DNA of 64,000 nucleotides from an uncultured Clostridia bacterium (GTDB taxonomy: Bacteria > Bacillota > Clostridia > Oscillospirales > Ruminococcaceae). Shown here in pieces: positions 1-64,000 of the stretch. The stretch covers positions 1 through 64,000 of the forward strand of contig CAMVNQ010000003.1 in assembly GCA_947168885.1 (NCBI GenBank), given 5' to 3'. The notes under the pieces were generated by a model that was not told the origin of the DNA, did not search any database, and saw only the letters and a list, made by a program, of their open reading frames with translations. The position numbers were made by a program, and so were the translations under genes. Position 1 is the first letter of the stretch; each line of letters begins with the position of its first letter.

Positions 1-475
1 TTCTCCGTCCTGTATGTTAAATTCTCGCTGTTATAGCTGTACCGGCTGTCGTCCGCGTTTATGACAGTTTCCGTGTTTACCGCCGTGGTTCCGGTCACAT
101 TCGTCACCGGCGCGGGAACCGGCGTTTCTGCGGCATTCAGAACGTTGTTCACACTCACAACGCTCTGCTCATTCCGGACAGTTATATCGGAGCTCTCCGA
201 TATTCCGGTGTTCTCCGTCCTGTATGTTAAATTCTCGCTGTTATAGCTGTACCGGCTGTCGTCCGCGTTTATGACAGTTTCCGTGTTTACCGCCGTGGTT
301 CCGGTCACATTCGTCACCGGCGCGGGAACCGGCGTTTCTGCGGCATTCAGAACGTTGTTCACACTCACAACGCTCTGCTCATTCCGGACAGTTATATCGG
401 AGCTCTCCGATATTCCGGTGTTCTCCGTCCTGTATGTTAAATTCTCGCTGTTATAGCTGTACCGGCTGTCGTCCG
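1..475 (-). repeat. 210-bp perfect tandem repeat inside a coding sequence
   Basis: Bases 1-210 and 211-420 are identical, and 421-475 repeats the first 55 bases before the sequence diverges. The period of 210 equals 70 codons, so copy number can change without breaking the frame. The array continues off the window, so the true copy number is unknown. Confidence 0.97.
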
Positions 476-1154
476 GGTAACCGGTCGTTCCCGAGATGAT
501 CTCGTTTACGGCATTATCCGTCAGAAGCTGCGAACGCGGCCCCTGTACGGGAAGCTGTGCATCTTCCGCCTCAACCGTTTCTTTCCTGTAAACAAAAACG
601 GGCGGCTCGATATATGAATAAGCGCCGGAATAAGCATAGCTTTCGCTGTTTCCTCCGAAGAAGCGGTTCGTCAGAGCCTTTATATCCACCGCCGAGTAAC
701 GGTAGATCTGTGTGCCCTCCTTAACCTCCGAGATCCGTATATTCTCGCTGAGATCCTCGGTGTTGTTTATATATGTGATCGCATCTGTCGTGCGTATGTA
801 TGCATTGTTGTCCGAAATACGCAGATAATGAAGGCTGCGCTCGATACTGCCCTTAACGGTGTCAGGAAAAAGCTTCGTGACTGTCGGGTCACCGAGTTTG
901 CCTTCAAGCATGAGTTTGCGGACAATGACGAGTTTAAGTATATACGTCGTATCGCTGCGAAGTTTCTGCTCCTGATCAAGACGCTCTCTGAGCGCATTGA
1001 AATATATCAGGGTCTCGCCGCTGAACGGGAAAGGCTCTGTTCCGCTGTATTTCTCGATTATCTCCGCAGCAAACTTACTCGCCTTTGTAAGCGCGGCAAA
1101 GCTCTGCCGCATAGGCGAGACAAGCGCTATACTGCGTGCGGTCATACGATACAT
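1..1154 (-). CDS. Partial hypothetical protein with perfect 70-residue tandem repeats, in tail-like/injection-system operon
   Basis: This open frame is not in the ORF track because it runs off the left edge; I read it by translating the minus strand. It starts at an ATG at 1154, with GAGGGG about 8 bases upstream, 19 bases after the tube-protein stop. The first ~225 residues are unique (N-terminus MYRMTARSIALVSPMRQ). Then comes a repeat of exactly 70 residues beginning DDSRYSYNSENLTYRTENTG, rich in Ser, Thr, Asn and Val. Two full copies and the start of another are visible, identical at the DNA level. Position in the operon suggests a structural, baseplate or cargo-related protein of a phage-tail-like particle, but I recognise no family. 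Perfect repeat identity implies recent duplication or active homogenisation. Confidence 0.75.
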   Translation of the reverse strand, partial: MYRMTARSIALVSPMRQSFAALTKASKFAAEIIEKYSGTEPFPFSGETLIYFNALRERLDQEQKLRSDTTYILKLVIVRKLMLEGKLGDPTVTKLFPDTVKGSIERSLHYLRISDNNAYIRTTDAITYINNTEDLSENIRISEVKEGTQIYRYSAVDIKALTNRFFGGNSESYAYSGAYSYIEPPVFVYRKETVEAEDAQLPVQGPRSQLLTDNAVNEIISGTTGYPDDSRYSYNSENLTYRTENTGISESSDITVRNEQSVVSVNNVLNAAETPVPAPVTNVTGTTAVNTETVINADDSRYSYNSENLTYRTENTGISESSDITVRNEQSVVSVNNVLNAAETPVPAPVTNVTGTTAVNTETVINADDSRYSYNSENLTYRTE

Positions 1155-1173
1155 AGGCTTTCCCCTCGGTCGG

Positions 1174-1608
1174 TCATATTCCTATCGGAAGCGGAAGCTC
1201 GGTGATGCCCGTGTGCGCTATCTTGAGCGACTGGCAGAGCACGGTGCTTTCAAGTGCATCAAGCGGCGAAAACTCACGCTGGACGATGATTCCGTTCGTG
1301 ATAAAGAACATTCTGACAGTTTTTCCGTCCTTTTTGACTGTAATGGTGATCGCGGTTATCTGCTTGCCCTCTTTGAAGAATGCAAAAGCAACATCCGCCA
1401 TTGTCGAATGAAGAGCACGTTCGAGTATCAGAAAATCGGGACTCTTTTTCGGTTTGCGAAGTATCACGGGCGCATCGTTGTTTCCGCCCTCATTGATAGT
1501 CTCGATCTCCATGGAACCGGAAAGATTGGAGACTCTGCTGAAACTGAACGGAATTCCGTCAAAACTAACAGTGAATGAATAACCGGGAATAAAATCCGAA
1601 GATGCCAT
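1174..1608 (-). CDS. Phage tail tube protein, gp19-like (contractile injection system)
   Basis: 144 residues, the usual size of T4 gp19-type tube proteins. The N-terminus (FIPGYSFTVSFDGIPFSFSRVSNLSG) has the typical pattern in which an early beta strand is followed by a 'xVSGL'-like turn, and the 'NEGGNNDAPVILRKPKKSPDFLILERAL' stretch matches the family's 'EGG...r.lpg...~ltL~rG' pattern. Such subunits stack into the inner tube of contractile tails and extracellular injection systems. The ATG at 1608 is preceded by AGGTGG. It follows a DUF6760-like gene and precedes the repeat protein, all on the minus strand, so it is part of one operon. It could serve a prophage or a domesticated injection system; no capsid or integrase is visible in the window. 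Confidence 0.85.
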   Translation of the reverse strand: MASSDFIPGYSFTVSFDGIPFSFSRVSNLSGSMEIETINEGGNNDAPVILRKPKKSPDFLILERALHSTMADVAFAFFKEGKQITAITITVKKDGKTVRMFFITNGIIVQREFSPLDALESTVLCQSLKIAHTGITELPLPIGI

Positions 1609-1643
1609 ACAATAACTTCACCACCTGACAGCTATCTGACTTA

Positions 1644-1820
1644 CTAAATCTTGAAAACATTCTCGGGCTCATCGTTGAGCTTGCTGTTAATCCGCGAGAT
1701 CTCGCGGCACCAGCGCTGACGCTCCATGTGGCTGAACTGCTCTATCTCACTGTTCTGCCAGTGCATATAATAACCGATGAACGCCATTTCCTCATATATT
1801 TTCTCTGCCGGATATGTCAC
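1644..1820 (-). CDS. Small DUF6760-like tail-cluster protein
   Basis: A 58-residue gene too short for the ORF track. It starts at GTG 1820, which overlaps the stop of the upstream assembly gene by one base, implying translational coupling. The product (YPAEKIYEEMAFIGYYMHW then MERQRWCREISRIN) matches the pattern I know from DUF6760 proteins: a YP..~lYeEvA~iayhfhW core followed by ~E~~RRWveEIarIN. These small proteins sit next to gp19-type tube genes in many injection-system clusters; their role is unknown. The family assignment is from memory of the motif and cannot be confirmed here. Confidence 0.8.
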   Translation of the reverse strand: MTYPAEKIYEEMAFIGYYMHWQNSEIEQFSHMERQRWCREISRINSKLNDEPENVFKI

Positions 1821-2188
1821 TATTCTCCGGCTTCCAGAAAATTTACGGGTATCTCTATCGGCTGTCCGCAGTGCGGGCAGACAGATTTATATACGGGCAT
1901 CTCCATAGTGTTTATCTTTGAATACAGATCCTGAAGATACGCAAGGTCTATCGTGTACAGGCCCTCAACAACGCGCGTATCCACTGCGGGAAGCGTTCCG
2001 AGGCTCTTTATCACTCTCGAAAGTATTATGATCGTCAGATAACCGGGGTTCTGCTGAACGCGCGGGTCCTTGAGCGGTATTATCTCATCTCCCGCGTTTG
2101 CAAGGCGCATTACGCCCTCCCGGTGCAGATTTCCGTTCATATCCATATACCCTTTCGGAAGCGTGAATCTGAACTCTGTCTCAAACAT
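1820..2188 (-). CDS. Phage tail assembly protein (injection-system type)
   Basis: The ORF track extends this to 2419, but the real start is most likely the ATG at 2188 (MFETEFRFTLPKGYMDMNG), preceded by GAGG at good spacing; this gives 122 residues. The 'LPKGY.D..GNLHREGVMRLA...DEI.PL.DPRVQ.NP.YLT..LLSRV' pattern is the conserved core of the small tail-assembly proteins found beside gp19 tube genes in bacterial contractile injection clusters. The C-terminus ends in CPHCGQPIEIP, a CxxC that may be half of a zinc ribbon. It is the first gene after the promoter at 2513-2541, so it heads this operon. Confidence 0.82.
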   Translation of the reverse strand: MFETEFRFTLPKGYMDMNGNLHREGVMRLANAGDEIIPLKDPRVQQNPGYLTIIILSRVIKSLGTLPAVDTRVVEGLYTIDLAYLQDLYSKINTMEMPVYKSVCPHCGQPIEIPVNFLEAGE

Positions 2189-2412
2189 AGAAATGACCTC
2201 TTTTCTCCGTAGGCAATACCGCACAAAGAGTGTACGGAAAACGCAGCATCGCCTTAATATCGTTCCGGCTTTTCCTGCCGGACAATTACTTTTTGCGTGT
2301 AAACCGGTCCGATTTTCCCGCCGTATGCAGCGGAAAACAGGTTTTTCCGTCGATGCGGTCACATATCCCGGAAATAGCAAGGGTTCATATCGATTTACCA
2401 CATAAAACAGCA

Positions 2413-2455
2413 AAAGCAAGCCCCGCAGAACGGAGTTCCGCGCAGAGTTTGCTTT
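2413..2455 (-). terminator. Terminator-like hairpin in the leader of the tail-like operon
   Basis: On the minus strand AAAGCAAACTCTGCGC pairs imperfectly (with G-U pairs) with TGCGGGGCTTGCTTT and is followed by TTTTGCTGTTTT. It lies about 50 bases after the predicted transcription start and about 220 bases before the first gene, so it could act as an attenuator of the operon. Confidence 0.45.
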
Positions 2456-2512
2456 CAGATCGGAATATTATAAAGCGGCGACAAAAATGGTTTTGATGTA
2501 TCGCAAATAAAT

Positions 2513-2541
2513 ATTTTATCACATACAAGCACTTTTGTCAA
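2513..2541 (-). promoter_or_regulatory. Promoter of the tail-like operon
   Basis: Minus strand TTGACA (2541-2536), 17-base spacer, TAAAAT (2518-2513). It points to the assembly gene at 2188 through a leader of roughly 320 bases that contains a terminator-like hairpin and a solo copy of the GGCAATACCGCACAAA repeat end (about 2213-2228). Confidence 0.7.
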
Positions 2542-2690
2542 CCCCTTTTCGGCATATTTCACAAATGTTTCATAAAATCAAGTTAGCCTATATGTATTAT
2601 ATCACATTTCGGGGCGGATTTCAAGTCTTTCATAAAAAAGTAGTGTGTAAAATCGTTTTTTCCCCATCCCGTTTTTTTCGCCATAAAACG

Positions 2691-2734
2691 GCAGCTGCGT
2701 CTCCCCGTACCGAGCCGGAGAAACGCAGCGCTGC
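2691..2734 (-). terminator. Terminator after the secreted metalloprotease gene
   Basis: An inverted repeat (GCAGCTGCGTCTCCCC and GGAGAAACGCAGCGCTGC) about 60 bases past the stop of the protease gene. On the minus strand it is followed by TGCCGTTTTATGG, a weak T-rich tail. Confidence 0.55.
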
Positions 2735-2791
2735 ACATTTACTGTATCACAGACAGCGAAAAGCTTCACTGTCTCTTTCCGGGCGCAGTCC

Positions 2792-4681
2792 TCACTTCTC
2801 CTCAAAATGCGCCCATGCTATGAAGTTCAGTTCCGTCTTTGACGACATCGACGTATTGCCCGCGGTGAGCACAGCCGAGTCGATCCCGCTTCCGAAGCCG
2901 GAAAGCACGAATGTCATAAGGGGATAAGCCTTCCCGCGCGGCGGAATGGCTATCTTCTTCCCGTGAAGTACAAGATTGTACGAAGCGTCCACAGCTCCCG
3001 ACGACGTATCTATCGTAACCGTAAGCGTTCCGGACGAAGATGCAGGTGCCGCGAACTCGAAGTACGCCGCAGAGCTTCCGGCAAGCGTCATCTGCGGGGT
3101 CGCCGCCGTGTCAGAATCGTCAAACGAAGCCATTATCGTTCTTGACGCTTTTTTTCTTATTATCTTCGACGGATTCGTCAGATCGGTTATACCATAGAAA
3201 TCGGTGTAGGAATTCTTATCCTTGAACCCCGCGAAGAGCTTTGCGAACGTGTAATTGCTGTTTGTTGCCTTAAGTCCGTTGTTTATCGCCTTATACGCGC
3301 TCGTCGTCTTTGCATAGGCGGTGAGGATATTCTTTATTGCCTCAACGCCGCCGTAATTCTTGTGTATGTAGAGCGGCAGAAGGAACGCGCCGTACTGCCG
3401 GTTCCTGTATGACGAGCTGCTGCTCAGAGGATAGTCCGTGCTTTTAAGGTAGTTGGTCATGTGAGTATTCAGCGAACCGAAAGACCCGCCTATGCACAGA
3501 TATGAACCGTAATTCGCGAACGCTTCCTTGAACCAGCCCGCCTGATTCTTTCCGATGTATCTGTACATTATGCAGTGGAACATCTCGTGCCCGAGCACCC
3601 ACTTGAATTTGAGCGTGTCCCCGGGCGAGAGCACTATGTAACAGCCTTTTGCCGGATCTTCGGGATCTATCTTCTTAGTCGTGCCGAGAACGTTCTTCGG
3701 CGCTACCTCGGAGTCTATCCTTATAACGTCGTTGTCAACTATGTAGATATGGAAGTATTTTTCGCGAACCGACGAGCTTCCGTTCACAAATTCGTGATAC
3801 GGCTCAAGGAAGCCGTATTTGCGGAAGTAAACATCCACCACCTCATCCACCACGCGCTCAAACTGCTCGATTCCCGGTGTACCCTGCTCACTGTGCAGCA
3901 TGAAATTTCCGGCGGTATATGTTCTTTCACTGACGAAATCGGGTCTCGGATCCTCGACGGGCGCAGTATCTTCCGCATAAACGTCGATCATCTCATCTTT
4001 CATCTCTTCGTCGATGATGCCGTATTCAAGAAGCTTGTTGAGCTTTCCCGAGACCGTGCAGTTCGATATGTCAAGGTTGAACGTCCTGCTCTTTGTAAGT
4101 CCGCCCGCGCGCACAGCTACAGTACGGTCGAGCCGGACGGAATTGAGCGTATCGTACGTGATATTGACCGCATTTGTCGTCACAGTATCGCTGACATCAT
4201 AATCCGCAAACAGCGGTGTTCCGTCCGCTGCGGTAAGCTCTACCTTATAAACGCTTCCGTCGCCCGACTTGCCAATACCTATCCTGTTTATGTACGAAAG
4301 CCTGAACGTATCGTCGTACCGCGATGAAACAAGCCGCGTCTGCGCATTTACACCCGTACCGGAAGGAAGCGAACCGAGATCGACCTTCAGAAGTGTCTTT
4401 GTCGAAGGACGGGCGAACGTGAATGCGCCGCTGCTGTCCGTCTTTACGGTGCGGCAGTAATAATGCTCATAGCGTTTCAGACCGTTTGCCGACGACCGCA
4501 GCGTTGAGCCATAGATGTCTATGGATATGCCTCCGACAGCGATTCCCGGCTCGTCCGCGTAAACATATCCCGTAAAATATGAGCCCGCCTCTGCTCTTAC
4601 GTAAACAAAGCACAGTATCATAACCGCAGACATAAGCACTGCGGTCAGTTTTCTTGAATAAATGAGTATTGTTTTCTTCAA
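2792..4681 (-). CDS. Secreted HExxH zinc metalloprotease-like protein
   Basis: About 630 residues with an N-terminal signal peptide (basic MKKTILIYSRKL, hydrophobic core, cleavage near AEA). A carboxypeptidase-regulatory-like or Ig-like region follows (YADEPGIAVGGISIDIYG). A gluzincin-type site is seen at VLGHEMFH (His368, Glu369, His372 in ORF-track numbering) with a downstream GWFKEAFANY glutamate (Glu389) as the likely third zinc ligand. It should be an exported peptidase. The ORF track begins at GTG 4690, but AGGAG sits directly against that codon; TTG 4681 has AGGAG about 8 bases upstream and is the better start. The peptidase family is not recognised more precisely. The gene stands alone with its own promoter and terminator. 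Confidence 0.72.
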   Translation of the reverse strand: MKKTILIYSRKLTAVLMSAVMILCFVYVRAEAGSYFTGYVYADEPGIAVGGISIDIYGSTLRSSANGLKRYEHYYCRTVKTDSSGAFTFARPSTKTLLKVDLGSLPSGTGVNAQTRLVSSRYDDTFRLSYINRIGIGKSGDGSVYKVELTAADGTPLFADYDVSDTVTTNAVNITYDTLNSVRLDRTVAVRAGGLTKSRTFNLDISNCTVSGKLNKLLEYGIIDEEMKDEMIDVYAEDTAPVEDPRPDFVSERTYTAGNFMLHSEQGTPGIEQFERVVDEVVDVYFRKYGFLEPYHEFVNGSSSVREKYFHIYIVDNDVIRIDSEVAPKNVLGTTKKIDPEDPAKGCYIVLSPGDTLKFKWVLGHEMFHCIMYRYIGKNQAGWFKEAFANYGSYLCIGGSFGSLNTHMTNYLKSTDYPLSSSSSYRNRQYGAFLLPLYIHKNYGGVEAIKNILTAYAKTTSAYKAINNGLKATNSNYTFAKLFAGFKDKNSYTDFYGITDLTNPSKIIRKKASRTIMASFDDSDTAATPQMTLAGSSAAYFEFAAPASSSGTLTVTIDTSSGAVDASYNLVLHGKKIAIPPRGKAYPLMTFVLSGFGSGIDSAVLTAGNTSMSSKTELNFIAWAHFEEK

Positions 4682-4710
4682 TCCCGTCACTCCTTCGAGA
4701 TATTGATCTG

Positions 4711-4745
4711 ATTTGATTATAACATTTTATTGCGGGAAATACAAT
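4711..4745 (-). promoter_or_regulatory. Promoter of the secreted metalloprotease gene
   Basis: On the minus strand TTGTAT, 17-base spacer, TATAAT, about 35 bases before the start codon. The -10 is perfect, the -35 is a partial match. Confidence 0.5.
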
Positions 4746-4933
4746 AGTTTTCTAATATTTGCCGGACATCGGGACAAAAAAGCCCGTTTATGAATATATG
4801 AGACGTTTTATTTGTTTAACCAGCGGCTTTCGCTGAGAAAAAACATACAAGGGATTCGCGGTGGGGCGTTACCCGCCGTCTGTACCGAACGATTTGGATT
4901 CTTTTGACAAATCCGGACTGCGAGGCAGAAAAA

Positions 4934-4964
4934 AATCCCGTCCCGGAAAAACCGAGACGGGATT
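4934..4964 (-). terminator. Intrinsic terminator (second after tRNA-Cys)
   Basis: Stem AATCCCGTC/GACGGGATT with a 13-base loop, followed on the minus strand by a run of seven T then CTGCCTCGCAG. A strong rho-independent signal. Confidence 0.85.
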
Positions 4965-5035
4965 CACAGCCCGCTGTTGCGGCTGTCTGTGCCGAACGAT
5001 TTGTATTTTTACAAAACTTGCGTGATACAACAAAA

Positions 5036-5067
5036 AATCCGCCCACAGATGAAACTGTAGGCGGATT
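5036..5067 (-). terminator. Intrinsic terminator of the tRNA operon
   Basis: Minus strand AATCCGCCTACAG...CTGTGGGCGGATT followed by TTTTTTG. Strong stem and T-run. Confidence 0.85.
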
Positions 5068-5135
5068 CGCGGCGGGGCGTTCCCCGCTGTATCTGCTGAA
5101 CGCTTTAGATGTTACTCTGGACAGCGAGGCAGAAA

Positions 5136-5167
5136 AATACCGCCTCGAACAAAGTCCGAGACGGATT
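5136..5167 (-). terminator. Imperfect terminator directly after tRNA-Cys
   Basis: Minus strand AATCCGTCTCG...CGAGGCGGTATT followed by TTTCTGCC. The stem has mismatches, so it is probably leaky; it is the first of the serial hairpins after the tRNA genes. Confidence 0.6.
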
Positions 5168-5187
5168 CGCCGCCGCGCGTCCGCGGC

Positions 5188-5261
5188 TGGAGGCGCCACC
5201 CAGATTTGAACTGGGGATCAGGGTGTTGCAGACCCACGCCTTACCACTTGGCTATAGCGCC
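5188..5261 (-). tRNA. tRNA-Cys (GCA)
   Basis: Minus strand 74-nt cloverleaf with 7-bp acceptor stem GGCGCTA/TGGCGCC region, anticodon loop TCTGCAA giving GCA, TTCAAATC T loop, and an encoded CCA. Last gene of the four-tRNA operon. Confidence 0.95.
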
Positions 5262-5334
5262 GTTGCTTTTACTTTTGCAGAACGCGAACATTTTTGCAAA
5301 AATAAAAGCATTGCCCCCGCTTTTGCAAGGGCTG

Positions 5335-5410
5335 TGGAGCGGATTACGAGGCTCGAACTCGCTACCTCCACCTTGGCAAGGTGGCGCTCTACCAGATGAG
5401 CTAAATCCGC
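5335..5410 (-). tRNA. tRNA-Gly (GCC)
   Basis: Minus strand 76-nt cloverleaf, acceptor GCGGATT/AATCCGC, anticodon stem CCACC with loop TTGCCAA giving GCC, TTCGAGC T loop, encoded CCA. Confidence 0.95.
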
Positions 5411-5473
5411 GAAAAATATATGCCCGCTGCAATAAATACGATCCTTGTGGGTACCGTTTCTACAGTAAAGATG

Positions 5474-5550
5474 TGGCGACCCGAATGGGGCTCGAACCCA
5501 TGACCTCTAGCGTGACAGGCTAGCGTTCTAACCAGCTGAACTACCGGGCC
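5474..5550 (-). tRNA. tRNA-Asp (GTC)
   Basis: Minus strand 77-nt cloverleaf, acceptor GGCCCG/CGGGTC with one G-U pair, anticodon loop CTGTCAC giving GTC, TTCGAGC T loop, encoded CCA. Confidence 0.95.
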
Positions 5551-5575
5551 GAATTTCTCAAAAAAATCACTTGAT

Positions 5576-5651
5576 TGGTGGGAGTTACAGGGCTCGAACC
5601 TGTGACCCTCTGCTTGTAAGGCAGATGCTCTCCCAGCTGAGCTAAACTCCC
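5576..5651 (-). tRNA. tRNA-Val (TAC)
   Basis: Minus strand 76-nt cloverleaf, acceptor GGGAGTT/AACTCCC, anticodon loop CTTACAA giving TAC, TTCGAGC T loop, encoded CCA. First gene after the promoter at 5673-5701. Confidence 0.95.
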
Positions 5652-5672
5652 ACATATCCAAGCGACTACTAC

Positions 5673-5701
5673 ATTATAAACTATCCGGACCGATTTGTCA
5701 A
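5673..5701 (-). promoter_or_regulatory. Consensus promoter of the tRNA Val-Asp-Gly-Cys operon
   Basis: Minus strand TTGACA (5701-5696), 17-base spacer, TATAAT (5678-5673), with an A/T-rich stretch upstream that could serve as an UP element. Both hexamers are perfect, as expected for a stable-RNA promoter. Confidence 0.92.
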
Positions 5702-5871
5702 GTGTTTTTTAAAAATTTTATTCGAAAATACGCTTTTGACATATTTCAACAAGGTAATTTATGCAAAATCAATGAATATGGAACGAATATCGGTGCATAA
5801 TACATTCAGCCGCTTTTCACGGGTACTTAATTCACGCGAACGCGGCAAAAACAGCAAAGGAACCTGATAAT

Positions 5872-6087
5872 ATGAGGATAATCGATAGAATAGCGCTTTT
5901 CCTTCTTGTCGTCGGCGGACTCAACTGGGGACTTGTCGGACTTTTCGAGTTTGACCTTGTTGCATGGCTCTGCGGCGGTTCCGAAAGCGTTATAAGCAGA
6001 ATCGTATATGTTCTTGTAGCCCTTTCTGCTTTGTGGAGCATTTCTCTGTTCTTCAAGCACAACGAGCTGCTCGAAACGGAATCATAA
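5872..6087 (+). CDS. DUF378 small membrane protein (YuzA-like)
   Basis: 71 residues with two membrane helices. The start RIIDRIALFLLVVGGLNWGLVGLF and the later 'SRIVYVLVALSALW' match the DUF378 pattern (IGGLNWGLVG...Y.lvGlaaly). The family is widespread in Firmicutes with no established role. The ATG has AAGGAA about 10 bases upstream. It stands alone and ends at the shared hairpin at 6099-6126, convergent with the sufCB operon. Confidence 0.9.
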   Translation: MRIIDRIALFLLVVGGLNWGLVGLFEFDLVAWLCGGSESVISRIVYVLVALSALWSISLFFKHNELLETES

Positions 6088-6098
6088 CGGCAGAAAAG

Positions 6099-6126
6099 CA
6101 CGGCGGTGCCGAAAGGCATCGCCGTG
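6099..6126. terminator. Bidirectional terminator between DUF378 gene and sufB
   Basis: Stem CACGGCG/CGCCGTG with an inner GTGCC/GGCAT pairing. T-rich tails lie on both sides (TTTCTTTATTT on plus; CTTTTCTG on minus), so it can end both convergent genes. Confidence 0.8.
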
Positions 6127-6131
6127 TTTCT

Positions 6132-7058
6132 TTATTTCAGGAATCCGTTTATTATCTGCTCTTCGGCCTCAGCTTCGGTAAGTCCGAGAGTCATGAGCTT
6201 TATGAGCTGCTCACCCGCGATCTTTCCTATAGCCGCCTCGTGTACGAGCGCAGCGTCAACGCTGTTCGCTTCAAGGGCAGGAAGCGCAAGTATGCGCCCG
6301 TTGTCCATGATTATCGAGTCGCACTCGGTATGACCGCTGCACGCAGCATTTCCGATGATGCAGGCGTCAAATTTCTGGTATGACCTGTCTCTTGCAACGG
6401 AACGGGAAACCACATCTGCACTTGATCCGTCCTCGTTGAGCGACACTTTATATGTGCTTATAGCTGTCTGTTCGCCGTGGGTCATAAGTCTCTCGCGTAC
6501 AACGAGCTTCGCGTCCTTTTTAAGCTCCGCCACGGTAGCGCGCTCGGTGGAATCGACGCCCTTTATCTGCGCCATCTCCATTTCCATGGAGCTTCCTTCC
6601 TCCATATAAACTTCGGTAACGGGGTTCAGGATACGCTTTCCCATACCGTCACCGGAGCCGTAATGCTTCTCGACATAGCGGACGTGTGAATTTTTGCCTA
6701 CATAGAAACGGTGGATACCGTCGTGCTCGGAATCCTGCTTGCCGCAGTTATCGATGCCGCAGCCCGCAACAATGAGCACATCGCAGTCCTCGCCTATGAA
6801 GAAGTCATTATAAACCGTCTCTGTAATTCCGCTTTCGCTTATGACAACGGGGATATGCACGCTCTCGTTCTTCGTACCGTCCTTGATGCGTATGTCGATG
6901 CCGCTTCCTTCGGTCTTTGACTGAATATCAATGTTTGCAGTGGTGTTTCTGCCGACAGACTCGCCGTTGGCACGGAAATTGTACGCGCCTTCGGGGACAT
7001 CATGGAGTTCGGCGATCTCGCGTATAAGCTGCATCTGAACAGGGTCCATCTTAAGCAT
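6132..7058 (-). CDS. sufB: SufB/SufD-family Fe-S cluster assembly protein (short, SmsB-like)
   Basis: 308 residues from the ATG at 7058, which overlaps the sufC stop by 8 bases and has GGAG 9 bases upstream; the ORF-track start at 7103 would overlap sufC much further. The C-terminal half carries the SufBD beta-helix core with DSIIMDNGRILALPALEA and ALVHEAAIGKI, which includes the conserved Glu and His expected near the interface where the cluster forms. It would act in the cytosol with SufC as scaffold. It is far shorter than E. coli SufB (about 495 residues) and no sufS, sufU or sufD is adjacent, so it resembles the minimal two-gene SUF (SMS) arrangement of anaerobes. Confidence 0.88.
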   Translation of the reverse strand: MLKMDPVQMQLIREIAELHDVPEGAYNFRANGESVGRNTTANIDIQSKTEGSGIDIRIKDGTKNESVHIPVVISESGITETVYNDFFIGEDCDVLIVAGCGIDNCGKQDSEHDGIHRFYVGKNSHVRYVEKHYGSGDGMGKRILNPVTEVYMEEGSSMEMEMAQIKGVDSTERATVAELKKDAKLVVRERLMTHGEQTAISTYKVSLNEDGSSADVVSRSVARDRSYQKFDACIIGNAACSGHTECDSIIMDNGRILALPALEANSVDAALVHEAAIGKIAGEQLIKLMTLGLTEAEAEEQIINGFLK

Positions 7059-7800
7059 TCTCACCAGCTCCTTCCTTAAGTTTGTAGCAAGCTCCCGCCG
7101 CATATTTCGTGCCGATTATCTCCGGCAGTATCTCTTCTTTCGTGCCCTGTTTCTCGACCTTGCCGTCCGCGAGAACGATTATCTCGTCCGCGATGTTGAG
7201 AATGCGCTCCTGATGCGAAATAACGACTATGGTGCGTTCCTTGTCCGACTTCTGCATATTCTCGAAAATACGGATGAGGTTATTGAAGCTCCAGAGGTCG
7301 ATACCGGCTTCCGGCTCGTCAAAAAGCGCGAGCTTCACATCTCTCGCAAGGACAGTGGCTATCTCTATGCGCTTTAATTCGCCGCCGGAGAGGGAAGCGT
7401 TGACTTCACGGTTGATATAGTCCTTTGCGCAAAGTCCGACTTCGGAGAGGTACTCGCACGCCTTGTCGATCTTGATAGGCTTACCTGCCGCGATACGAAG
7501 CAGGTCAAGAACGGTAAGTCCCTTGAAGCGCACAGGCTGCTGGAAAGCGAAGCCGATACCGAGACGGGCGCGCTCGGTAATGCTCATATCCGTGATGTCG
7601 CTTCCGTTCCAGAAAATCTTTCCGGCGGAAATTTTTTCGATACCGGCGATAAGTTTAGCGAGGGTAGATTTTCCGCCGCCGTTCGGACCGGTGATGACGA
7701 TGAATTTGTTATCGGGAACAGTGAGCGTTATATCGCGCACTATCTCGACCTTGCCGCGTTCTCCTTCGGCATTGAAGGAAATATTTTTCAGTTCGAGCAT
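7051..7800 (-). CDS. sufC: Fe-S cluster assembly ATPase SufC
   Basis: 249 residues, normal for SufC. Walker A is GPNGGGKST near residue 38, the ABC signature is LSGGELKRIEIA, Walker B is ALFDEPEAGID, followed by the switch His in VVISHQERIL. 'DEPEAGID...NNLI' rather than a transporter-like context is typical of SufC. It powers assembly on the SufB partner, here encoded just downstream with an 8-base overlap. ATG 7800 has AAGGAG upstream. Confidence 0.95.
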   Translation of the reverse strand: MLELKNISFNAEGERGKVEIVRDITLTVPDNKFIVITGPNGGGKSTLAKLIAGIEKISAGKIFWNGSDITDMSITERARLGIGFAFQQPVRFKGLTVLDLLRIAAGKPIKIDKACEYLSEVGLCAKDYINREVNASLSGGELKRIEIATVLARDVKLALFDEPEAGIDLWSFNNLIRIFENMQKSDKERTIVVISHQERILNIADEIIVLADGKVEKQGTKEEILPEIIGTKYAAGACYKLKEGAGENA

Positions 7801-8058
7801 TTTTTATCTCCTTTTGTTTATTTTATATACATTGTTTTAGCAGTAAATACCGGCTGCGAGGCAGAGAGCAGTCCGTTGAAGGATCCGACATACGGACTGC
7901 GGGGCGCGACGGCGCCCGCCGAATAGCCGCCCGGGGTTTGCTGCGACGGACAAGATTCCGTAACGGCGGCTGCTCTTTCGGCGGGTGCAGAGCGATTTAT
8001 GATCCCGGCTTTATTGACAGATACGTAAATCGGGTTAGAGTGAGTCAGAGCTTTGGAT
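7801..8058. other. Intergenic region with CTGCCTCGCAGCCG-family repeat
   Basis: 258 bases without a gene. On the minus strand 7864-7840 reads CTGCCTCGCAGCCGGTATTTACTGC, a member of the repeat family also found at 43770, 53290, 56948 and 57048. A GC-rich stretch (7888-7940) with small inverted repeats lies next to it. Any sufC promoter must lie here; a TATAAA-like stretch 15-20 bases before the start region is the only candidate I see. Confidence 0.6.
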
Positions 8059-9075
8059 TCACTTCTCCGTTCCTGCGGATAATTGTCCGCACGCAGCAGA
8101 AATGTCATCTCCGAGCGAGCGCCGCATCGTTACACCGACACCGCGTTTCTTCAGCACATCATAAAACCCCATTATCCGCTCGTGAGGACTGCATTTAAAG
8201 CCGCTCTCCGGCGAAGAATTATAGCGTATGATGTTGACATACGCGTTCATACCGCCGATAAGCTCCGCGAGCCTTTCCGCACACTCATCGCTGTCGTTTA
8301 CCCCGTCAAGCATAACATATTCGAGCGTGACACGTCGGTTGAGCTTCTCAGAGTAGTACCGCGCAGCTTCCATTATCTCCGCAAGCGTGTATCTCTTCGC
8401 CACAGGCATTATCGTCTCACGAAGCGCGTCGTCCGGCGCATGAAGACTTATCGCAAGGTTCACGGGGTATGCGCTGTCAGCAAGCTCGTATATCTTAGGG
8501 ACTATCCCGCAGGTCGAGAGCGTAATGTGCTTTATGCCGATCGCAAGCCCTTTCGGGTGAGTCATTATTCCGATAAAGCCGAGCACATTCGCAAGGTTCT
8601 CCATAGGCTCACCTATCCCCATTACCGAGATCCCACCTATCCTGCACCCCGAATGCTTCGCGATTCCGACGACCTGACCGGTCATTTCCGAAACGGTAAG
8701 GTCGCGCCGCCGCCTGAGCCGTCCGCTGAGGCAGAACTTACAGCCCATATTGCATCCGACCTGTGTCGATACACATACATTATATCCAAATTCGTGCTTC
8801 ATAAGCACGGATTCCACCGTACAGCCGTCGTTCAGTTTCCACAGATACTTGTCCGCAGTCTCAGAAGTCCGCACATCGAGCAGTTCCGGCGCATCAAACG
8901 AGAAATTTTCGCGAAGCCGGGCAAGCGTTTCGCCTTTGAGCGGCAGCCCGTCGAACACGTCCGCAAGACCGCCGTAAACAGCGGGATATATTATCCCCGC
9001 GCGTGAGCTTTTCTCGCCGATGTTCACAAGTTCCGCTTCAAGCGCTTCGTATGTAAGTCCGTAGATGTCAGTCAT
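8059..9075 (-). CDS. rlmN: Radical SAM 23S rRNA A2503 methyltransferase RlmN
   Basis: 338 residues from ATG 9075, which overlaps the exonuclease stop by 8 bases; the longer ORF-track start would reach far into that gene. The radical SAM cluster motif CNMGCKFC (Cys108, 112, 115) follows CVSTQVG, and GIGEPMENL and the C-terminal GDDISAACGQL (catalytic Cys about 329) are characteristic of RlmN/Cfr. RlmN methylates C2 of A2503 in 23S rRNA and A37 of some tRNAs. 'FCLSG' after the cluster differs from the common 'FCAS/TG', so a divergent paralogue cannot be excluded. Third gene of a gltA-exonuclease-rlmN operon. Confidence 0.87.
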   Translation of the reverse strand: MTDIYGLTYEALEAELVNIGEKSSRAGIIYPAVYGGLADVFDGLPLKGETLARLRENFSFDAPELLDVRTSETADKYLWKLNDGCTVESVLMKHEFGYNVCVSTQVGCNMGCKFCLSGRLRRRRDLTVSEMTGQVVGIAKHSGCRIGGISVMGIGEPMENLANVLGFIGIMTHPKGLAIGIKHITLSTCGIVPKIYELADSAYPVNLAISLHAPDDALRETIMPVAKRYTLAEIMEAARYYSEKLNRRVTLEYVMLDGVNDSDECAERLAELIGGMNAYVNIIRYNSSPESGFKCSPHERIMGFYDVLKKRGVGVTMRRSLGDDISAACGQLSAGTEK

Positions 9076-10024
9076 CTTTCTTCGCCTGTTTTTTCGCCGC
9101 ATTGGTCCGCCGGAACATCTCTTTTCGCTTCTCACGCTTCTCACGGCTCTTCAGGCGGGACTGATAGATGCTGTCAAGCTCGCTGTTGAGTTCGAACGCC
9201 GAAATGCGAATATAATCGTCCTTCAGTGTATAGCGGAAAAACAGAGGACCCAGATCCTCACACTCCGCAACGCCGACGAAGGAGTTCTTTCCCTGCCGTA
9301 CAGGCTCGGCTCCGCAGAAATCCAGACCGCACCACGGACAGCAGTAATGAAGCTTCCTTATTGCCCCGACAAGAGCGCTCGGGCTCTTTCTGTACTCCGA
9401 TTTTGCGGTGAAGAGCGGCTTCTCCGACTCCCAAGGCGGGCTCTTCTTGGCCATCTCCTCGTTGAACCCCGCATACCGTTCCATTCCGAGCGCAAGATCA
9501 AGCTTCTTCGCGATAAGATAGGTCATATATGCGTCGTTGAGCGCATCGTGCGCCTTTATCTCGTCCGTTATGCCGAGAGCTTCGAGCGCAGTCCGGAGCC
9601 CCGTCTGCCTCATGTGCGACTCGGTCTGCGACGCGAAAATGCGCTGTAAATTGTAGTGTTCGGGAAGAGTTGTCTCGTCCATGCCGTGAAACCGCATATT
9701 ATCGCGCAGTATCGGCATATCGTCGTCGCCCCACGTTATAAGCACGGTTCCGTCGGTGAAATGCGCGGACATCTTCGCGAAAGCCTCCGGGAACGGAAGC
9801 CCCGCGTTTATGTCGGACTGCTTTATGCCGGTGAGCGTGCTGACATAGGGATTCATCGTCTTATAGACCACGGGCTTTATCATAACGCTCTCGCGGTGGA
9901 GTATCTCAAGGCTCTCGTCAAGAACGAGGAAGCCTGTCTGTATTATCTCGCCGTGCGCGAGCTTTTCCGAACGCTCGGAGTTCACGGGCTGGTTCCATTC
10001 AAGGTCAAAAATAATATAATTCAT
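9068..10024 (-). CDS. DEDDh 3'-5' exonuclease (ERI-1/KapD-like)
   Basis: 318 residues. Exo motif I is YIIFDLEWNQP (Asp7, Glu9), motif II includes ITWGDDDMPIL, and motif III is HDALNDAYMT, the DEDDh arrangement of the ERI-1/KapD group. It should remove nucleotides from 3' ends of RNA or DNA using two metal ions. The C-terminal part has CCPWCGLDFCG, a possible zinc-binding segment, and a highly charged tail. It overlaps the gltA stop by 1 base (ATGA) and rlmN by 8, so the three genes are translated together. Confidence 0.85.
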   Translation of the reverse strand: MNYIIFDLEWNQPVNSERSEKLAHGEIIQTGFLVLDESLEILHRESVMIKPVVYKTMNPYVSTLTGIKQSDINAGLPFPEAFAKMSAHFTDGTVLITWGDDDMPILRDNMRFHGMDETTLPEHYNLQRIFASQTESHMRQTGLRTALEALGITDEIKAHDALNDAYMTYLIAKKLDLALGMERYAGFNEEMAKKSPPWESEKPLFTAKSEYRKSPSALVGAIRKLHYCCPWCGLDFCGAEPVRQGKNSFVGVAECEDLGPLFFRYTLKDDYIRISAFELNSELDSIYQSRLKSREKREKRKEMFRRTNAAKKQAKKDD

Positions 10025-11418
10025 CAGGATCGTCTTTCTTCAAGAGGGATATAGTCAAGATGCTCGGCAACATACTTATAGGCAGGGCGGATGATCTTTC
10101 CGTTGTTGATGATCTCTTCGAGCCTGTGCGCCGACCAGCCGGAAATACGCGAGATCGCGAATATAGGCGTGAAGAGCTCTTCGGGAATGCGGAGCATATC
10201 ATACACAAAGCCGCTGTAGAAATCGACGTTGGCGCAAATCGGCTTGAAGAGGTGACGCTTTTCGGCGATGACCTCTTTCGCTATTCTCTCGACGCGGTCG
10301 TAGAACTTGTATTCCGCCGTTCTTCCCTTCTCCGCCGCAAGCTTTTTCGCGTACTCTTTCAGTATGATCTCTCTCGGGTCGGAGCGAGTATATACCGCAT
10401 GCCCGATGCCATATACAAGACCGGTGCAGTCAAACGCCTTCTTATCGACTATTTTCTCGACGTACTCTCTTATCGCGGTCTCGCTGTTCCAGTCGAGAAC
10501 GTGGGTCTTTATATCTTCGAGCATATGCTTCGTTTTAAGGTTCGCGCCGCCGTGACGGAAGCCTTTGAGCGACGCTATCGCCGCCGCGACAGCCGAATAA
10601 GTGTCGGTGCCGGAGGACGTAACGACGTGGGTAGTGAACGTAGAGTTGTTGCCGCCGCCGTGCTCTGCGTGGATAACGAGCGCCGTGTCAAGCACAGCCG
10701 CTTCGAGCTCGGTGAACTCGCCGTTGTCGCGAAGCATATACAGTATGTTCTCCGCGGTGGAGTAATCGGGGCGCGGGTTGCGTATCATAAGGCTCTCATG
10801 GAGCTTGAAGTGCTTGTACGCACAATAAGCGTAAACGGAGATGAGCGGCATCTTCGCGATTATCTGTATCGACTGGCGCAGTACGTTCGGCGCCGAGATG
10901 TCCTCGGGGTCGCTGTCGTAGGAATAAAGCGTAAGGATGCTCTTCTGAAGCGCGTTCATGATGTTCGAGCTCGGCGCTTTCATGATGACATCACGGGTGA
11001 AGTTGGTAGAAAGCGTCTGATAAGCGCTTATAAGCTTGTCGAAGCGTTCGAGCTGTTCTGCGCTCGGAAGCGCGCCAAAAAGAAGCAGGTATGTTGCTTC
11101 CTCGAAGTTGTAGCGCCTGCCCTCAAAGCCCTTCACAATATCCACGATGTTGTAGTTGTGGTAATAGAGCCGTCCGTCACAGGGTATCTTCTTGCCGTCG
11201 ATAATATCGTATGAAACGACATCGGAGATCTCGGTGAGTCCTGTAAGCACGCCCTTACCGTTGCTGTCGCGAAGCCCGCGCTTGACATCATATTCGACAT
11301 AAAGCGACGGGTCTATCCTGCCTTCTTTGAGGCAGGAATCGTAAAGCTCTTCAAGAAGCTTCTTCTCGTCCTCCTTAGGGGTGACTATCTCCTTGTCGGT
11401 ATCTCTTTCTTTAAGCAT
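10024..11418 (-). CDS. gltA: Citrate synthase
   Basis: 464 residues from ATG 11418, which has GGAAAGGA upstream; the ORF-track extension to 11577 lacks a ribosome site and spans the promoter. The catalytic region VIHAEHGGGNNSTFTTHVV and the second signature GIGHAVYTRSDPRE, plus GFRHGGAN, identify the enzyme. It condenses acetyl-CoA and oxaloacetate to citrate, probably for glutamate synthesis in an anaerobe. First gene of the operon with the exonuclease and rlmN. A 2-methylcitrate synthase activity is a possible alternative. Confidence 0.93.
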   Translation of the reverse strand: MLKERDTDKEIVTPKEDEKKLLEELYDSCLKEGRIDPSLYVEYDVKRGLRDSNGKGVLTGLTEISDVVSYDIIDGKKIPCDGRLYYHNYNIVDIVKGFEGRRYNFEEATYLLLFGALPSAEQLERFDKLISAYQTLSTNFTRDVIMKAPSSNIMNALQKSILTLYSYDSDPEDISAPNVLRQSIQIIAKMPLISVYAYCAYKHFKLHESLMIRNPRPDYSTAENILYMLRDNGEFTELEAAVLDTALVIHAEHGGGNNSTFTTHVVTSSGTDTYSAVAAAIASLKGFRHGGANLKTKHMLEDIKTHVLDWNSETAIREYVEKIVDKKAFDCTGLVYGIGHAVYTRSDPREIILKEYAKKLAAEKGRTAEYKFYDRVERIAKEVIAEKRHLFKPICANVDFYSGFVYDMLRIPEELFTPIFAISRISGWSAHRLEEIINNGKIIRPAYKYVAEHLDYIPLEERRS

Positions 11419-11455
11419 TTCAAAATTCCTTTCCGAATAGGTACAGATATAATTT

Positions 11456-11484
11456 ATTATATAGGAAATCCGGGAAATAATCAA
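11456..11484 (-). promoter_or_regulatory. Promoter of gltA operon
   Basis: Minus strand TTGATT (11484-11479), 17-base spacer, TATAAT (11461-11456), about 40 bases before the gltA start. Confidence 0.75.
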
Positions 11485-11573
11485 TATATATTTCAAAACG
11501 TTGTGCACTTTTACTACATCGCGCTCAAAATATGCGCCGTTTAGTCGGCAGTTCGCACAACCGTTTTCAAAGA

Positions 11574-11603
11574 ACATATACCCGCCCGCGGCTGCATATA
11601 AAT
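11574..11603 (+). promoter_or_regulatory. Candidate sigma-E-type promoter of spoIIID
   Basis: ACATATA, 14-base GC-rich spacer, CATATAAAT, about 68 bases before the spoIIID start. This resembles the sigma-E pattern (ATA at -35, CATAYAAT at -10), and spoIIID is sigma-E dependent in Bacillus. No sigma-A promoter is evident here. Confidence 0.45.
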
Positions 11604-11670
11604 TGAGAGACCAAAGATTCGGGCGAACATATCACGACCGTCCGACAAATAAACAAAAAGGGGCGAGTTC

Positions 11671-11973
11671 ATGTCACACAGCAAGATCACAGGAATGAAC
11701 GATCCGGCAACCGGGTCGAAACAGGAAAGATGTGTAAGCCTCGCACAGTACATTATCGAAAACAACGCGACGGTGAGGACGGCGGGAAAGGTATTCGGGA
11801 TAAGCAAAAGCACGGTTCATCAGGATATTACGGTAAGGCTCGCGAGGATAAACCCGGAGCTTCACCGACAGGTAAGGAAGGTCCTCGAAAAGAACAAGCA
11901 GGAACGCCATATCCGCGGAGGTCTTGCCACCAAGCGGAAATACGCAGCAGCGGGAGGAGATACCACTTCCTGA
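11671..11973 (+). CDS. spoIIID: Sporulation transcriptional regulator SpoIIID
   Basis: 100 residues. The core RCVSLAQYIIENNATVRTAGK, FGISKSTVHQDITVRL and NKQERHIRGGLATKRKY match SpoIIID closely: an HTH followed by a basic helix that contacts DNA. SpoIIID acts in the mother cell, repressing and activating sigma-E genes. The start has GGGGCGAG upstream. The TGA stop sits in the loop of the strong hairpin 11950-11995, so the last codons form one arm of the terminator. It has a slightly extended N-terminus compared with Bacillus. Confidence 0.93.
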   Translation: MSHSKITGMNDPATGSKQERCVSLAQYIIENNATVRTAGKVFGISKSTVHQDITVRLARINPELHRQVRKVLEKNKQERHIRGGLATKRKYAAAGGDTTS

Positions 11974-11995
11974 CGGAAGCGGTATCTCCTCCCGC
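11950..11995. terminator. Long hairpin shared by convergent spoIIID and EAL gene
   Basis: GCGGGAGGAGATACC/GGTATCTCCTCCCGC with one A:C mismatch and then CTTCC/GGAAG, closing on a TGAC loop that holds the spoIIID stop codon. No clear T-run, so it may act as a barrier or RNA stabiliser rather than a classic terminator. Confidence 0.65.
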
Positions 11996-12012
11996 GATCA
12001 TTGCCGTGAGAT

Positions 12013-13932
12013 TCAGGCCTCTTTCCGGAAGAACTTCCGGAGCTCACTTATAGGAACGGGCTTTGAGTATTTGTAGCCCTGTAAATATTTCGCGAACATA
12101 CCGCGGCAGTGCTCCTCGTCGCGTTCATCTTCGACACCCTCGAAAAGCACCGAGTAATTGAGGTCGTTGAACATACTCGCGAACGTCGAGACCATATACT
12201 TCGACGAATCGTTCTTGACAGATTCGAGAAGAAGCGAACGGTCGAACTTGATTATATCGAACGGTATCTCCATAATACGCTCGAAATTTGAATAGCCTGT
12301 GCCGAAATCATCGAGATAGAACTTTATTCCGAGCCCCTGAAGCTCCGTGACCTGTGTTTTCAGGCGGTTGAACTCGGTATCGCTCCTGCTCTCGGTCATC
12401 TCGATAGCTATCTTGTCGAACGGAATGTCGTTTCTGATGATTATATCCTGCACCTCTTCGCTGAAATTTTCGTATTTCAGGTCAAGGGTCGAGAAGTTCA
12501 CCGAGATACGGTTGAGCATATAGCCCTCTGCGATAAGCTCTCGTATCACACCGCAGGTCTTGTTTAGTATCGTAAGGCTTAGCTGGTGGATCAGGCCGTA
12601 TTTTTCGGCTATCGGAATGAATTTGTCGGGGAATACGAGCCCCACATCCGGAAGCTTCAGTCTCATAAGTGCTTCCGCCGTGTCATAGCTTCCCGAAACA
12701 ATGTTGAATACAGGCTGACAGTAAACAAGGACTCTCTCGTCTTCGAGGTCGCGTTTTTTTGTGATGTCCTCAAGCTCGGTAAGTATGTACCGCGTGCTTA
12801 TGAAGCGCTTTACGTCGTCGTCCGTGACCCAGTGTGTCTCGTTCGACTTCATATCGCTCTCAATGAGGTCGAAAAACCTGACATAGTCGGAAGGATCGGT
12901 TATTTCCGGGACTATCTCGGAGACTATAAGCTTATAATCTATGCCGATCTCGTCATACTCAAGGTAGAAATTGTCGAGCATATTGCTTACAACTCTATCA
13001 AAGTTGCCTTTTTTGCTCTTTCTGACAGTGAGAAGGAGCTTTCCGTCGGACGCGCGGTAAAGAACGCCGCGCTTTACGGACTGCTTGAAGAAACGGTTGA
13101 ACGCGAGACGAAGCTCGGGCTTGTGTCTCATCTGATTATTGAAGTCGCTTATGCAGCACCGTATCATAACGAGCGGTATTTTTCTTTCAAGGCAGTCTTT
13201 GAGCTCGTTGAAGTATAGGCTCGCGCTTACCGCACCCGTCTCGGCATCATACGGGTTGCCGTGGAACAGGAACAAAAGTCCGACCGCGGGTATGATATGC
13301 ACAAAGGTAGTGAAGGACGCCTGATTGAACATACCCTGTACAGCGGTAAGAATGAGCGACAGGGCGTTGACCGCGATAAGGCAGAAGAACACCTGCTTTA
13401 TGATACGGTTCCGGTATCGGATTATCAGATAGAACATTATAAGCTCGAAAGCCGAATATGAAATGGGATAGATCGTAAAATCCGAATGTATCACCGAGCC
13501 GTCGATATAGAAACCGAACCGGAACACAATGCCGATTATGTCTATGATTATCGGTGCGGCAGCTATTACCGTTATCACAGCGATAAAGCGCTTGTAGCCG
13601 TCTGTCTTCATCCATAGCGGTTCTCGCAGGTAAAGCACATTCGTGACCTGAAGGAAGCTCAGGAACGTATGGTTCGCGATACGCGTCACATATACGAACA
13701 AAGGGTCAATAACGTCGGCGAACATAGCCATACGGTATAAAATGCTTGTGACAGAAGCGAAGTATATCGTGATTATCATAGCAGCCATTATCCGATAGCT
13801 GCTTCCCTTACGCATACGGTTTATAAAAAGAACGACAGACATGACAATACAGAGCGCCAGCACCATTATGTCGCCTACCGGAGTATAATCATTCGGGTTA
13901 AGTATTTTCGGGTTAAATTCAGCGCCGCTCAT
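12013..13932 (-). CDS. Membrane EAL-domain protein, likely c-di-GMP phosphodiesterase
   Basis: 639 residues from ATG 13932 (GAGG 8 bases upstream); the ORF-track start adds 15 residues without a ribosome site. The N-terminal ~220 residues hold about seven hydrophobic helices, a membrane sensor layout. A middle region (MIRCCISDFNNQMRHKPELR to LLTVRKSKKGNF) looks like a GGDEF fold without the signature. The C-terminal EAL domain keeps the key motifs: AEALMRL, EMTES, LDDFGTGYSNF, IKFDRSL, FEGVED and LQGYKYSKPV, so hydrolysis of c-di-GMP is expected. Single-gene unit with a consensus promoter; ends at the hairpin shared with spoIIID. Confidence 0.88.
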   Translation of the reverse strand: MSGAEFNPKILNPNDYTPVGDIMVLALCIVMSVVLFINRMRKGSSYRIMAAMIITIYFASVTSILYRMAMFADVIDPLFVYVTRIANHTFLSFLQVTNVLYLREPLWMKTDGYKRFIAVITVIAAAPIIIDIIGIVFRFGFYIDGSVIHSDFTIYPISYSAFELIMFYLIIRYRNRIIKQVFFCLIAVNALSLILTAVQGMFNQASFTTFVHIIPAVGLLFLFHGNPYDAETGAVSASLYFNELKDCLERKIPLVMIRCCISDFNNQMRHKPELRLAFNRFFKQSVKRGVLYRASDGKLLLTVRKSKKGNFDRVVSNMLDNFYLEYDEIGIDYKLIVSEIVPEITDPSDYVRFFDLIESDMKSNETHWVTDDDVKRFISTRYILTELEDITKKRDLEDERVLVYCQPVFNIVSGSYDTAEALMRLKLPDVGLVFPDKFIPIAEKYGLIHQLSLTILNKTCGVIRELIAEGYMLNRISVNFSTLDLKYENFSEEVQDIIIRNDIPFDKIAIEMTESRSDTEFNRLKTQVTELQGLGIKFYLDDFGTGYSNFERIMEIPFDIIKFDRSLLLESVKNDSSKYMVSTFASMFNDLNYSVLFEGVEDERDEEHCRGMFAKYLQGYKYSKPVPISELRKFFRKEA

Positions 13933-13989
13933 AACTATAACCTCTTTTGTATCTGTATAAACTTCCACAACCAACACTTATATATATTG

Positions 13990-14018
13990 ATTATACCACA
14001 CCATCGGCATTTAGTCAA
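13990..14018 (-). promoter_or_regulatory. Promoter of the membrane EAL gene
   Basis: Minus strand TTGACT (14018-14013), 17-base spacer, TATAAT (13995-13990). Confidence 0.78.
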
Positions 14019-14171
14019 GCGAATTTAACAAAATATGCATGAATCGTCAACTTCTTTTATGCAGTTTCACAACAAATTCGGCCGATTTTATAAAAACGTT
14101 ATCACGCGGGACGCGGTAATAAAACAAACGGGTGCACCCCGGCAATTACGGATAAGGCATCACGTATTTCA

Positions 14172-14200
14172 TTGACATGACCGGTGATTTGTGCTATAAT
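14172..14200 (+). promoter_or_regulatory. Consensus promoter upstream of metY
   Basis: TTGACA, 17-base spacer, TATAAT, both perfect. The predicted start of transcription falls at the first bases of the MITE-like element, so the element forms the metY leader. Confidence 0.88.
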
Positions 14201-14204
14201 TATA

Positions 14205-14487
14205 GGGAACCCCTAAAAACCCATTTGAGAGAAAAAGAGCTACTTGCACCGATAGCTGCGTCAAGCCTCCTCACCGTGCGTGGTCTCCCCGGCAGCGGGG
14301 AGGTGTCGAGCTTGCGAGACAGAGGGGCTGACCGACAGACCAGCAAGCATTCGGAGCCTTTCCTTGCATTTGGCGCCAGAGCAGGATGCTCTGACTATGC
14401 CGCCAGAAGAGCGCAAGGATGCGCTTTTGAAAGCGGCATAAGAATTATACTCATTTTCTCTTTTCAAAGCGGTTTTTAGAGGTGCCC
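14205..14487. mobile_element. MITE-like element in the metY leader
   Basis: About 283 bases with long terminal inverted repeats: GGGAACCCCTAAAAACCC at the left and, reverse-complemented from the right, GGGCACCTCTAAAAACCG; similarity continues into TTTGAGAGAAAAAGAG and TTTGAAAAGAGAAAATGAG. TA lies directly outside each end, as for IS630/mariner-type targets. There is no coding capacity. Inside is a minus-strand copy of a hairpin module (GTCTGTCGGTCAGCCCCTCTG ... CCTCCCCGC) also seen near 52965. Confidence 0.75.
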
Positions 14488-14522
14488 TATATAAAAATGA
14501 CAACGAAAGGAAGTCCAAGCAA

Positions 14523-15791
14523 ATGAAAATAGAAACCAAATGCCTTCACGAAGGCTATACCCCCAAAAACGGCGAACCCCGTGTCGTTCCGATAGTACAG
14601 AGCACGACCTATGTATATGACTCGACCGACGAGGTAGCCGCAGTATTCGACGACCCCACAAAGAGCCTTATCTATTCGCGCTTCGAGAATCCCACCACGG
14701 ACGCTGTCGAGAAGAAGATAGCTGCTCTCGAAGGCGGTGTCGCAGCTATGTGCACCTCCTCCGGTCAGGCGGCGACCCTCATCTGCATCCTCAACCTCTG
14801 CAGCGCGGGCGACAGCTTCATCTCCACCACCGCTATCTACGGCGGCACGATAAACCTGTTCAATATCACTATGAAGAGACTCGGCATCGAGTGCATCTTC
14901 GTTGACCCCGACTGCTCGGAAGAAGAGCTCAACGCCGCTTTCAAGGACAACACCAAGCTCGTTTTCGGCGAGACTATCGCAAACCCCGCGCTTACCGTAC
15001 TCGACATCGAGAAGTACGCAAAAGCCGCTCACGCTCACGGCGTACCGCTCATAGTCGATAACACCTTCGCTACCCCGTACCTCTGCCGCCCGATAGAGTG
15101 GGGCGCAGACATAGTAATGCACTCGACATCGAAGTATATGGACGGTCACGCTGTACAGGTCGGCGGCGTCATCGTCGATTCCGGCAAGTTCGACTGGACG
15201 GCAAGCGGAAAGTTCCCGTGCATGACCGAGCCGGACGAAAGCTACCACGGCACGGTATATACCGAAAAATACCCGTTCGCGCCGTTCATCGTAAAGGCAA
15301 GAATGCAGCTCATGCGCGACTTCGGCTGCTACCCCGCGGCAAACTCGTCGTTCCTGCTCAACCTCGGACTTGAGACCCTGCCCGTAAGAATGAAGCAGTA
15401 CGTCGAGAACGCGAAGATCGTAGCCGAGTACCTCAACGGGAACGACAAGGTCGCTTCGGTATTCTATCCGGGTCTTGAGGGCAACAAATACTACCCGCTC
15501 GTTCAGAAATATCTGCCGCTTGGCTGCTCCGGCGTTATCTCGTTCTCCGTCAAGGGCGGACGCAGCAATGCCGTGAAGCTGATGGACAGCTTGAAGCTCG
15601 CGTCGAACGAAGTCCATGTTGCGGATATAAGAACGTGCGTTCTTCACCCCGCATCGGCAACTCACCGCCAGCTCACCGATGAACAGCTCGTTGCGGCAGG
15701 CATCGACGGCGGTATGATACGCTTATCCGTCGGTCTCGAAAACGTCGAGGATATACTCGACGACCTGAAACAGGCATTTGAAAAGATATGA
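14523..15791 (+). CDS. metY: O-acetylhomoserine sulfhydrylase / Cys-Met metabolism PLP enzyme
   Basis: 422 residues, typical of the long MetY branch rather than cystathionine gamma-synthase (~380). The PLP lysine is in MHSTSKYMDGH (Lys204), preceded by VDNTFATPYLCRP, and the early YSRFENPTTD and SSGQAAT motifs are those of the family. It would make homocysteine from O-acetylhomoserine and sulfide, in the cytosol. The start follows GAAAGGA. Transcribed alone from the promoter at 14172 through the MITE-like leader and ended by the terminator at 15802. Methionine gamma-lyase is a less likely alternative. Confidence 0.9.
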   Translation: MKIETKCLHEGYTPKNGEPRVVPIVQSTTYVYDSTDEVAAVFDDPTKSLIYSRFENPTTDAVEKKIAALEGGVAAMCTSSGQAATLICILNLCSAGDSFISTTAIYGGTINLFNITMKRLGIECIFVDPDCSEEELNAAFKDNTKLVFGETIANPALTVLDIEKYAKAAHAHGVPLIVDNTFATPYLCRPIEWGADIVMHSTSKYMDGHAVQVGGVIVDSGKFDWTASGKFPCMTEPDESYHGTVYTEKYPFAPFIVKARMQLMRDFGCYPAANSSFLLNLGLETLPVRMKQYVENAKIVAEYLNGNDKVASVFYPGLEGNKYYPLVQKYLPLGCSGVISFSVKGGRSNAVKLMDSLKLASNEVHVADIRTCVLHPASATHRQLTDEQLVAAGIDGGMIRLSVGLENVEDILDDLKQAFEKI

Positions 15792-15801
15792 TTTAACCGG
15801 A

Positions 15802-15835
15802 CGCTCCGCGGCAATACTGTCTGCGGAGCGTTTTT
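15802..15835 (+). terminator. Terminator of metY
   Basis: CGCTCCGC/GCGGAGCG stem followed by TTTTTG, 10 bases after the stop. Confidence 0.92.
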
Positions 15836-15886
15836 GCCTTTATAGCCGGCTGTTGAAGCGAAAACGCCGCAACATGAAAAAAAGAC

Positions 15887-15915
15887 TTGCAAAATTTGTT
15901 ATTATATAGTATAAT
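15887..15915 (+). promoter_or_regulatory. Promoter of the M50-scpAB-gerW-dacF-rluB operon
   Basis: TTGCAA, 17-base spacer, TATAAT, about 110 bases before the first gene. Confidence 0.78.
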
Positions 15916-16024
15916 ATAGAAAGATATTGCTGTCAACAGCCTGTTAATGCGTATGCTTTCCCGCTTTCGGCGGTGAAGCGTACAGAAATATACCCCGATA
16001 CAGAGAAAAGAATTGAGGTAAGTT

Positions 16025-16690
16025 ATGATACGTGCACTAATGAGCGGCGACTTCCTTACTATGGTGCTGACCGCGTTTTCAATACTTGTTATGCTGTTCG
16101 TGGTCTTTCCCGTCCACGAATGCTCCCACGCGCTCATGGCGAAAGCCCTCGGCGACGACACAGCGGAAAGACAGGGTCGTATAACCCTTAACCCCTTCGC
16201 TCACCTTGACCTGCTCGGAACGATCGGTATCGTGCTGTTCCGCGTGGGCTGGGCAAAGCCCGTCCCCGTCAACACGGCGCGCTGCCGCAAGGTAAAGAGC
16301 CAGAAAACGGCCATGGCGCTCACTGCTGCGGCGGGACCTCTCGCGAACGTTGTTTCCGCGCTTGTATTCATGATAATCGAAAAGATACTTATGGTCACCT
16401 GTCCTGCCTCCACAACGCTGTATTATATCCTCACGGCGCTCGAAATGATAATAGAGCTCGACCTTTTCAACGGAGTGTTCAACCTCCTGCCGATACCGCC
16501 GTTCGACGGGTCGCGCATATTTCTCGCGTTCCTTCCCCAGAGAACGTACTTCAAGATAATGCAGTATGAGCAGTATATCATGATAGGGCTTCTGATACTT
16601 ATGTACACGGGCATTCTCTCGATACCGTTCCAGTTCCTCTCGAACGCTATCTACTCGTTCCTCGACCTTATCACGAAATTCATCTGCTGA
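16025..16690 (+). CDS. Site-2 protease family membrane peptidase (M50)
   Basis: 221 residues with about five membrane helices. The zinc site is FPVHECSHALMAK (His31, Glu32, His35) in the first helix, and the third ligand is in FNLLPIPPFDGSR. This is the short, PDZ-less YwhC-type branch found next to scpA in many Firmicutes. It should cleave within or near membranes; the substrate is unknown. It heads the operon and ends one base before scpA. Confidence 0.9.
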   Translation: MIRALMSGDFLTMVLTAFSILVMLFVVFPVHECSHALMAKALGDDTAERQGRITLNPFAHLDLLGTIGIVLFRVGWAKPVPVNTARCRKVKSQKTAMALTAAAGPLANVVSALVFMIIEKILMVTCPASTTLYYILTALEMIIELDLFNGVFNLLPIPPFDGSRIFLAFLPQRTYFKIMQYEQYIMIGLLILMYTGILSIPFQFLSNAIYSFLDLITKFIC

Positions 16691-16691
16691 T

Positions 16692-17423
16692 ATGGAAGAA
16701 TTAAGCTTCAAGCTCGAAATATTCGAGGGTCCGCTCGACCTTATGCTTAACCTTATAGCAAAGCATAAGCTGAATATACGGGATATCGAGATCTCCGTCC
16801 TGCTCGACCAGTTTCTCGATTATCTCGACAAGATGCAGGAAGCGGACATTGATATTGCGGGAGAGTTCGTCGAAATGGCGGCTCACCTCATATTCATAAA
16901 GACCGCCGAGCTTCTCCCGAAGCACGACGTCGAACAGCTCAAAAAAGAGCTCTCCGGACGGCTTATCGAATACGCGCTGTGCAAGGCGGCCGCCGAGCGC
17001 TTAAGGCGCCATTTCTGCGGCGACACGGTCTTCGTCCGCGAGCCGCTCGAACTCCCCGTTGACAGCACCTACCGCCTGTTCCACGACCGCTACGAGCTGC
17101 TTGACAGCTACACCGCGGTAAGCAGCAAGACCGAAAAACTCAAACGCGACGCAAAGCAGATCTTCAAGCCGATAGTCGCCCAGACTTATGTAAGCGTGTT
17201 CTCGCGGCTGATACTTGTGGTCAGAAAACTGCGCACGGGAGAAAAAGTGCAGGTAAGAAGCCTGTACAAGGGACAGACGCGCTCTGCACAGGTCGCTGTA
17301 TTCCTTGCCCTGCTCGAACTCTCGAAGCGCGGCAGAGTTGAGTTCTCGGAGGACAGCGAGTACATCACTATGTCACGCGGAGAACACAGCGGAACAGATA
17401 CAACGGAGGTGAGCGAAGAATGA
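16692..17423 (+). CDS. scpA: Segregation and condensation protein A
   Basis: 243 residues, normal for the kleisin ScpA. The N-terminus (FKLEIFEGPLDLMLNLIAKHKLNI, then DIEISVLLDQFLDYL) is the SMC-neck-binding part, and the C-terminal winged helix (RSAQVAVFLALLELSKRGRVEFSE) binds the other SMC head. With ScpB and SMC it forms condensin for chromosome segregation. The start lies 1 base after the M50 gene and the stop overlaps scpB by 4 bases. Confidence 0.95.
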   Translation: MEELSFKLEIFEGPLDLMLNLIAKHKLNIRDIEISVLLDQFLDYLDKMQEADIDIAGEFVEMAAHLIFIKTAELLPKHDVEQLKKELSGRLIEYALCKAAAERLRRHFCGDTVFVREPLELPVDSTYRLFHDRYELLDSYTAVSSKTEKLKRDAKQIFKPIVAQTYVSVFSRLILVVRKLRTGEKVQVRSLYKGQTRSAQVAVFLALLELSKRGRVEFSEDSEYITMSRGEHSGTDTTEVSEE

Positions 17424-18076
17424 CACTTGCAGAGGGAATAGCCGCGATAGAAGCGGTCATGTTCGCCTACGGCGACCCGATAACGATAGAAAAACTCTCC
17501 GAAGCGTCCGGTGTTGACGCAGAGACCTGCGTAAAGCTCGTTGACCGCCTTGAACAGCAGTATAACGTCCGTGAAAGCGGACTTCGCATACTCCGCATAA
17601 ACAACGGCTTCCAGATCGCCGCAAGAACGGAATACGCAGACAACATAAAGAAGGCTCTCGAAACGAAGAAGCAGCAGCCCCTTACACAGGCGGCCATGGA
17701 AACTCTCGCGATAGTAGCCTACAATCAGCCCGTGACCAACGCTTTCGTAGAGCAGGTCCGCGGCATAGACAGCAGCAGCGTAATGCGGAATCTCGTAGAG
17801 CGCGGGCTTCTCGAAGAAGCCGGAAGGCTCGACCTTCCCGGCCGCCCTATATCATACCGCACAACAGATACTTTCCTGCGCTGCTTCGGGCTGTCAAGGA
17901 TAGAAGAGCTTCCTCCCCTTCCCGACCAGGAAGGTCAGCTCGACTTTGACGAGCTCGAAGAAATGGAGAAGGAGAAAGAGCTTGAATACCCCGACAGCGG
18001 TCAGGAAAGCCTTTTCGACTACGACAGCTATACTGCGGACGATGCGGAAGATACAGATGAAAACGAACAGGAATGA
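17420..18076 (+). CDS. scpB: Segregation and condensation protein B
   Basis: 218 residues. Paired winged helices typical of ScpB are seen in AIEAVMFAYGDPITIEKLSEAS and TLAIVAYNQPVTNAFVEQVRGIDSSSVMRNLVERGLLEEAGR, followed by GRPISYRTTDTFLRCFGL. The tail is very acidic (LDFDELEEMEKEKELEY). GGAGGTGAG precedes the start. Acts as a dimer that bridges ScpA in condensin. Confidence 0.96.
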   Translation: MTLAEGIAAIEAVMFAYGDPITIEKLSEASGVDAETCVKLVDRLEQQYNVRESGLRILRINNGFQIAARTEYADNIKKALETKKQQPLTQAAMETLAIVAYNQPVTNAFVEQVRGIDSSSVMRNLVERGLLEEAGRLDLPGRPISYRTTDTFLRCFGLSRIEELPPLPDQEGQLDFDELEEMEKEKELEYPDSGQESLFDYDSYTADDAEDTDENEQE

Positions 18077-18091
18077 AAGGTTGATTGATAA

Positions 18092-18937
18092 ATGACAGGC
18101 TGGATAATAGCCGGAAGCATCCTGCTTGTCCTGATACTTCTTTTTGCCCAGTCGGTAAAAGTCACGGCTATATACGACGAGCACCCGGAGCTCCGCGTGA
18201 AATTCCTTTTCTTCACGATAGTTAAGGTGCCGCCCGATCCCGAAAAGCAGAAAAAGAAAGCCGCGAAGCTGGCGAAAAAAGAAGAAAAGAAGAGACGAAA
18301 AGAAGAAAAAAAGGCTGCAAAAGAAGCGAAAAAGCATCCGCACAGCAACTCCGCTCTGTTTCAGACCGAAGGAGCTGAGAACTCCGCGGACAAGCAGGAG
18401 AGCTCGCAGGAAAGCTCCGGCGACGGTGCGGAAGCGGGAAACGCAAAGGAAGCAAGTACCGGAGAAACCGCAAAGGAAAAGCCGGCAAAAGCGCCTAAGA
18501 AGAAAAAGCCGAAGCGTAATTACGCACTAATGGATATGATCCTCGATTATGTCAAAAGCGCCTCGCCGCCGATAAAACGGCTCTTCAAAAAGATCAGGAT
18601 AAGGGATGTATATATCGACTATGTCGTCGGGAGCGACGACGCGGCAAAGACCGCTCTGAAATACGGCGGGCTCTGCGCGGCAATATACTCACTTTTCGGA
18701 ACGCTCCAGACATACATGGACACAAAAGTCAAGGAAATAAACATAGAAGCGGATTTCTCGGCGGAAAAGGACGACATCTTCGCGTACCTCACCGTGAAGC
18801 TCCGCGTAAGCACGGCGATAGGCTGTGCACTCTGGCTCGGCGTGAGAATGCTTAAAACGTATCTTAAATACAACAAGAACACCGCGCCGAAGCACAAAGG
18901 AAAACAAGGTTCAAAAGCACGCCCCGCAAGGGCATAA
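18092..18937 (+). CDS. DUF2953 domain protein
   Basis: 281 residues. A single N-terminal membrane helix (GWIIAGSILLVLILLFAQSVKVTAIYD) is followed by a lysine-rich charged linker (residues ~50-110, with KKxxKxxKK repeats and then a Ser/Glu-rich stretch) and a folded C-terminal part (DVYIDYVVGSDDAAKTALKYGGLCAAIYSLFG). This is the DUF2953 layout, which in spore formers sits between scpB and ytfJ, as here. Function is unknown, likely sporulation or envelope related by context only. Confidence 0.8.
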   Translation: MTGWIIAGSILLVLILLFAQSVKVTAIYDEHPELRVKFLFFTIVKVPPDPEKQKKKAAKLAKKEEKKRRKEEKKAAKEAKKHPHSNSALFQTEGAENSADKQESSQESSGDGAEAGNAKEASTGETAKEKPAKAPKKKKPKRNYALMDMILDYVKSASPPIKRLFKKIRIRDVYIDYVVGSDDAAKTALKYGGLCAAIYSLFGTLQTYMDTKVKEINIEADFSAEKDDIFAYLTVKLRVSTAIGCALWLGVRMLKTYLKYNKNTAPKHKGKQGSKARPARA

Positions 18938-18952
18938 GAAAGGATAACAGTT

Positions 18953-19378
18953 ATGGCACAGCATCTCGAAGGACTTATGAACACATCAATGGAGAAAATA
19001 CGTGATCTTGTCGATGTAAACACTATCATCGGCGAGCCGATAAGCTCTCCCGACGGCACGACGATAATCCCGATCTCGAAGGTATCGTTCGGCTTTGTTT
19101 CCGGCGGTTCCGATCTTCCGACAAGCGTTCCGAAGGACGTTTTCGCCGGCGGTGCAGGCGCAGGCATCTCGATAAAGCCCCAGGCTTTCATAGTTATAAG
19201 CAAGGACGGCGATGCAAAGATACTCGAACTCGGCGGCAAGTCAAGCCCGATCGACGGCATAATCGACAGCGCTCCCGCTCTCCTCAACAAGATAAAGGAA
19301 ATGTTCGGCAAGAAGAAGGACGGAGAAGGATCCGAAGAAGATGCCGACGAAGAGTCCGGGGACAGCGAAGAGGCATGA
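18953..19378 (+). CDS. ytfJ: Sporulation protein GerW/YtfJ
   Basis: 141 residues. Diagnostic stretches are NTIIGEPISSPDGTTIIPISKVSFGF, a Gly-rich GGAGAGISIKPQAFIVI, and a C-terminal acidic tail. YtfJ is a spore-coat/core protein needed for germination in Bacillus. AAAGGA lies upstream of the ATG. Its neighbours DUF2953 and dacF are the usual partners in Clostridia. Confidence 0.93.
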   Translation: MAQHLEGLMNTSMEKIRDLVDVNTIIGEPISSPDGTTIIPISKVSFGFVSGGSDLPTSVPKDVFAGGAGAGISIKPQAFIVISKDGDAKILELGGKSSPIDGIIDSAPALLNKIKEMFGKKKDGEGSEEDADEESGDSEEA

Positions 19379-19438
19379 TCCCATCACCCGCTGAATAATC
19401 CGCGCGTTTCTGCACAGACTATCGGCGAGGTGAACATA

Positions 19439-20575
19439 ATGAAGGTATTATCCGTTTTTGTTGCAGTTATGACGGCTCTGCTCTTTATGCCGGTCACGGC
19501 GCACGCCGAAGACATCACGGTATCCGCGGACAGCGCCGTAGTCATCAACGCGGACACCCTCGGCGTCCTTTACGGAAAGAACGAGTCGAAGCGCCGCGCC
19601 ATGGCGAGCACGACCAAGATCATGACAGCGCTCCTTACGCTTGAAGCGGGCGATCTTGATACGCCTTTTGTCGCAGACAGCATGGCGATACGCGTCGAGG
19701 GAACATCAATGGGGCTTCGCGAGGGCGACACGGTCACTCGCCGCGCTCTTTGCATCGGTATGCTGCTCCCGTCGGGGAACGATGCCGCAAACGCTGCGGC
19801 AGTAAACGTCGCCGGAAGCATTCCCGCTTTTGCGGAGCTGATGAACAGGCGCGCTGCCGAGATAGGTATGCGCGACACGCATTTCGTCACTCCCTCCGGA
19901 CTTGACGCGGACGGGCACTGCACCACAGCCTACGACATGGCTCTGCTAACGGCGGAAGCTCTGAAAAATCCCGATTTCCGCGCGATATGCAGTCAGAAAG
20001 CCATGACAGCAGAGTACGGTGCTCCGCCGCAGACACGCACCCTGTACAATTCGAACAAGCTGCTCAAGATGTACGACGGCTGTATCGGCGTAAAGACCGG
20101 CTTTACCGACAGTGCCCGCAGATGTCTCGTTTCCGCTGCGGAACGTGACGGCTGCACGATCATAGCCGTAACGCTCAACGCACCGGACGACTGGAACGAC
20201 CACATGAAGCTGCTCGACTACGGTTTTGAGCGCGTGAAGCCGTTTAATGTGCGGCTCGACACGTTCTCCGCGGAGGTAGTCGGCGGTGAGGCGGAGACTG
20301 TCACGCTGGCTCCGCCGGAAAACGTTACGATCGGATTTACCGCCGGCGAACGGAAAAATGTATCCGTCCGGTACGATGTTCCGGAGTTCGTTTACGCGGA
20401 CATCGAAAAAGGCGAAACGCTTGGTCACGCGGACATTTATCTTAACGACAGGCTGCTGAGGCGTGTACCGCTTACGGCGTTTGAAGCTGTCCCGCGCGTA
20501 AGACCGAAGCAGGGTCCGTTCGGCTGGATGATAAGGCTGTTCACGGGCGGCGCGGTCAATATCGGCGGGATATGA
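19439..20575 (+). CDS. dacF: D-alanyl-D-alanine carboxypeptidase DacF-type (PBP, S11)
   Basis: 378 residues from ATG 19439, which has GAGG about 8 bases upstream; the GTG 19430 used by the track overlaps that site. Signal peptide ends near VTAHAED. Active-site motifs are complete: ASTTK (Ser57, Lys60), PSGN (Ser112, Asn114) and GVKTGFTD. The C-terminal domain (residues ~260-360) is the beta-rich PBP5-like membrane-proximal region. It trims the terminal D-Ala from peptidoglycan pentapeptides; context next to ytfJ suggests a role in spore cortex. Confidence 0.93.
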   Translation: MKVLSVFVAVMTALLFMPVTAHAEDITVSADSAVVINADTLGVLYGKNESKRRAMASTTKIMTALLTLEAGDLDTPFVADSMAIRVEGTSMGLREGDTVTRRALCIGMLLPSGNDAANAAAVNVAGSIPAFAELMNRRAAEIGMRDTHFVTPSGLDADGHCTTAYDMALLTAEALKNPDFRAICSQKAMTAEYGAPPQTRTLYNSNKLLKMYDGCIGVKTGFTDSARRCLVSAAERDGCTIIAVTLNAPDDWNDHMKLLDYGFERVKPFNVRLDTFSAEVVGGEAETVTLAPPENVTIGFTAGERKNVSVRYDVPEFVYADIEKGETLGHADIYLNDRLLRRVPLTAFEAVPRVRPKQGPFGWMIRLFTGGAVNIGGI

Positions 20576-20606
20576 CAGAATTAACAACAGACAGTTTTGG
20601 TGAAAT

Positions 20607-21413
20607 ATGGACAACAAGATAAGAATACAGAAAATAATCGCTGACAGCGGCTTCTGCTCCCGCAGAAAAGCCGAACAGCTCATATCCGAGGGCGAGGTAA
20701 AGGTGAACGGTCACCCCGTAAAGCTCGGAGACAAGGCTGACCCGAAAAGTGATATAATCACGGTGAGCGGCGAAAAGATAAAGGCAGAGGGCATACCTCT
20801 GCGCTACATAAAGCTGTACAAGCCGCGCGGCTATGTCACTACCATGTCGGACGAGCTCGGACGAAAGAGCGTCATAGAGCTGCTCACGGACGTTGACGAG
20901 CGCGTATATCCTATCGGAAGGCTCGACAAGGATTCCGAGGGATTGCTGCTCCTGACGAACGACGGAAGCTTCGCGAACGATATAATGCACCCGCGCAAGC
21001 ACGTCACAAAGACCTATCGTGTAACCGTCGCGGAAAAGGTCAGCGAAACGATGATAAACACGCTTATGAACGGCGTTGAGATAGAAGAGAACGTAAGAAC
21101 GGCGCCCTGCACTGTGATCGTAATAAATGAGGAGCCCGACCGCACCGTGCTTGAATTCACTATAGCCGAGGGCAAGAACCGCCAGATACGAAAGATGTGT
21201 GAGGCGGTCGATCTCACGGTAAAACGTCTTCGCAGAACGAATATAGGCGGTGTGAAGCTCGGTATGCTCAAGCCCGGTCAGTACGCCGACCTCACAAAGC
21301 AGGAGATGCAGGCGCTCCGCAACGCCATGGGCGTATCAAGCAGGACGGAATACGGCGGGACAAAGGCTTCGCCGAAGAACAACGCAAATCGTGGAGGTAA
21401 GCGCAAATGGTAA
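20607..21413 (+). CDS. rluB: rRNA large-subunit pseudouridine synthase B
   Basis: 268 residues. An N-terminal S4 RNA-binding domain (IRIQKIIADSGFCSRRKAEQLISEGEVKVNG) precedes the RsuA/RluB catalytic domain with its Asp in GRLDKDSEGLLLLTNDG and the later EGKNRQIRKM motif. It isomerises uridine in 23S rRNA, by homology U2605. A basic Gly/Asn/Lys-rich tail (TKASPKNNANRGGKRKW) extends it. It lies 31 bases after dacF and overlaps the next gene by 7 bases. Confidence 0.92.
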   Translation: MDNKIRIQKIIADSGFCSRRKAEQLISEGEVKVNGHPVKLGDKADPKSDIITVSGEKIKAEGIPLRYIKLYKPRGYVTTMSDELGRKSVIELLTDVDERVYPIGRLDKDSEGLLLLTNDGSFANDIMHPRKHVTKTYRVTVAEKVSETMINTLMNGVEIEENVRTAPCTVIVINEEPDRTVLEFTIAEGKNRQIRKMCEAVDLTVKRLRRTNIGGVKLGMLKPGQYADLTKQEMQALRNAMGVSSRTEYGGTKASPKNNANRGGKRKW

Positions 21414-21733
21414 CTATCCTACGCAACACCGAGATAGCGGACAAGCTCGTTTTCGACATGAACGAGGACGGAAAGCGCGTCGGCGGCATAACCGCGAAGC
21501 TCTCGGGCGACGGCGATATTGTCATAACCGACCTCGAAAGCGACAAGGAGCTCTACTACGACGGGCTCTGCCGTACAGTCCTCGCTTACGCGAATGTCCG
21601 CGGCATAGACCGCGCAGTATTCGAGATAACCGATGAACGCCAGCTCTATCGTCTCCGCGGCTTCGGCTTCATCACCGAGGAAAGCAAGGTTATGGAAAGC
21701 ATCACCGATTTCTTCTCCAAAGACTGCTCCTGA
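21407..21733 (+). CDS. Uncharacterised 108-residue protein at end of rluB operon
   Basis: A well-placed gene: GGAGGTAAG 7 bases before ATG and a 7-base overlap with rluB. The sequence (LVFDMNEDGKRVGGITAKLSGDGDIVITDLESDKELYYDGLCRTVLAYANVRGIDRAVFEI and LRGFGFI) resembles a miniature acetyltransferase-like fold at the secondary-structure level, but no acetyl-CoA signature is clear. Function unknown. Confidence 0.8.
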   Translation: MVTILRNTEIADKLVFDMNEDGKRVGGITAKLSGDGDIVITDLESDKELYYDGLCRTVLAYANVRGIDRAVFEITDERQLYRLRGFGFITEESKVMESITDFFSKDCS

Positions 21734-21904
21734 CCGGCGCGTCTGCGGACGCGCGCACGGGGTTCCGCCCCGTGACCCCGCGGGGGAGAGGGAACCCCTT
21801 TCGTAGTACAAAAGGGCGTTCCCTCTCCCCTCAACCCCTCACCCTCCCCAAAGAACTTTAATAGCTTTGCTTGAGCAGACCTGAAAGATTCTGCACAACA
21901 AAAA
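21734..21904. other. Intergenic region with small GC-rich hairpins
   Basis: Contains GCGCGTCTGCGGACGCGC, GGGGTTCCGCCCC and AGGGAACCCCTTTCG...AAAGGGCGTTCCCT inverted repeats in a row, like the hairpin array near 53000. No gene seen. Confidence 0.6.
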
Positions 21905-21945
21905 AATACAGCAGACCCGAAGTAACGAGTCTGCTGTATTTTTTT
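21905..21945. terminator. Bidirectional terminator between the rluB operon and carB
   Basis: AATACAGCAGAC/GTCTGCTGTATT stem with 12-base loop and TTTTT on the plus side, poly-A on the other side (T-run for carB on minus). Confidence 0.92.
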
Positions 21946-21948
21946 GAT

Positions 21949-24900
21949 TTACTTTATCTCTGAATGGTATTCCTGAAGCGACTTAACGCCGATATGATCG
22001 TTTGAGCGGATAGCCTTGATGCCCTCTGCGCTCGCCTTTGCGGCAGCCATTGTGGTGATATACGGGATGCGGTGCTTGATAGCCGCCTGACGTATATAGC
22101 TGTCGTTGTGGATGCTCATCTTGCCGACAGGGGTATTGATGATAAGCTGTATCTCGCCGTTGGTTATCGCGTCGGTGATATTCGGGCGGCCCTCATAGAG
22201 CTTGTTGATGCGCTCTGCCTTTATTCCCGCGCCGACTATCATCTCATAAGACTTGCCTGTCGCGAGTATTCTGAATCCGAGCTCGTCGAACGCCTTCGCT
22301 ATATCAATGAGGTCGCCTTTATCACGGTCACATACGCTGAGCAGAACCGTACCCTCGGACGGAAGTCTCGTCTGGGTAGCTTCCTCCGCCTTATAGTACG
22401 CCTCACCGAACGACTTCGAGATACCGAGTACCTCTCCGGTCGAACGCATCTCGGGTCCGAGAACGGGGTCAACTTCCTGGAACATATTGAACGGGAACAC
22501 CGCTTCCTTTACGCCGTAATGCGGGATAACGCGGTCTTTGAGCTGCTCTACGGGCGACGGTAAGCCTGTGAGCTCCGATGTCATTATCTCGGTCGCGATC
22601 TTGACCATATTGATGCTGCATACCTTTGATACGAGCGGAACGGTACGGGAAGCACGCGGGTTGGCTTCAAGCACATACACCGTGTCGTCCTCGATTGCGT
22701 ACTGCATATTCATAAGTCCGCAGACATTCATCTCTACCGCGATCTTGCGGGTATAATCCTTTATTGTGTCGATGTGTTTCTGCGAAAGATTTTTCGACGG
22801 GAGTATGCACGCAGAGTCGCCGGAATGTACACCCGCAAGCTCGATATGCTCCATTACCGCAGGCACGAAGCAGTGCTTTCCGTCGGAGATCGCGTCCGCC
22901 TCGCACTCTGTAGCGTTGTGCAGGAAACGGTCGATAAGTATAGGTCTGTCGGGGGTTACGCCGACCGCAGCCGACATATAAACCTTCATCATATCGTCGT
23001 CGTGTACTATCTCCATTCCGCGTCCGCCGAGAACGTAAGACGGACGAACCATTACGGGGTAGCCGATCTTGTTCGCTATGCTGAGAGCGTCATCAACAGT
23101 TACCGCCATTCCGGATTCGGGCATAGGAATGCCGAGCTTGTCCATCATAGCGCGGAAATGATCTCTGTCCTCTGCGAGATCTATCGTCTCGGGCGAAGTT
23201 CCGAGAATGCGCACACCGTTCTTTTTGAGGTCTGCCGCGAGGTTGAGCGGGGTCTGACCGCCGAACTGAGCGATAACGCCGACCGGCTGCTCCTTTTCGT
23301 AGATGCTGAGTACATCTTCAAGGGTGAGCGGCTCGAAATAGAGCTTGTCGGAAGTATCATAGTCGGTGGATACAGTCTCGGGGTTGCAGTTTACGATTAT
23401 CGACTCGAAACCGAGCTTCTTGAGCGCGAGAGCCGCGTGAACGCAGCAGTAATCGAACTCGATGCCCTGACCTATACGGTTCGGACCGCCGCCGAGTATC
23501 ATTATCTTCTTCTTGTCGTTGTTAACGGGACTTTCATCCTTGTCGAGATGATAAGTCGAGTAGTAGTAAGCGCTGTTCTCGGTGCCGCTTACATGGACGC
23601 CCTCCCACGCTTCCTTGATGCCGAGCTTATTGCGCTCCGCCCGGATATCGTCCTCTTTTACGCCGAGGAGCTGCGAGAGATAACGGTCGCTGAAGCCGTC
23701 GAGCTTCGCCTGCTTAAGCACTTCGGGAGCGGGAACACTGCCCTTGTTCGCGAGAAGCTTTTCTTCCTCTTCAACGAGCTCCTTCATCTGCTCGATGAAC
23801 CAGTGCTTTATCTTTGTAAGCTCGTACAGCTCATCAACGGTAGCACCCTTGCGGAGAGCCTCGTACATAACGAACTGGCGCTCGCTCGTCGGATATGTGA
23901 GCTTAAGGAGCAGCTCTTCCTTGGTGAGGTCATGGAAATTCTTCGCGAAGCCAAGACCGTAGCGTCCTGTTTCAAGGCTTCTTATCGCCTTCTGGAAAGC
24001 TTCTTTATAGGTCTTGCCGATGCTCATTACTTCGCCGACAGCGCGCATCTGCGTACCGAGCTTGTCCTCTGCGCCCTTGAACTTCTCGAATGCCCAGCGT
24101 GCGAACTTTATAACGACGTAATCGCCGTCGGGAACGTACTTGTCAAGCGTTCCGTACTTGCCGCAGGGTATCTCGGAAAGCGTAAGACCGCAGGCGAGCA
24201 TTGCCGAAACGAGAGCTATCGGGAAACCCGTCGCCTTCGACGCGAGCGCGGACGAACGCGATGTACGGGGATTGATCTCGATAACGACTATACGTCCAGA
24301 AACGGGGTCATGTGCGAACTGGCAGTTGCAGCCGCCGATAACTTCTACCGCCTTTACTATCTTATAGGAATATTCCTGTAACTTCTTCTGAACGTCCTCG
24401 GAAATGGTGAGCATAGGCGCGGAGCAGAACGAATCTCCGGTATGAACGCCTATCGGGTCGATATTCTCGATAAAGCAGACTGTGATAACGTTGTTTTCCG
24501 CGTCGCGGACAACTTCGAGCTCAAGCTCCTCCCAGCCGCTTATCGACTCTTCAACGAGCACCTGTCCGACGAGACTCGCCTGTAAACCGCGGGCACAAAC
24601 CACCTTGAGCTCATCGACGTTATATACAAGTCCGCCGCCGGCGCCGCCCATAGTATAAGCCGGGCGGAGAACAACGGGGTAACGGAGCTGCTCTGCGATC
24701 TTCACAGCTTCTTCAACGGAGTAAGCCACCTCGCTTCTCGGCATCTCGATACCGAGCTTCTGCATCGTGTGCTTGAATTCTATTCTGTCCTCGCCGCGTT
24801 CGATAGCATCTACCTGAACGCCGATGACCTTAACGCCGTACTTATCGAGTACACCGGCTTTTGAAAGCTCGGAGCAAAGGTTAAGACCCGACTGTCCTCC

Positions 24901-25170
24901 GAGGTTCGGAAGAAGCGCGTCGGGACGCTCTTTCTCGATTATCTGGGTAAGTCGTGCGAGATTGAGCGGCTCGATATAGGTTATATCGGCAACGTCCGGA
25001 TCGGTCATTATAGTTGCGGGGTTCGAGTTCACGAGAACTATCTCATACCCGAGCTTACGGAGCGCCTTGCACGCCTGTGTGCCGGAGTAGTCGAACTCGC
25101 ACGCCTGACCGATGATAATAGGTCCCGAACCGATTATCATTATTTTGTTGATGTCCTGTCTTTTTGGCAT
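21949..25170 (-). CDS. carB: Carbamoyl phosphate synthase large subunit
   Basis: 1073 residues, full length. Two ATP-grasp halves are seen: the first begins IMIIGSGPIIIGQACEFDYSGTQA and the second IMILGGGPNRIGQGIEFDYCCVHAALA, then the C-terminal MGS-like allosteric domain (GTVLLSVCDRDKGDLIDIA to SIHNDSYIRQAAIKHRIPYITTMAAA). It makes carbamoyl phosphate for pyrimidines and arginine with glutamine-derived ammonia from CarA, which is not in this window. ATG 25170 has GGGGGAA upstream. Single-gene unit from a good promoter. Confidence 0.98.
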   Translation of the reverse strand: MPKRQDINKIMIIGSGPIIIGQACEFDYSGTQACKALRKLGYEIVLVNSNPATIMTDPDVADITYIEPLNLARLTQIIEKERPDALLPNLGGQSGLNLCSELSKAGVLDKYGVKVIGVQVDAIERGEDRIEFKHTMQKLGIEMPRSEVAYSVEEAVKIAEQLRYPVVLRPAYTMGGAGGGLVYNVDELKVVCARGLQASLVGQVLVEESISGWEELELEVVRDAENNVITVCFIENIDPIGVHTGDSFCSAPMLTISEDVQKKLQEYSYKIVKAVEVIGGCNCQFAHDPVSGRIVVIEINPRTSRSSALASKATGFPIALVSAMLACGLTLSEIPCGKYGTLDKYVPDGDYVVIKFARWAFEKFKGAEDKLGTQMRAVGEVMSIGKTYKEAFQKAIRSLETGRYGLGFAKNFHDLTKEELLLKLTYPTSERQFVMYEALRKGATVDELYELTKIKHWFIEQMKELVEEEEKLLANKGSVPAPEVLKQAKLDGFSDRYLSQLLGVKEDDIRAERNKLGIKEAWEGVHVSGTENSAYYYSTYHLDKDESPVNNDKKKIMILGGGPNRIGQGIEFDYCCVHAALALKKLGFESIIVNCNPETVSTDYDTSDKLYFEPLTLEDVLSIYEKEQPVGVIAQFGGQTPLNLAADLKKNGVRILGTSPETIDLAEDRDHFRAMMDKLGIPMPESGMAVTVDDALSIANKIGYPVMVRPSYVLGGRGMEIVHDDDMMKVYMSAAVGVTPDRPILIDRFLHNATECEADAISDGKHCFVPAVMEHIELAGVHSGDSACILPSKNLSQKHIDTIKDYTRKIAVEMNVCGLMNMQYAIEDDTVYVLEANPRASRTVPLVSKVCSINMVKIATEIMTSELTGLPSPVEQLKDRVIPHYGVKEAVFPFNMFQEVDPVLGPEMRSTGEVLGISKSFGEAYYKAEEATQTRLPSEGTVLLSVCDRDKGDLIDIAKAFDELGFRILATGKSYEMIVGAGIKAERINKLYEGRPNITDAITNGEIQLIINTPVGKMSIHNDSYIRQAAIKHRIPYITTMAAAKASAEGIKAIRSNDHIGVKSLQEYHSEIK

Positions 25171-25282
25171 AAGCCATTCCCCCGTTCGTTATCAATGCCG
25201 TTATCAAGGCGAAAGGCGCAGCCGCCCTATTGTCCCGGCCTGTCGGCATTGTTTATCAGATTACCAAAATACATACTAAAAT

Positions 25283-25311
25283 ATTATAGCACAATTTGTC
25301 TGTAATTGCAA
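25283..25311 (-). promoter_or_regulatory. Promoter of carB
   Basis: Minus strand TTGCAA (25311-25306), 17-base spacer, TATAAT (25288-25283). The leader is about 105 bases and shows no obvious PyrR-type structure. Confidence 0.8.
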
Positions 25312-25340
25312 GATTTTTTCTAACGATTTGCAAAAAAAAT

Positions 25341-25361
25341 ATCCCCGACAGTGTCGGGGAT
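25341..25361 (-). terminator. Terminator of the phosphorelay operon
   Basis: Perfect stem ATCCCCGAC/GTCGGGGAT followed on the minus strand by ATTTTTTTT, 10 bases after the last gene. Confidence 0.93.
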
Positions 25362-25370
25362 AAGATCTTT

Positions 25371-26228
25371 CTATCTGAACTCGAAAAATTCTTCGAGTCT
25401 TGTGAGAAGAGCCTTTCTGTCAAAGGTTTTGAGCAGGTAGCCCTCGGGGTTGAGCTTTAATATCTCCATGACCGCATCACGGGCGCTGTTGCCGGTGAGG
25501 AAGAACACGGGTATGGTCTTGGTCTGCGAGTCGTTCTGGAGCATAGCGAACATCTGTGCACCGGAACATACCGGCATCTTGTAATCGAGCAGTATCAGAT
25601 CAACATCGTTCTTAGCGAGCCACATTATCGCCTGTAAAGCCGAGCTCGCCACGCCGACCTCATAGCCGTCCTTGAGCCAGTTACGGATAATCCTCAGATA
25701 TGACGCGTCGTCGTCAACGAGCAGTATGCGTCTCTTGCGCACCGCCACCATATCCGATGTCATCTTTCTCTTTGCCGGAGTCGCCTCTGCGCCCTCTGCG
25801 GGAACATCTTCCGGCTTCTTGTCTTTGTCTTCGATACGCTTCTCGCCCTCGTTCATGTACTCAAATATCGTCTGCACGAACGCTTCCATATTCATAGGGC
25901 GGTCAAAGAACTGAAGAATAAAATCCTCTGAGATATAGCGGAGAGCTATCTCGTAATCCTTGCGCTTGGCTATGACAATAAGCATCTTGTTGGACTCATA
26001 GAGCTTGTCGTTTAGGTATGAGAGCATATTCTGCAGCGAAGCGGTCATAGCCGCCATTCTCTCGTCAAGGTAGAGAACGATAAGACCCGCGCGGTCGATA
26101 TTGCTGCCTATATCGGTGGTTCTCGCGACTACCTGATAGGCGCTTATCTCCACAGCGATGAGCTTCTGTTCCATGGACTTTATCGCGAAGCTCTCGGATG
26201 TACTGATTATCATTACGTTCTTAAGCAT
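25371..26228 (-). CDS. Pseudo-receiver plus receiver response regulator
   Basis: 285 residues. The N-terminal ~125 residues have a receiver-like strand/helix pattern (MIISTSESFAIKSMEQKL, IVLYLDE, MLIVIAKRKD) but no acidic pocket of the usual kind. After a charged linker, a full receiver follows: RILLVDDDASYLRIIRNWL, phospho-acceptor Asp215 in LILLDYKMP, PVFFLTGNS and the Lys in YLLKTF. No output domain, so it probably acts by protein contact or as a phosphate sink. Last gene of the six-gene signalling operon. Confidence 0.85.
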   Translation of the reverse strand: MLKNVMIISTSESFAIKSMEQKLIAVEISAYQVVARTTDIGSNIDRAGLIVLYLDERMAAMTASLQNMLSYLNDKLYESNKMLIVIAKRKDYEIALRYISEDFILQFFDRPMNMEAFVQTIFEYMNEGEKRIEDKDKKPEDVPAEGAEATPAKRKMTSDMVAVRKRRILLVDDDASYLRIIRNWLKDGYEVGVASSALQAIMWLAKNDVDLILLDYKMPVCSGAQMFAMLQNDSQTKTIPVFFLTGNSARDAVMEILKLNPEGYLLKTFDRKALLTRLEEFFEFR

Positions 26229-26281
26229 TTTTGTATTTTCCTTTCGTATAAATGTAGCTTTTATTCAACGCAGATATTCGT

Positions 26282-27343
26282 CTATCCGCTGTCTTCTTCA
26301 TCAACCGCGCCGTCTCCGTACAGCTTCTCGATGTACCTGTGAGCCGCCGTCCTTAGCGCGTTCCAGTCAAGTGTCAGGAACGCCGCGTTCACTGCATCGA
26401 ATATCTCCTGATTTTCGGGTTCAAGACTGTATTCTTCTAACGAGCCGATAACCATTTCGACCATATCGTAATCCATCTGACCCGCAAATTCTTCAAGCGA
26501 CGAGAACGCGTCTTCGAGGAAATCCTGATCGGCAGGTGGTTTCTCTTTTTCATCTTCATCGCCGCCCGTCAGCCGCGCGAGCTTCTGCTTATATGACATA
26601 TACCACGAGAGCAGATGCTCGGTCTCCGCATGGATGAAATCGAGGTCGCCGCCGTCGCCCGCAGCTTCAAGCTTCTTCGCAAGCTCCGACAGGTCGGCAA
26701 GCCCGATTATACGCGCCGAGCTTTTCAGAGCGTGTACCTTTATCGTATAGTCCGTCCAGTTCTCACTGCTGTAATAGCTACGGATCTCATGCGCCATATT
26801 ATCGACAGAGTTGTAGAATATACCGAGGGCAGACATGAATCCTTCCTCCGTGCCGCAGTTCTTTATGCCGTCTTTTATATTGAGTTCCTCTATATCCTTC
26901 AGCCATCCCGGTATCACAGATGCCGCGCCATCCGTTTCCGCCTCCGCCAAGCCGATCTCGGCACGCTTCATATCCGGAAGATAAAGCAGCAGCGCCGCGT
27001 GCAGGAGCTCGTGATCCACGGGCTTTTCGAGATAGTTTATAAAGCCCTGCATCATGAAGAAGTCGTCACCGAGCACGGGATCCGCCGTTCCGAGCGCGAT
27101 CGCGGGGGTTCCGACATTGCGCGAATCCGTCATGGTACGTATCTCCTTAAGCGCGTGAACACCGTCGGAATCCGGCATGAAATAGTCTATGAACATAAGG
27201 TCGTATTCCTGCTGACAAGCCTTGAATACTCCGTCGTCACAGTTCTCCGCAGTCTCCGGCGTTACACCGAGCCGTCCGAGAAGCCCGGCAAGATAGTTAC
27301 GTTCGACCTTGCTGTCATCGACAACAAGCACATTTACACTCAT
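26282..27343 (-). CDS. Receiver-HPt phosphotransfer protein
   Basis: 353 residues. REC domain at 1-120 (VLVVDDSKVERNYLAG, Asp53 in LMFIDYFMP, Lys in NYLEKPVD). An HPt domain follows at ~145-260, with the phospho-acceptor His204 in KVHALKSSARIIG. The C-terminal ~80 residues form another helical region of the kind often attached to such proteins. It can pass phosphate between a hybrid kinase receiver and another receiver, and it is the only protein in the operon with an intact HPt histidine. 14 bases separate it from the HD-GYP gene. Confidence 0.88.
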   Translation of the reverse strand: MSVNVLVVDDSKVERNYLAGLLGRLGVTPETAENCDDGVFKACQQEYDLMFIDYFMPDSDGVHALKEIRTMTDSRNVGTPAIALGTADPVLGDDFFMMQGFINYLEKPVDHELLHAALLLYLPDMKRAEIGLAEAETDGAASVIPGWLKDIEELNIKDGIKNCGTEEGFMSALGIFYNSVDNMAHEIRSYYSSENWTDYTIKVHALKSSARIIGLADLSELAKKLEAAGDGGDLDFIHAETEHLLSWYMSYKQKLARLTGGDEDEKEKPPADQDFLEDAFSSLEEFAGQMDYDMVEMVIGSLEEYSLEPENQEIFDAVNAAFLTLDWNALRTAAHRYIEKLYGDGAVDEEDSG

Positions 27344-27357
27344 CAGGCTCCCCCTTT

Positions 27358-30198
27358 CTAACCGTGAAGTTTATAGTTCGTATCCTCGTCTATTATCTGG
27401 AGCATAGCGTCCGCGATTATCGGGTCGAACTGTGTACCCTTGCAGCGAATGATCTCCTCACGCACATCTGACTGCGGTTTAAGCGCCTGATACGCTCGCC
27501 TCGACGTCATAGCGTCATACGAGTCCGCAACACAGATGATACGTGCCATTTCGGGGATATCCGTCCCCGCGAGACCGTCCGGATAACCGCGTCCGTCGTA
27601 TCTCTCATGATGCCAGCGCGCACATTTCGCGGCTTCCGGCATCTCGGTTATTACATTCAGTATCTCAAACCCGACCGTGGTATGGGACTTGATCTCCTCA
27701 TATTCCTCGTCGGTGAGCGGTCCGGGCTTGTTTATTATCTCCTCATGTACGCCTATCTTGCCGACATCATGCAGCAGACCTATTATGTACAGGTCGTCCT
27801 GCTCCTTCTTGGTCATACCGAGGATCTTTCCTATCCGCGAAGCGTACTTCGCGACGCGCTGTGAATGGTCGTTCGTGTATTTGTCCTTCGCATCGACAGC
27901 CTTTGAAAGCGCGATCATCACTTCGTTAGAGAGATGACCTATCTTCTCCGTCTGGCGCATTATCTCACGCCGCAGATGCTTCTGAAGACCGCTGAGCTCC
28001 ACTATCTTACGGACGCGGCTCAGGAGCACCTCGGGAACGAACGGCTTTCTTACGAAATCCGCCGCGCCGCTCTGGAAGCCCTTTACCTCCGCTTCGCCGC
28101 TGTCGTCTGCCGTCATAAGCACGACCGGGATATCGGCGGTCTCCTCGACGGAATTAAGCGCACGTATAACGTCGAACCCGCTCATGCTCTCAAGGTTCAC
28201 ATCAAGAAGTATCAGCGCGGGGTTGTCCTCCTGCGCGCGGATTATGCCGTCTTCCGCAGTCATGACCGTCTCTACGCGGTATAGCTTCTTTAGTATCTCC
28301 CTTATCATGGTGCAGATGACCATTTCGTCGTCGATAACGAGTATAAGCGGTCTCGAATCCGTCTGCCCCGTGCCTATGGCTGTCTCGGACTCACTCTCCG
28401 TAAGATAGAGTGCCGCTCCGAGCTGTTTTAACATCTTCTTCGTATTCTCTATGAAAACGATGTGCTTTGCCTTTAATTCCTCGATATTTCCCCTGATATA
28501 GAGCTTTTCGAGCGATTCTGCGCGATCCGCGAGCATATCCGCGCCTATGAGCTTGGACGCGTCCTTGACTGCGCAAAGACAAGCGCGGTAGTTATAGTAG
28601 TCGCCGGTCTCGATGTATTCCTCAAGCTTCGGAACGATAGGAGAAGTCGCGTAGTCGTACAGTGTTGCTATGAAGAAGTCTGCGTCGGAAAGGAAGCGCT
28701 CTTTCGCGACGGAAAGCCGCAGGAACGGGAGTTCTTTCTGGAGATATCTCCATTCCGGTGCCCAGCTTGACTGGTTTATGCGTTCCTCATCAACAGGGAG
28801 ATATTTTAGCACGACCTCCTTTATCGACTGGTCGGTGAACGGCTTCGTGAGGTACTCGTCGAAGCCTGCCTCGATGTACTTTTCCTTTTCGCCCTTTATG
28901 GTGTTCGCTGTGAGCATGATAACGGGAATATCCTCACAGAGCTTTTCCTCGCGTATGATCTTCATGGCTTCCATTCCGTCCATTACGGGCATCATGTGAT
29001 CCATGAATATAAGGTCGAAGTGTTCTTTTCGTATGTGTTCGAGAGCCTTTTCGCCGTCCGGCGCGGTATCGGTCTCAAATCCCATGGAACGCAGTATCCT
29101 CACAAGAAGATCTACGTTCATCTCTGTATCGTCAACAACAAGGATACGAAGGTTAACTGCGCCGGAAAGCGGCGTTCGGCTGCGTTCCTCGACGATCTCA
29201 TCACCGAACTCGTCAGGATCTCCGCCTGCGGCTATATCCTTCAGCACAGCCTCGCTGTCCACATCAACGTACTCGAAAACGCTCTCGAAGAAGTCAAGGA
29301 GTCGTCTTGCGGCAAGCCTTGCCTTTCGTGAATACTCTCTCGTGAACTCTTCCTGCGTGTCGTCCATTATGATGTTGTTATAGCCCATGATAGCGTTTAT
29401 AGGCGTTCTTATCTCGTGGGACATCTGTGACAGGAACTGGGTCTTCGCCTCGTCCGCAGCTATGGCCTTGATCTTTGCCTGCTCCTCCTCCTCACGGGAC
29501 TTACGGAGCGCTTCCATAGCGTTGGTAAGGTTATAGCTCTCCGGCGTTTCGTGCGAAAGGAAGATAAGGAACAGACCGAACACGGCTCCGGACATGGACA
29601 TAAGATACTTGTTGTCAAGGACGAGCTGTATAACGGTCACGATACCGATAATGAAGTTCGCGATCATCATCATTATAAGCTGCGCGCGCCTGAAATTCTT
29701 ACGATAAACTATCGAAGCCACCATTCCGTAAACGTTGAAATATACGGGTGCGCCGTAAGCCGCAAGCATGAACAGCGGTCCTTCATAGTAGTTGCCGCTT
29801 TCGTCAAGACCGAAAATATTGCCCGTTATAAGGTTCTGGAGCATAAGCACCATTACGCCCACAAGAAGGATCTGATTTACGGCGATCATAACCTTCTTGG
29901 CTCTTCCCGGGTGATCTATATATTCATACACATATATTATCAGACAGAATGACGAGGAGGTCGCCGCGATATGGTCGAGAGTATTTACGACTATGATAAG
30001 ACCGGTCGGTACATTTTCTGCTCCGGTAAGGAATCCGACCAGTACGTCAAAAGCGCTTGCGAGTATGACGAAAAACACCATTCTCCTGAACGCATTTTCC
30101 TTTTTTGTGGCGTTTTTATAGCGCACCCACAGGAATACATACAGGGTTATGACGAACGGAAGCGTTATAAGTTCGGGTATTGGATTGTAATAAATCAA
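27358..30198 (-). CDS. Membrane HisKA-REC-(pseudo)HPt-REC-HD-GYP protein
   Basis: 946 residues. Six to seven membrane helices (1-215) lead into a HisKA-type helix with FLSQMSHEIRTPINAIMGY (His261), but no ATP-binding HATPase domain follows. REC1 is at ~350-468 (Asp400 in LIFMDHMMP), an HPt-like helical bundle at ~480-595 has LCAVKDASKLIG where the usual His is Cys542, and REC2 is at ~617-735 (Asp666 in ILLDVNLES). The HD-GYP domain at ~745-946 is intact (LLHDVGKIG, HHERYDGRGYPDG), so c-di-GMP hydrolysis is predicted. The apparent start is TTG 30198. It likely receives phosphate from the adjacent kinase. Central gene of the signalling operon. Confidence 0.9.
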   Translation of the reverse strand: MIYYNPIPELITLPFVITLYVFLWVRYKNATKKENAFRRMVFFVILASAFDVLVGFLTGAENVPTGLIIVVNTLDHIAATSSSFCLIIYVYEYIDHPGRAKKVMIAVNQILLVGVMVLMLQNLITGNIFGLDESGNYYEGPLFMLAAYGAPVYFNVYGMVASIVYRKNFRRAQLIMMMIANFIIGIVTVIQLVLDNKYLMSMSGAVFGLFLIFLSHETPESYNLTNAMEALRKSREEEEQAKIKAIAADEAKTQFLSQMSHEIRTPINAIMGYNNIIMDDTQEEFTREYSRKARLAARRLLDFFESVFEYVDVDSEAVLKDIAAGGDPDEFGDEIVEERSRTPLSGAVNLRILVVDDTEMNVDLLVRILRSMGFETDTAPDGEKALEHIRKEHFDLIFMDHMMPVMDGMEAMKIIREEKLCEDIPVIMLTANTIKGEKEKYIEAGFDEYLTKPFTDQSIKEVVLKYLPVDEERINQSSWAPEWRYLQKELPFLRLSVAKERFLSDADFFIATLYDYATSPIVPKLEEYIETGDYYNYRACLCAVKDASKLIGADMLADRAESLEKLYIRGNIEELKAKHIVFIENTKKMLKQLGAALYLTESESETAIGTGQTDSRPLILVIDDEMVICTMIREILKKLYRVETVMTAEDGIIRAQEDNPALILLDVNLESMSGFDVIRALNSVEETADIPVVLMTADDSGEAEVKGFQSGAADFVRKPFVPEVLLSRVRKIVELSGLQKHLRREIMRQTEKIGHLSNEVMIALSKAVDAKDKYTNDHSQRVAKYASRIGKILGMTKKEQDDLYIIGLLHDVGKIGVHEEIINKPGPLTDEEYEEIKSHTTVGFEILNVITEMPEAAKCARWHHERYDGRGYPDGLAGTDIPEMARIICVADSYDAMTSRRAYQALKPQSDVREEIIRCKGTQFDPIIADAMLQIIDEDTNYKLHG

Positions 30199-30225
30199 AT
30201 CATCTCACCGCCATCCTGACCGGAT

Positions 30226-32487
30226 CTATTTGTGTACACGCTTCATGAGGGTCTGTACCGCATCATAAAGCCCGCCTTCGTCACCGATGTACTTTCTTAG
30301 CTCTTCTATGTTCTTTTCGGTATTCTGTGTTTCCGTGCTGTCGGCTTCTTCAATGTGCTTAGGCTCGGCGAGCTTCCTGCTCATGACGATCTTATCCTTG
30401 GGAAGATAGCGAAGCAGCATCTTTTCGAGCTCTGCCGCGTCGATAGGCTTTGAAAGGTAATCCTCAAAACCCGCTTTGATATAGGATTCTCTCGCACCCG
30501 CTATAGCGTTCGCGGTAAGCACGATACAGGGTTTGGTACAGTTCGGGTTCTTTTTGCGGGAACGAAGCTCCTTAAGCATCTCCGTGCCGCCCATACCCGG
30601 CATACGGTCGTCTATGAAGATAACGTCATAGTCCTTCTTCTCCGTATGTATAAGGGCGTTCTTCGCGCTGAGCGCGGTATCTATCCTTATCTCCGTGTTC
30701 TTCAGAAGCCCCGCCGCGACCGTAAGGTTCATCTCGATATCATCCACGATCAGTATGCGGGCATCGGGAGCCGTGAACTGTTCGTGATATGTCTGCTCCG
30801 ATTCAACAGAATGTATGTAGCTCTTTTCATAGTCGCCCATGGGCGCGTCGTCGCGGACTTCCTGCCTTACCGTAAACGAGAACTCCGAGCCTCTGCCGTA
30901 CTCACTTGTCACCTTAAGCTCCGAACCCATCATTGCAAGAAGCCGCTTGACTATGCTTATACCGAGACCCGTACCCTCGATAGTACGGTTTCTTTCTTCA
31001 TCCACACGCTCGAACGGCGAGAACATTCTCTCCATATCCTCGGGCTTTATGCCGATACCGGTATCTTTTACCGAGATGCGAAGGTCGATGTACCCGTCGA
31101 GGGTATTTTCATAGTCCGCAGTGAGAATGACGCTTCCCTTCTGGGTGTACTTCACCGCGTTGGTCAGAAGGTTCAGGATACACTGCTTGAGACGTATGTT
31201 GTCTCCGAAGAGACCGCGCGGGATATTGCTGTTGACGTTGGCTATGAAGCTAAGCCCCTTGCTTTCTGCACGCGGTTTCATCATGCTCACGAGGTCATAC
31301 ATCACGAGTGAAAGGTCATATACAACGGGGATAAGCTCCATTTTGCCGGATTCTATCTTCGAGAAATCAAGAATATCGTTGATAATGGACAGAAGCGTAT
31401 TTCCCGCGTTCCTTATGTTAAGCGCGTACTGCCTCAGATCGGGGTCGTCGTACTCGCGTATTATCATTTCGTCCATACCGAGAATAGCGTTTATCGGCGT
31501 TCTTATCTCATGGGACATATTCGCAAGGAAATCGCTCTTCGCGCGGGATGCCTCTTCGGCTATCTGCTTTGCGCGAAGGAGCTCGTCGTTTTCGTGGATC
31601 TTGCTCGACGTGATTATCAGATATACCGAACCCACGATGAAGAGCACGATTATGAGTCCGAACACTCGCGTTACAAGGTTTACTATGTTATAAGCGCCTT
31701 CCGCGGCGACATCCGCGGACACATATCCCGCGAGATAGAAGTCTGTTTCGGGTATCTCCGCCGCAAAAACAAAGAACTCGCCCTGCGACGTATCAACTCG
31801 CTTCGACGATGCCACGGACACACCGAGCTCTTTCGTTATATTCGGGAAAACGACAGATATCTCTTCTCCGAAAAAGAAGTTCACATCGTCCGGTGTGGCT
31901 TTTTCAAACGGTATTATAAGTTCGTCATTCCGCGAAAGCACGAGAGCCTTTCCCATGCCGTCATAGCATGACGCGGAAAAGCGCTTGGTTATCATAGGTT
32001 TCGGACAAAGCTCATAGAAAACATATTTTATGTTCTGTCCGTTGTATATCGGGCAGGTGAACAGAAGCCCCTTCGAGGCGTTATAGCTTATTACCTTGCT
32101 TCCGCGGAAAGAGGACTGGATACCGGGGAAATCCGCCGTGTTTATCTTTTCGCCGAATAAGGCCGTGCCGTCTGTCGCAAGTATGCCTATCCTTACATCG
32201 GTGTTCGCGTTCACCATGGCGTCATACGCCTGCTCTATCCTGTCCGGTGTCTGCTGAAAAATTGCGGACCGGTATGTTATGCTCAGTATCTCGGTATTCA
32301 GCTCTTTCGACATCTTTTCGGCGATAGTCGCAGCCTGACGCGAGACCTGACCCTCGACAAAGCCGTAAAGAAGCGTCTTTATGCGGCTGTTCAGAAGAAG
32401 ACCTACCGCAAGCAGGACTATGATGAAAACGATGTTTACCGCCGAGCGGGAATTATATACAGATGCTTTGATATTACTTATCTTCAT
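30226..32487 (-). CDS. Hybrid sensor histidine kinase (membrane sensor-HisKA-HATPase-REC)
   Basis: 753 residues. Two membrane helices (~17-33 and ~268-293) flank an extracytoplasmic sensor of about 230 residues, probably Cache-like. HisKA has SDFLANMSHEIRTPINAILG (His326); HATPase keeps the N, G1 and G2 boxes (LLTNAVKYT, DTGIGI, GTGLGISIVK); the receiver at ~585-705 has VIFIDDRMPGMGG and TANAIAGAR. A short helical tail could be an HPt remnant. The start has GGTGGAG and overlaps the upstream binding-protein gene by 14 bases, tying the sensor to that protein. Confidence 0.94.
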   Translation of the reverse strand: MKISNIKASVYNSRSAVNIVFIIVLLAVGLLLNSRIKTLLYGFVEGQVSRQAATIAEKMSKELNTEILSITYRSAIFQQTPDRIEQAYDAMVNANTDVRIGILATDGTALFGEKINTADFPGIQSSFRGSKVISYNASKGLLFTCPIYNGQNIKYVFYELCPKPMITKRFSASCYDGMGKALVLSRNDELIIPFEKATPDDVNFFFGEEISVVFPNITKELGVSVASSKRVDTSQGEFFVFAAEIPETDFYLAGYVSADVAAEGAYNIVNLVTRVFGLIIVLFIVGSVYLIITSSKIHENDELLRAKQIAEEASRAKSDFLANMSHEIRTPINAILGMDEMIIREYDDPDLRQYALNIRNAGNTLLSIINDILDFSKIESGKMELIPVVYDLSLVMYDLVSMMKPRAESKGLSFIANVNSNIPRGLFGDNIRLKQCILNLLTNAVKYTQKGSVILTADYENTLDGYIDLRISVKDTGIGIKPEDMERMFSPFERVDEERNRTIEGTGLGISIVKRLLAMMGSELKVTSEYGRGSEFSFTVRQEVRDDAPMGDYEKSYIHSVESEQTYHEQFTAPDARILIVDDIEMNLTVAAGLLKNTEIRIDTALSAKNALIHTEKKDYDVIFIDDRMPGMGGTEMLKELRSRKKNPNCTKPCIVLTANAIAGARESYIKAGFEDYLSKPIDAAELEKMLLRYLPKDKIVMSRKLAEPKHIEEADSTETQNTEKNIEELRKYIGDEGGLYDAVQTLMKRVHK

Positions 32488-33589
32488 ATATCTCCACCCC
32501 CTGTATATACCAGTCCATGCCGAAGATCAGAGATCTGTCGCCGACAGCCTCACCTTCCGCACAGCGCAGTACTCCGTTATTATCGAAGATCTCGCCGGAG
32601 AACACATTCATACCGGCCTTTATTTTTTCTGCCGCGAACGAGACTTCATAGCGCGCACGGAGTGAAACTTTCTCCGAGTAGTCGGAAAGTTCCACAGCGT
32701 CTTCCGACATACCGGGCCAGTAGATATTGTCCGTTATCTTCTTGCGGTTCCGTATATCGCGGAGTATGTTGCCGTAAACTTTTTCCCAGTTACATTCTAC
32801 ACTTGTGAGACAGTGCGCCGAGTAATCGCCCGCCATCTCGTAGCAGCCTATGAAATCTATCCCGAGATCTTCACACGCCGCGGGAACATTCTCCCTGTCC
32901 TGATGATAAGCGATAATGTCCGCCGATGCAGACTTAAGCGCAGAGACCGCTTCTGTTTCCTTTTCGATGCTGCTCCACGAACCGGTGAATACGACCTTTA
33001 TACGCGCGTCGGGGTTCACTTTTCTGACACCGAGCGCGAAAGCGTTTATTCCGAGGTTCACCTCGTTGTTCGGCATCGCCGCGACATAGCCTATAACGTC
33101 TGTCTCTGTGGTGATTCCCGCAACGATTCCCGCAAGATAGCGCCCCTCGTAAGTCCTCCCGAGATAGTATATCAGGCGGTCGTCCATAGTTTCCGAACCG
33201 GTCACGCAAAATCGCACATCGGGGTATAATGACAGAAGCTTCCCGGTATAATTCTCATAACCATAGCTCACAAGGAATATGATCTCACATCCGTCCGCTG
33301 TGAGCGAACTCGCGGCGCTCAGACACGCCATTTCATCCTCGGGGACATTGTCGCGCACCGAAAGCTCAAGACCGGCGGACCTGCACGCGGCACTTATGCC
33401 GTCGAAATTCGCGCCGTTCCAGCCCGGCTCGCTGACACTCCCGTTAAGGATGCAGCCGACTTTTACAGGGTATTTCTCTTCGGACGTCGCCGTAAGTATC
33501 TGCACCACGACAAGCGTGACTATGACCGACATTATAACGACATACAGAATGTGGTATATCTTGTCAGCCCTGATCTTCTCACCCTTCAA
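32474..33589 (-). CDS. Membrane-anchored BMP/PnrA-like binding protein (copy 1)
   Basis: About 371 residues. An N-terminal membrane helix (YHILYVVIMSVIVTLVVVQIL) has no lipobox Cys, so it should stay anchored with the binding domain outside. The domain shows the Bmp family pattern: VGCILNGSVSEPGWNGANFDGI, GRYLAGIVAGITTETDVIGYVA, NLGINAFALGVRKVNPDA and DRSLIFGMDWYIQGVEI. TTG 33589 with GGAGG 9 bases upstream is the best start; the track start (33616) is also TTG but lacks a site. These proteins bind nucleosides or similar ligands, yet no ABC transporter genes follow; the histidine kinase does. Confidence 0.85.
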   Translation of the reverse strand: MKGEKIRADKIYHILYVVIMSVIVTLVVVQILTATSEEKYPVKVGCILNGSVSEPGWNGANFDGISAACRSAGLELSVRDNVPEDEMACLSAASSLTADGCEIIFLVSYGYENYTGKLLSLYPDVRFCVTGSETMDDRLIYYLGRTYEGRYLAGIVAGITTETDVIGYVAAMPNNEVNLGINAFALGVRKVNPDARIKVVFTGSWSSIEKETEAVSALKSASADIIAYHQDRENVPAACEDLGIDFIGCYEMAGDYSAHCLTSVECNWEKVYGNILRDIRNRKKITDNIYWPGMSEDAVELSDYSEKVSLRARYEVSFAAEKIKAGMNVFSGEIFDNNGVLRCAEGEAVGDRSLIFGMDWYIQGVEIYEDK

Positions 33590-34703
33590 TCTCAACGCCC
33601 TCCACATACCAGTCAATGCTGTTCATCATAATGTCGTCCGGCAGAGACTCGCCGTCGCCGACGCGGACATTGCCTTCGTTATCGGTGACAGGTCCGTAGA
33701 ATACATCGAACGAGTAGTCCTCAAAGCGCTGTCTCGCATTTTCAAGAGGCTCTTTGTACTCCGGAGCGGCGTTACCGTTCCTTTCCGGATCGGTAAGTTC
33801 CATTATCCCGCTCTCTGCCCCGAGCCAGTTGTTCTTCCCGCGGAATTTTCTCTGAATGCAGGAAAGTATCTGTTCTTTATAGTATCCGTCCCAGTTCCAT
33901 ACACAGCCCGTAAGATAAGAGCCCTTGTATCTGTCTGAATTGTCAAAATTATAGCCTATCGACCAGACCCCGTGCTTCTCCGCCTCGTCAAGCGGTGCGA
34001 GAGAATCGGTATGCATAGTGATGATGTCCGCGTCAAAGTCCGTGATAAGCTTATCCGCACATTCGCCCGCAGCCTTGTCGTCCGTCCACGTGCCGCAGAA
34101 GGAAACGTGTACCACAGCTTCGGGATTGACGCTGCGCACGCCGAGAGTGAATGCATTTATCCCGCGGACGACCTCCGGTATCGGGTACGACGCGACATAG
34201 CCGATACTTCCGGTCACGGTGCGTGTCCCCGCGATAATACCGCTGAGATAGCGGTACTGATACATTCTTCCGAAATATGAGCCGGTGTTGCGTCCCGCCG
34301 ACGTTCCAGCCGTGTTAAGAAAGTACATTTCCGGATATTCCGCGCCGCATTCATCTATGTATCTGCTGTAATCATAAGAAGCCGCAACAACGACAAGACA
34401 GCCCTCGTTGGCGAGCGAACGTACCGCGTCCGTAAAACCCTCCGCCGTGACATTCTCACGGCAGATCACCTCAAGGTTCAGCTCCTCCGAGATGCGCACA
34501 AGAGCGTCGAAATGAGACTGGCTCCAGCTCATATCACTCACAGAGCCGCGCGTAATAAGCCCGACGAGGGTTTTATCCCTGAGCACGTCCACGTTAACGT
34601 TCTTCTTTGTGAAATTAAGTATGATAAATACCGCAATAAGCAGTATCGTGAAAACGCTTCCGCTCACGATAAGGCTTATCTGCTTCATGCTAAGCTTGCG
34701 CAT
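33579..34703 (-). CDS. Membrane-anchored BMP/PnrA-like binding protein (copy 2)
   Basis: 374 residues, a diverged paralogue of the next gene downstream. N-terminal helix MKQISLIVSGSVFTILLIAVFIILNF, again without a lipobox. Family stretches: LVGLITRGSVSDMSWSQSHFDAL, YRYLSGIIAGTRTVTGSIGYVA, VRGINAFTLGVRSVNPEA and MMNSIDWYVEGVEI. It is the first gene of the signalling operon and overlaps copy 1. Two such proteins ahead of a hybrid kinase suggest a two-component ligand sensor of the LuxP-LuxQ kind rather than a transporter. Confidence 0.86.
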   Translation of the reverse strand: MRKLSMKQISLIVSGSVFTILLIAVFIILNFTKKNVNVDVLRDKTLVGLITRGSVSDMSWSQSHFDALVRISEELNLEVICRENVTAEGFTDAVRSLANEGCLVVVAASYDYSRYIDECGAEYPEMYFLNTAGTSAGRNTGSYFGRMYQYRYLSGIIAGTRTVTGSIGYVASYPIPEVVRGINAFTLGVRSVNPEAVVHVSFCGTWTDDKAAGECADKLITDFDADIITMHTDSLAPLDEAEKHGVWSIGYNFDNSDRYKGSYLTGCVWNWDGYYKEQILSCIQRKFRGKNNWLGAESGIMELTDPERNGNAAPEYKEPLENARQRFEDYSFDVFYGPVTDNEGNVRVGDGESLPDDIMMNSIDWYVEGVEIEG

Positions 34704-34745
34704 AATATCAGTACCTCAACAACCGACCGGACACGCTGCGTTCTG

Positions 34746-37070
34746 TCAGAAGCGCGGCCCCGCGCTGTCCGTTCCGGACAGTATATTCATAATATCGGCA
34801 GAGATCGCGTGCTTTAAGTCCATTATCGCCTCAAGATCCTCTTTTACGCCGAATCTGTCATAGTAAAAATAAAGTATGTCACATTTCCGGTACGCGAGCT
34901 CGTGGTCTTCAAGCTCATGTCCGCGCCGCTCTATCTCACCCGTGTACGCAAACACGGATCTGCGGCTCTCGTTGACCTCATTCATGAAAAGCCCGAACCA
35001 GAAATCGTAAAGGTCCTTTCTCGTCTCTGAGAAGGGTATCGTTACGAATTTGTATATAAGAAGCTTGTCCAGGCTGTATTTTTCAAGTTCCCTGCTGAGC
35101 ATTACCTCGCGCTCGACGGTGTTTTTCGTGAAAATCCCGTCGTCCGGTATGGTCCCCCAGCGCAGAAGTATCTCTGAAAGCGGCATATCCACCGCAAGTA
35201 TCGACTCCGGTATGCGAAGCCGCGCACGCACTATGTCGTGGCTGTTCCGCGCGAGTTTACGCACAATATCGTCCTTGAACTCGGCGGCGTTGTAATAGCC
35301 CACATCGTACATTCCCATACGCCCCGCGCGCCCGGCTATCTGTTTTACCTCCGTGCCGTGCAGGAAGCGTCTTCTGCGCCCGTCGTACTTATAGGCTTCG
35401 AGGAACACAACGCGCTTTATCGGAAGGTTAAGTCCCATTCCCACCGCGTCGGTGGCTACGACAACATCAGTCTCGCCGTGAACGAAGCGTGAGACCTCGC
35501 TCCTTCGCACGTCATAAGGCAGGTCGCCGTATATGACGCTCGCCTTTATGCCGACTGCCCTTAGCTGTTCGGCATAGGAAAGGACCGCCTTTTTCGAAAA
35601 CGCGATAAGAGCGTCCTCTTTTTCGACATCACGCGGGAAAACGAAATCCCGCTTGTCACATTTGAGCGGCACAGAGCGCTCGTGGTAAACTATCTCATAG
35701 CTGTCGTGACACAGCTCTATCAGCGAAATAAGTATGTTCTTCGCGTTGACCGCCGCACACAGATGTATCTCGTCCGCCATAACGCCGAGTATCGCCGCTG
35801 TCCACGCACCGCCGCGCTCTTCGTCCTCGATGAGCTGGCATTCATCTACTACCGCGACATCATAGCGCTCGTTCACGTTGAGCATCTCGACAGTCGATGA
35901 AGTGTGTGTTGCGAACGGTATGTCTATCTCCTCTTCACCGGTTATCATACGGCACGGAACGCCCTCTTTGTTGAAGCGTTCGCATATCTCGTAGGCGAGC
36001 AGTCTGAGCGGCGCGAGATATACTCCGCGTTCCGCTTTTCTGCAGGCTTCGAGAGACTGATAGGTCTTTCCCGAATTCGTGGGTCCGAGATGCAGGATAA
36101 AGTGCCTTCTCATACCTCTCGCGCCCGGATAGAGCTCGGTAACGTCCTCCGGTATCTCCTTGAGGATAAGCTGATGTGCCGATTCCGAAGCCTTTATCTG
36201 CGACTGCATATATTCGACGGCTTTTTTATATCTCATACTGCCCGTGATAAGGGCGGTAACCGTTTCTCTGTCATATTTCTTTATAAGACGTGCGTAAATA
36301 TGGTCGAGGCGCGGATAGCGCGGGCAGTACCGGTCAAGAAGGTCACCGGCGATGCTGTCTGCGGAGGAGCCTGTGATTCCGGCTTCGGACAGGACTACAT
36401 ACGCCGCCGCCGCCATTACGAGCTCATTTAAATTCCCGCATGGCATACCCGACATATACACGACGTTGTCGATACGTTTCCTGTTGAGTGCCGCTTCGTC
36501 GTAAAGGCGGCGGTTGAACTTGCCGAACAGAGTCTCGTTTACGAACTCGCTCAGGGCTTCACGCAGGAACTTGTGCGGAAGTATGTTCTCTATATCCGAA
36601 TAATGTGCCTCAATAAGCCCCGAAGCGACAGCAACGATATGCTCCTCGTCATCGGGGGTTATAACGTATTCCCTGTATTTCTCAAAAACGGCATTGCGCT
36701 TCTCGCGTTCTTTTCTCTTCTTGTTCTCTTTCTTGCGCTTGTTCTTGGTTTTACGGCGCTCTGCCTTATCTGCGGCGGAGGGCACGTTCATTCCGGAGAT
36801 ATGACGCTTGTATGCGTTCACAACGCGCGGCTGTTCGGCAGCATTTTCCGAGCAGAGCAGCTTATAGAACTTCTCGCTGTTCAGAGCCTTTTCTACCTCC
36901 GCTTCGCCTTCGGGAGTCCCGAGATACGCGTTCGCGCATTCACCGGCAGCTTCCTCGCCGTTTTCCCCGGAATGCGCGATGATGTAGCGCCTTTTCACTG
37001 TAAGCACGGCGCTTGCGCGGCAGTTCACCTTACTGCGTTCTATAAACTGTTCTATTGTCGGGACTGCCAT
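34746..37070 (-). CDS. SUV3-like superfamily 2 RNA/DNA helicase
   Basis: 774 residues. After an N-terminal ~330-residue region with a Lys/Arg-rich coil (AERRKTKNKRKKENKKRKEREKR), the helicase core begins with HLGPTNSGKTYQSLEA (Walker A), DECQLI (motif II), then ATDAVGMGLNLPIKRVVF and QIAGRAGR (motif VI). 'GPTNSGKT' and 'DECQ' are the marks of the SUPV3L1/SUV3 group, known for mitochondrial RNA turnover and also found in Clostridia. No partner exoribonuclease is adjacent. The gene ends 43 bases before the signalling operon. Confidence 0.88.
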   Translation of the reverse strand: MAVPTIEQFIERSKVNCRASAVLTVKRRYIIAHSGENGEEAAGECANAYLGTPEGEAEVEKALNSEKFYKLLCSENAAEQPRVVNAYKRHISGMNVPSAADKAERRKTKNKRKKENKKRKEREKRNAVFEKYREYVITPDDEEHIVAVASGLIEAHYSDIENILPHKFLREALSEFVNETLFGKFNRRLYDEAALNRKRIDNVVYMSGMPCGNLNELVMAAAAYVVLSEAGITGSSADSIAGDLLDRYCPRYPRLDHIYARLIKKYDRETVTALITGSMRYKKAVEYMQSQIKASESAHQLILKEIPEDVTELYPGARGMRRHFILHLGPTNSGKTYQSLEACRKAERGVYLAPLRLLAYEICERFNKEGVPCRMITGEEEIDIPFATHTSSTVEMLNVNERYDVAVVDECQLIEDEERGGAWTAAILGVMADEIHLCAAVNAKNILISLIELCHDSYEIVYHERSVPLKCDKRDFVFPRDVEKEDALIAFSKKAVLSYAEQLRAVGIKASVIYGDLPYDVRRSEVSRFVHGETDVVVATDAVGMGLNLPIKRVVFLEAYKYDGRRRRFLHGTEVKQIAGRAGRMGMYDVGYYNAAEFKDDIVRKLARNSHDIVRARLRIPESILAVDMPLSEILLRWGTIPDDGIFTKNTVEREVMLSRELEKYSLDKLLIYKFVTIPFSETRKDLYDFWFGLFMNEVNESRRSVFAYTGEIERRGHELEDHELAYRKCDILYFYYDRFGVKEDLEAIMDLKHAISADIMNILSGTDSAGPRF

Positions 37071-37144
37071 GCGCTTTCACCGCCTTTTTGTATTTTCGTC
37101 CTGAATTCCGCTTTTCCTTTGCGGAATCCAGAGCAGATGCCATG

Positions 37145-37510
37145 CTATTCACTTATATGCTCCATGCCCTGTCCGAGAATGGAACGGACGTGGTCGTCGG
37201 CGAGCGAGTAATAGACGCTCTTGCCGTCACGCCTGAAATTCACAAGGCTTGCCTGCTTTAATATGCGAAGCTGGTGCGACACCGCGGAAATGCTCATCCC
37301 TATGAGCGTCGCTATGTCGCATACGCACAGCTCGGCTTCAAACAGGGCGTAAAGTATCTTTATGCGCGTACTGTCGCCGAATATCTTGTAAAGCTCTGCG
37401 AGGTCGAAAAGAGAATCCTCGTCCGGCATTACCTCACGAATTTTCTTTACCGTGTCCTCGTGAGCGTGCTGAAGCTCGCAAGAGGGCGCGTTTTCTTCCG
37501 AAAAAAGCAT
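37145..37510 (-). CDS. ArsR/SmtB-family metal sensor, CadC-like
   Basis: 121 residues from ATG 37510 (GGAGA upstream); the track extension runs into the CAP gene. The winged helix includes FGDSTRIKILYAL and SISAVSHQLRILKQASLVNFRRDGKSVYYSLAD. ELCVCDIA carries the CxC (Cys62, Cys64) of the alpha-3 thiolate site, and an N-terminal Cys11 could complete a CadC-type Cd/Pb/Zn site. It should repress until metal binds. No metal efflux gene is adjacent in the window, so its target is unclear. Confidence 0.88.
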   Translation of the reverse strand: MLFSEENAPSCELQHAHEDTVKKIREVMPDEDSLFDLAELYKIFGDSTRIKILYALFEAELCVCDIATLIGMSISAVSHQLRILKQASLVNFRRDGKSVYYSLADDHVRSILGQGMEHISE

Positions 37511-37529
37511 AGTTTCATTCTCCGATCTG

Positions 37530-38621
37530 TCAGTCGGTAAATATCTGTACCCAGTAAACGTAGCTGCCGGCTTTATAAACGCCGATACCGACCCTTCCAA
37601 AGCTCGTGGAGAGAATATTGTTTCTGTGTCCGCGTGAGTTCATCCATTTTTCCATGACTTCCGCCGGAGTAAACATAGTATTCATGCCCTTAGCAATATT
37701 CTCACCCACCGCATTACGGATAATACCATAATCATCAAGCACCGTGAAACAATCCTTACCGTCCGGGCGGAAATGGCTGTATTGCTTTTCAAGCTCCTTT
37801 GCCCTTACCGCTGCTGCCGCACAAAGCATAGAATCGAGCGTGAGCTTCGATACGCCGACTTTCGTGCGCTCTTCGTTAATGATGCGCAGAACGCCGTCTA
37901 TATCGGATTCGGCAGGCTGTACGGGCTCTTCGTAAGTGTCGCCGCTCTGATCGTCGGTGATATTATCGCCTGTCTCAACGTCTATGTATCCTGTAAGATC
38001 GACAGTCTCGTCCGGATCGGAGGCGGAAGGCTCCGGCTGTGTCGTGACGGCAGTCGCCGGCTTCTTCACGGTGTACTGCGTGATCTTGCTGTTATTCATG
38101 TTTTTCTTGAAGGCGCGCGCTCTTATGACCGTACCGACCTTGCATTTTATCGCGCCGGTGTAGAGCTTTGACTTCTTCGTAGGCTTGCTTCCGTCGGTGG
38201 TGTAGTATATCTTCGCGCCCGGTGTCGCGGACGTGAGTGTGACGTAAACACTGTTTCCGGACGAGGTAACGGACGTCTTCGGTCTTCTGACGCGGGGCTT
38301 TATCACGATATTGAGCGATGCGACTTTCTTGTTGTTCTTCGTATATTCAACGACTCTGATGAAAGACATGGACTTCGCCGCGAGAACATTCTTGTAGCGT
38401 GTTGACTTTCTTGTCGCCGCAGTTCCGTCGGTGGTGTAGTATATCTTGTTCGTGCTGTTCCGGGGGATAAGTTTCAGATATACATAGTTTCCCGAGTATC
38501 CGACCTTATACTTCACCTGTGACGCTGCGGATGCGTTCACGGGCGGGATCAGGACAAGCGATGCCGCTGCCACGAATAAAACGAGAAGTAACGAAATAAC
38601 TCTTTTCAAAGCCGTGCTCAT
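37530..38621 (-). CDS. Secreted CAP-domain protein with chitobiase C-terminal-type repeats (copy 1)
   Basis: 363 residues. Signal peptide (ALKRVISLLLVLFVAAASLVLIPPVNASA), then two chitobiase/beta-hexosaminidase C-terminal-like modules (each with KIYYTTDGS/T..KKS..Y), an acidic Thr/Ser/Pro linker, and a C-terminal CAP (SCP/PR-1) domain (INEERTKVGVSKLTLDSMLCAAAAVRAKELEKQYSHFRPDG, then GENIAKG and MNSRGHRNNILSTSFGRVGIG). Bacterial CAP proteins of this type are common in gut Clostridia; their role is unsettled. 28% or so longer linker than copy 2. Confidence 0.9.
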   Translation of the reverse strand: MSTALKRVISLLLVLFVAAASLVLIPPVNASAASQVKYKVGYSGNYVYLKLIPRNSTNKIYYTTDGTAATRKSTRYKNVLAAKSMSFIRVVEYTKNNKKVASLNIVIKPRVRRPKTSVTSSGNSVYVTLTSATPGAKIYYTTDGSKPTKKSKLYTGAIKCKVGTVIRARAFKKNMNNSKITQYTVKKPATAVTTQPEPSASDPDETVDLTGYIDVETGDNITDDQSGDTYEEPVQPAESDIDGVLRIINEERTKVGVSKLTLDSMLCAAAAVRAKELEKQYSHFRPDGKDCFTVLDDYGIIRNAVGENIAKGMNTMFTPAEVMEKWMNSRGHRNNILSTSFGRVGIGVYKAGSYVYWVQIFTD

Positions 38622-38669
38622 ATCATTTTCCCTCCGCTGATAGCCTTATATTATATCGCTTAATATCGC

Positions 38670-39623
38670 TTATTGTCTCTTGAAAAGCTGTACCCAGTAA
38701 TGGATACCGTTCGCATAGTAATGCCCGATGCCGATGCTGTCGAAATCCTCATTCAGAAGTGCCGCTCTGTGCGATTCCGATGCCATCCACGCCGCGACAG
38801 CCTGTGCTGCGGTAGTCTGCTTTCTTGCTATGTTCTCGCCGCGCACGGTAAAGGATATACCGAGCTCGTCAAATATCTCGACACCTCTTGTTCCGTCGGG
38901 TCGCTTGTGGTCGTAGAGTGTCGCGAGCTCCTTTGCTCTTGTTTCCGCAGCCGCGCAAAGCTCCGGGTCGAGTATGAGATCGGACGAACCGTGTGCCCTG
39001 CGCTCTTCGTTGGTGAGCTTAAACACATCGCTGACCTCTGCCGAGGGCTTGAAATCGAGCGCTTCCGGCGTCACGCTGAATGTTACGACCTTGCTTGCGG
39101 TCATTCCGCTCTTGTAAGCGCGCGCGGAAACGACCGTACCTGCGGTATAGGGTACCGGTCCGGTGTAGAGCGAAGACTTCTTCGTAGGCTCGGAACCGTC
39201 GGTGGTATAGTATATCTTGGCGCCCTTGACAGCTGTTATCTTCACATACTTCTTTCCGTCAACAGTAACAAGTCCGGTATCGGGAGCCTGGACACGCGGC
39301 TTTATCGTTATCTTGAGGGACGCGGCACGCTTTCCGCTCTTGTCGAGCTCTATCGCCTTTACAGTGACTTTTTTCGATGCCTTTATGGCTCCGGTAAGCA
39401 CCTTTGACTTAGCTGTCGGGGTCTTTCCGTTCGTCGTGTAGTATATCGTATCCGCGCTGTCCTTAGGCTCGATAGTGAGATAAACGTACTTTCCCTCATA
39501 TCTCAGCCTGTAGCCGAGCGAATACTCCGCGGACGCGTTCACGGGCGGTATCAGCACAAACGCCGAAACTGCGATGAACATAACGAGAAGAAGCGAAATG
39601 ATTCGTTTAATAGCTGTTGACAT
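38670..39623 (-). CDS. Secreted CAP-domain protein with chitobiase C-terminal-type repeats (copy 2)
   Basis: 317 residues from ATG 39623 (GGAGG 9 bases upstream). Same plan as copy 1: signal peptide (AIKRIISLLLVMFIAVSAFVLIPPVNASA, nearly identical), two KIYYTTDGSEPTKKSSLYTG-type modules, then the CAP domain (LTNEERRAHGSSDLILDPELCAAAETRAKELATLYDHKRPDG, ENIARKQ, ASESHRAALLNEDFDSIGIG). It lacks the long linker. The pair arose by tandem duplication, and both lie downstream of the DUF1015 gene on the same strand. Confidence 0.9.
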   Translation of the reverse strand: MSTAIKRIISLLLVMFIAVSAFVLIPPVNASAEYSLGYRLRYEGKYVYLTIEPKDSADTIYYTTNGKTPTAKSKVLTGAIKASKKVTVKAIELDKSGKRAASLKITIKPRVQAPDTGLVTVDGKKYVKITAVKGAKIYYTTDGSEPTKKSSLYTGPVPYTAGTVVSARAYKSGMTASKVVTFSVTPEALDFKPSAEVSDVFKLTNEERRAHGSSDLILDPELCAAAETRAKELATLYDHKRPDGTRGVEIFDELGISFTVRGENIARKQTTAAQAVAAWMASESHRAALLNEDFDSIGIGHYYANGIHYWVQLFKRQ

Positions 39624-39638
39624 AAGATCTGCCTCCAT

Positions 39639-40901
39639 TCAGCGGTCTATTCTTCTGCATTCCATATAAAATCTCTTGTCGGCGGCGTGTCCCATTGAGA
39701 ACGTCTTTCTCGGGAGAGCGCCGTCCTTGATTACTGTCCTGAACAGCTCGGATTTCTGCATATCCGGCAGGATAAAGCCGACGGTGTTGTCCTTGCGCGA
39801 GAGCTGCTTGACAACGTCTGCGCCGTGAATGTAGTCCACCTTGCCGCCGTTCTCGGCGATATAGCCGTCGATGAAGTCCTGCAAGCTTCCGACAGAAAGC
39901 TCTGAGGTCGGATAATGTATGTAGCCGAGACGCTCTGTGCCCTTGATGACGGAGATAACGCGCTGATTTGAAAGCGTGTTGTTAAGACCGAGCTTTTCTT
40001 CCGCCGCAGCCATGAATTTCTGCGGATCAACGCCCATGACTATGCGCTGGATAGCCTCGAAGCGGATCGCGGGGCTGTGGAGATTTACTATTTCCGCGAG
40101 AGCATATCTTGCGGGGTGGTTCGAGAAGTCCTTATCGGGGTTCGCGGCTTTGAGACGCTCATAGTATTCCTTCGCCGTGGCAAGTGAGTGGTTGCCGTCG
40201 CCGACAGCGAAAAGAAGTGTCGGATAGCCGGAGATACCGTACTTGCGGTTGAAAGCGGCATTGTCGTTGAGCTTTTCAAGAGCCTCGGTAACATTCTCTT
40301 TTTCCTTTTCTCCGAGCAGATAGCCCTTTATGCGTCCGCCGCCCTCCATGAGCGGGGTATCGTAAACAGGCTTAGAGTGTTCCTTTATCGCGGAGCAGGG
40401 CTCTATGACCGTCTTTTCGACGTCATCGATGAGCACGAGAACGTGGGGAAGCTCGATCTTCGCGCCGAGACGCACCTGAAGACGCGGGGGTATGCGCTCG
40501 GGTACGGTAGCCTCTGTCGCACGGACAAGAGAACTGCTTCCGACGTGATAATCATACCGTTCGAGGTCGATAGCGCCGACAATACCCTTACGTACCATAC
40601 CGTCGGACTGTACGCGCTCGACATATATCATCGCGTCGCTGTAATAAGCAAAAAACCCGCTTTCGAGCATAGAACGCATATTGTCGTGGATCCTGTCTAT
40701 GCGCTTATCGACATCGGGCTCTTCAAGATAGACCTCGGGCAGTATCAGTCCGAGTGTCGAGGGCTCGTCGCCGATACGCTTCTCAACTCTCGCCCAGTAT
40801 TCGGGCTCACCTGTGTACTGGTCGCAGGCAGCAACCGCCCATTTTTCCATGTTCGCTTTTGCAGGCAGCAGTATATCTGCCGCACGAAACGCTGTTTCCA
40901 T
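39639..40901 (-). CDS. DUF1015 family protein
   Basis: 420 residues from ATG 40901, with GGAGG 7 bases upstream. The family marks are AVAACDQYTGEPEYWARVE, the central AVGDGNHSLATAKEYYE and the C-terminal VGFILPDMQKSELFRTV. DUF1015 proteins are widespread and lack a proven function; remote similarity to ParB-type or SbnI-like kinase folds has been suggested for relatives, which I cannot test here. First gene before the CAP pair, 15 bases from copy 2. Confidence 0.88.
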   Translation of the reverse strand: METAFRAADILLPAKANMEKWAVAACDQYTGEPEYWARVEKRIGDEPSTLGLILPEVYLEEPDVDKRIDRIHDNMRSMLESGFFAYYSDAMIYVERVQSDGMVRKGIVGAIDLERYDYHVGSSSLVRATEATVPERIPPRLQVRLGAKIELPHVLVLIDDVEKTVIEPCSAIKEHSKPVYDTPLMEGGGRIKGYLLGEKEKENVTEALEKLNDNAAFNRKYGISGYPTLLFAVGDGNHSLATAKEYYERLKAANPDKDFSNHPARYALAEIVNLHSPAIRFEAIQRIVMGVDPQKFMAAAEEKLGLNNTLSNQRVISVIKGTERLGYIHYPTSELSVGSLQDFIDGYIAENGGKVDYIHGADVVKQLSRKDNTVGFILPDMQKSELFRTVIKDGALPRKTFSMGHAADKRFYMECRRIDR

Positions 40902-40936
40902 AATCATACCTCCGGAATGTAAGCATATATATGTTA

Positions 40937-40965
40937 ATTATAACACATATTTATATACAATGCAA
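40937..40965 (-). promoter_or_regulatory. Promoter of DUF1015 gene
   Basis: Minus strand TTGCAT (40965-40960), 17-base spacer, TATAAT (40942-40937), 36 bases before the start. Confidence 0.78.
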
Positions 40966-41135
40966 CATTTTTTTGAAATTTAATCCATACAGGAACCGCC
41001 GCTCTGACGCTTCAAGCCGGGAAGCGAATGAAAGGCAGATGCCGGCTTTACATATTTTACAATTCTCCGCGCAGTTTCACCGATTGTAACCAAAATGTTA
41101 CCATTTGTATAATATGCCAAATTTGCTCACAGGTA

Positions 41136-41164
41136 TTGAAAAATGTTTGAAAATTTGATATAAT
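41136..41164 (+). promoter_or_regulatory. Promoter of cytoplasmic GGDEF-EAL gene
   Basis: TTGAAA, 17-base spacer, TATAAT. The leader of about 70 bases shows no c-di-GMP riboswitch signature that I can recognise. Confidence 0.75.
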
Positions 41165-41237
41165 ACCAGTAGCACTTTGGATATGTTATGCCAAAACTGC
41201 GTTATGCAGACATTTTTTCAGGACAGGAGATGTTTAT

Positions 41238-42506
41238 ATGCCCGACAGTTTAACAGGTTTGATGGGATTTGAAGAGTTCCTGTCACAGGCAGGTGCGGAA
41301 ATATGCAGCAACCAAAAGCCGTATCTCATCGCGGCGGCAGATGTCGGCGATTTCCACTATATAAACACCGAATACGGATACGACATCGGCGATACCGTTC
41401 TCAAGGATATAGGCGATTTTCTGCGTATGTTCCTGCCGAATATGGTGTGCGGCTGCCGAAGCCATTCCGACCACTTCATCGCCCTTATATGCATCCAGGA
41501 CGTTGACAGCGAGCGCGTTTTCCGCGAAGTCAAGCGTCTGAAGGAGCTTCTCAAGAACATAGTCGCAAAAAACGCAAAGGGCGTATCGCCGAACCTTAAC
41601 GTCGGGATATACTTCCTGAGCGAAAATGAAAACAACATAGTTGCCGCGGTCGATAAGGCGAATATCGCCAGACGTACCTGCAAGGGCAACTATAATCTCC
41701 CCTGTGTGGTTTACTCGGAGCATTTAATGGATCTTAAAGAAAACAGCGCAAAAATACTGCCGATATTCGACGATTCATTCAGAAAAGAGTCTATACGCGT
41801 TTATCTCCAGCCCAAGATCTCTTCGGAAACAAAGAAACTTGTCGGAGCCGAGGCGCTCTCGCGCCTTGTTGACGCGGAAGGCAACATCATACCGCCGACA
41901 AAGTTCATCGCGGCACTCGAAAAGACCGGAAAGATCGTCGATCTCGACTTCTACGTCCTCACGTTCGTCTGTAAGCTTATCAGAAAGTGGATAGACGCGG
42001 GCATAGAGCCGGTGACTATCTCTTTCAACCTCAGCCGTGTGCACTTCTACAACGCGTCCGTTGTCGAGGATATATGCAAGCTTGCGGAACAGTACAACGT
42101 CCCGCCGCAGTATATCGAGATAGAAGTCACCGAGTCGGTATTCTTTGAAGCATCGGAAATGATCGTCTCGAAAGTCCATAAACTCCGCGAATACGGCTTC
42201 AAGGTCAGCGTTGACGACTTCGGCACGGGCTACTCGTCACTGAGCCTTATCGGCGTTCTGCCTGTCGATGTCGTAAAGCTCGACAAAAGCTTCGTCAAGG
42301 AAAGCCTTAAATCAGAGCGCGGAAACGAGCTCATGAAGGGCGTTATCAGGATACTCAACGAAATACAGCTTGAGATCGTGTGTGAAGGTGTCGAGACCCA
42401 CGAAGAAGAAAAGATCGTCACAAGCTACGGCTGCGACGAGATACAGGGCTACCTTTACGACAAGCCCATCCCGACCGACGAATTTGAGAACAAATACATA
42501 CACTGA
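41238..42506 (+). CDS. Cytoplasmic degenerate GGDEF-EAL protein, likely c-di-GMP phosphodiesterase
   Basis: 422 residues, no membrane helix. The N-terminal ~170 residues have a GGDEF fold (LTGLMGFEEF, NTEYGYDIGDTVLKDIG), but the signature is SHSDHF, so cyclase activity is not expected. The EAL domain is complete: GAEALSRL, NLSR, EVTES, VDDFGTGYSS, VKLDKSF, CEGVET and IQGYLYDKP. It should hydrolyse c-di-GMP, perhaps with the degenerate domain as GTP sensor. Single gene with own promoter, and the terminator at 42750 beyond the MITE. Confidence 0.9.
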   Translation: MPDSLTGLMGFEEFLSQAGAEICSNQKPYLIAAADVGDFHYINTEYGYDIGDTVLKDIGDFLRMFLPNMVCGCRSHSDHFIALICIQDVDSERVFREVKRLKELLKNIVAKNAKGVSPNLNVGIYFLSENENNIVAAVDKANIARRTCKGNYNLPCVVYSEHLMDLKENSAKILPIFDDSFRKESIRVYLQPKISSETKKLVGAEALSRLVDAEGNIIPPTKFIAALEKTGKIVDLDFYVLTFVCKLIRKWIDAGIEPVTISFNLSRVHFYNASVVEDICKLAEQYNVPPQYIEIEVTESVFFEASEMIVSKVHKLREYGFKVSVDDFGTGYSSLSLIGVLPVDVVKLDKSFVKESLKSERGNELMKGVIRILNEIQLEIVCEGVETHEEEKIVTSYGCDEIQGYLYDKPIPTDEFENKYIH

Positions 42507-42533
42507 CAGGCCGAAGACTTGTAATTATTCATA

Positions 42534-42696
42534 AGGCAATACCGCACAAATAGACGCACGCATCTTGCTTGCATATTATTCCGTCATCTTGACCAAATTT
42601 TCCTTGACTTGCGTCAGCAAGCCTGCGTCAAATTTAGCCAATCTGACGAAAAATCTGACTGCGCAATCTCCGCACGCTCTTTGTGCGGTATAGCCA
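42534..42696. mobile_element. MITE-like element with 16-bp terminal inverted repeats
   Basis: 163 bases bounded by GGCAATACCGCACAAA and TTTGTGCGGTATAGCC (15 of 16 bases inverted-repeat match), with ATAA directly outside both ends as a likely 4-bp target duplication. No coding capacity. A solo end (GGCAATACCGCACAAA) occurs at about 2213-2228 in the leader of the tail-like operon. Confidence 0.75.
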
Positions 42697-42749
42697 TAAT
42701 TGTCGCTGCCGCCTCCGGCAGCAGATCCGAATTGTGACAAAAATACAAA

Positions 42750-42787
42750 ACTGTGCACAGACCCGCCGATAGGGTCGTGTGCACAGT
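42750..42787. terminator. Bidirectional terminator between EAL gene and pyrE
   Basis: ACTGTGCAC and GACCC pair with GGGTC and GTGCACAGT around a short loop, with ATTTTAATT on plus and TTTGTATTTTTG on minus. Confidence 0.85.
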
Positions 42788-42835
42788 ATTTTAATTATCA
42801 TCGCGTAAGGTGATACCACAGTTGTGTATCAGGTC

Positions 42836-43495
42836 TTAAGCTTTTGCTCCGTACTGCTCGCGGTAGGCTTTCATAGCGTCGAGGTACTGCTTTCCGTCAA
42901 CGATGCCGTTTTCGATAGCGTCGATGATGTCGTTTATCGTAACGATAGAGCAGACTTTCACGCCGAATTCCTTATAAGCGGACTGGACAGCGCTCATATC
43001 GCTGTCGAGAGCCTTTTCCATGCGGTCAACGGTGATGACCATACCTGTGATGTTCACGTCAGCAGCGCCTTTGAGCTTCGGGAGCACCTCACGCAGTGCC
43101 TTTCCGGAGGTCATAACGTCCTCGATTATGACTACCTTTTCGCCGTCGGTGAGCTGTTTTCCTACGAACATACCGCCTTCGCCGTGATCCTTGGCTTCCT
43201 TTCTGTCGAAGCAGTAGTTCACCTCCATGCCGTACTTTTCGTAAAGTGCGACAGCCGCGCTTACTGCGAGCGGTATGCCCTTGTACGCGGGTCCGAAGAG
43301 GGTGTCGGCTTCGAGACCGTTTTCCTTGATGCACTCGGCATAGTATTTTCCGAGCTCGGCAAGGTGCTTTCCGGTCTTATAGTTGCCGGTGTTGATGAAA
43401 TAGGGTGCTTTTCTGCCGCTCTTGAGGGTGAAGTCGCCGAACGTGAGCACTCCGCAGTCTGCCATGAATTTAATGAAACTTTCTTTGTAAGTCAT
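42836..43495 (-). CDS. pyrE: Orotate phosphoribosyltransferase
   Basis: 219 residues from ATG 43495 (AAGGAA upstream). The track extension to 43720 crosses the promoter and a repeat and is rejected. TFGDFTLKSGRKAPYFINTG is the orotate-binding start, and VVIIEDVMTSGKALRE is the PRPP-binding motif. It joins orotate to PRPP to give OMP. Pyrimidine partner carB is elsewhere in the window; no other pyr gene is adjacent. Confidence 0.95.
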   Translation of the reverse strand: MTYKESFIKFMADCGVLTFGDFTLKSGRKAPYFINTGNYKTGKHLAELGKYYAECIKENGLEADTLFGPAYKGIPLAVSAAVALYEKYGMEVNYCFDRKEAKDHGEGGMFVGKQLTDGEKVVIIEDVMTSGKALREVLPKLKGAADVNITGMVITVDRMEKALDSDMSAVQSAYKEFGVKVCSIVTINDIIDAIENGIVDGKQYLDAMKAYREQYGAKA

Positions 43496-43531
43496 AGTTT
43501 TCGTTCCTTTCGCGAAAAATTTATCAATAGC

Positions 43532-43560
43532 ATTATAACATTTTTCTGCGGATTTTGCAA
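43532..43560 (-). promoter_or_regulatory. Promoter of pyrE
   Basis: Minus strand TTGCAA (43560-43555), 17-base spacer, TATAAT (43537-43532), 37 bases before the start. Confidence 0.8.
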
Positions 43561-43604
43561 TAGCCCGAGCCAAAGTATTTCGTAACGCAAAGAATAACGA
43601 CCGC

Positions 43605-43800
43605 GAGGCTGAATTGCGCCCTTTGATGAATGTAGCATTCAAAATTCGAATAATCTCTGGACTGCGAGGCTGAATTGCGTCCCTTGATGAATGTAACATA
43701 CGGACTGGGTGCAGCGTCACGCTGCCGCGACACGCAATCCGTATGTTACTCTCTGCGAAATGTAAGTTTCTGCCTCGATGTCGTTATATACTGCAAATTA
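43605..43800. repeat. Intergenic repeat cluster upstream of the 43821 gene
   Basis: GCGAGGCTGAATTGCGYCCYTTGATGAATGTA occurs twice (about 43609 and 43668). After GCAGCGTCACGCTGC, the plus strand has a CTGCCTCGATGTCGTTATATACTGC copy (43770-43794) of the interspersed family. No gene seen. Confidence 0.75.
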
Positions 43801-43820
43801 CATGTCAGAAGGAGAAAAGT

Positions 43821-44168
43821 ATGCTGTTTTTCAGGAAAAAAGAAAAAGACGCGCCGTCTAATGAGAAGAAAGCGGCAAAGGCAATGCCGAAAACAAAAAA
43901 AGTGCAGTTCCTTCCGGTAAAGATACCGGAGCTCACCACACTTCTGAACGGTGACCTTTACGAGCTCACAAAGCTCGAACCCGTCAATTACTACGCGTCA
44001 AAGGACTCGTATCTCCAATGCACGTTCTTCTACAATGAGGATTACAGCGAGGTCTATTTCGTCGTCGAACAGTATGACAACGATTTTCTGCGCGCCTCGA
44101 CCCCGTACTATAAAGCGGACTACGAGCTCATGCGCAGGACTGTCATAAAATTCGGTCAGCGTATTTAA
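43821..44168 (+). CDS. Uncharacterised 115-residue protein
   Basis: Start at ATG 43821 with AGGAG 7 bases upstream; the track start at 43743 lies in repeat sequence. The N-terminal ~35 residues are Lys-rich (FFRKKEKDAPSNEKKAAKAMPKTKK), and the rest (PELTTLLNGDLYELTKLEPVNYYASKDSYLQCTFFYNEDYSEVYFVVEQYDNDF) looks like a small folded domain rich in Tyr. No signal peptide or family recognised. Its end overlaps the convergent DUF4358 gene by 4 bases. Confidence 0.75.
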   Translation: MLFFRKKEKDAPSNEKKAAKAMPKTKKVQFLPVKIPELTTLLNGDLYELTKLEPVNYYASKDSYLQCTFFYNEDYSEVYFVVEQYDNDFLRASTPYYKADYELMRRTVIKFGQRI

Positions 44169-44725
44169 TTGCGCAGGACATAGAACATCACGCGTTTTTC
44201 GATGTCCTCGGCTTTCTCGCTGCAAATGAGGTAGTACACATCGTTGATGCTTCCTACTATCGCCGCGTCAGCCGCAGCCACCTGCTGCGGGTAGAACGCC
44301 GCCTTCTCGCGAAGGTCGTCCCGCCGCTTCTCAAGCATCTGCGTGATGAGATTACCGTTCCTGCTCTGGGCGCGTATAAGCGTAAACTCGAACAGGTCAG
44401 TACTTATCATCTGCATATAGACACAGTAGTCGTCCGCAAGGCTCATGTCATATCCGAGTACGTCCGTAAGCATCACATCATCTGTGACCTCCATTGTGTT
44501 CGGTATATCGTCCTTGTGGTCGGCAAGCGTCTTTTCCGCTATCTCGGCACAGGTTATGATGTACTTTTTCAGTTCGCCCGCCGTGGTCGTTTCCGCAGGA
44601 GCAGACGTTGTCTCCCCGGTCATGGTATTGTGCACGACCTCGGTCGGCTTTTCGTTTTTTTCGCCGCAGCCCGCCAGCAGCATTGCCGCAGCCGTTAATG
44701 CAGCGGCTGTTTTTATTTTCCGCAT
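44165..44725 (-). CDS. DUF4358 lipoprotein
   Basis: 186 residues. Lipobox LLAGC gives Cys20, followed by a Thr-rich linker (TGETTSAPAETTTAG) and a DUF4358-like domain (DDVMLTDVLGYDMSLADDYCVYMQMISTDLFEFTLIRA, then LEKRRDDLREKAAFYPQQVAA). Such lipoproteins are common in gut Clostridia, with no known role. A second member is at 57145. It starts one base from the GH26 stop, so the two form an operon. Confidence 0.85.
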   Translation of the reverse strand: MRKIKTAAALTAAAMLLAGCGEKNEKPTEVVHNTMTGETTSAPAETTTAGELKKYIITCAEIAEKTLADHKDDIPNTMEVTDDVMLTDVLGYDMSLADDYCVYMQMISTDLFEFTLIRAQSRNGNLITQMLEKRRDDLREKAAFYPQQVAAADAAIVGSINDVYYLICSEKAEDIEKRVMFYVLRN

Positions 44726-44726
44726 T

Positions 44727-45836
44727 TTACTTCTCCGTGAATTTATCCGGCAGCTCGCCCGTGAACGACGGAAGGCTTTTAAGCGTCACGACACTTCCGT
44801 CCGCGAATGTGGAGCGCAAAAAGCTTCCCTTCATGTACTTTCCTGACTTCTTCGCCTTTCCGTCCGCGTCAAGCACCGGATGATGCTTTTCGTCCATTTC
44901 GTAGGTGAAGCTTCCCCACCACGGGAGCCACCAGAGCCACATCGCCCCGTCCTTCCGCATTTCTTCCGGCGCGGGGATATATCCGCATTCCGACAGGGTT
45001 ATCATCTTTCCGTGCGCAAGGGTGCGCATATACTCAAACCGCGCCTTCTGCGAAGAATGATCGTCTTCCTTCTCCGAATAGATGTCGTCGCCGACAATGT
45101 CAAATGTGTTCGGGTGAACGAGCATATCCTTATCCTGACCGTTCCAGACCCATATTATGTTTGTAAGCTTATGGTAATTCTCGATACGGTCGAATATCAT
45201 ATACCAGAGCTTTTTATACGCTTCGACGCTCGCACCGCCGTCGTTCTGCCGTTTTCCCCACCAGAACCACGAGCCGTTCGCTTCGTGAAGCGGACGGAAA
45301 AGCACGGGTATCCCCGCCTCGCCGAACCGCCAGAGCTCCGCGGCAGCCTTGTCTATCCGCGAGACAGCGAATTCATACTCCTTCGTACCGTATTCCACAG
45401 CTTTCAGGAGATCAAACGAAGTCTTGCGGTCATACGATGTGGTCTTATAGTAGAATGACCAGTCGCAGCCGCTCATATTGTCCATATCGTCCGGCGCGTA
45501 CCAGTGCCAGCACATCGTTATGATGCAGCCCGTCCTTTTCGCCCATTCTATCGCGCGGCTTACCTGATCGTCGCCGTGTTCCTTGTCCATGTCCATAAGG
45601 TCATAGCCGCGTATTGCGGGGAAATCGCCTGTCTCCGCGAGGTAAACATCATCTTCGTGCTCGGGGCGCTGGAGATACTGCTGACCGGAAAGGTGCTTTT
45701 TCCCATAAATGCTTCTGAGGTATCCAAACAGCTTTACGGCAGCCTCGTCCGCGTTCTCCGAAACGGGAGTCTCCGCATCAACGGGCTTGCTGTCAAGCTT
45801 TTTCATAAGTTTTTCAAGATCGGTTATATATTCCAT
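44727..45836 (-). CDS. GH26 family glycosidase, mannanase-like, cytoplasmic
   Basis: 369 residues with no signal peptide. The GH26 marks are present: GQQYLQRPEHED, CWHWYAPDD, the acid/base Glu in FRPLHEANGSWFWWG and the nucleophile Glu in ITLSECGY. GH26 enzymes mostly cut beta-1,4-mannans; a cytoplasmic copy would act on imported manno-oligosaccharides. No sugar transporter is adjacent. GGATAT precedes the start. Confidence 0.9.
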   Translation of the reverse strand: MEYITDLEKLMKKLDSKPVDAETPVSENADEAAVKLFGYLRSIYGKKHLSGQQYLQRPEHEDDVYLAETGDFPAIRGYDLMDMDKEHGDDQVSRAIEWAKRTGCIITMCWHWYAPDDMDNMSGCDWSFYYKTTSYDRKTSFDLLKAVEYGTKEYEFAVSRIDKAAAELWRFGEAGIPVLFRPLHEANGSWFWWGKRQNDGGASVEAYKKLWYMIFDRIENYHKLTNIIWVWNGQDKDMLVHPNTFDIVGDDIYSEKEDDHSSQKARFEYMRTLAHGKMITLSECGYIPAPEEMRKDGAMWLWWLPWWGSFTYEMDEKHHPVLDADGKAKKSGKYMKGSFLRSTFADGSVVTLKSLPSFTGELPDKFTEK

Positions 45837-45886
45837 AATTCAATATCCGTAACAGTTGAGCCGAAGTGACCGGAACTTTGCGCTGT

Positions 45887-46678
45887 TCAGGCGTTGTCAA
45901 GCTCGTGCTTTTCCCTGAGGGTGCGAAGCGCGAGATAGATCGACGAACCTACAACAACGAAGATGCTGATGAACTGAGAGGTCGAGAGACCGAGAACAAA
46001 GCCGCGGTACTCGTCGCCGCGGAAATATTCGATAACGAAGCGGAAAACCGCGTAAAGCAGGAGATAAAGCGCGATCAGCCTGCCTTTCAGCCTGCCCTTT
46101 TTCAGCAGATACGAAAGCACGAAGAAGAGTATGAACTCATAGCCGGACTCAAAAAGCTGCACCGGAAGCCGTCTGACGCCGTTTGCGGACGAGTTGAGCG
46201 AGTGCGTGAAAACAAAGCCGAAGTCGCTCTCTATACCGTAGCAGCACCCGCCGAGAAAACAGCCTATCCGCCCGAAAGCATGGAACAGAGCTGCCGACGG
46301 CGCTGCGACATCGGTTATGAGCTCTCCGGGGTACTTGTTGACCTTTATGACGATGCCCGCGGCGATCATACCGCCGAAAAGCCCGCCGTAGAACACAAGA
46401 CCGCCGAAGATGGCGCCGATAAGCTTTATCGCAGTCCAGAGATCCTGTGCCTCAAAGATATAGTGCCAGTAATCAATCCTTGTGATACCGTAAAGTATCG
46501 CACCGCCTAGCATTATACCTATCGTCGAGAAGAGCATTACGATAAGCATGGGATAGTTCGAGCCGGTCAGCTTCCTGTATCTGACCATAGCTGTTATACC
46601 GGCGGCGAAAATGCCGACAGCAGCAGTCACCGCATAGCTGCTGATAAACGTACCGAATAAAGTAAAACCCGGAAACAT
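45887..46678 (-). CDS. lgt: Prolipoprotein diacylglyceryl transferase
   Basis: 263 residues with about seven membrane helices. The signature HAFGRIGCFLGGCCYG includes the conserved His and Arg, and PVQLFESGYEF and an ending in RGDEYRGFVLGLSTSQFISIF are typical of Lgt. It attaches diacylglycerol to the lipobox Cys of prolipoproteins, such as the two DUF4358 lipoproteins in this window. GAGGTG precedes the ATG. Confidence 0.93.
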   Translation of the reverse strand: MFPGFTLFGTFISSYAVTAAVGIFAAGITAMVRYRKLTGSNYPMLIVMLFSTIGIMLGGAILYGITRIDYWHYIFEAQDLWTAIKLIGAIFGGLVFYGGLFGGMIAAGIVIKVNKYPGELITDVAAPSAALFHAFGRIGCFLGGCCYGIESDFGFVFTHSLNSSANGVRRLPVQLFESGYEFILFFVLSYLLKKGRLKGRLIALYLLLYAVFRFVIEYFRGDEYRGFVLGLSTSQFISIFVVVGSSIYLALRTLREKHELDNA

Positions 46679-46700
46679 CGCAACACCTCATATCATAAAA

Positions 46701-46730
46701 ATGTTCCCTGCATTTAAGTGCAGGGAACAT
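46701..46730 (-). terminator. Terminator of the DUF4190 gene
   Basis: Perfect stem ATGTTCCCTGCA/TGCAGGGAACAT with a six-base loop, followed on the minus strand by TTTTTATG. It separates the DUF4190 gene from lgt. Confidence 0.9.
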
Positions 46731-46766
46731 CGAAATGCATAACGACCGAAATGTATATCCGTGTTT

Positions 46767-47141
46767 TTATGATTTCATAGCCTCATTAAGAGCTTCACCG
46801 AAAGCGTTGCCGAAATCATTTGCCCACTTTTCGATCTCCTCGCCGTTATTTGCGATTGCGCTGTCGAGAGTGCTTCTCATCTGGTTGACAGCTATACAGC
46901 CAACAATGTCGCAGATACCGCAGATCGTACCGATAAGTCCGAATACCGCGCCGACGATGCCGCATACGAGACCTGCGATAGCCATACCGTTACCGCTCAT
47001 CTCCTTCATACCCATTGCTCCGAAGATAATAGCAACGACAGCAACAGCAAGGCTTATCAGACGAGCATAGGGGATGAATACGAGCACTATGCTGACTATA
47101 CCACAGACCATACCTACAATTGATTTGGTTTTTGTATCCAT
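46767..47141 (-). CDS. DUF4190 small membrane protein
   Basis: 124 residues from ATG 47141 (GGAGGAG upstream; the track start is TTG inside that site). KSIVGMVCGIVSIVLVFIPY, VVAIIFGAMGMKEMSGNGMAIAGLVCGIVGAVFGLIGTICGI show the Gly-rich paired helices of DUF4190. The C-terminal ~30 residues are amphipathic. Function unknown. Confidence 0.82.
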   Translation of the reverse strand: MDTKTKSIVGMVCGIVSIVLVFIPYARLISLAVAVVAIIFGAMGMKEMSGNGMAIAGLVCGIVGAVFGLIGTICGICDIVGCIAVNQMRSTLDSAIANNGEEIEKWANDFGNAFGEALNEAMKS

Positions 47142-47188
47142 ATTGATCTCCTCCAAAAAACTGGTTCTTTCCGAACGGACTTTAGCAA

Positions 47189-47217
47189 ATTATATCACAC
47201 AATAAAATGAATGTCAA
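47189..47217 (-). promoter_or_regulatory. Consensus promoter of the DUF4190 gene
   Basis: Minus strand TTGACA (47217-47212), 17-base spacer, TATAAT (47194-47189). Confidence 0.9.
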
Positions 47218-47248
47218 CAAATTGTGAAAAATATGTGAAAACGGCACA

Positions 47249-47273
47249 AAGCGGACATAGCCGCTGTCCGCTT
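47249..47273 (-). terminator. Terminator-like hairpin after the PC4-like gene
   Basis: AAGCGGACA/TGTCCGCTT with outer GCACAA/TTGTGC pairing; the minus-strand tail is TGTGCCGTTTT. Medium strength. Confidence 0.6.
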
Positions 47274-47335
47274 ATTGTGCATTTTGACATAGCAAATTAC
47301 CGTGCTATCGCTTTTATCCGACAGAGTGTCCGGTA

Positions 47336-47572
47336 TTACTCAAAGCTGTCCTCTTCGTCGCGGGAATTGAAGAGCTCTACGAGCTTCTCCATCTCCTCTT
47401 CGGTCAGGGACGTTCCCTTGCCCATTCTGCTGTGGTCGGGTGCCCAGTCACGGATATCGTACTTCGGAGCGTTGTCGTTCCAGCTTATAAGGTTGAGTTC
47501 CTTTGACCAGCCTCTTGCGCCTTCGGAGATGACTCCGAGTTCTTTTACGATCTCATACTTGAATTCTGCCAT
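47336..47572 (-). CDS. PC4/YdbC-like ssDNA-binding protein
   Basis: 78 residues from ATG 47572 (GGAGG 8 bases upstream). The line FKYEIVKELGVISEGARGWSKELNLISWNDNAPKYDIRDWAPDHSRMGKGTSLTEEE matches the YdbC group of transcriptional coactivator PC4-like proteins, which bind single-stranded DNA as dimers. The C-terminal tail is acidic (SRDEEDSFE). Stands alone between DUF4190 and a phosphoesterase. Confidence 0.9.
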   Translation of the reverse strand: MAEFKYEIVKELGVISEGARGWSKELNLISWNDNAPKYDIRDWAPDHSRMGKGTSLTEEEMEKLVELFNSRDEEDSFE

Positions 47573-47596
47573 TTTATTTTCCTCCAAAACTATTTG

Positions 47597-47727
47597 ATTC
47601 ATAATTCATAATCCGGTGTGTCATGTTACGTTTATAATCCGCAGAATGCATTTTCCGCAGCCGTTCGTCCGGTTCCCGTCACGATCCGGATATTGCGCGA
47701 AGCACTCCATAATTACGAATTATGAAT
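47597..47727. repeat. Possible short inverted-repeat element
   Basis: TTCATAATTCATAAT at the left and ATTACGAATTATGAAT at the right form an inverted repeat around ~105 bases without coding potential. GAATTATGAAT ends are common in small Firmicute MITEs; too short and too AT-rich to be sure. Confidence 0.4.
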
Positions 47728-48408
47728 TTATTTAAGCGTTTCCGCATTAAGAACATTATCGAATACCGCAGTGAATTTCGGCGGTATCTGCTTGTTGAGG
47801 TGGTGTTTTCCGAAAAACCACTGGGTAAACTTAAGCTCGCCGCGCTTCCGGTCGAGATAAACGCCGACCGTATCCGTAGCCGAGACTTTCTGGTCAAGGA
47901 ACTCCGCCATAGTCACGGGCGGTTCGTATGTAATGATGTAATCGACGGTATTCCCGCATTCCGCAAGCTTCCGGTCGCTTCCGGCAAGTTCTTCTTCCGA
48001 AGCAAGCTCATATCTTGACGCGGTAGCCTCGCTGCACGGCGCTTTTCCTCCGTTTTCCTCGCCGGAGCCTCCGCCGAACGCGAACACGCGCTTCCCTTCT
48101 ATCGTGAACACGTTACCGCGGACGAGATGACGGAGATTACCGCTTATAACGCGCACCGTACCGCCGTTCCACTGTTCCGTCGGGTATTTCTCAAGCTCGT
48201 CAAAGTTCTCGTGAGCGCCCTCAACGAACAGGATATTGTATTTCCGCTTTCCAAGCCGCTTCAGCAAGCGTTTTTCCTTGTCCGAACCGTCCCAGACAAG
48301 CCCGAGATCGCCGCAGATCAGCAGCGTATCACCTTTGCGCAGTTTTTTGACGCGCTTGTCCGAGAACCGTTCCGTGTCGCCGTGAATGTCTCCCGTTACC
48401 AATATCAT
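47728..48408 (-). CDS. Calcineurin-like metallophosphoesterase
   Basis: 226 residues from ATG 48408 (AGGAAA upstream; the track start is in an AT-rich leader). Metal-binding blocks are VTGDIHGD, LLICGDLGLVW and VEGAHENFDE, and later IITYEPP replaces the usual 'ithhPP' His block with a Glu-rich one. Substrate unknown. The missing His in the fourth block is worth noting and could reduce or change activity. Confidence 0.8.
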   Translation of the reverse strand: MILVTGDIHGDTERFSDKRVKKLRKGDTLLICGDLGLVWDGSDKEKRLLKRLGKRKYNILFVEGAHENFDELEKYPTEQWNGGTVRVISGNLRHLVRGNVFTIEGKRVFAFGGGSGEENGGKAPCSEATASRYELASEEELAGSDRKLAECGNTVDYIITYEPPVTMAEFLDQKVSATDTVGVYLDRKRGELKFTQWFFGKHHLNKQIPPKFTAVFDNVLNAETLK

Positions 48409-48558
48409 AGCGTTTTTTCCTGTTTTTTTATAAAAAATCAATAAACCTTTAAAAAAGGGCTTTTATTTTTCAGAAAAATATGATATAATATTTTATTATA
48501 TTGTGACTTTCCGAAAATATCTTCATATATTATATACCAAAAAGGTGGTTTTGTCTAT

Positions 48559-50007
48559 ATGCGAAATATAAAATTTATAGCCGTGTTTATGTCAATTCTG
48601 ATGATTTTTTCACTAATTCCGTCGGGACTGGGCAGCATCACGGCTTCCGCTGCGTTTACGCCGGACATAGATCTGTACAGCGACGCATATTATATGGTAA
48701 ATCTTGACCTCGGGACAGTAATAGCCGCCAAGAACGAGAACAAAAAGTGCTGGCCCGCGTCGATAACCAAGCTCATGACCGCGATAGTCGCTTATGAGAA
48801 CTGTGCCGACCTCTCTATGCCTATGGAGGTCACCTACGACGCGACAAATGAGTTCTGGGAGGGCGACCCCAACAAGGAAGGCGCAGGCACCGCCGGTCTT
48901 GCGGCAGGTCAGCCGAACCTCACAATGAAGGACTGCTTATACGGACTTCTGATAAAATCCGGCTGTGAAGCGGGAAATGTAATAGCCTACAACATCGGCA
49001 AGAAAAACATACCCGCGTTCATCGAGCTCATGAACAAGAAAGCCGCGGAAATAGGCTGCAAGAACACTCACTTCGGCAACACCCACGGTCTCTGGCAGGA
49101 AGACAACTACTCAACACCCTACGACCTCTTCCTCATCGGAAAGTACATCTACGACAAGCTTCCCGAGCTTTTCGAGATATGCAACACCTACAGCTATGTA
49201 ATGCCCGCGAACAAGTACAATCCGAGCCCCTATTCCATCTACAACGTAAACTCCCTCGTCAACAACGTCGGCGATAACCCGTACTACTATGAGTACGCGA
49301 GCGGTCTCAAGACCGGAAGTATGGGCGAATACTACACCAAGGACGCATCCGGCGCATGGACGGTATATCATCCGGGATTCGCGAACATCATCTCGACCGC
49401 TTCACAGAACGGCTTCAACTATATGCTCGTGACATGCGGCGCGCCCTATGCGGACGCAGACGGCAACCGCATCAACGGTCACTTCAAGGACAGTATCGCG
49501 CTGTATAAATGGGCGTTCCGCACATTCGACATACGCGAAGTCATGAACGAAAACACTTTCGTCGCCAACGTCAAGGTCGATATGGGCGAAAACGCAGACG
49601 TTGTGATATTAAAGCCCGCTGCCGCGTTCTCCACACTTCTCCCGAAAGACCTCGACCCGGCAGTCATAGAGCAGAAAATAACCATTACCGCCGAGAAAAA
49701 CAACAACGACGCGGTCGTGGCTCCCATACAGAAGGGTCAGGTCATGGGAACGCTTGAGCTTAAACTCGACGGAGAGACGCTCTGGACAACTAACCTCGTG
49801 GCATCGCAGAACATCGAATTATCGCAGTTTGAATACACTATGCGTATGATAAACAGCATATTCGATAAATGGTGGTTTCGCCTTTGCGTCCTGGGTCTCG
49901 CGCTTCTCATCATCGCCGACGTTGTTCTGAACGCCGTGCAGAAAGCCCGTATTGCGAAGCTTGAAGCAAGAAAGTCGCGTAAGGCGAATATAAGGGCAAA
50001 ATGGTAA
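48559..50007 (+). CDS. D-alanyl-D-alanine carboxypeptidase-like protein with altered SxN motif
   Basis: 482 residues. Signal peptide ends near ASAAF. SxxK is WPASITKLM (Ser68, Lys71) and KTG is SGLKTGSMGEYY, as in S11 carboxypeptidases. The second motif reads KSGCEAGN (Ser134, Gly135, Cys136) where SGN is expected. A C-terminal membrane helix (~445-465) and a basic tail anchor it. It carries inserts compared with dacF at 19439, which has intact motifs. It may be an altered or regulatory carboxypeptidase. Ends with a 7-base overlap into rlmH. Confidence 0.88.
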   Translation: MRNIKFIAVFMSILMIFSLIPSGLGSITASAAFTPDIDLYSDAYYMVNLDLGTVIAAKNENKKCWPASITKLMTAIVAYENCADLSMPMEVTYDATNEFWEGDPNKEGAGTAGLAAGQPNLTMKDCLYGLLIKSGCEAGNVIAYNIGKKNIPAFIELMNKKAAEIGCKNTHFGNTHGLWQEDNYSTPYDLFLIGKYIYDKLPELFEICNTYSYVMPANKYNPSPYSIYNVNSLVNNVGDNPYYYEYASGLKTGSMGEYYTKDASGAWTVYHPGFANIISTASQNGFNYMLVTCGAPYADADGNRINGHFKDSIALYKWAFRTFDIREVMNENTFVANVKVDMGENADVVILKPAAAFSTLLPKDLDPAVIEQKITITAEKNNNDAVVAPIQKGQVMGTLELKLDGETLWTTNLVASQNIELSQFEYTMRMINSIFDKWWFRLCVLGLALLIIADVVLNAVQKARIAKLEARKSRKANIRAKW

Positions 50008-50480
50008 TAAAGATAATCGCTGTCGGTAAGCTGAAAGAAAAATACCTGCGGGAAGCGTTCTCCGAGTACGAAAAACGGCTAAGCGCGTTCTGCAGGCTCA
50101 CTGTCGATGAAGTCGAACAGGAAAAGCTTCCCGACGAGCCCTCCGAAAAGGAGATAAACAAGGCTCTTGAAACCGAAGCCGAGCGGATACTTGCGAAAAT
50201 ACCCGCCGGAAGCTATGTTATCCCGATGTGCATCGAAGGAAAGCAGTTTTCGAGCGAGAAGTTCTCTGAGCTTATAGCAAGAGAGACCGCGAACGGCAAA
50301 AACACTTTCGTGTTCATAATCGGCGGTTCCTGCGGACTTTCGGAAAGGGTGAAGCAGAAAGCGGACTTCAGACTGAGTATGTCGGAAATGACGTTCCCGC
50401 ACCGCCTCGCGAGAATCATGCTCGCGGAACAGCTTTACCGTGCTTTTGCGATAATCAATAACAGAAAGTACCACAAATAA
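50001..50480 (+). CDS. rlmH: 23S rRNA pseudouridine-1915 N3-methyltransferase
   Basis: 159 residues, normal for RlmH. SPOUT-type motifs: IIAVGKLKEKYLREAFSEYEKRL at the start, FIIGGSCGLSERV as part of the SAM knot, and LSMSEMTFPHRLARIMLAEQLYRAFAIINNRKYHK at the end. It methylates pseudouridine 1915 in helix 69. Overlaps the preceding carboxypeptidase gene by 7 bases and the next gene by 1. Confidence 0.97.
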   Translation: MVIKIIAVGKLKEKYLREAFSEYEKRLSAFCRLTVDEVEQEKLPDEPSEKEINKALETEAERILAKIPAGSYVIPMCIEGKQFSSEKFSELIARETANGKNTFVFIIGGSCGLSERVKQKADFRLSMSEMTFPHRLARIMLAEQLYRAFAIINNRKYHK

Positions 50481-51844
50481 TGTACAGAATGTACCTCTAC
50501 AAAGCAGCGCTGTTCGCTTTCGGCGCAGCCCTGCTGACTCTCGGTATAATAATCGTCTCCCAGCGCGAGGTGCTTGTGAACCCGCTCGCATATTTCGCGG
50601 GTACGGTGCTGCTAATACACGGCGCACGCAACTTAGCGGGGTTCATAGCCCACAGCGGACGGCTCGGTCAGAAGCGCAAGACCGCGAAGCTTATGACCGC
50701 GGCGGCAAATATTCTGATCGGTGTGCTCATAATGGTGCTGCCGGAACTCACATTCTCGCTCGCGTCTTACCTTCTTGCGGCGTACCTGATCTTCAATGCG
50801 GCATCGAAGCTTGCCGACTTCATCGTAGCAAAGAGCGCCGGAGAGCACGGACACTGGCTTGAGCTTATCGCGTTCGTGTTCTATATGGTGTTCGCGCTCC
50901 TGCTTGCGGATTCGGGGCCCGGCAACAGTACGTTCCTCGTTATATCCGGCGTTTACTGCATTCTGTTCGGCGCGGAGACACTTTCGGATTTCATAACTCT
51001 CGTGGTGCCGCAGCGCATCAAGAACGACCTCAAACGGCATATACGCATCACCCCGCCGGTATTTGTATCAACATTTCTGCCGCTCGGGACGCTTAGATAT
51101 ATCAACGAATACATCTCGGTCAACGACCGCCTTCCGGAGTTTGCGGGAGACGACCGCGGCGACGGAGCACCTCCGGATATCGAGATCATGGTACACGTCT
51201 CGAACAACGGCTCGGGTAAGATAGGTCATCTCGACCTTTACTTCGGCGGCGAGGTAATTTCATTCGGCAACCACGATCACGCTTCGCACAGACTTTTCGG
51301 CGTGTTCGGCGACGGTGTCATGTTCACCACGGCGGACAAGGAGACCTACCTCGACTTTTCCGTGAACCACGACAGGCAGATAATCTTCTCGTACGGACTG
51401 CGGCTCACACAGGACCAGCTTGAAGCAGTGCAGAAGGAAGTCGATCTGCTCAAAGCCGACGCGGTGGTCTGGAAGCCGCCGTATCAGATCGCCTGCGAGG
51501 AAAAAGGCGCGGAAAACGTTAAACTCTCCGCTTTCCACGATTACTGCAGCGAGCTCTGGAACGGCACCCACGCAAACTTCTACAAATTCACACGCGGCAA
51601 GTTCAGAACATACTCAATACTGAGCACGAACTGTGTGCTGCTTACCGACGAGATACTCGGTAAAGCGGGAACGGACATAGTCTGCATAAGCGGCGTGGCT
51701 TCACCGGGAATATATTTCGATTATCTCGAAAGACTTTATATGACGCAGAAAACAATGGTAATATCCAAAACCATATATGACAGAAAAACCATGAGGAAAC
51801 TCAAAAAAGGAAAGGAAGAAAAAAATGAGCGAAGTGTATCTTGA
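50480..51844 (+). CDS. DUF308-type membrane protein fused to a possible permuted papain-like domain
   Basis: 454 residues. About six membrane helices (1-180) have the HdeD/DUF308 pattern (ALLTLGIIIVSQREVLVNPLAYFAGTVLLIHGARNL, GVLIMVLPE, LLAAYLIFNAASKL). The C-terminal ~250 residues are soluble, with SGKIGHLDLYFGGEVISFGNHDH (His250) before LSTNCVLLTDEIL (Cys385), the His-then-Cys order of permuted papain-like enzymes. The enzyme reading is inference. Coupled to rlmH by a 1-base overlap, and overlaps the next gene by 20 bases. Confidence 0.75.
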   Translation: MYRMYLYKAALFAFGAALLTLGIIIVSQREVLVNPLAYFAGTVLLIHGARNLAGFIAHSGRLGQKRKTAKLMTAAANILIGVLIMVLPELTFSLASYLLAAYLIFNAASKLADFIVAKSAGEHGHWLELIAFVFYMVFALLLADSGPGNSTFLVISGVYCILFGAETLSDFITLVVPQRIKNDLKRHIRITPPVFVSTFLPLGTLRYINEYISVNDRLPEFAGDDRGDGAPPDIEIMVHVSNNGSGKIGHLDLYFGGEVISFGNHDHASHRLFGVFGDGVMFTTADKETYLDFSVNHDRQIIFSYGLRLTQDQLEAVQKEVDLLKADAVVWKPPYQIACEEKGAENVKLSAFHDYCSELWNGTHANFYKFTRGKFRTYSILSTNCVLLTDEILGKAGTDIVCISGVASPGIYFDYLERLYMTQKTMVISKTIYDRKTMRKLKKGKEEKNERSVS

Positions 51845-52919
51845 CGACCGTTTCAAAGGAGTAATGCTCGGACTCGCGATAGGAGACGCTTTCGGTTATC
51901 CGATCGAGCTTATGGACTATGACGCGATCTGTGAAAGATTTGAAAAGAAAGGATGTCTCGACCTTGCGGTAAGCAAGCGCACAGGAACGGCGCTTTTCAC
52001 CGACGATACCCAGCTCTCGCTGTTCACAGCGGACGGTCTTCTCTGGGCACACAGCGCAGGCGCTGATGACGGTCAGGTGAACTATGAGGACTACATCTTC
52101 CTCGCTTATCAGGTCTGGCTATACACCCAGACCAAGACCGTTGCGGGAAAGGAGTACGCGTGGCTCTTCGACCCCGCACAGAACGCGTACAAGCTCCGTC
52201 TCCTCAAAGCAAAGGGACTGTACAAAAAGCGCACCGCGGACACAAAGAACATAGACGCTCTGCTTAAAATAAAGAATATGGCATACGGCACGCCCGAGCG
52301 CCGTCTCAACGACAACAAGGACAACGGCGCGGTAAAGCGTTCCGCACCTATCGGTCTTTACTTCTACAAGGATACGAAAAAGGCGTTCGATATGGGCTGC
52401 AGAGCTGCTGCCATAACCCACGGCGACCCTGTCGGCTACATCTCGGCGGGCTGCTATTCCGCTATCATTGCCGAAATAGTAAGCGGCGCGGAGATCGAGG
52501 ACGCGGTAAAGACCGTCATAAGCCTGCTCGACAGCGTTGCTGACGGAGAAGTCCTCAAAAAGACGCTCCAGTACGCTCTTGACCTTGTTGATAATGAGGA
52601 CGTTGACCCCATGTCCGCAGTCAAGAAAATGGGATACGGCTTTGAAGCGTATGAAGCTCTCGCTATATCCGTTTACTGCGCGGTCCTGCATTGCGACAGC
52701 CCGCGACACGCTATCCAGCTTGCTGCGAACCACGACGGCGCAAGCGACACCTGTGCGTCCATGACCGGCGCTATGCTCGGTGCTTATTTCGGAGTACAGG
52801 GCTTCCCGAAAAAGTGGGTGGATAAGCTTCAGTACAAGAATCTTATTTCCGCTATCGCGGACAAGATGCTCAAGGTCGTTTATTCGTCCGAGGACGACGG
52901 GACGACAGAAGAAGAATAA
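51825..52919 (+). CDS. ADP-ribosylglycohydrolase family protein
   Basis: 364 residues. The metal-binding motifs of the ARH/DraG family are seen at LGLAIGDAFGYPIE with ALFTDDTQLSLFTADGL, and at HDGASDTCASMTGAMLGAYFG, which replaces the common 'GGDSDT'. It should hydrolyse ADP-ribosyl links using two Mg ions; the substrate is unknown. AAGGAAG lies 6 bases upstream of the ATG, inside the preceding gene. Confidence 0.92.
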   Translation: MSEVYLDDRFKGVMLGLAIGDAFGYPIELMDYDAICERFEKKGCLDLAVSKRTGTALFTDDTQLSLFTADGLLWAHSAGADDGQVNYEDYIFLAYQVWLYTQTKTVAGKEYAWLFDPAQNAYKLRLLKAKGLYKKRTADTKNIDALLKIKNMAYGTPERRLNDNKDNGAVKRSAPIGLYFYKDTKKAFDMGCRAAAITHGDPVGYISAGCYSAIIAEIVSGAEIEDAVKTVISLLDSVADGEVLKKTLQYALDLVDNEDVDPMSAVKKMGYGFEAYEALAISVYCAVLHCDSPRHAIQLAANHDGASDTCASMTGAMLGAYFGVQGFPKKWVDKLQYKNLISAIADKMLKVVYSSEDDGTTEEE

Positions 52920-53364
52920 TGATATTGTGGTAAATGCGCGCTGCGGCGCGCTGATGAGGCTCTGAGTCTGTCGGTCAGCCCCTCTGGCACTTCGTGCCAC
53001 CTCCCCGCTAACGGGGAGACACCTCAAACTCCGCCGGAGCTTCGCCCCGGACTCGACCCGTTGCAGGATGCAACGCAGTTGAACGCCCAACGCGCACACG
53101 ATGTGCGCATTAAAGCGTTCAACGAAAGGCATCCGCCTTGGATCTGGGTAAGTTTTGGGAGAGAGATCGCTCCGCTCAGGATTCAGGGGCTCTGCCCCTG
53201 TGACCCCGCGAGGGCTCACGCCGCCCTCGACCCGCGCCAGCGTGACGCTGGACCCGGTCCGAACGTAACTCTCTGCTGAACAATAACTTCTGCCACGCAG
53301 CCGTAATTATACCGGAGAATGTGATTCATAAAATAATGTGTATAGCAAAAGGAGCTGAGAAAGT
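52920..53364. repeat. Intergenic array of small hairpins and a CTGCC(A/T)CGCAGCCG repeat
   Basis: No gene. In order: GGCACTTCGTGCC, CCCCGCTAACGGGG, GTTGCAGGATGCAAC, GCACACGATGTGC, GGGGCTCTGCCCC and CAGCGTGACGCTG, each a short stem with a small loop. The first part (AGTCTGTCGGTCAGCCCCTCTGG...CCTCCCCGC) is shared with the inside of the metY-leader MITE. A family member CTGCCACGCAGCCGTAATTATACC is at 53290-53313. Confidence 0.75.
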
Positions 53365-55524
53365 ATGCTTTATACGATAGAATACCTTACCGAAAAGATA
53401 CAGACAAGCGAGAAAGCCTACGATCTCGAAAAGATCACGGCGGCTTACGAGCTTGCCGAAAAGGCTCACAAGGGCGTAAAAAGAAGCTCCGGCGAGCCGT
53501 ATATCACTCACCCTATCGCCGTTGCGTGCATACTGCTCGAATTCTGCATGGACACGGACACTATCTGCGCCGCGCTGATGCACGATGTAGTAGAAGACAC
53601 CGATGTCGATCTCGAAACCATACGCAAGAAGTTCGGCGAAGATGTGGCAAACCTCGTTGACGGCGTAACCAAGATTGGTCAGGTCCCGCTCAACACGACA
53701 AAAGAAGAGCAGCAGGCTGAGAATATCCGCAAGATACTCATAGCTATGTCCAAGGATATACGCGTTATCATCATAAAGCTCGCCGACCGGCTCCACAATA
53801 TGCGCACGATAATGTACCGCCCGCCCGAGAAACAGCGCAAGAAGGCTCTCGAAACCATGAACATCTACGCGCCTATCGCTCACCGCCTCGGTATGAGCGC
53901 GGTCAAGGAGGAGATGGAGGACATCTCCATAAAGATACTTGACCCCTACGGTTCGAAGATGATCGAGGAGATGCTCGACAAGCACAAGGAGCAGCGCGAT
54001 ACTTTCATCGACATAATCAAGTCACGCATAAGAGAGAGAATAAGCGACATCGACCCGCCGCCGACTATCGAAGGCAGAGTCAAGAGCGTTTACAGCATAT
54101 ACAAGAAGGTTTACGTCAAGGGCAAGAGCTTCGATGAGATATACGACATATACGCGGTGCGCGTCATCGTTCAGACCGTTATCGAGTGCTATAATGTCCT
54201 CGGTATAATCCACGATATATTCAAGCCTATCCCCTACCGCTTCAAGGACTATATCGCAACACCAAAGCCCAACCGCTATCAGTCGCTCCACACGACAGTT
54301 ATCGGACGTGAGGGTATTCCGTTCGAGGTGCAGATACGCACCTATGAGATGCACAATACGGCGCAGTACGGTATCGCCGCGCACTGGAAGTACAAAGCCG
54401 GTCTTACCGGAAGTGTAGCCGGCGAAAAGCGTTTCGACTGGATACGCCACATCCTTGAACAGCAGCAGGATTCCGACGACATCGACCAGCTCGCCGATGC
54501 GATAAAGGTCGATCTCGCACCCGACGACGTTTATGTTTTCACGCCTAAGGGCGACGTTGTTACGCTTCCGACAGGCTCGACGATAATCGACTTCGCCTAC
54601 GCGATACACACCCAGGTCGGCAACACCATGACCGGCGCGAAGGTCGGCGGACGAATGATACGCTTCGACTATCGCTTAAAGACCGGCGACATTGTCGAGA
54701 TACAGACCTCGTCGAACGCAAGACCGAACCGCAACTGGCTTGAAATTGCAAAGACTACCGAAGCTCGTGCGAAAATACGCGCGTGGTTCAAGCGCGAGTG
54801 CCGCGAAGAGAATATCTCGGAGGGCAGAAACTCGATAGAGCTTGAATTCCGCAGGAACAATATGATCCCGACCGAGGACTTCATACTCGAACTCGCGGAG
54901 CTCCAGCATTTCGACAACGCGGACGATTTCTATGCTGCGATAGGCTACGGCGGCGTGATACTGTCGAAGATAATGCAGCGCGCCAAGGATCTCTACAACG
55001 CGCGCAATGCCGACAAGGTAAAGGAGAACGATGAGGACTTCCTCGCAACGAGCATTTCGAGACGCCGCAGAGGCGGTGTCGTTGTCGAGGGCATCGACAA
55101 CTGCCTGATAAAGTTCGCGAAGTGCTGCAACCCGCTGCCGGGCGACGATATAATCGGATTCATCACGCGCGGCTACGGCGTTTCCGTGCATAAACGCGAC
55201 TGCGTTAACGTCGTTCATTCTCCGGATTCGGAAAAAGAACGCTGGATAAACGTAATGTGGGCGGGCGGAACCGAAAGCGAGAGCTACAACGCAACTATCG
55301 ACATAGTCGCGGAAGACCGTACCGCGCTCATAGCGGATGTTACTGCATCGATAGCGGCAAGCCGCCTTCCGATACGTCAGATCACGGCTCACCAGCTCAA
55401 GAACAGCAACGCGAATATCATAGTTACGGTTGAAGTAGCAAGCGTCGAACAGCTCAATGCCATGATCGGCAGGATAAGCAAGATACAGGGTGTCATAAGC
55501 GCAGAAAGAACAGGTATAGTCTGA
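53365..55524 (+). CDS. rel: Bifunctional (p)ppGpp synthetase/hydrolase Rel
   Basis: 719 residues, full length. The HD hydrolase domain is intact (HDVVEDTD at 73-80, and earlier YITHPIAVA), the synthetase has YDIYAVRVIVQTVIECYNVLG and FKDYIATPKPNRYQSLHTTV, then the TGS domain (VYVFTPKGDVVTLPTGSTIIDFAYAIH) and a C-terminal ACT domain (VTASIAASRLPIRQITA). It makes and degrades the stringent-response alarmone. AAAGGAG precedes the start. Single gene followed by a separate promoter. Confidence 0.97.
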   Translation: MLYTIEYLTEKIQTSEKAYDLEKITAAYELAEKAHKGVKRSSGEPYITHPIAVACILLEFCMDTDTICAALMHDVVEDTDVDLETIRKKFGEDVANLVDGVTKIGQVPLNTTKEEQQAENIRKILIAMSKDIRVIIIKLADRLHNMRTIMYRPPEKQRKKALETMNIYAPIAHRLGMSAVKEEMEDISIKILDPYGSKMIEEMLDKHKEQRDTFIDIIKSRIRERISDIDPPPTIEGRVKSVYSIYKKVYVKGKSFDEIYDIYAVRVIVQTVIECYNVLGIIHDIFKPIPYRFKDYIATPKPNRYQSLHTTVIGREGIPFEVQIRTYEMHNTAQYGIAAHWKYKAGLTGSVAGEKRFDWIRHILEQQQDSDDIDQLADAIKVDLAPDDVYVFTPKGDVVTLPTGSTIIDFAYAIHTQVGNTMTGAKVGGRMIRFDYRLKTGDIVEIQTSSNARPNRNWLEIAKTTEARAKIRAWFKRECREENISEGRNSIELEFRRNNMIPTEDFILELAELQHFDNADDFYAAIGYGGVILSKIMQRAKDLYNARNADKVKENDEDFLATSISRRRRGGVVVEGIDNCLIKFAKCCNPLPGDDIIGFITRGYGVSVHKRDCVNVVHSPDSEKERWINVMWAGGTESESYNATIDIVAEDRTALIADVTASIAASRLPIRQITAHQLKNSNANIIVTVEVASVEQLNAMIGRISKIQGVISAERTGIV

Positions 55525-55529
55525 TACGC

Positions 55530-55558
55530 TTGCAAAAACGATACTTTTGTGATATAAT
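55530..55558 (+). promoter_or_regulatory. Promoter of the DtxR-type regulator operon
   Basis: TTGCAA, 17-base spacer, TATAAT, immediately after the rel stop. Confidence 0.8.
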
Positions 55559-55624
55559 TCAGAAGATGTGGTGTTCTTACCCGCATACCGCGCACAGAAC
55601 AACGAAAAATATTCGGAGGTACAA

Positions 55625-55996
55625 ATGAACTTACAGGAATCCGGAGAGATGTATCTCGAAACGATACTCGTTCTCTCAAAGAAGAAAAACGACGTCCGCT
55701 CAATAGATATATGTGAGGAAATGGGTTTCTCAAAGCCGAGCATAAGCCGCGCAATACATCTTCTCGAAGACGGCGGCTACCTCACGATAGACAACAACGG
55801 CTATATCACACTCACAGATCTCGGTCTTGAGATCGCAGAAAAGATATATGAGCGCCACACCGTGCTCTCTGCATTTTTCGAGGCTCTTGGTGTCGATAAG
55901 GATACAGCCTCCGAAGACGCCTGCCGCATAGAGCACGTCATAAGTGACACAACGTTTACTGCGATAAAAAAGCATATAAAGAAACACAATATATAA
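55625..55996 (+). CDS. Short DtxR/MntR-family metal-dependent repressor
   Basis: 123 residues from ATG 55625 (GGAGG 6 bases upstream). N-terminal winged helix: ESGEMYLETILVLSKKK, SIDICEEMGFSKPSISRAIHLLEDGGYLTID. The metal site is seen in ERHTVLSAFF and EDACRIEHVIS, the latter with the Cys, Glu and His of the iron-type DtxR site rather than the MntR pattern. No SH3-like domain. It likely represses metal uptake genes when Fe or Mn is plentiful; znuCB lies 2 kb downstream on the other strand. Confidence 0.88.
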   Translation: MNLQESGEMYLETILVLSKKKNDVRSIDICEEMGFSKPSISRAIHLLEDGGYLTIDNNGYITLTDLGLEIAEKIYERHTVLSAFFEALGVDKDTASEDACRIEHVISDTTFTAIKKHIKKHNI

Positions 55997-56010
55997 GGAA
56001 GATAACGTAA

Positions 56011-56892
56011 ATGGAAAAGAAAAAACGAGTTGACGGCATTTCGCTCGCCATTGTTATACTCAATATCGCTATCGTCGCAGTGCTCATACTGCTTGTCGTG
56101 CTCATATATCTGTATATGACCGGAAAGCTTGAACCTACCGACGTTGCAAATATGGAGCAGTCGGAACAAACTGCCGCAGCTATTACCACGACCGCGGTGA
56201 CAACAGAGACTGTCGAGCACACGACCGAACCTACGGAAGCGACCACAACCGCGCCCGAGGAAACGGACGAGCCGGAAGAGACCGAAGAAACGGAATCTTC
56301 TGTCGTTGAAGCGGTGGAATCCGACAGCTATGATGAAGAGTTCTTCGCCAACGACTTCTTCATCGGCGACTCGATTTATACCGGACTTGTGAACTACGGC
56401 TACTTCCCGTCGAAGCAGGTGTTCGCTATGATCGGACTCAACCCCGAGAGCGCACTCACCAAGACCGACGAAAACGGTCTGACTGCCGTTACGAAAGCAC
56501 AGGAAATGCAGCCCAAGCGCATCTTCATAATGCTCGGCTCTAACGGTATAGCGTTCATGGGCAACACCCACATGGCGGAGAAGATGAAAGAGCTCGCGAC
56601 CCAGTTGAAGGAAGCCTGCCCCGACAGCTATATCTACATCGTATCTATCCCGCCTGTCACAAAGGCGCACGACTCCGAGGGCCAGGAGACCATGGTAATG
56701 GTCAACGGCTATAACAAGCTCCTCAAGGGTATGTGTGAGGAAGAAGGAATAGTATTCCTCGACCTCTGCCGCAAGCTTCAGGACAATACCGGCTACTTCT
56801 CCGCAGATTACGCGGAAGCCGACGGTATGCACTTCCTCGGCTCGGCATATAAGAGAATGCTGAGCTTCTTCCAGAAGTCTATTGAGCTTTAA
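56011..56892 (+). CDS. Membrane-anchored SGNH/GDSL-type hydrolase
   Basis: 293 residues. An N-terminal membrane helix (LAIVILNIAIVAVLILLVVLIYLYMTGKL) is followed by a Thr/Glu-rich spacer (residues ~50-100), then an SGNH fold: NDFFIGDSIYTGL (block I Ser), LGSNGIAFMG (block III-like) and ADGMHFLGSAY (block V with His). It should act outside the cell as an esterase or acyl hydrolase on the wall or a polysaccharide. 14 bases after the repressor gene, so likely co-transcribed. Confidence 0.87.
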   Translation: MEKKKRVDGISLAIVILNIAIVAVLILLVVLIYLYMTGKLEPTDVANMEQSEQTAAAITTTAVTTETVEHTTEPTEATTTAPEETDEPEETEETESSVVEAVESDSYDEEFFANDFFIGDSIYTGLVNYGYFPSKQVFAMIGLNPESALTKTDENGLTAVTKAQEMQPKRIFIMLGSNGIAFMGNTHMAEKMKELATQLKEACPDSYIYIVSIPPVTKAHDSEGQETMVMVNGYNKLLKGMCEEEGIVFLDLCRKLQDNTGYFSADYAEADGMHFLGSAYKRMLSFFQKSIEL

Positions 56893-57092
56893 GCCGCGGA
56901 CGCGCGGCGGCGAAACCGTCTGTGACTTATCATCAACGGACAAATCACTGCCTCGCAGCCGTTATACTCTGCAATATGATTATCGCGATTCGGCCGCGGA
57001 CGCGCGGCGGCGATTCCGTCCGTAACTTATCAGCAGCGGACAAATCACTGCCTCGCAGCCGATATACTCTGCTGTATAATATCATGCCTGAT
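56893..57092. repeat. 100-bp direct duplication in an intergenic space
   Basis: GCCGCGGACGCGCGGCGGCGA starts at 56893 and 56993; each copy ends with TCACTGCCTCGCAGCCGNTATACTCTGC (56948-56972 and 57048-57072). The two copies differ at several bases. Members of the interspersed family. Confidence 0.85.
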
Positions 57093-57144
57093 CCCCGCAA
57101 CAAGCGGAGAAAGATATAAATGTTCAAAAGAAAGGAATAAGAAA

Positions 57145-57660
57145 ATGAAAAGAAAGATTATCTGTGCATTCCTGCTCGCGGCACTTGTCTGCGGTGCAGC
57201 ATCCTGCGGCGGCAACACACCTGCCGCAACTACGACAAAGGCAGCGGAAACGACCGCAGCACCCAAGCCTGCCGCTTCCGCCGGCGAGATAGCACAGGCT
57301 GTGCTTGAAGCTGTGCCGATAAACTCGTCTTTTGAGAAGAAAAAGGAGTCCCTTGAAGACTACTTCGACGACCTCGATGTAAACACTCTCGCAGACCAGT
57401 CGTACTTCATCTGCGCTTCCGGTGCTTATCCGGACGAAGTTGCGGTATTCAAGTTCAACAGTGCCGATGATGCACAGAAAGCAGTCCCCGCGATAGAAGC
57501 GAGACTTGAATATCAGAAATCGACGTATAAAGACTATACACCCGAGGAATACTATAAGCTTGAAGACGCTGTTATCGAGCAGCGCGGCGAGTGGATAATA
57601 TACACCGTAACAAGCGACAACACAAAGGCAAAGGAAATAGCTCTCGGATTTATTTCCTGA
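57145..57660 (+). CDS. DUF4358 lipoprotein (second copy)
   Basis: 171 residues. Signal peptide and lipobox CGAASC, then an Ala/Thr-rich linker (AATTTKAAETTAAPKPAAS). The domain shows the DUF4358 pattern (INSSFEKKKESLEDYFDDLDVN, FICASGAYPDEVAVFKF, KAVPAIEARLEYQKSTYKDYTPEEYYKLEDAVI). GAAAGGA precedes the start. Anchored outside by Lgt action; role unknown. Confidence 0.88.
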   Translation: MKRKIICAFLLAALVCGAASCGGNTPAATTTKAAETTAAPKPAASAGEIAQAVLEAVPINSSFEKKKESLEDYFDDLDVNTLADQSYFICASGAYPDEVAVFKFNSADDAQKAVPAIEARLEYQKSTYKDYTPEEYYKLEDAVIEQRGEWIIYTVTSDNTKAKEIALGFIS

Positions 57661-57713
57661 CCGGCCGGCAGACGGGCGTAAATTGACAGAAAACAAGTAA
57701 GGGTGGGTGACAA

Positions 57714-58079
57714 ATGGCAGAAGAATGTCTTGTAATATCTCTGATACTCGGCGCTCTGATTATCGGATTTTTCCGTGCGAACAGAAAAAACTGGGGGCTT
57801 GCCGTGCTTCCGCTCGGATTTGTCCCTTTCATTACCGGAATTGTTTTGTTTATCATCGGTAAGTTCTTCAAATACGAATACGGCTTTGTACTGCCGATGG
57901 TGCTTATCGTCGCTTCTCTGTTTATTTCCTGCGTATGGATCGGTATAGCCTGCTGGATACTGATTAAAACGAAGCGAATGAGGATATATTACCTTATCGC
58001 CTCGATAGGTTTTGTCTTTATCCTCTCGCTCATAATGCTGCTGAAATTCTATTACGCTGTGCCTGTACCGACGGTATGA
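57714..58079 (+). CDS. Uncharacterised four-helix membrane protein
   Basis: 121 residues with four predicted membrane helices (CLVISLILGALIIGFF, LAVLPLGFVPFITGIVLFIIG, LPMVLIVASLFISCVWIGIACWIL, IYYLIASIGFVFILSLIMLL). GGGTGG 9 bases before ATG. It follows the DUF4358 gene and precedes a clear terminator. No family recognised. Confidence 0.75.
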   Translation: MAEECLVISLILGALIIGFFRANRKNWGLAVLPLGFVPFITGIVLFIIGKFFKYEYGFVLPMVLIVASLFISCVWIGIACWILIKTKRMRIYYLIASIGFVFILSLIMLLKFYYAVPVPTV

Positions 58080-58092
58080 TACGAAATACGAA

Positions 58093-58127
58093 CAATCCCT
58101 CCGTGAAAAAACGGAGGGATTGTTTTT
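58093..58127 (+). terminator. Terminator after the 57714 gene
   Basis: CAATCCCTCCGT/ACGGAGGGATTG stem, six-base loop, TTTTTG tail. Confidence 0.92.
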
Positions 58128-58137
58128 GTGTTTTTCT

Positions 58138-58953
58138 TTATCTTTCCTTGACTTTACCGACAAGGGCGAATATCAGGAATACCGCGAGATTGACCACAAC
58201 GATACCCGCGCCGGTGGGAACATCTATGAAGTACGACCCGATAAGACCCGACGTAAAGCATACCACCGAGATCACCGCAGAGCATATCGTCACGCTCTTG
58301 AAGCCCTTGCAGACACGCATTGACGACAGCGACGGAAATATCATCAGACTCGATATTAAAAGCGCGCCCATGAGCCGCATTCCCACTACGATCACTACTG
58401 CTGTGAGCACAGAGATGAATGAGTTATAGACACCCGTGCGTATGCCTGTTGCGCTTGCGAAGCTCTCATCGAACGTCACCGCGAAAATCCGGTGATAAAG
58501 CAGAATGAACGTTACGCACACGATCACCGAGCATATCACCGAAAGCACCACATCCTCTTCGCTGAGGGCTAAAATGCTTCCGAACATATAGCTGTTTATG
58601 TCTATCGACACTCGGTTGAGCGCAAGGACTATCATTCCTATCGCAAGCGCGCTGCTCGACAGGATAGCGATAGCGCTGTCACCGCCCATTTTTCCCTTGC
58701 GGGTGATGTAAAGCAGCAGGAACGCCGACGCTATGACCACCGGTATCGCAAAGCCGAGCGGAGCTATCCCCGCCGCGGCGGCTATCGCGAATGCGCCGTA
58801 GCCGACATGGGAAAGCCCGTCGCCTATCATAGAATAGCGCTTGAGCACAAGACTTGTACCGAGAAGCGCCGCGCACAGCGACACGAGGATACCGACGACA
58901 AGAGCGCGCTGCATGAACGGGTAAGAAAAGACTGCGATAAGTTCATCTGCCAT
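58138..58953 (-). CDS. znuB: Metal (Zn/Mn) ABC transporter permease
   Basis: 271 residues from ATG 58953 (GGGGG about 12 bases upstream); an ATG at 58977 is the alternative. About eight membrane helices with family-typical FMQRALVVGILVSLCAALLGTSLVLKRYSMIGDGLSHVGYGAFAIA and GMRLMGALLISSLMIFPS. It forms the channel of a ZnuABC/MntABC importer. The gene overlaps the ATPase gene, but no substrate-binding protein is adjacent. Confidence 0.9.
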   Translation of the reverse strand: MADELIAVFSYPFMQRALVVGILVSLCAALLGTSLVLKRYSMIGDGLSHVGYGAFAIAAAAGIAPLGFAIPVVIASAFLLLYITRKGKMGGDSAIAILSSSALAIGMIVLALNRVSIDINSYMFGSILALSEEDVVLSVICSVIVCVTFILLYHRIFAVTFDESFASATGIRTGVYNSFISVLTAVVIVVGMRLMGALLISSLMIFPSLSSMRVCKGFKSVTICSAVISVVCFTSGLIGSYFIDVPTGAGIVVVNLAVFLIFALVGKVKER

Positions 58954-59674
58954 GAGTAAAACAGCCCCCTTCCCCATGAAAACAGCCGCGCGACATAAGG
59001 CGGAACGACTCGGTGGTGATGTACTCGTCGGACGTTCCGAAAAAGTAGTCGTTTTTGGACATATTGAGTATCTTGCTTCCGTAGTGAACGGCGTTGTGTA
59101 TATCGTGCGTTACCATTATAACGGTAACACCGCTGTGGTTGAGCTCATGAATGACCTCATACATCTCGGAGGTCACTATCGGGTCGAGACCGGAGACAGG
59201 CTCATCGAGCAACAGCAGTTTCTCCGTCGCGCACAAAGCTCTTGCAAGCAGAACGCGCTGCTGCTGACCGCCGGAGAGATCACGGTAGCTCTTATCTGCA
59301 ATGCTCTCTATCTTCATACGTTCTATCTCACGTTTTGCACGGGCTTTGTTTTCCTTCGTGTAGAACGGGAAAAGCGCGTTGCGGTTAAGGCAGCCGGAAA
59401 GCACGACTTCCCGGACTGTTGCGGGGAAATCCTTCTGCGCGGCTGTCTGCTGGGGGAGGTAGCCTATCTCTTTGGGCTTTACGCCGCCGAACTCGATACT
59501 GCCGGAGCTGTATTTTTTGAGCCCGAGTATGCCCTTGACGAGAGTTGACTTACCGGAGCCGTTTTCTCCGACGATGCAGAGGAAATCGCCCTCATCTATT
59601 GAGAAAGAGAGGTTCTCGAAAGCGGGAACGCCCTCATATTTCATGCATAGGTCTTTGCATTCTATAAGTTTCAT
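58943..59674 (-). CDS. znuC: Metal (Zn/Mn) ABC transporter ATP-binding protein
   Basis: 243 residues. Walker A GENGSGKSTL, signature LSGGQQQRVLLARALC, Walker B LLLLDEPVSGLDP and switch VTHDIHNAVHYGSKI. The C-terminal HGEGGCFTHGR carries extra His and Cys, which could sense or bind metal. It powers the importer with the permease that follows. AAGGTG precedes the start. Confidence 0.93.
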   Translation of the reverse strand: MKLIECKDLCMKYEGVPAFENLSFSIDEGDFLCIVGENGSGKSTLVKGILGLKKYSSGSIEFGGVKPKEIGYLPQQTAAQKDFPATVREVVLSGCLNRNALFPFYTKENKARAKREIERMKIESIADKSYRDLSGGQQQRVLLARALCATEKLLLLDEPVSGLDPIVTSEMYEVIHELNHSGVTVIMVTHDIHNAVHYGSKILNMSKNDYFFGTSDEYITTESFRLMSRGCFHGEGGCFTHGR

Positions 59675-59713
59675 TTCGCACCTTCTTACTGCGGAACGTT
59701 ATTCATAAAGTTT

Positions 59714-59742
59714 ATTATAACATATAATCCCGCAGGTGTCAA
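59714..59742 (-). promoter_or_regulatory. Consensus promoter of znuCB
   Basis: Minus strand TTGACA (59742-59737), 17-base spacer, TATAAT (59719-59714), both perfect. Confidence 0.9.
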
Positions 59743-59753
59743 CAAAATCGTAT

Positions 59754-59780
59754 ATCGAGAAAATTTTATCGTTTTTCGAT
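59754..59780. promoter_or_regulatory. Candidate operator dyad between divergent promoters
   Basis: ATCGAGAAA and TTTTTCGAT form an inverted repeat (8 of 9) around ATTTTATCG, between the znuCB promoter and the plus-strand promoter. A regulator such as the DtxR-type repressor or a Zur-like protein could bind here; the site does not match a consensus I can name. Confidence 0.4.
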
Positions 59781-59789
59781 AAATTTCTA

Positions 59790-59818
59790 TTGACAAACAG
59801 ATATTTATGTGATATAAT
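59790..59818 (+). promoter_or_regulatory. Consensus promoter facing a gene-poor region
   Basis: TTGACA, 17-base spacer, TATAAT, both perfect, pointing away from znuCB. No convincing coding sequence follows for about 900 bases. Confidence 0.85.
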
Positions 59819-59824
59819 GCAGTT

Positions 59825-60727
59825 GTTGGAAGAATGCGTTGCACTGTAGCTTTTCGTCCCGCAGAGTGCGGTTGCCTTTTCGCCCCGCGACGAGAGCAGA
59901 TTATCTGTTGTCATTTCGCGACGTCGGTGGCGACTTCATTTCTGTCACCAGCGACAGAAACGAAGCAAAGAACGCCGCCCGCTTCGTGATCAAAGAAGCT
60001 CGACGAGTGTATCAGGCTTTTGGAAAACTCTGCGAATAAATCACTCGCCGGTTTCCGCCGAGCCTTGTTCAGCGAGCTCTTTGAAAACTCGCGGGGAGAT
60101 GTTAAGCGGGAAGGCGCAGACTTATCAGCTTCGCGCGGTTTATCACACATTCTCGCTTCACATCAAGTCATCGCAGCAAGATAAGTGGAGACCACCGATT
60201 CTTTCCCATAGGGCGCTCGCTTCGACGAGGGGCACTTCAATGGACTTTACGATTGCGCTTCCGATTAATGGACAAGTTTAGCACCCGCCTTCGTTAGTTA
60301 AATGGCTCTGAAAAGTAAGAAAGTATGCTGCAAACCTTTCATTTTTACCGAACCCTAACCACCATTCTACGCAGTACATATTTCGAGTTGATGAATCATA
60401 TTAACATGGAACAAGACCGTGACCCTAAAAGCCCATTGAAGCGGCTTTGACCGAGCCGAGCACCCAGAATAGCATATCGGTGATAACTTATGCGCTCGTC
60501 GGGGATAGCGGAGGTGAAGGGTCTGTAACAGGAACGTGCGAGAGCGAGATCGCTGCGGTCTCAAATCTTCGCCCCTTCGTTTCGCGGTTGTCAAAGAGTT
60601 TGCCTGCAAACTTCTTTGACACTGCGGAACACGCGTTCTTTGCTACTTTCTGTCGCTCGGACAGAAAGTAGGAGAAACCCAGTCGGTGCGGTTGCGGCAA
60701 ATTCCTGTTTTTAATGGAGAAACCGTT
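59825..60727 (+). other. Gene-poor transcribed-looking region, possible RNA
   Basis: About 900 bases with no ORF that has both a ribosome site and protein-like composition. It carries TTTCTGTCACCAGCGACAGAAA near 59940, GTCAAAGAGTTTGCCTGCAAACTTCTTTGAC at 60590-60620 and TACTTTCTGTCGCTCGGACAGAAAGTA near 60643. GCGACAGAAA...GCAAAGAACGC near 59952 recurs inverted near 60632-60660. Could be an untranslated RNA, a decayed element, or a long leader of the following cassette. Confidence 0.4.
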
Positions 60728-61060
60728 ATGGCAAAAAAGAAAAAGATCATTACTATCGCAGCGATAACTGTGCTGATAACAGCTATATCCGCGCTGTCGT
60801 ACATATTATGGGACAACAGCCTTAAACGGGCTGATTACACCTTCGACGGATATGAGATCGACGGAGCGGAATATACAGCTATGGGCTTCCGCTGGCAGGA
60901 AGAAGTCGGAGACTACAAGGAGACATGGAATATCGTCTGCAAAACGACCGACGGGCGCTGGACTTTTTATGAGATCGACAAGTTCCCGAACCGCGAATAT
61001 CTTGTCGCACGGTGCTTTTACAACGCCGAAGTAATAAAACGTAAAGGAGAACCGTTATGA
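60728..61060 (+). CDS. Small single-helix membrane protein (cassette gene 1)
   Basis: 110 residues from ATG 60728 (GGAGAAACC upstream). Basic N-terminus (AKKKKIITI), one membrane helix (AAITVLITAISALSYIL), then an external domain (DGYEIDGAEYTAMGFRWQEEVGDYKETWNIVCKTTDGRWTFYEIDKFPNREY). No family recognised. Overlaps the next gene by 4 bases. Confidence 0.78.
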   Translation: MAKKKKIITIAAITVLITAISALSYILWDNSLKRADYTFDGYEIDGAEYTAMGFRWQEEVGDYKETWNIVCKTTDGRWTFYEIDKFPNREYLVARCFYNAEVIKRKGEPL

Positions 61061-61458
61061 CCAAAAAGAAGAAAACTATAATTATTGTGACACTCGCCGG
61101 TGTGTTCGTCATCATCGGTCTTATCGTTTTCGGTGTCTGGGCGATACAGCAATATATGGACAAGAATACATGGGCGACTGTCCGCGTTACCGGAGCTGTA
61201 CAGTCCGACACCGCCGACGCTTTTGAGAGCGAACAGGAATGCCTCAAAGGCGACACACTCTCGTTCGCGGGAGTTATACTCCGCATTACCGACATACGCC
61301 ATGACGGAACGGTCTCGTTCTCCGTCGAACAGGGCAAACTGCTCAACGAAAACGGCGCGGCTGTGAGCTCCGGAATGCTCGTCAAAAAAACCGGTACAGA
61401 CTACAGGCTCGATAACGGGTATGTTACGCTGACCGTCACAAGCAACAGGTACAGATAA
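61057..61458 (+). CDS. Small single-helix membrane protein (cassette gene 2)
   Basis: 133 residues. Start TKKKKTIIIVTLAGVFVIIGLIVFGVWAI is one helix, followed by an external beta-rich region (ATVRVTGAVQSDTADAF, GVILRITDIRHDGTVSFSVEQGKL). Same basic-then-helix plan as gene 1, with an almost identical GGAGAACCGTT ribosome site. Function unknown. Confidence 0.78.
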   Translation: MTKKKKTIIIVTLAGVFVIIGLIVFGVWAIQQYMDKNTWATVRVTGAVQSDTADAFESEQECLKGDTLSFAGVILRITDIRHDGTVSFSVEQGKLLNENGAAVSSGMLVKKTGTDYRLDNGYVTLTVTSNRYR

Positions 61459-61484
61459 GCCGAATCAGAAAAAGGAGACAACCT

Positions 61485-61937
61485 ATGAACATAAAATGGA
61501 CGAAAGAACGCTCGCTTATGCTTTCACGCGCACTGACGTGGGCTGTGCTGATACTCGCGTGCGCTATACTTTTCCTTATCCCCGTGATAACGATGTGGTA
61601 TGACGCGGTGTCCGGTAAACCGCCGATAATGCCTATCCTTACGGTATGCTGCTATCTCTGCGACTTTCTCGCGATAATCGCGCTCTGGGAGCTTAAAACG
61701 ATGCTCGCGAACATCTCGAAGCAGGAGCTCTTCACCGAGCGCAACACCCGCTGCGTGCGCATAATCTCGTGGTGCTGCTTCGGGGTAGCCGCAGTAATGT
61801 GCGGGCTTACGTTCTGGCGGCTCCTCGCGCTTCTCGTCGCAATAATCGCCGCATTCGTCGGGCTTATCCTGCGCGTTGTGAAGAATATGCTCGCGGCAGC
61901 CACCGAGCTTCGCGAAGAGAACGACTTCACGATATAA
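61485..61937 (+). CDS. DUF2975 membrane protein
   Basis: 150 residues with four membrane helices. LLFITNxNxRxxR-like centre is seen as KQELFTERNTRCVRIISWCCFGVA, the mark of DUF2975, and the end NMLAAATELREENDFTI is the usual 'EN-LTI' tail. DUF2975 genes nearly always sit next to a YozG-type HTH gene, as here. GGAG precedes the ATG. Confidence 0.9.
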   Translation: MNIKWTKERSLMLSRALTWAVLILACAILFLIPVITMWYDAVSGKPPIMPILTVCCYLCDFLAIIALWELKTMLANISKQELFTERNTRCVRIISWCCFGVAAVMCGLTFWRLLALLVAIIAAFVGLILRVVKNMLAAATELREENDFTI

Positions 61938-61949
61938 GGGGGTCTTGAT

Positions 61950-62162
61950 ATGCCGATAATCGTAAATCTCGATGTGATGATGGCAAAGCGGAAAATCTCG
62001 GCGGGCGAGCTCGCCGAACGCGTTGACATAACACCCGCCAACCTCTCTATCCTCAAAAACAACAAAGCCAAAGCCGTGCGCTTCACGACACTCGAAGCGA
62101 TTTGCCGTGAACTCGACTGTCAGCCCGGAGATATTCTCGAATTTGTGAAGGACGACAGGTGA
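61950..62162 (+). CDS. YozG-like Xre-family HTH regulator
   Basis: 70 residues: IIVNLDVMMAKRKISAGELAERVDITPANLSILKNNKAKAVRFTTLEAICRELDCQPGDILEF. This is the short cytoplasmic HTH that pairs with DUF2975 membrane proteins. The pair resembles a membrane-tethered regulator of its own operon. GGGGG precedes the start, 12 bases after the DUF2975 stop. Confidence 0.93.
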   Translation: MPIIVNLDVMMAKRKISAGELAERVDITPANLSILKNNKAKAVRFTTLEAICRELDCQPGDILEFVKDDR

Positions 62163-62166
62163 GAAT

Positions 62167-62691
62167 ATGCGCAAAACAGAGATTTTTACAGCCGTGATAT
62201 TCTCTGCAATTATCTCGGTTCTGTTCGTGTCTGCGGTCTTTCTCGCCGACATCATATCCTACGGCAGCTTTGTCCTGTCGCTCGCATATATCATTATTGT
62301 CGCAGCTCTGTACGGCTTCTGCCTTATAAGCAGGAACAAGATATTATGGCTGATAAAATGGGGAGCTTCCCTCCCGATGTCATACGTCGTGTTACGTTAT
62401 TTTCAGGTGTACCATTACACCATAAGAGCGCTAAACTGGGCATTTCCCGACTACGGCAGACAGACAGCCGGCGGCGCGTTCTCAATGGTCGGTCTGTTTT
62501 ACTTACTCGCGTTTTTCTGCGCGGTAAGCGGTATTGCCGCTATGTTCGTCAGACCGAAAAGCTTTGATAAATTCGGCAAGATGCAGCTAATCATCGCACT
62601 TACCGCTGCGGGAGCCGCGATAGCCGCTGTTCTGATACTTGAACGGCAGTTCCCGCCGTATGAGTACATCGAAGCGTATATCAACAGTTAG
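62167..62691 (+). CDS. Uncharacterised membrane protein (cassette gene 5)
   Basis: 174 residues with about five membrane helices (ITAVIFSAIISVLFVSAVF-like start, FVLSLAYIIIVAALYGFCLI, MVGLFYLLAFFCAVSGIAAMFV, LIIALTAAGAAIAAVLIL). Start 4 bases after the HTH stop, with GGTGAG upstream. No family recognised. Confidence 0.78.
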   Translation: MRKTEIFTAVIFSAIISVLFVSAVFLADIISYGSFVLSLAYIIIVAALYGFCLISRNKILWLIKWGASLPMSYVVLRYFQVYHYTIRALNWAFPDYGRQTAGGAFSMVGLFYLLAFFCAVSGIAAMFVRPKSFDKFGKMQLIIALTAAGAAIAAVLILERQFPPYEYIEAYINS

Positions 62692-62702
62692 GGAGAATTA
62701 AA

Positions 62703-63101
62703 ATGAAAGAAAAGAATAAACCGCTGCGCCGCCTTATAATAGGCGTGATCGCTGCGGCAGGTATTGCTGCGCTCTTTTTCTGGGTCACGCGCCCCAGAGT
62801 CATCGACACGAGCGTGAACGGAGAGTACACCGCCGAGCTGCTTGCAGTCTCCGGTCCGGACTGGCCGTTCGGTTCACAGGACGGAAGGCTCATGCTGAAA
62901 AAGGGGATATGGACTGTCTGTGCGCAGGACTTCACCCTGCACAACGACGGGAAAAGTATGGGTATATCAAACTGGTCGATCACGTGGGACGACGAGAAAG
63001 CGGTCGTCACGATAAACGGCGAGGAACAGCCCGACGCGGTGTATCATCTTTATTACAACGGTACTGCATTCAGAGTAAAAAGCGAAAAGGGAGTGAGATA
63101 A
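62703..63101 (+). CDS. Small single-helix membrane protein (cassette gene 6)
   Basis: 132 residues: basic start (KEKNKPLRRL), one helix (IIGVIAAAGIAALFFWV), then an external domain (VNGEYTAELLAVSGPDWPFGSQDGRLMLKKGIWTVCAQDF, ISNWSITWDDEKAVVTINGEEQ). Similar plan to cassette genes 1 and 2. GGGAG precedes the ATG; the TAA overlaps the radical SAM start by 1 base. Confidence 0.78.
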   Translation: MKEKNKPLRRLIIGVIAAAGIAALFFWVTRPRVIDTSVNGEYTAELLAVSGPDWPFGSQDGRLMLKKGIWTVCAQDFTLHNDGKSMGISNWSITWDDEKAVVTINGEEQPDAVYHLYYNGTAFRVKSEKGVR

Positions 63102-64000
63102 TGTACATCAAACTTATACAGCCGAAAATGCGCCGCCGCCCTATGGACACGGACATAAAGCTTCACATGTCGCCGCCGCTCGGGCTGCTCACTATCGCGG
63201 CTATGCTCCGGAATGACCACAAGGTCGTTATAGAGAACGAGAACATCGGGCGCATACATTTCGACGACAAGCCTGATATTGTCGGTATATCAGTGACCGT
63301 CGATACCCTTCCCCGCGCTATGGAAATATCGGCGGAGTTCCGAAGCCGCGGGAGCATCGTTGTCGCCGGCGGCATACACATCACAACTGCGACTGCGTTC
63401 GTACCGAAGGACGCATTCGATGTGCTCTGTGTCGGAGCCGCCGAGGGTACATGGCTCGACATCGTCCGCGACGCACAGCGTGGGGAGCTGAAACCCGTTT
63501 ACCGCTGCCGGCATGACCTGTGCGGCGCGGAGATAGTCCCGCCAGCCTACGATATGCTCGAAAAAGGAGAGTACCTGTACTGCAACGTTGTCCACACGAG
63601 CCGCGGATGTCCGTTCCGCTGCGATTTCTGCTACAACAGCTCGTCCGAACGGCGGTACATCAGACGCGAGATACCCGATGTGGTAGCGGAGATAAAGTCG
63701 CTTGGCACCGATCACGTCATGTTCATCGACGACAATCTTGCGGGCGACCCGAAGTGGACACGGGAATTCCTGCACGCAATAATGCCGCTTGGTCTCAGGT
63801 GGCAGGCGGCAGTCTCGATAAATGCGGCGAAGGACGGCGAGCTTCTTGACCTGATGAAAGCGAGCGGCTGCCGGAGCTTGTTCATCGGCTTCGAGAGCAT
63901 CACGCCGGAGTCCGTCAGCGGAGTTCATAAGGTGCAGAACAGCGCTGCAGACTACGACGCGGCGGTCAGGGCTATACACGACCGCGGGATAATGATAAAC
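63101..64000 (+). CDS. Radical SAM protein with B12-binding-like N-terminus (partial)
   Basis: The first 300 residues are visible; the gene continues past the window, so the ORF track omits it. ATG 63101 follows GGGAG. The N-terminal ~150 residues have the Rossmann pattern of B12-binding domains (IKLIQPK, PPLGLLTIAAML, PDIVGISVTVDT, VVAGGIHIT) without the DxHxxG that binds cobalamin. The radical SAM motif is HTSRGCPFRCDFCYN (CxxxCxxC), then FIDDNLAGDP and LFIGFESITPESV. Substrate unknown. Coupled to the upstream small membrane protein by a 1-base overlap. Confidence 0.9.
   Translation, partial: MYIKLIQPKMRRRPMDTDIKLHMSPPLGLLTIAAMLRNDHKVVIENENIGRIHFDDKPDIVGISVTVDTLPRAMEISAEFRSRGSIVVAGGIHITTATAFVPKDAFDVLCVGAAEGTWLDIVRDAQRGELKPVYRCRHDLCGAEIVPPAYDMLEKGEYLYCNVVHTSRGCPFRCDFCYNSSSERRYIRREIPDVVAEIKSLGTDHVMFIDDNLAGDPKWTREFLHAIMPLGLRWQAAVSINAAKDGELLDLMKASGCRSLFIGFESITPESVSGVHKVQNSAADYDAAVRAIHDRGIMIN

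Follow-up and report, generated by a model that had tools for sequence, protein, structure and literature searches.

The roughly 900 gene-free bases between a perfect promoter and the gene cassette that it faces are very probably, as judged from comparison with related genomes, an inserted inverted pair of folded, non-coding repeats, of a kind dispersed through genomes of this rumen-type genus, lying between the cassette and its promoter, and not a metal-controlled RNA gene. The region lies in a 64,000-nucleotide stretch of DNA from an uncultured Ruminococcaceae bacterium, here called the window, whose genome is designated G000. A first-pass annotation had proposed that the promoter produced either a metal-regulated noncoding RNA or a long leader of the small-membrane-protein cassette. 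The description of the region on which these proposals drew proved accurate; the first proposal was not supported, and the second held only in its geometry.

Promoter and dyad upstream of the cassette

The genes and control elements on either side of the gene-free region are as follows.

58138-58977, minus strand: znuB-like ABC-3 permease (PF00950, by Pfam)
58943-59674, minus strand: znuC-like ABC ATPase (by Pfam)
59714-59742, minus strand: divergent mirror-image promoter facing znuC (12/12 match)
59767-59781, no strand assigned: operator-like dyad TATCG-TTTTT-CGATA (TATCGTTTTTCGATA), identified by sequence
59790-59818, plus strand: sigma-70-type promoter assigned to the DUF2975/HTH_26 cassette (12/12 match, orthologous loci)
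60728-61060, plus strand: first cassette gene, 110-aa small membrane-like protein (G002 homologue directly after the promoter)
61057-61458, plus strand: 133-aa small membrane-like protein
61485-61937, plus strand: DUF2975 protein (PF11188, by Pfam)
61950-62162, plus strand: HTH_26 regulator (PF13443, by Pfam), candidate binder of the dyad

The TTGACA-17-TATAAT promoter divergent from znuCB was confirmed at its reported position, with a match at 12 of 12 bases and TG ahead of the -10 element. Five perfect promoters were found in the 64-kb window compared to 0.025 expected under a first-order model, suggesting that the promoter at 59790-59818 is more than chance. The operator-like dyad that had been described was likewise present.

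Orthologous loci were located across the genus with the cassette's HTH_26 regulator as query. A TTGACAAAC...TATAAT-type promoter preceded the DUF2975/HTH_26 cassette in 15 other same-genus loci, and an ATCG-N5-CGAT dyad accompanied it, at -22 of the promoter, in 13 of these. The distance from promoter to RBS/start codon, counted from the start of the -35 element, was 47-92 nt in the 15 genomes compared to 938 nt in the window. znuC was the divergent neighbour in only five of the 15 loci (G002, G339, G349, G323 and G354). The other loci carried the promoter and usually the dyad with no trace of znuC in the fetched flank (e.g. G353, G343, G023 and G340), and other genes were located upstream in G023. 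Because the orthologous loci place the promoter at this short distance from the cassette start with or without znuC, we assign it to the DUF2975/HTH_26 cassette.

The operator of a Zur or DtxR regulon would be conserved with metal-transport genes. The dyad instead tracked the cassette irrespective of znuC, and the fact that it persists where znuC does not adjoin speaks against an operator for Zn/Mn/Fe control. The cassette's own HTH_26 protein, rather than a metal repressor, would be the obvious candidate for binding it. A paralogous HTH_26 cassette (59% identity) at C4:100278-101649 of G000 showed the same promoter type with a different dyad, TTAACGAAAAACATTAA; an operator of its own for each regulator would fit this.

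Insertion and empty sites

At the G002 locus with znuC, promoter and cassette, GGAAGGAAATGGGTTTTATG, with which the homologue of the 110-aa gene begins, came right after the promoter, and the ~880 nt found in the window were missing. A search of G000 with 59780-60727 as query returned two strong matches, C3:123496-124600 and C18:9795-10242 (78-81% identity), and three further copies were found in the same-genus genome G002. The inserted sequence consists of two inverted units of this multi-copy, non-coding, intergenic repeat.

59829-60715, no strand assigned: insertion of ~880 nt, missing from 15 orthologous loci (ends accurate to ~20 nt)
59851-60298, plus strand: repeat unit A (78-81% identity to copies C18 and C3A)
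60379-60699, minus strand: repeat unit B, inverted relative to A and more diverged (covariance match, identity to C3B)

Over the 5' 350-370 nt of unit A, identity to the three G002 copies was 71-73%. Unit B gave a covariance match at 60604-60699 (minus strand, E 5e-11), and its remaining part, 60379-60598, matched C3B at 77%. Units A and B were well diverged from each other, suggesting that the inverted pair is not a fresh insertion. By alignment the unit measured ~450-480 nt, with a family range of 300-500 nt; the window and C3 copies were inverted pairs and the C18 and G002 copies single units.

A second empty site was seen at the C3 pair, where the interval from parB to the next gene was ~64 nt in G002 compared to 1227 nt in G000. 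A covariance search of 35 orthologous loci in other genomes (15 cassette, 9 flavoprotein and 11 parB) found zero copies.

The absence of a gene, as claimed for about 900 bases, was borne out: 59822-60727 contained no ORF with support. A coding explanation was rejected, since the longest ORFs (79, 74 and 66 aa) were broken by stops or lost homology in related copies; the 79-aa ORF had no Pfam match. A conserved small protein in the region, the finding that the first-pass annotation had set against its own reading, was looked for and not found.

Distribution and context of the repeat

The covariance search across relatives that had been suggested was run with a model, R1, built from the 5' domain of the repeat. 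It did recover a family, with matches in 15 of 71 same-genus genomes and up to 15 copies per genome, but at many unrelated loci, where the folded sequence occurred without the window's promoter or dyad. Other genera of the bacterial family gave weaker, shorter matches to the core hairpin. Conserved blocks were interleaved with hypervariable blocks along the repeat. Exact matches to one 23-mer pattern of the repeat were found, among the named genomes, in G002 only. Phage records, plasmid records and IMG/VR gave no match to the repeat, and no description of it was found in the literature.

Several further observations were made on these sequences. The core hairpin (TTCTTTG followed by the hairpin) occurred many times in G403, G383, G019 and G357, which include other genera, often alone or within other composite repeats. 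Copies in G340 carried tandem ~47-nt units (GTTCCCGCTTTCGTTAGTTT...) at the 3' end of the repeat, one half conserved and one variable. Beside a repeat copy in G002, a T-box leader scored below threshold at L009 1999-2258 (minus strand; 58 bits, E 1e-10). A second dispersed repeat, apparently unrelated, lay in the window at 56893-57130; it contained a ~100-nt direct repeat (1.8 copies, 91%) and had 25 matches in its own genome, one of them in the window at 5152-5187 adjoining a tRNA-Cys gene.

Both neighbours were called, from crude longest-ORF calls, for 40 copies, and 25 of these lay between tandem genes. The latter were oriented 21 one way and 4 the other (two-sided binomial, ~0.0009). Many of the majority-orientation copies ended upstream of the next gene's normal promoter.

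Folding and compensatory change

The hairpins noted earlier in the region were supported by RNA folding of 59822-60727 (z = -5.6) and by compensatory change that has kept helix P1.

59934-59965, plus strand: helix P1 of unit A (compensatory change)
59991-60002, plus strand: first strand of helix P2, unit A, with one conserved bulged base
60073-60083, plus strand: second strand of helix P2, unit A
60643-60671, minus strand: helix P1 of unit B

The 13-bp hairpin P1 precedes a CAAAG motif. In P2, CAAAG-N-AGxxxGC pairs with GCxxxCTCTTTG and one bulged base is conserved. Pairing was assessed in 18 sequences (20 less two with mis-placed P2 3' strands), with the P2 loop cut out and the strands located by sequence motif, not by complementarity. 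P1 and P2 were paired in 96.0% of cells, a value reached by 0 of 500 shuffles; slid versions gave 40-49%. When 84 distinct sequences were aligned to the model, 95.3% of cells were paired and 171 showed double changes compared to 44 by shuffling, in an alignment that is model-guided and leans towards the structure. The strong covariation of P1 and P2 indicates that folding is under selection.

Signals of the folding strand were mixed. P1 mismatches were 13 A-C compared to 2 G-T in the chosen orientation, few of them independent, which hints that the complementary strand may be the one that folds. Other evidence disagrees: alignment folding of both strands favoured neither, and a small outer helix (alignment A3) leaned to the strand opposite that of the P1 mismatches. 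Rfam release 15 gave nothing significant for the window or for 14 loci with related copies; under permissive thresholds IMPDH RNA reached only E 0.079, far under its gathering score.

The compensatory change in both helices, the alternation of conserved and hypervariable blocks and the 21 to 4 orientation split would also fit a functional structured RNA rather than a DNA parasite, one kept in gene sense in the interval from a gene to the following promoter and acting on transcripts, for example on their stability or termination. We regard this as unlikely: copies sit at lineage-specific places, the strand signals conflict, and many copies stop short of the following promoter, which would leave them outside its leader.

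Termini and mobility

The repeat is non-coding, present in many copies and mobile, as the empty sites indicate; these are features of a MITE. A subfamily in G334 carried ~20-bp terminal inverted repeats (TIRs; GGYAACAGCATTTACTTTTT), with 17 matches to the pattern and 0 to the reversed pattern, and the pairs bounding copies were mostly ~335-355 bp apart. No such TIRs were identified at either end of the window copy. For six other TIR sites in G334, the adjacent ORF lists were inspected by eye and revealed no transposase.

Structured palindromes with compensatory change and strand-asymmetric P1 mismatches would fit a REP/RAYT-type element moved by an IS200-like Y1 transposase recognising the hairpins as single-stranded DNA, and a Y1 transposase was present in G000, with another, containing stops, in G334. 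The G000 gene (L131) had no repeat element beside it. Of the 12 genomes checked, 7 lacked a Y1 transposase, a soft absence as these are drafts; among the 7 were several copy-rich genomes and G340, G351 and G349. PF01797 had no match in G033, G340, G351, G349, G323 and G336, some of them copy-rich. The units, at 300-500 nt with P1, P2 and more, far exceed the 20-40 nt palindromic unit of REPs, and TIRs occur in one subfamily. A REP/RAYT-type element is on this evidence quite improbable, and Y1/RAYT as the general mover was rejected on the seven genomes without Y1.

Possible consequences for the cassette

We favour the reading in which the promoter and dyad serve the DUF2975/HTH_26 small-membrane-protein cassette as its control region, with the HTH_26 protein as the candidate binder of the dyad, and in which ~880 nt of a genus-level structured dispersed repeat have probably been inserted between the promoter and the first gene. 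The family may spread in a MITE- or REP-like manner, mobilised in trans by some enzyme. The cassette may still be transcribed from the 59790-59818 promoter, producing a long folded leader. In that case the mRNA of the cassette would start with a ~900-nt leader of two inverted folded units, and altered expression would be expected. The geometry of the long leader proposed earlier is consistent with this, as the promoter is the cassette's own and no other feature separates it from the first gene; an evolved leader is not, as its length is that of the inserted repeat.

Despite the perfect promoter, the dyad between divergent promoters and the stable folding, a dedicated regulatory RNA or long leader under a metal repressor common to znuCB is extremely improbable, given that promoter and dyad occur without znuC directly before the cassette, that many loci carry the folded sequence with neither of them, and that the ~880 nt are missing from all orthologous loci.

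The false lead of a metal-regulated RNA is replaced by a defined, testable repeat family that shows covariation and clean empty sites and has no entry in Rfam release 15. It appears to have parted an operon from its conserved promoter. Relatives that carry the insert and relatives that lack it offer a natural experiment on the effect of long folded leaders on expression. A more far-reaching suggestion, which we hold to be doubtful, is that these are undescribed large structured elements that combine a fold selected at the RNA level, intergenic spread in a preferred orientation, re-wiring of operons through long folded leaders and mobilisation by a novel mechanism.

Comparison with known systems

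Like the Rfam RNAs ROOL, GOLLD, HEARO and IMPDH RNA, the repeat is large, folded and from gut or rumen Clostridia, but it had no significant match to Rfam. In anatomy it resembles REP/BIME, ERIC and BOX elements, being dispersed between genes with conserved hairpins and an orientation bias; it differs in its 300-500 nt units with several helices and in having no general RAYT partner. Similar to bacterial MITEs, it is short, non-coding, multi-copy, intergenic and missing at orthologous loci, with TIRs in the G334 subfamily. In contrast to MITEs, no related transposase was found by the Y1 searches or in the ORF lists inspected, the internal helices are under selection, the internal parts are modular, and no TIRs were seen on the window copy. 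The repeat is MITE-like by anatomy, with membership of the MITEs not established, as these searches gave no cognate transposase and TIRs occur in one subfamily only, and is best read as a new family of structured repeats of a MITE/REP-like type.
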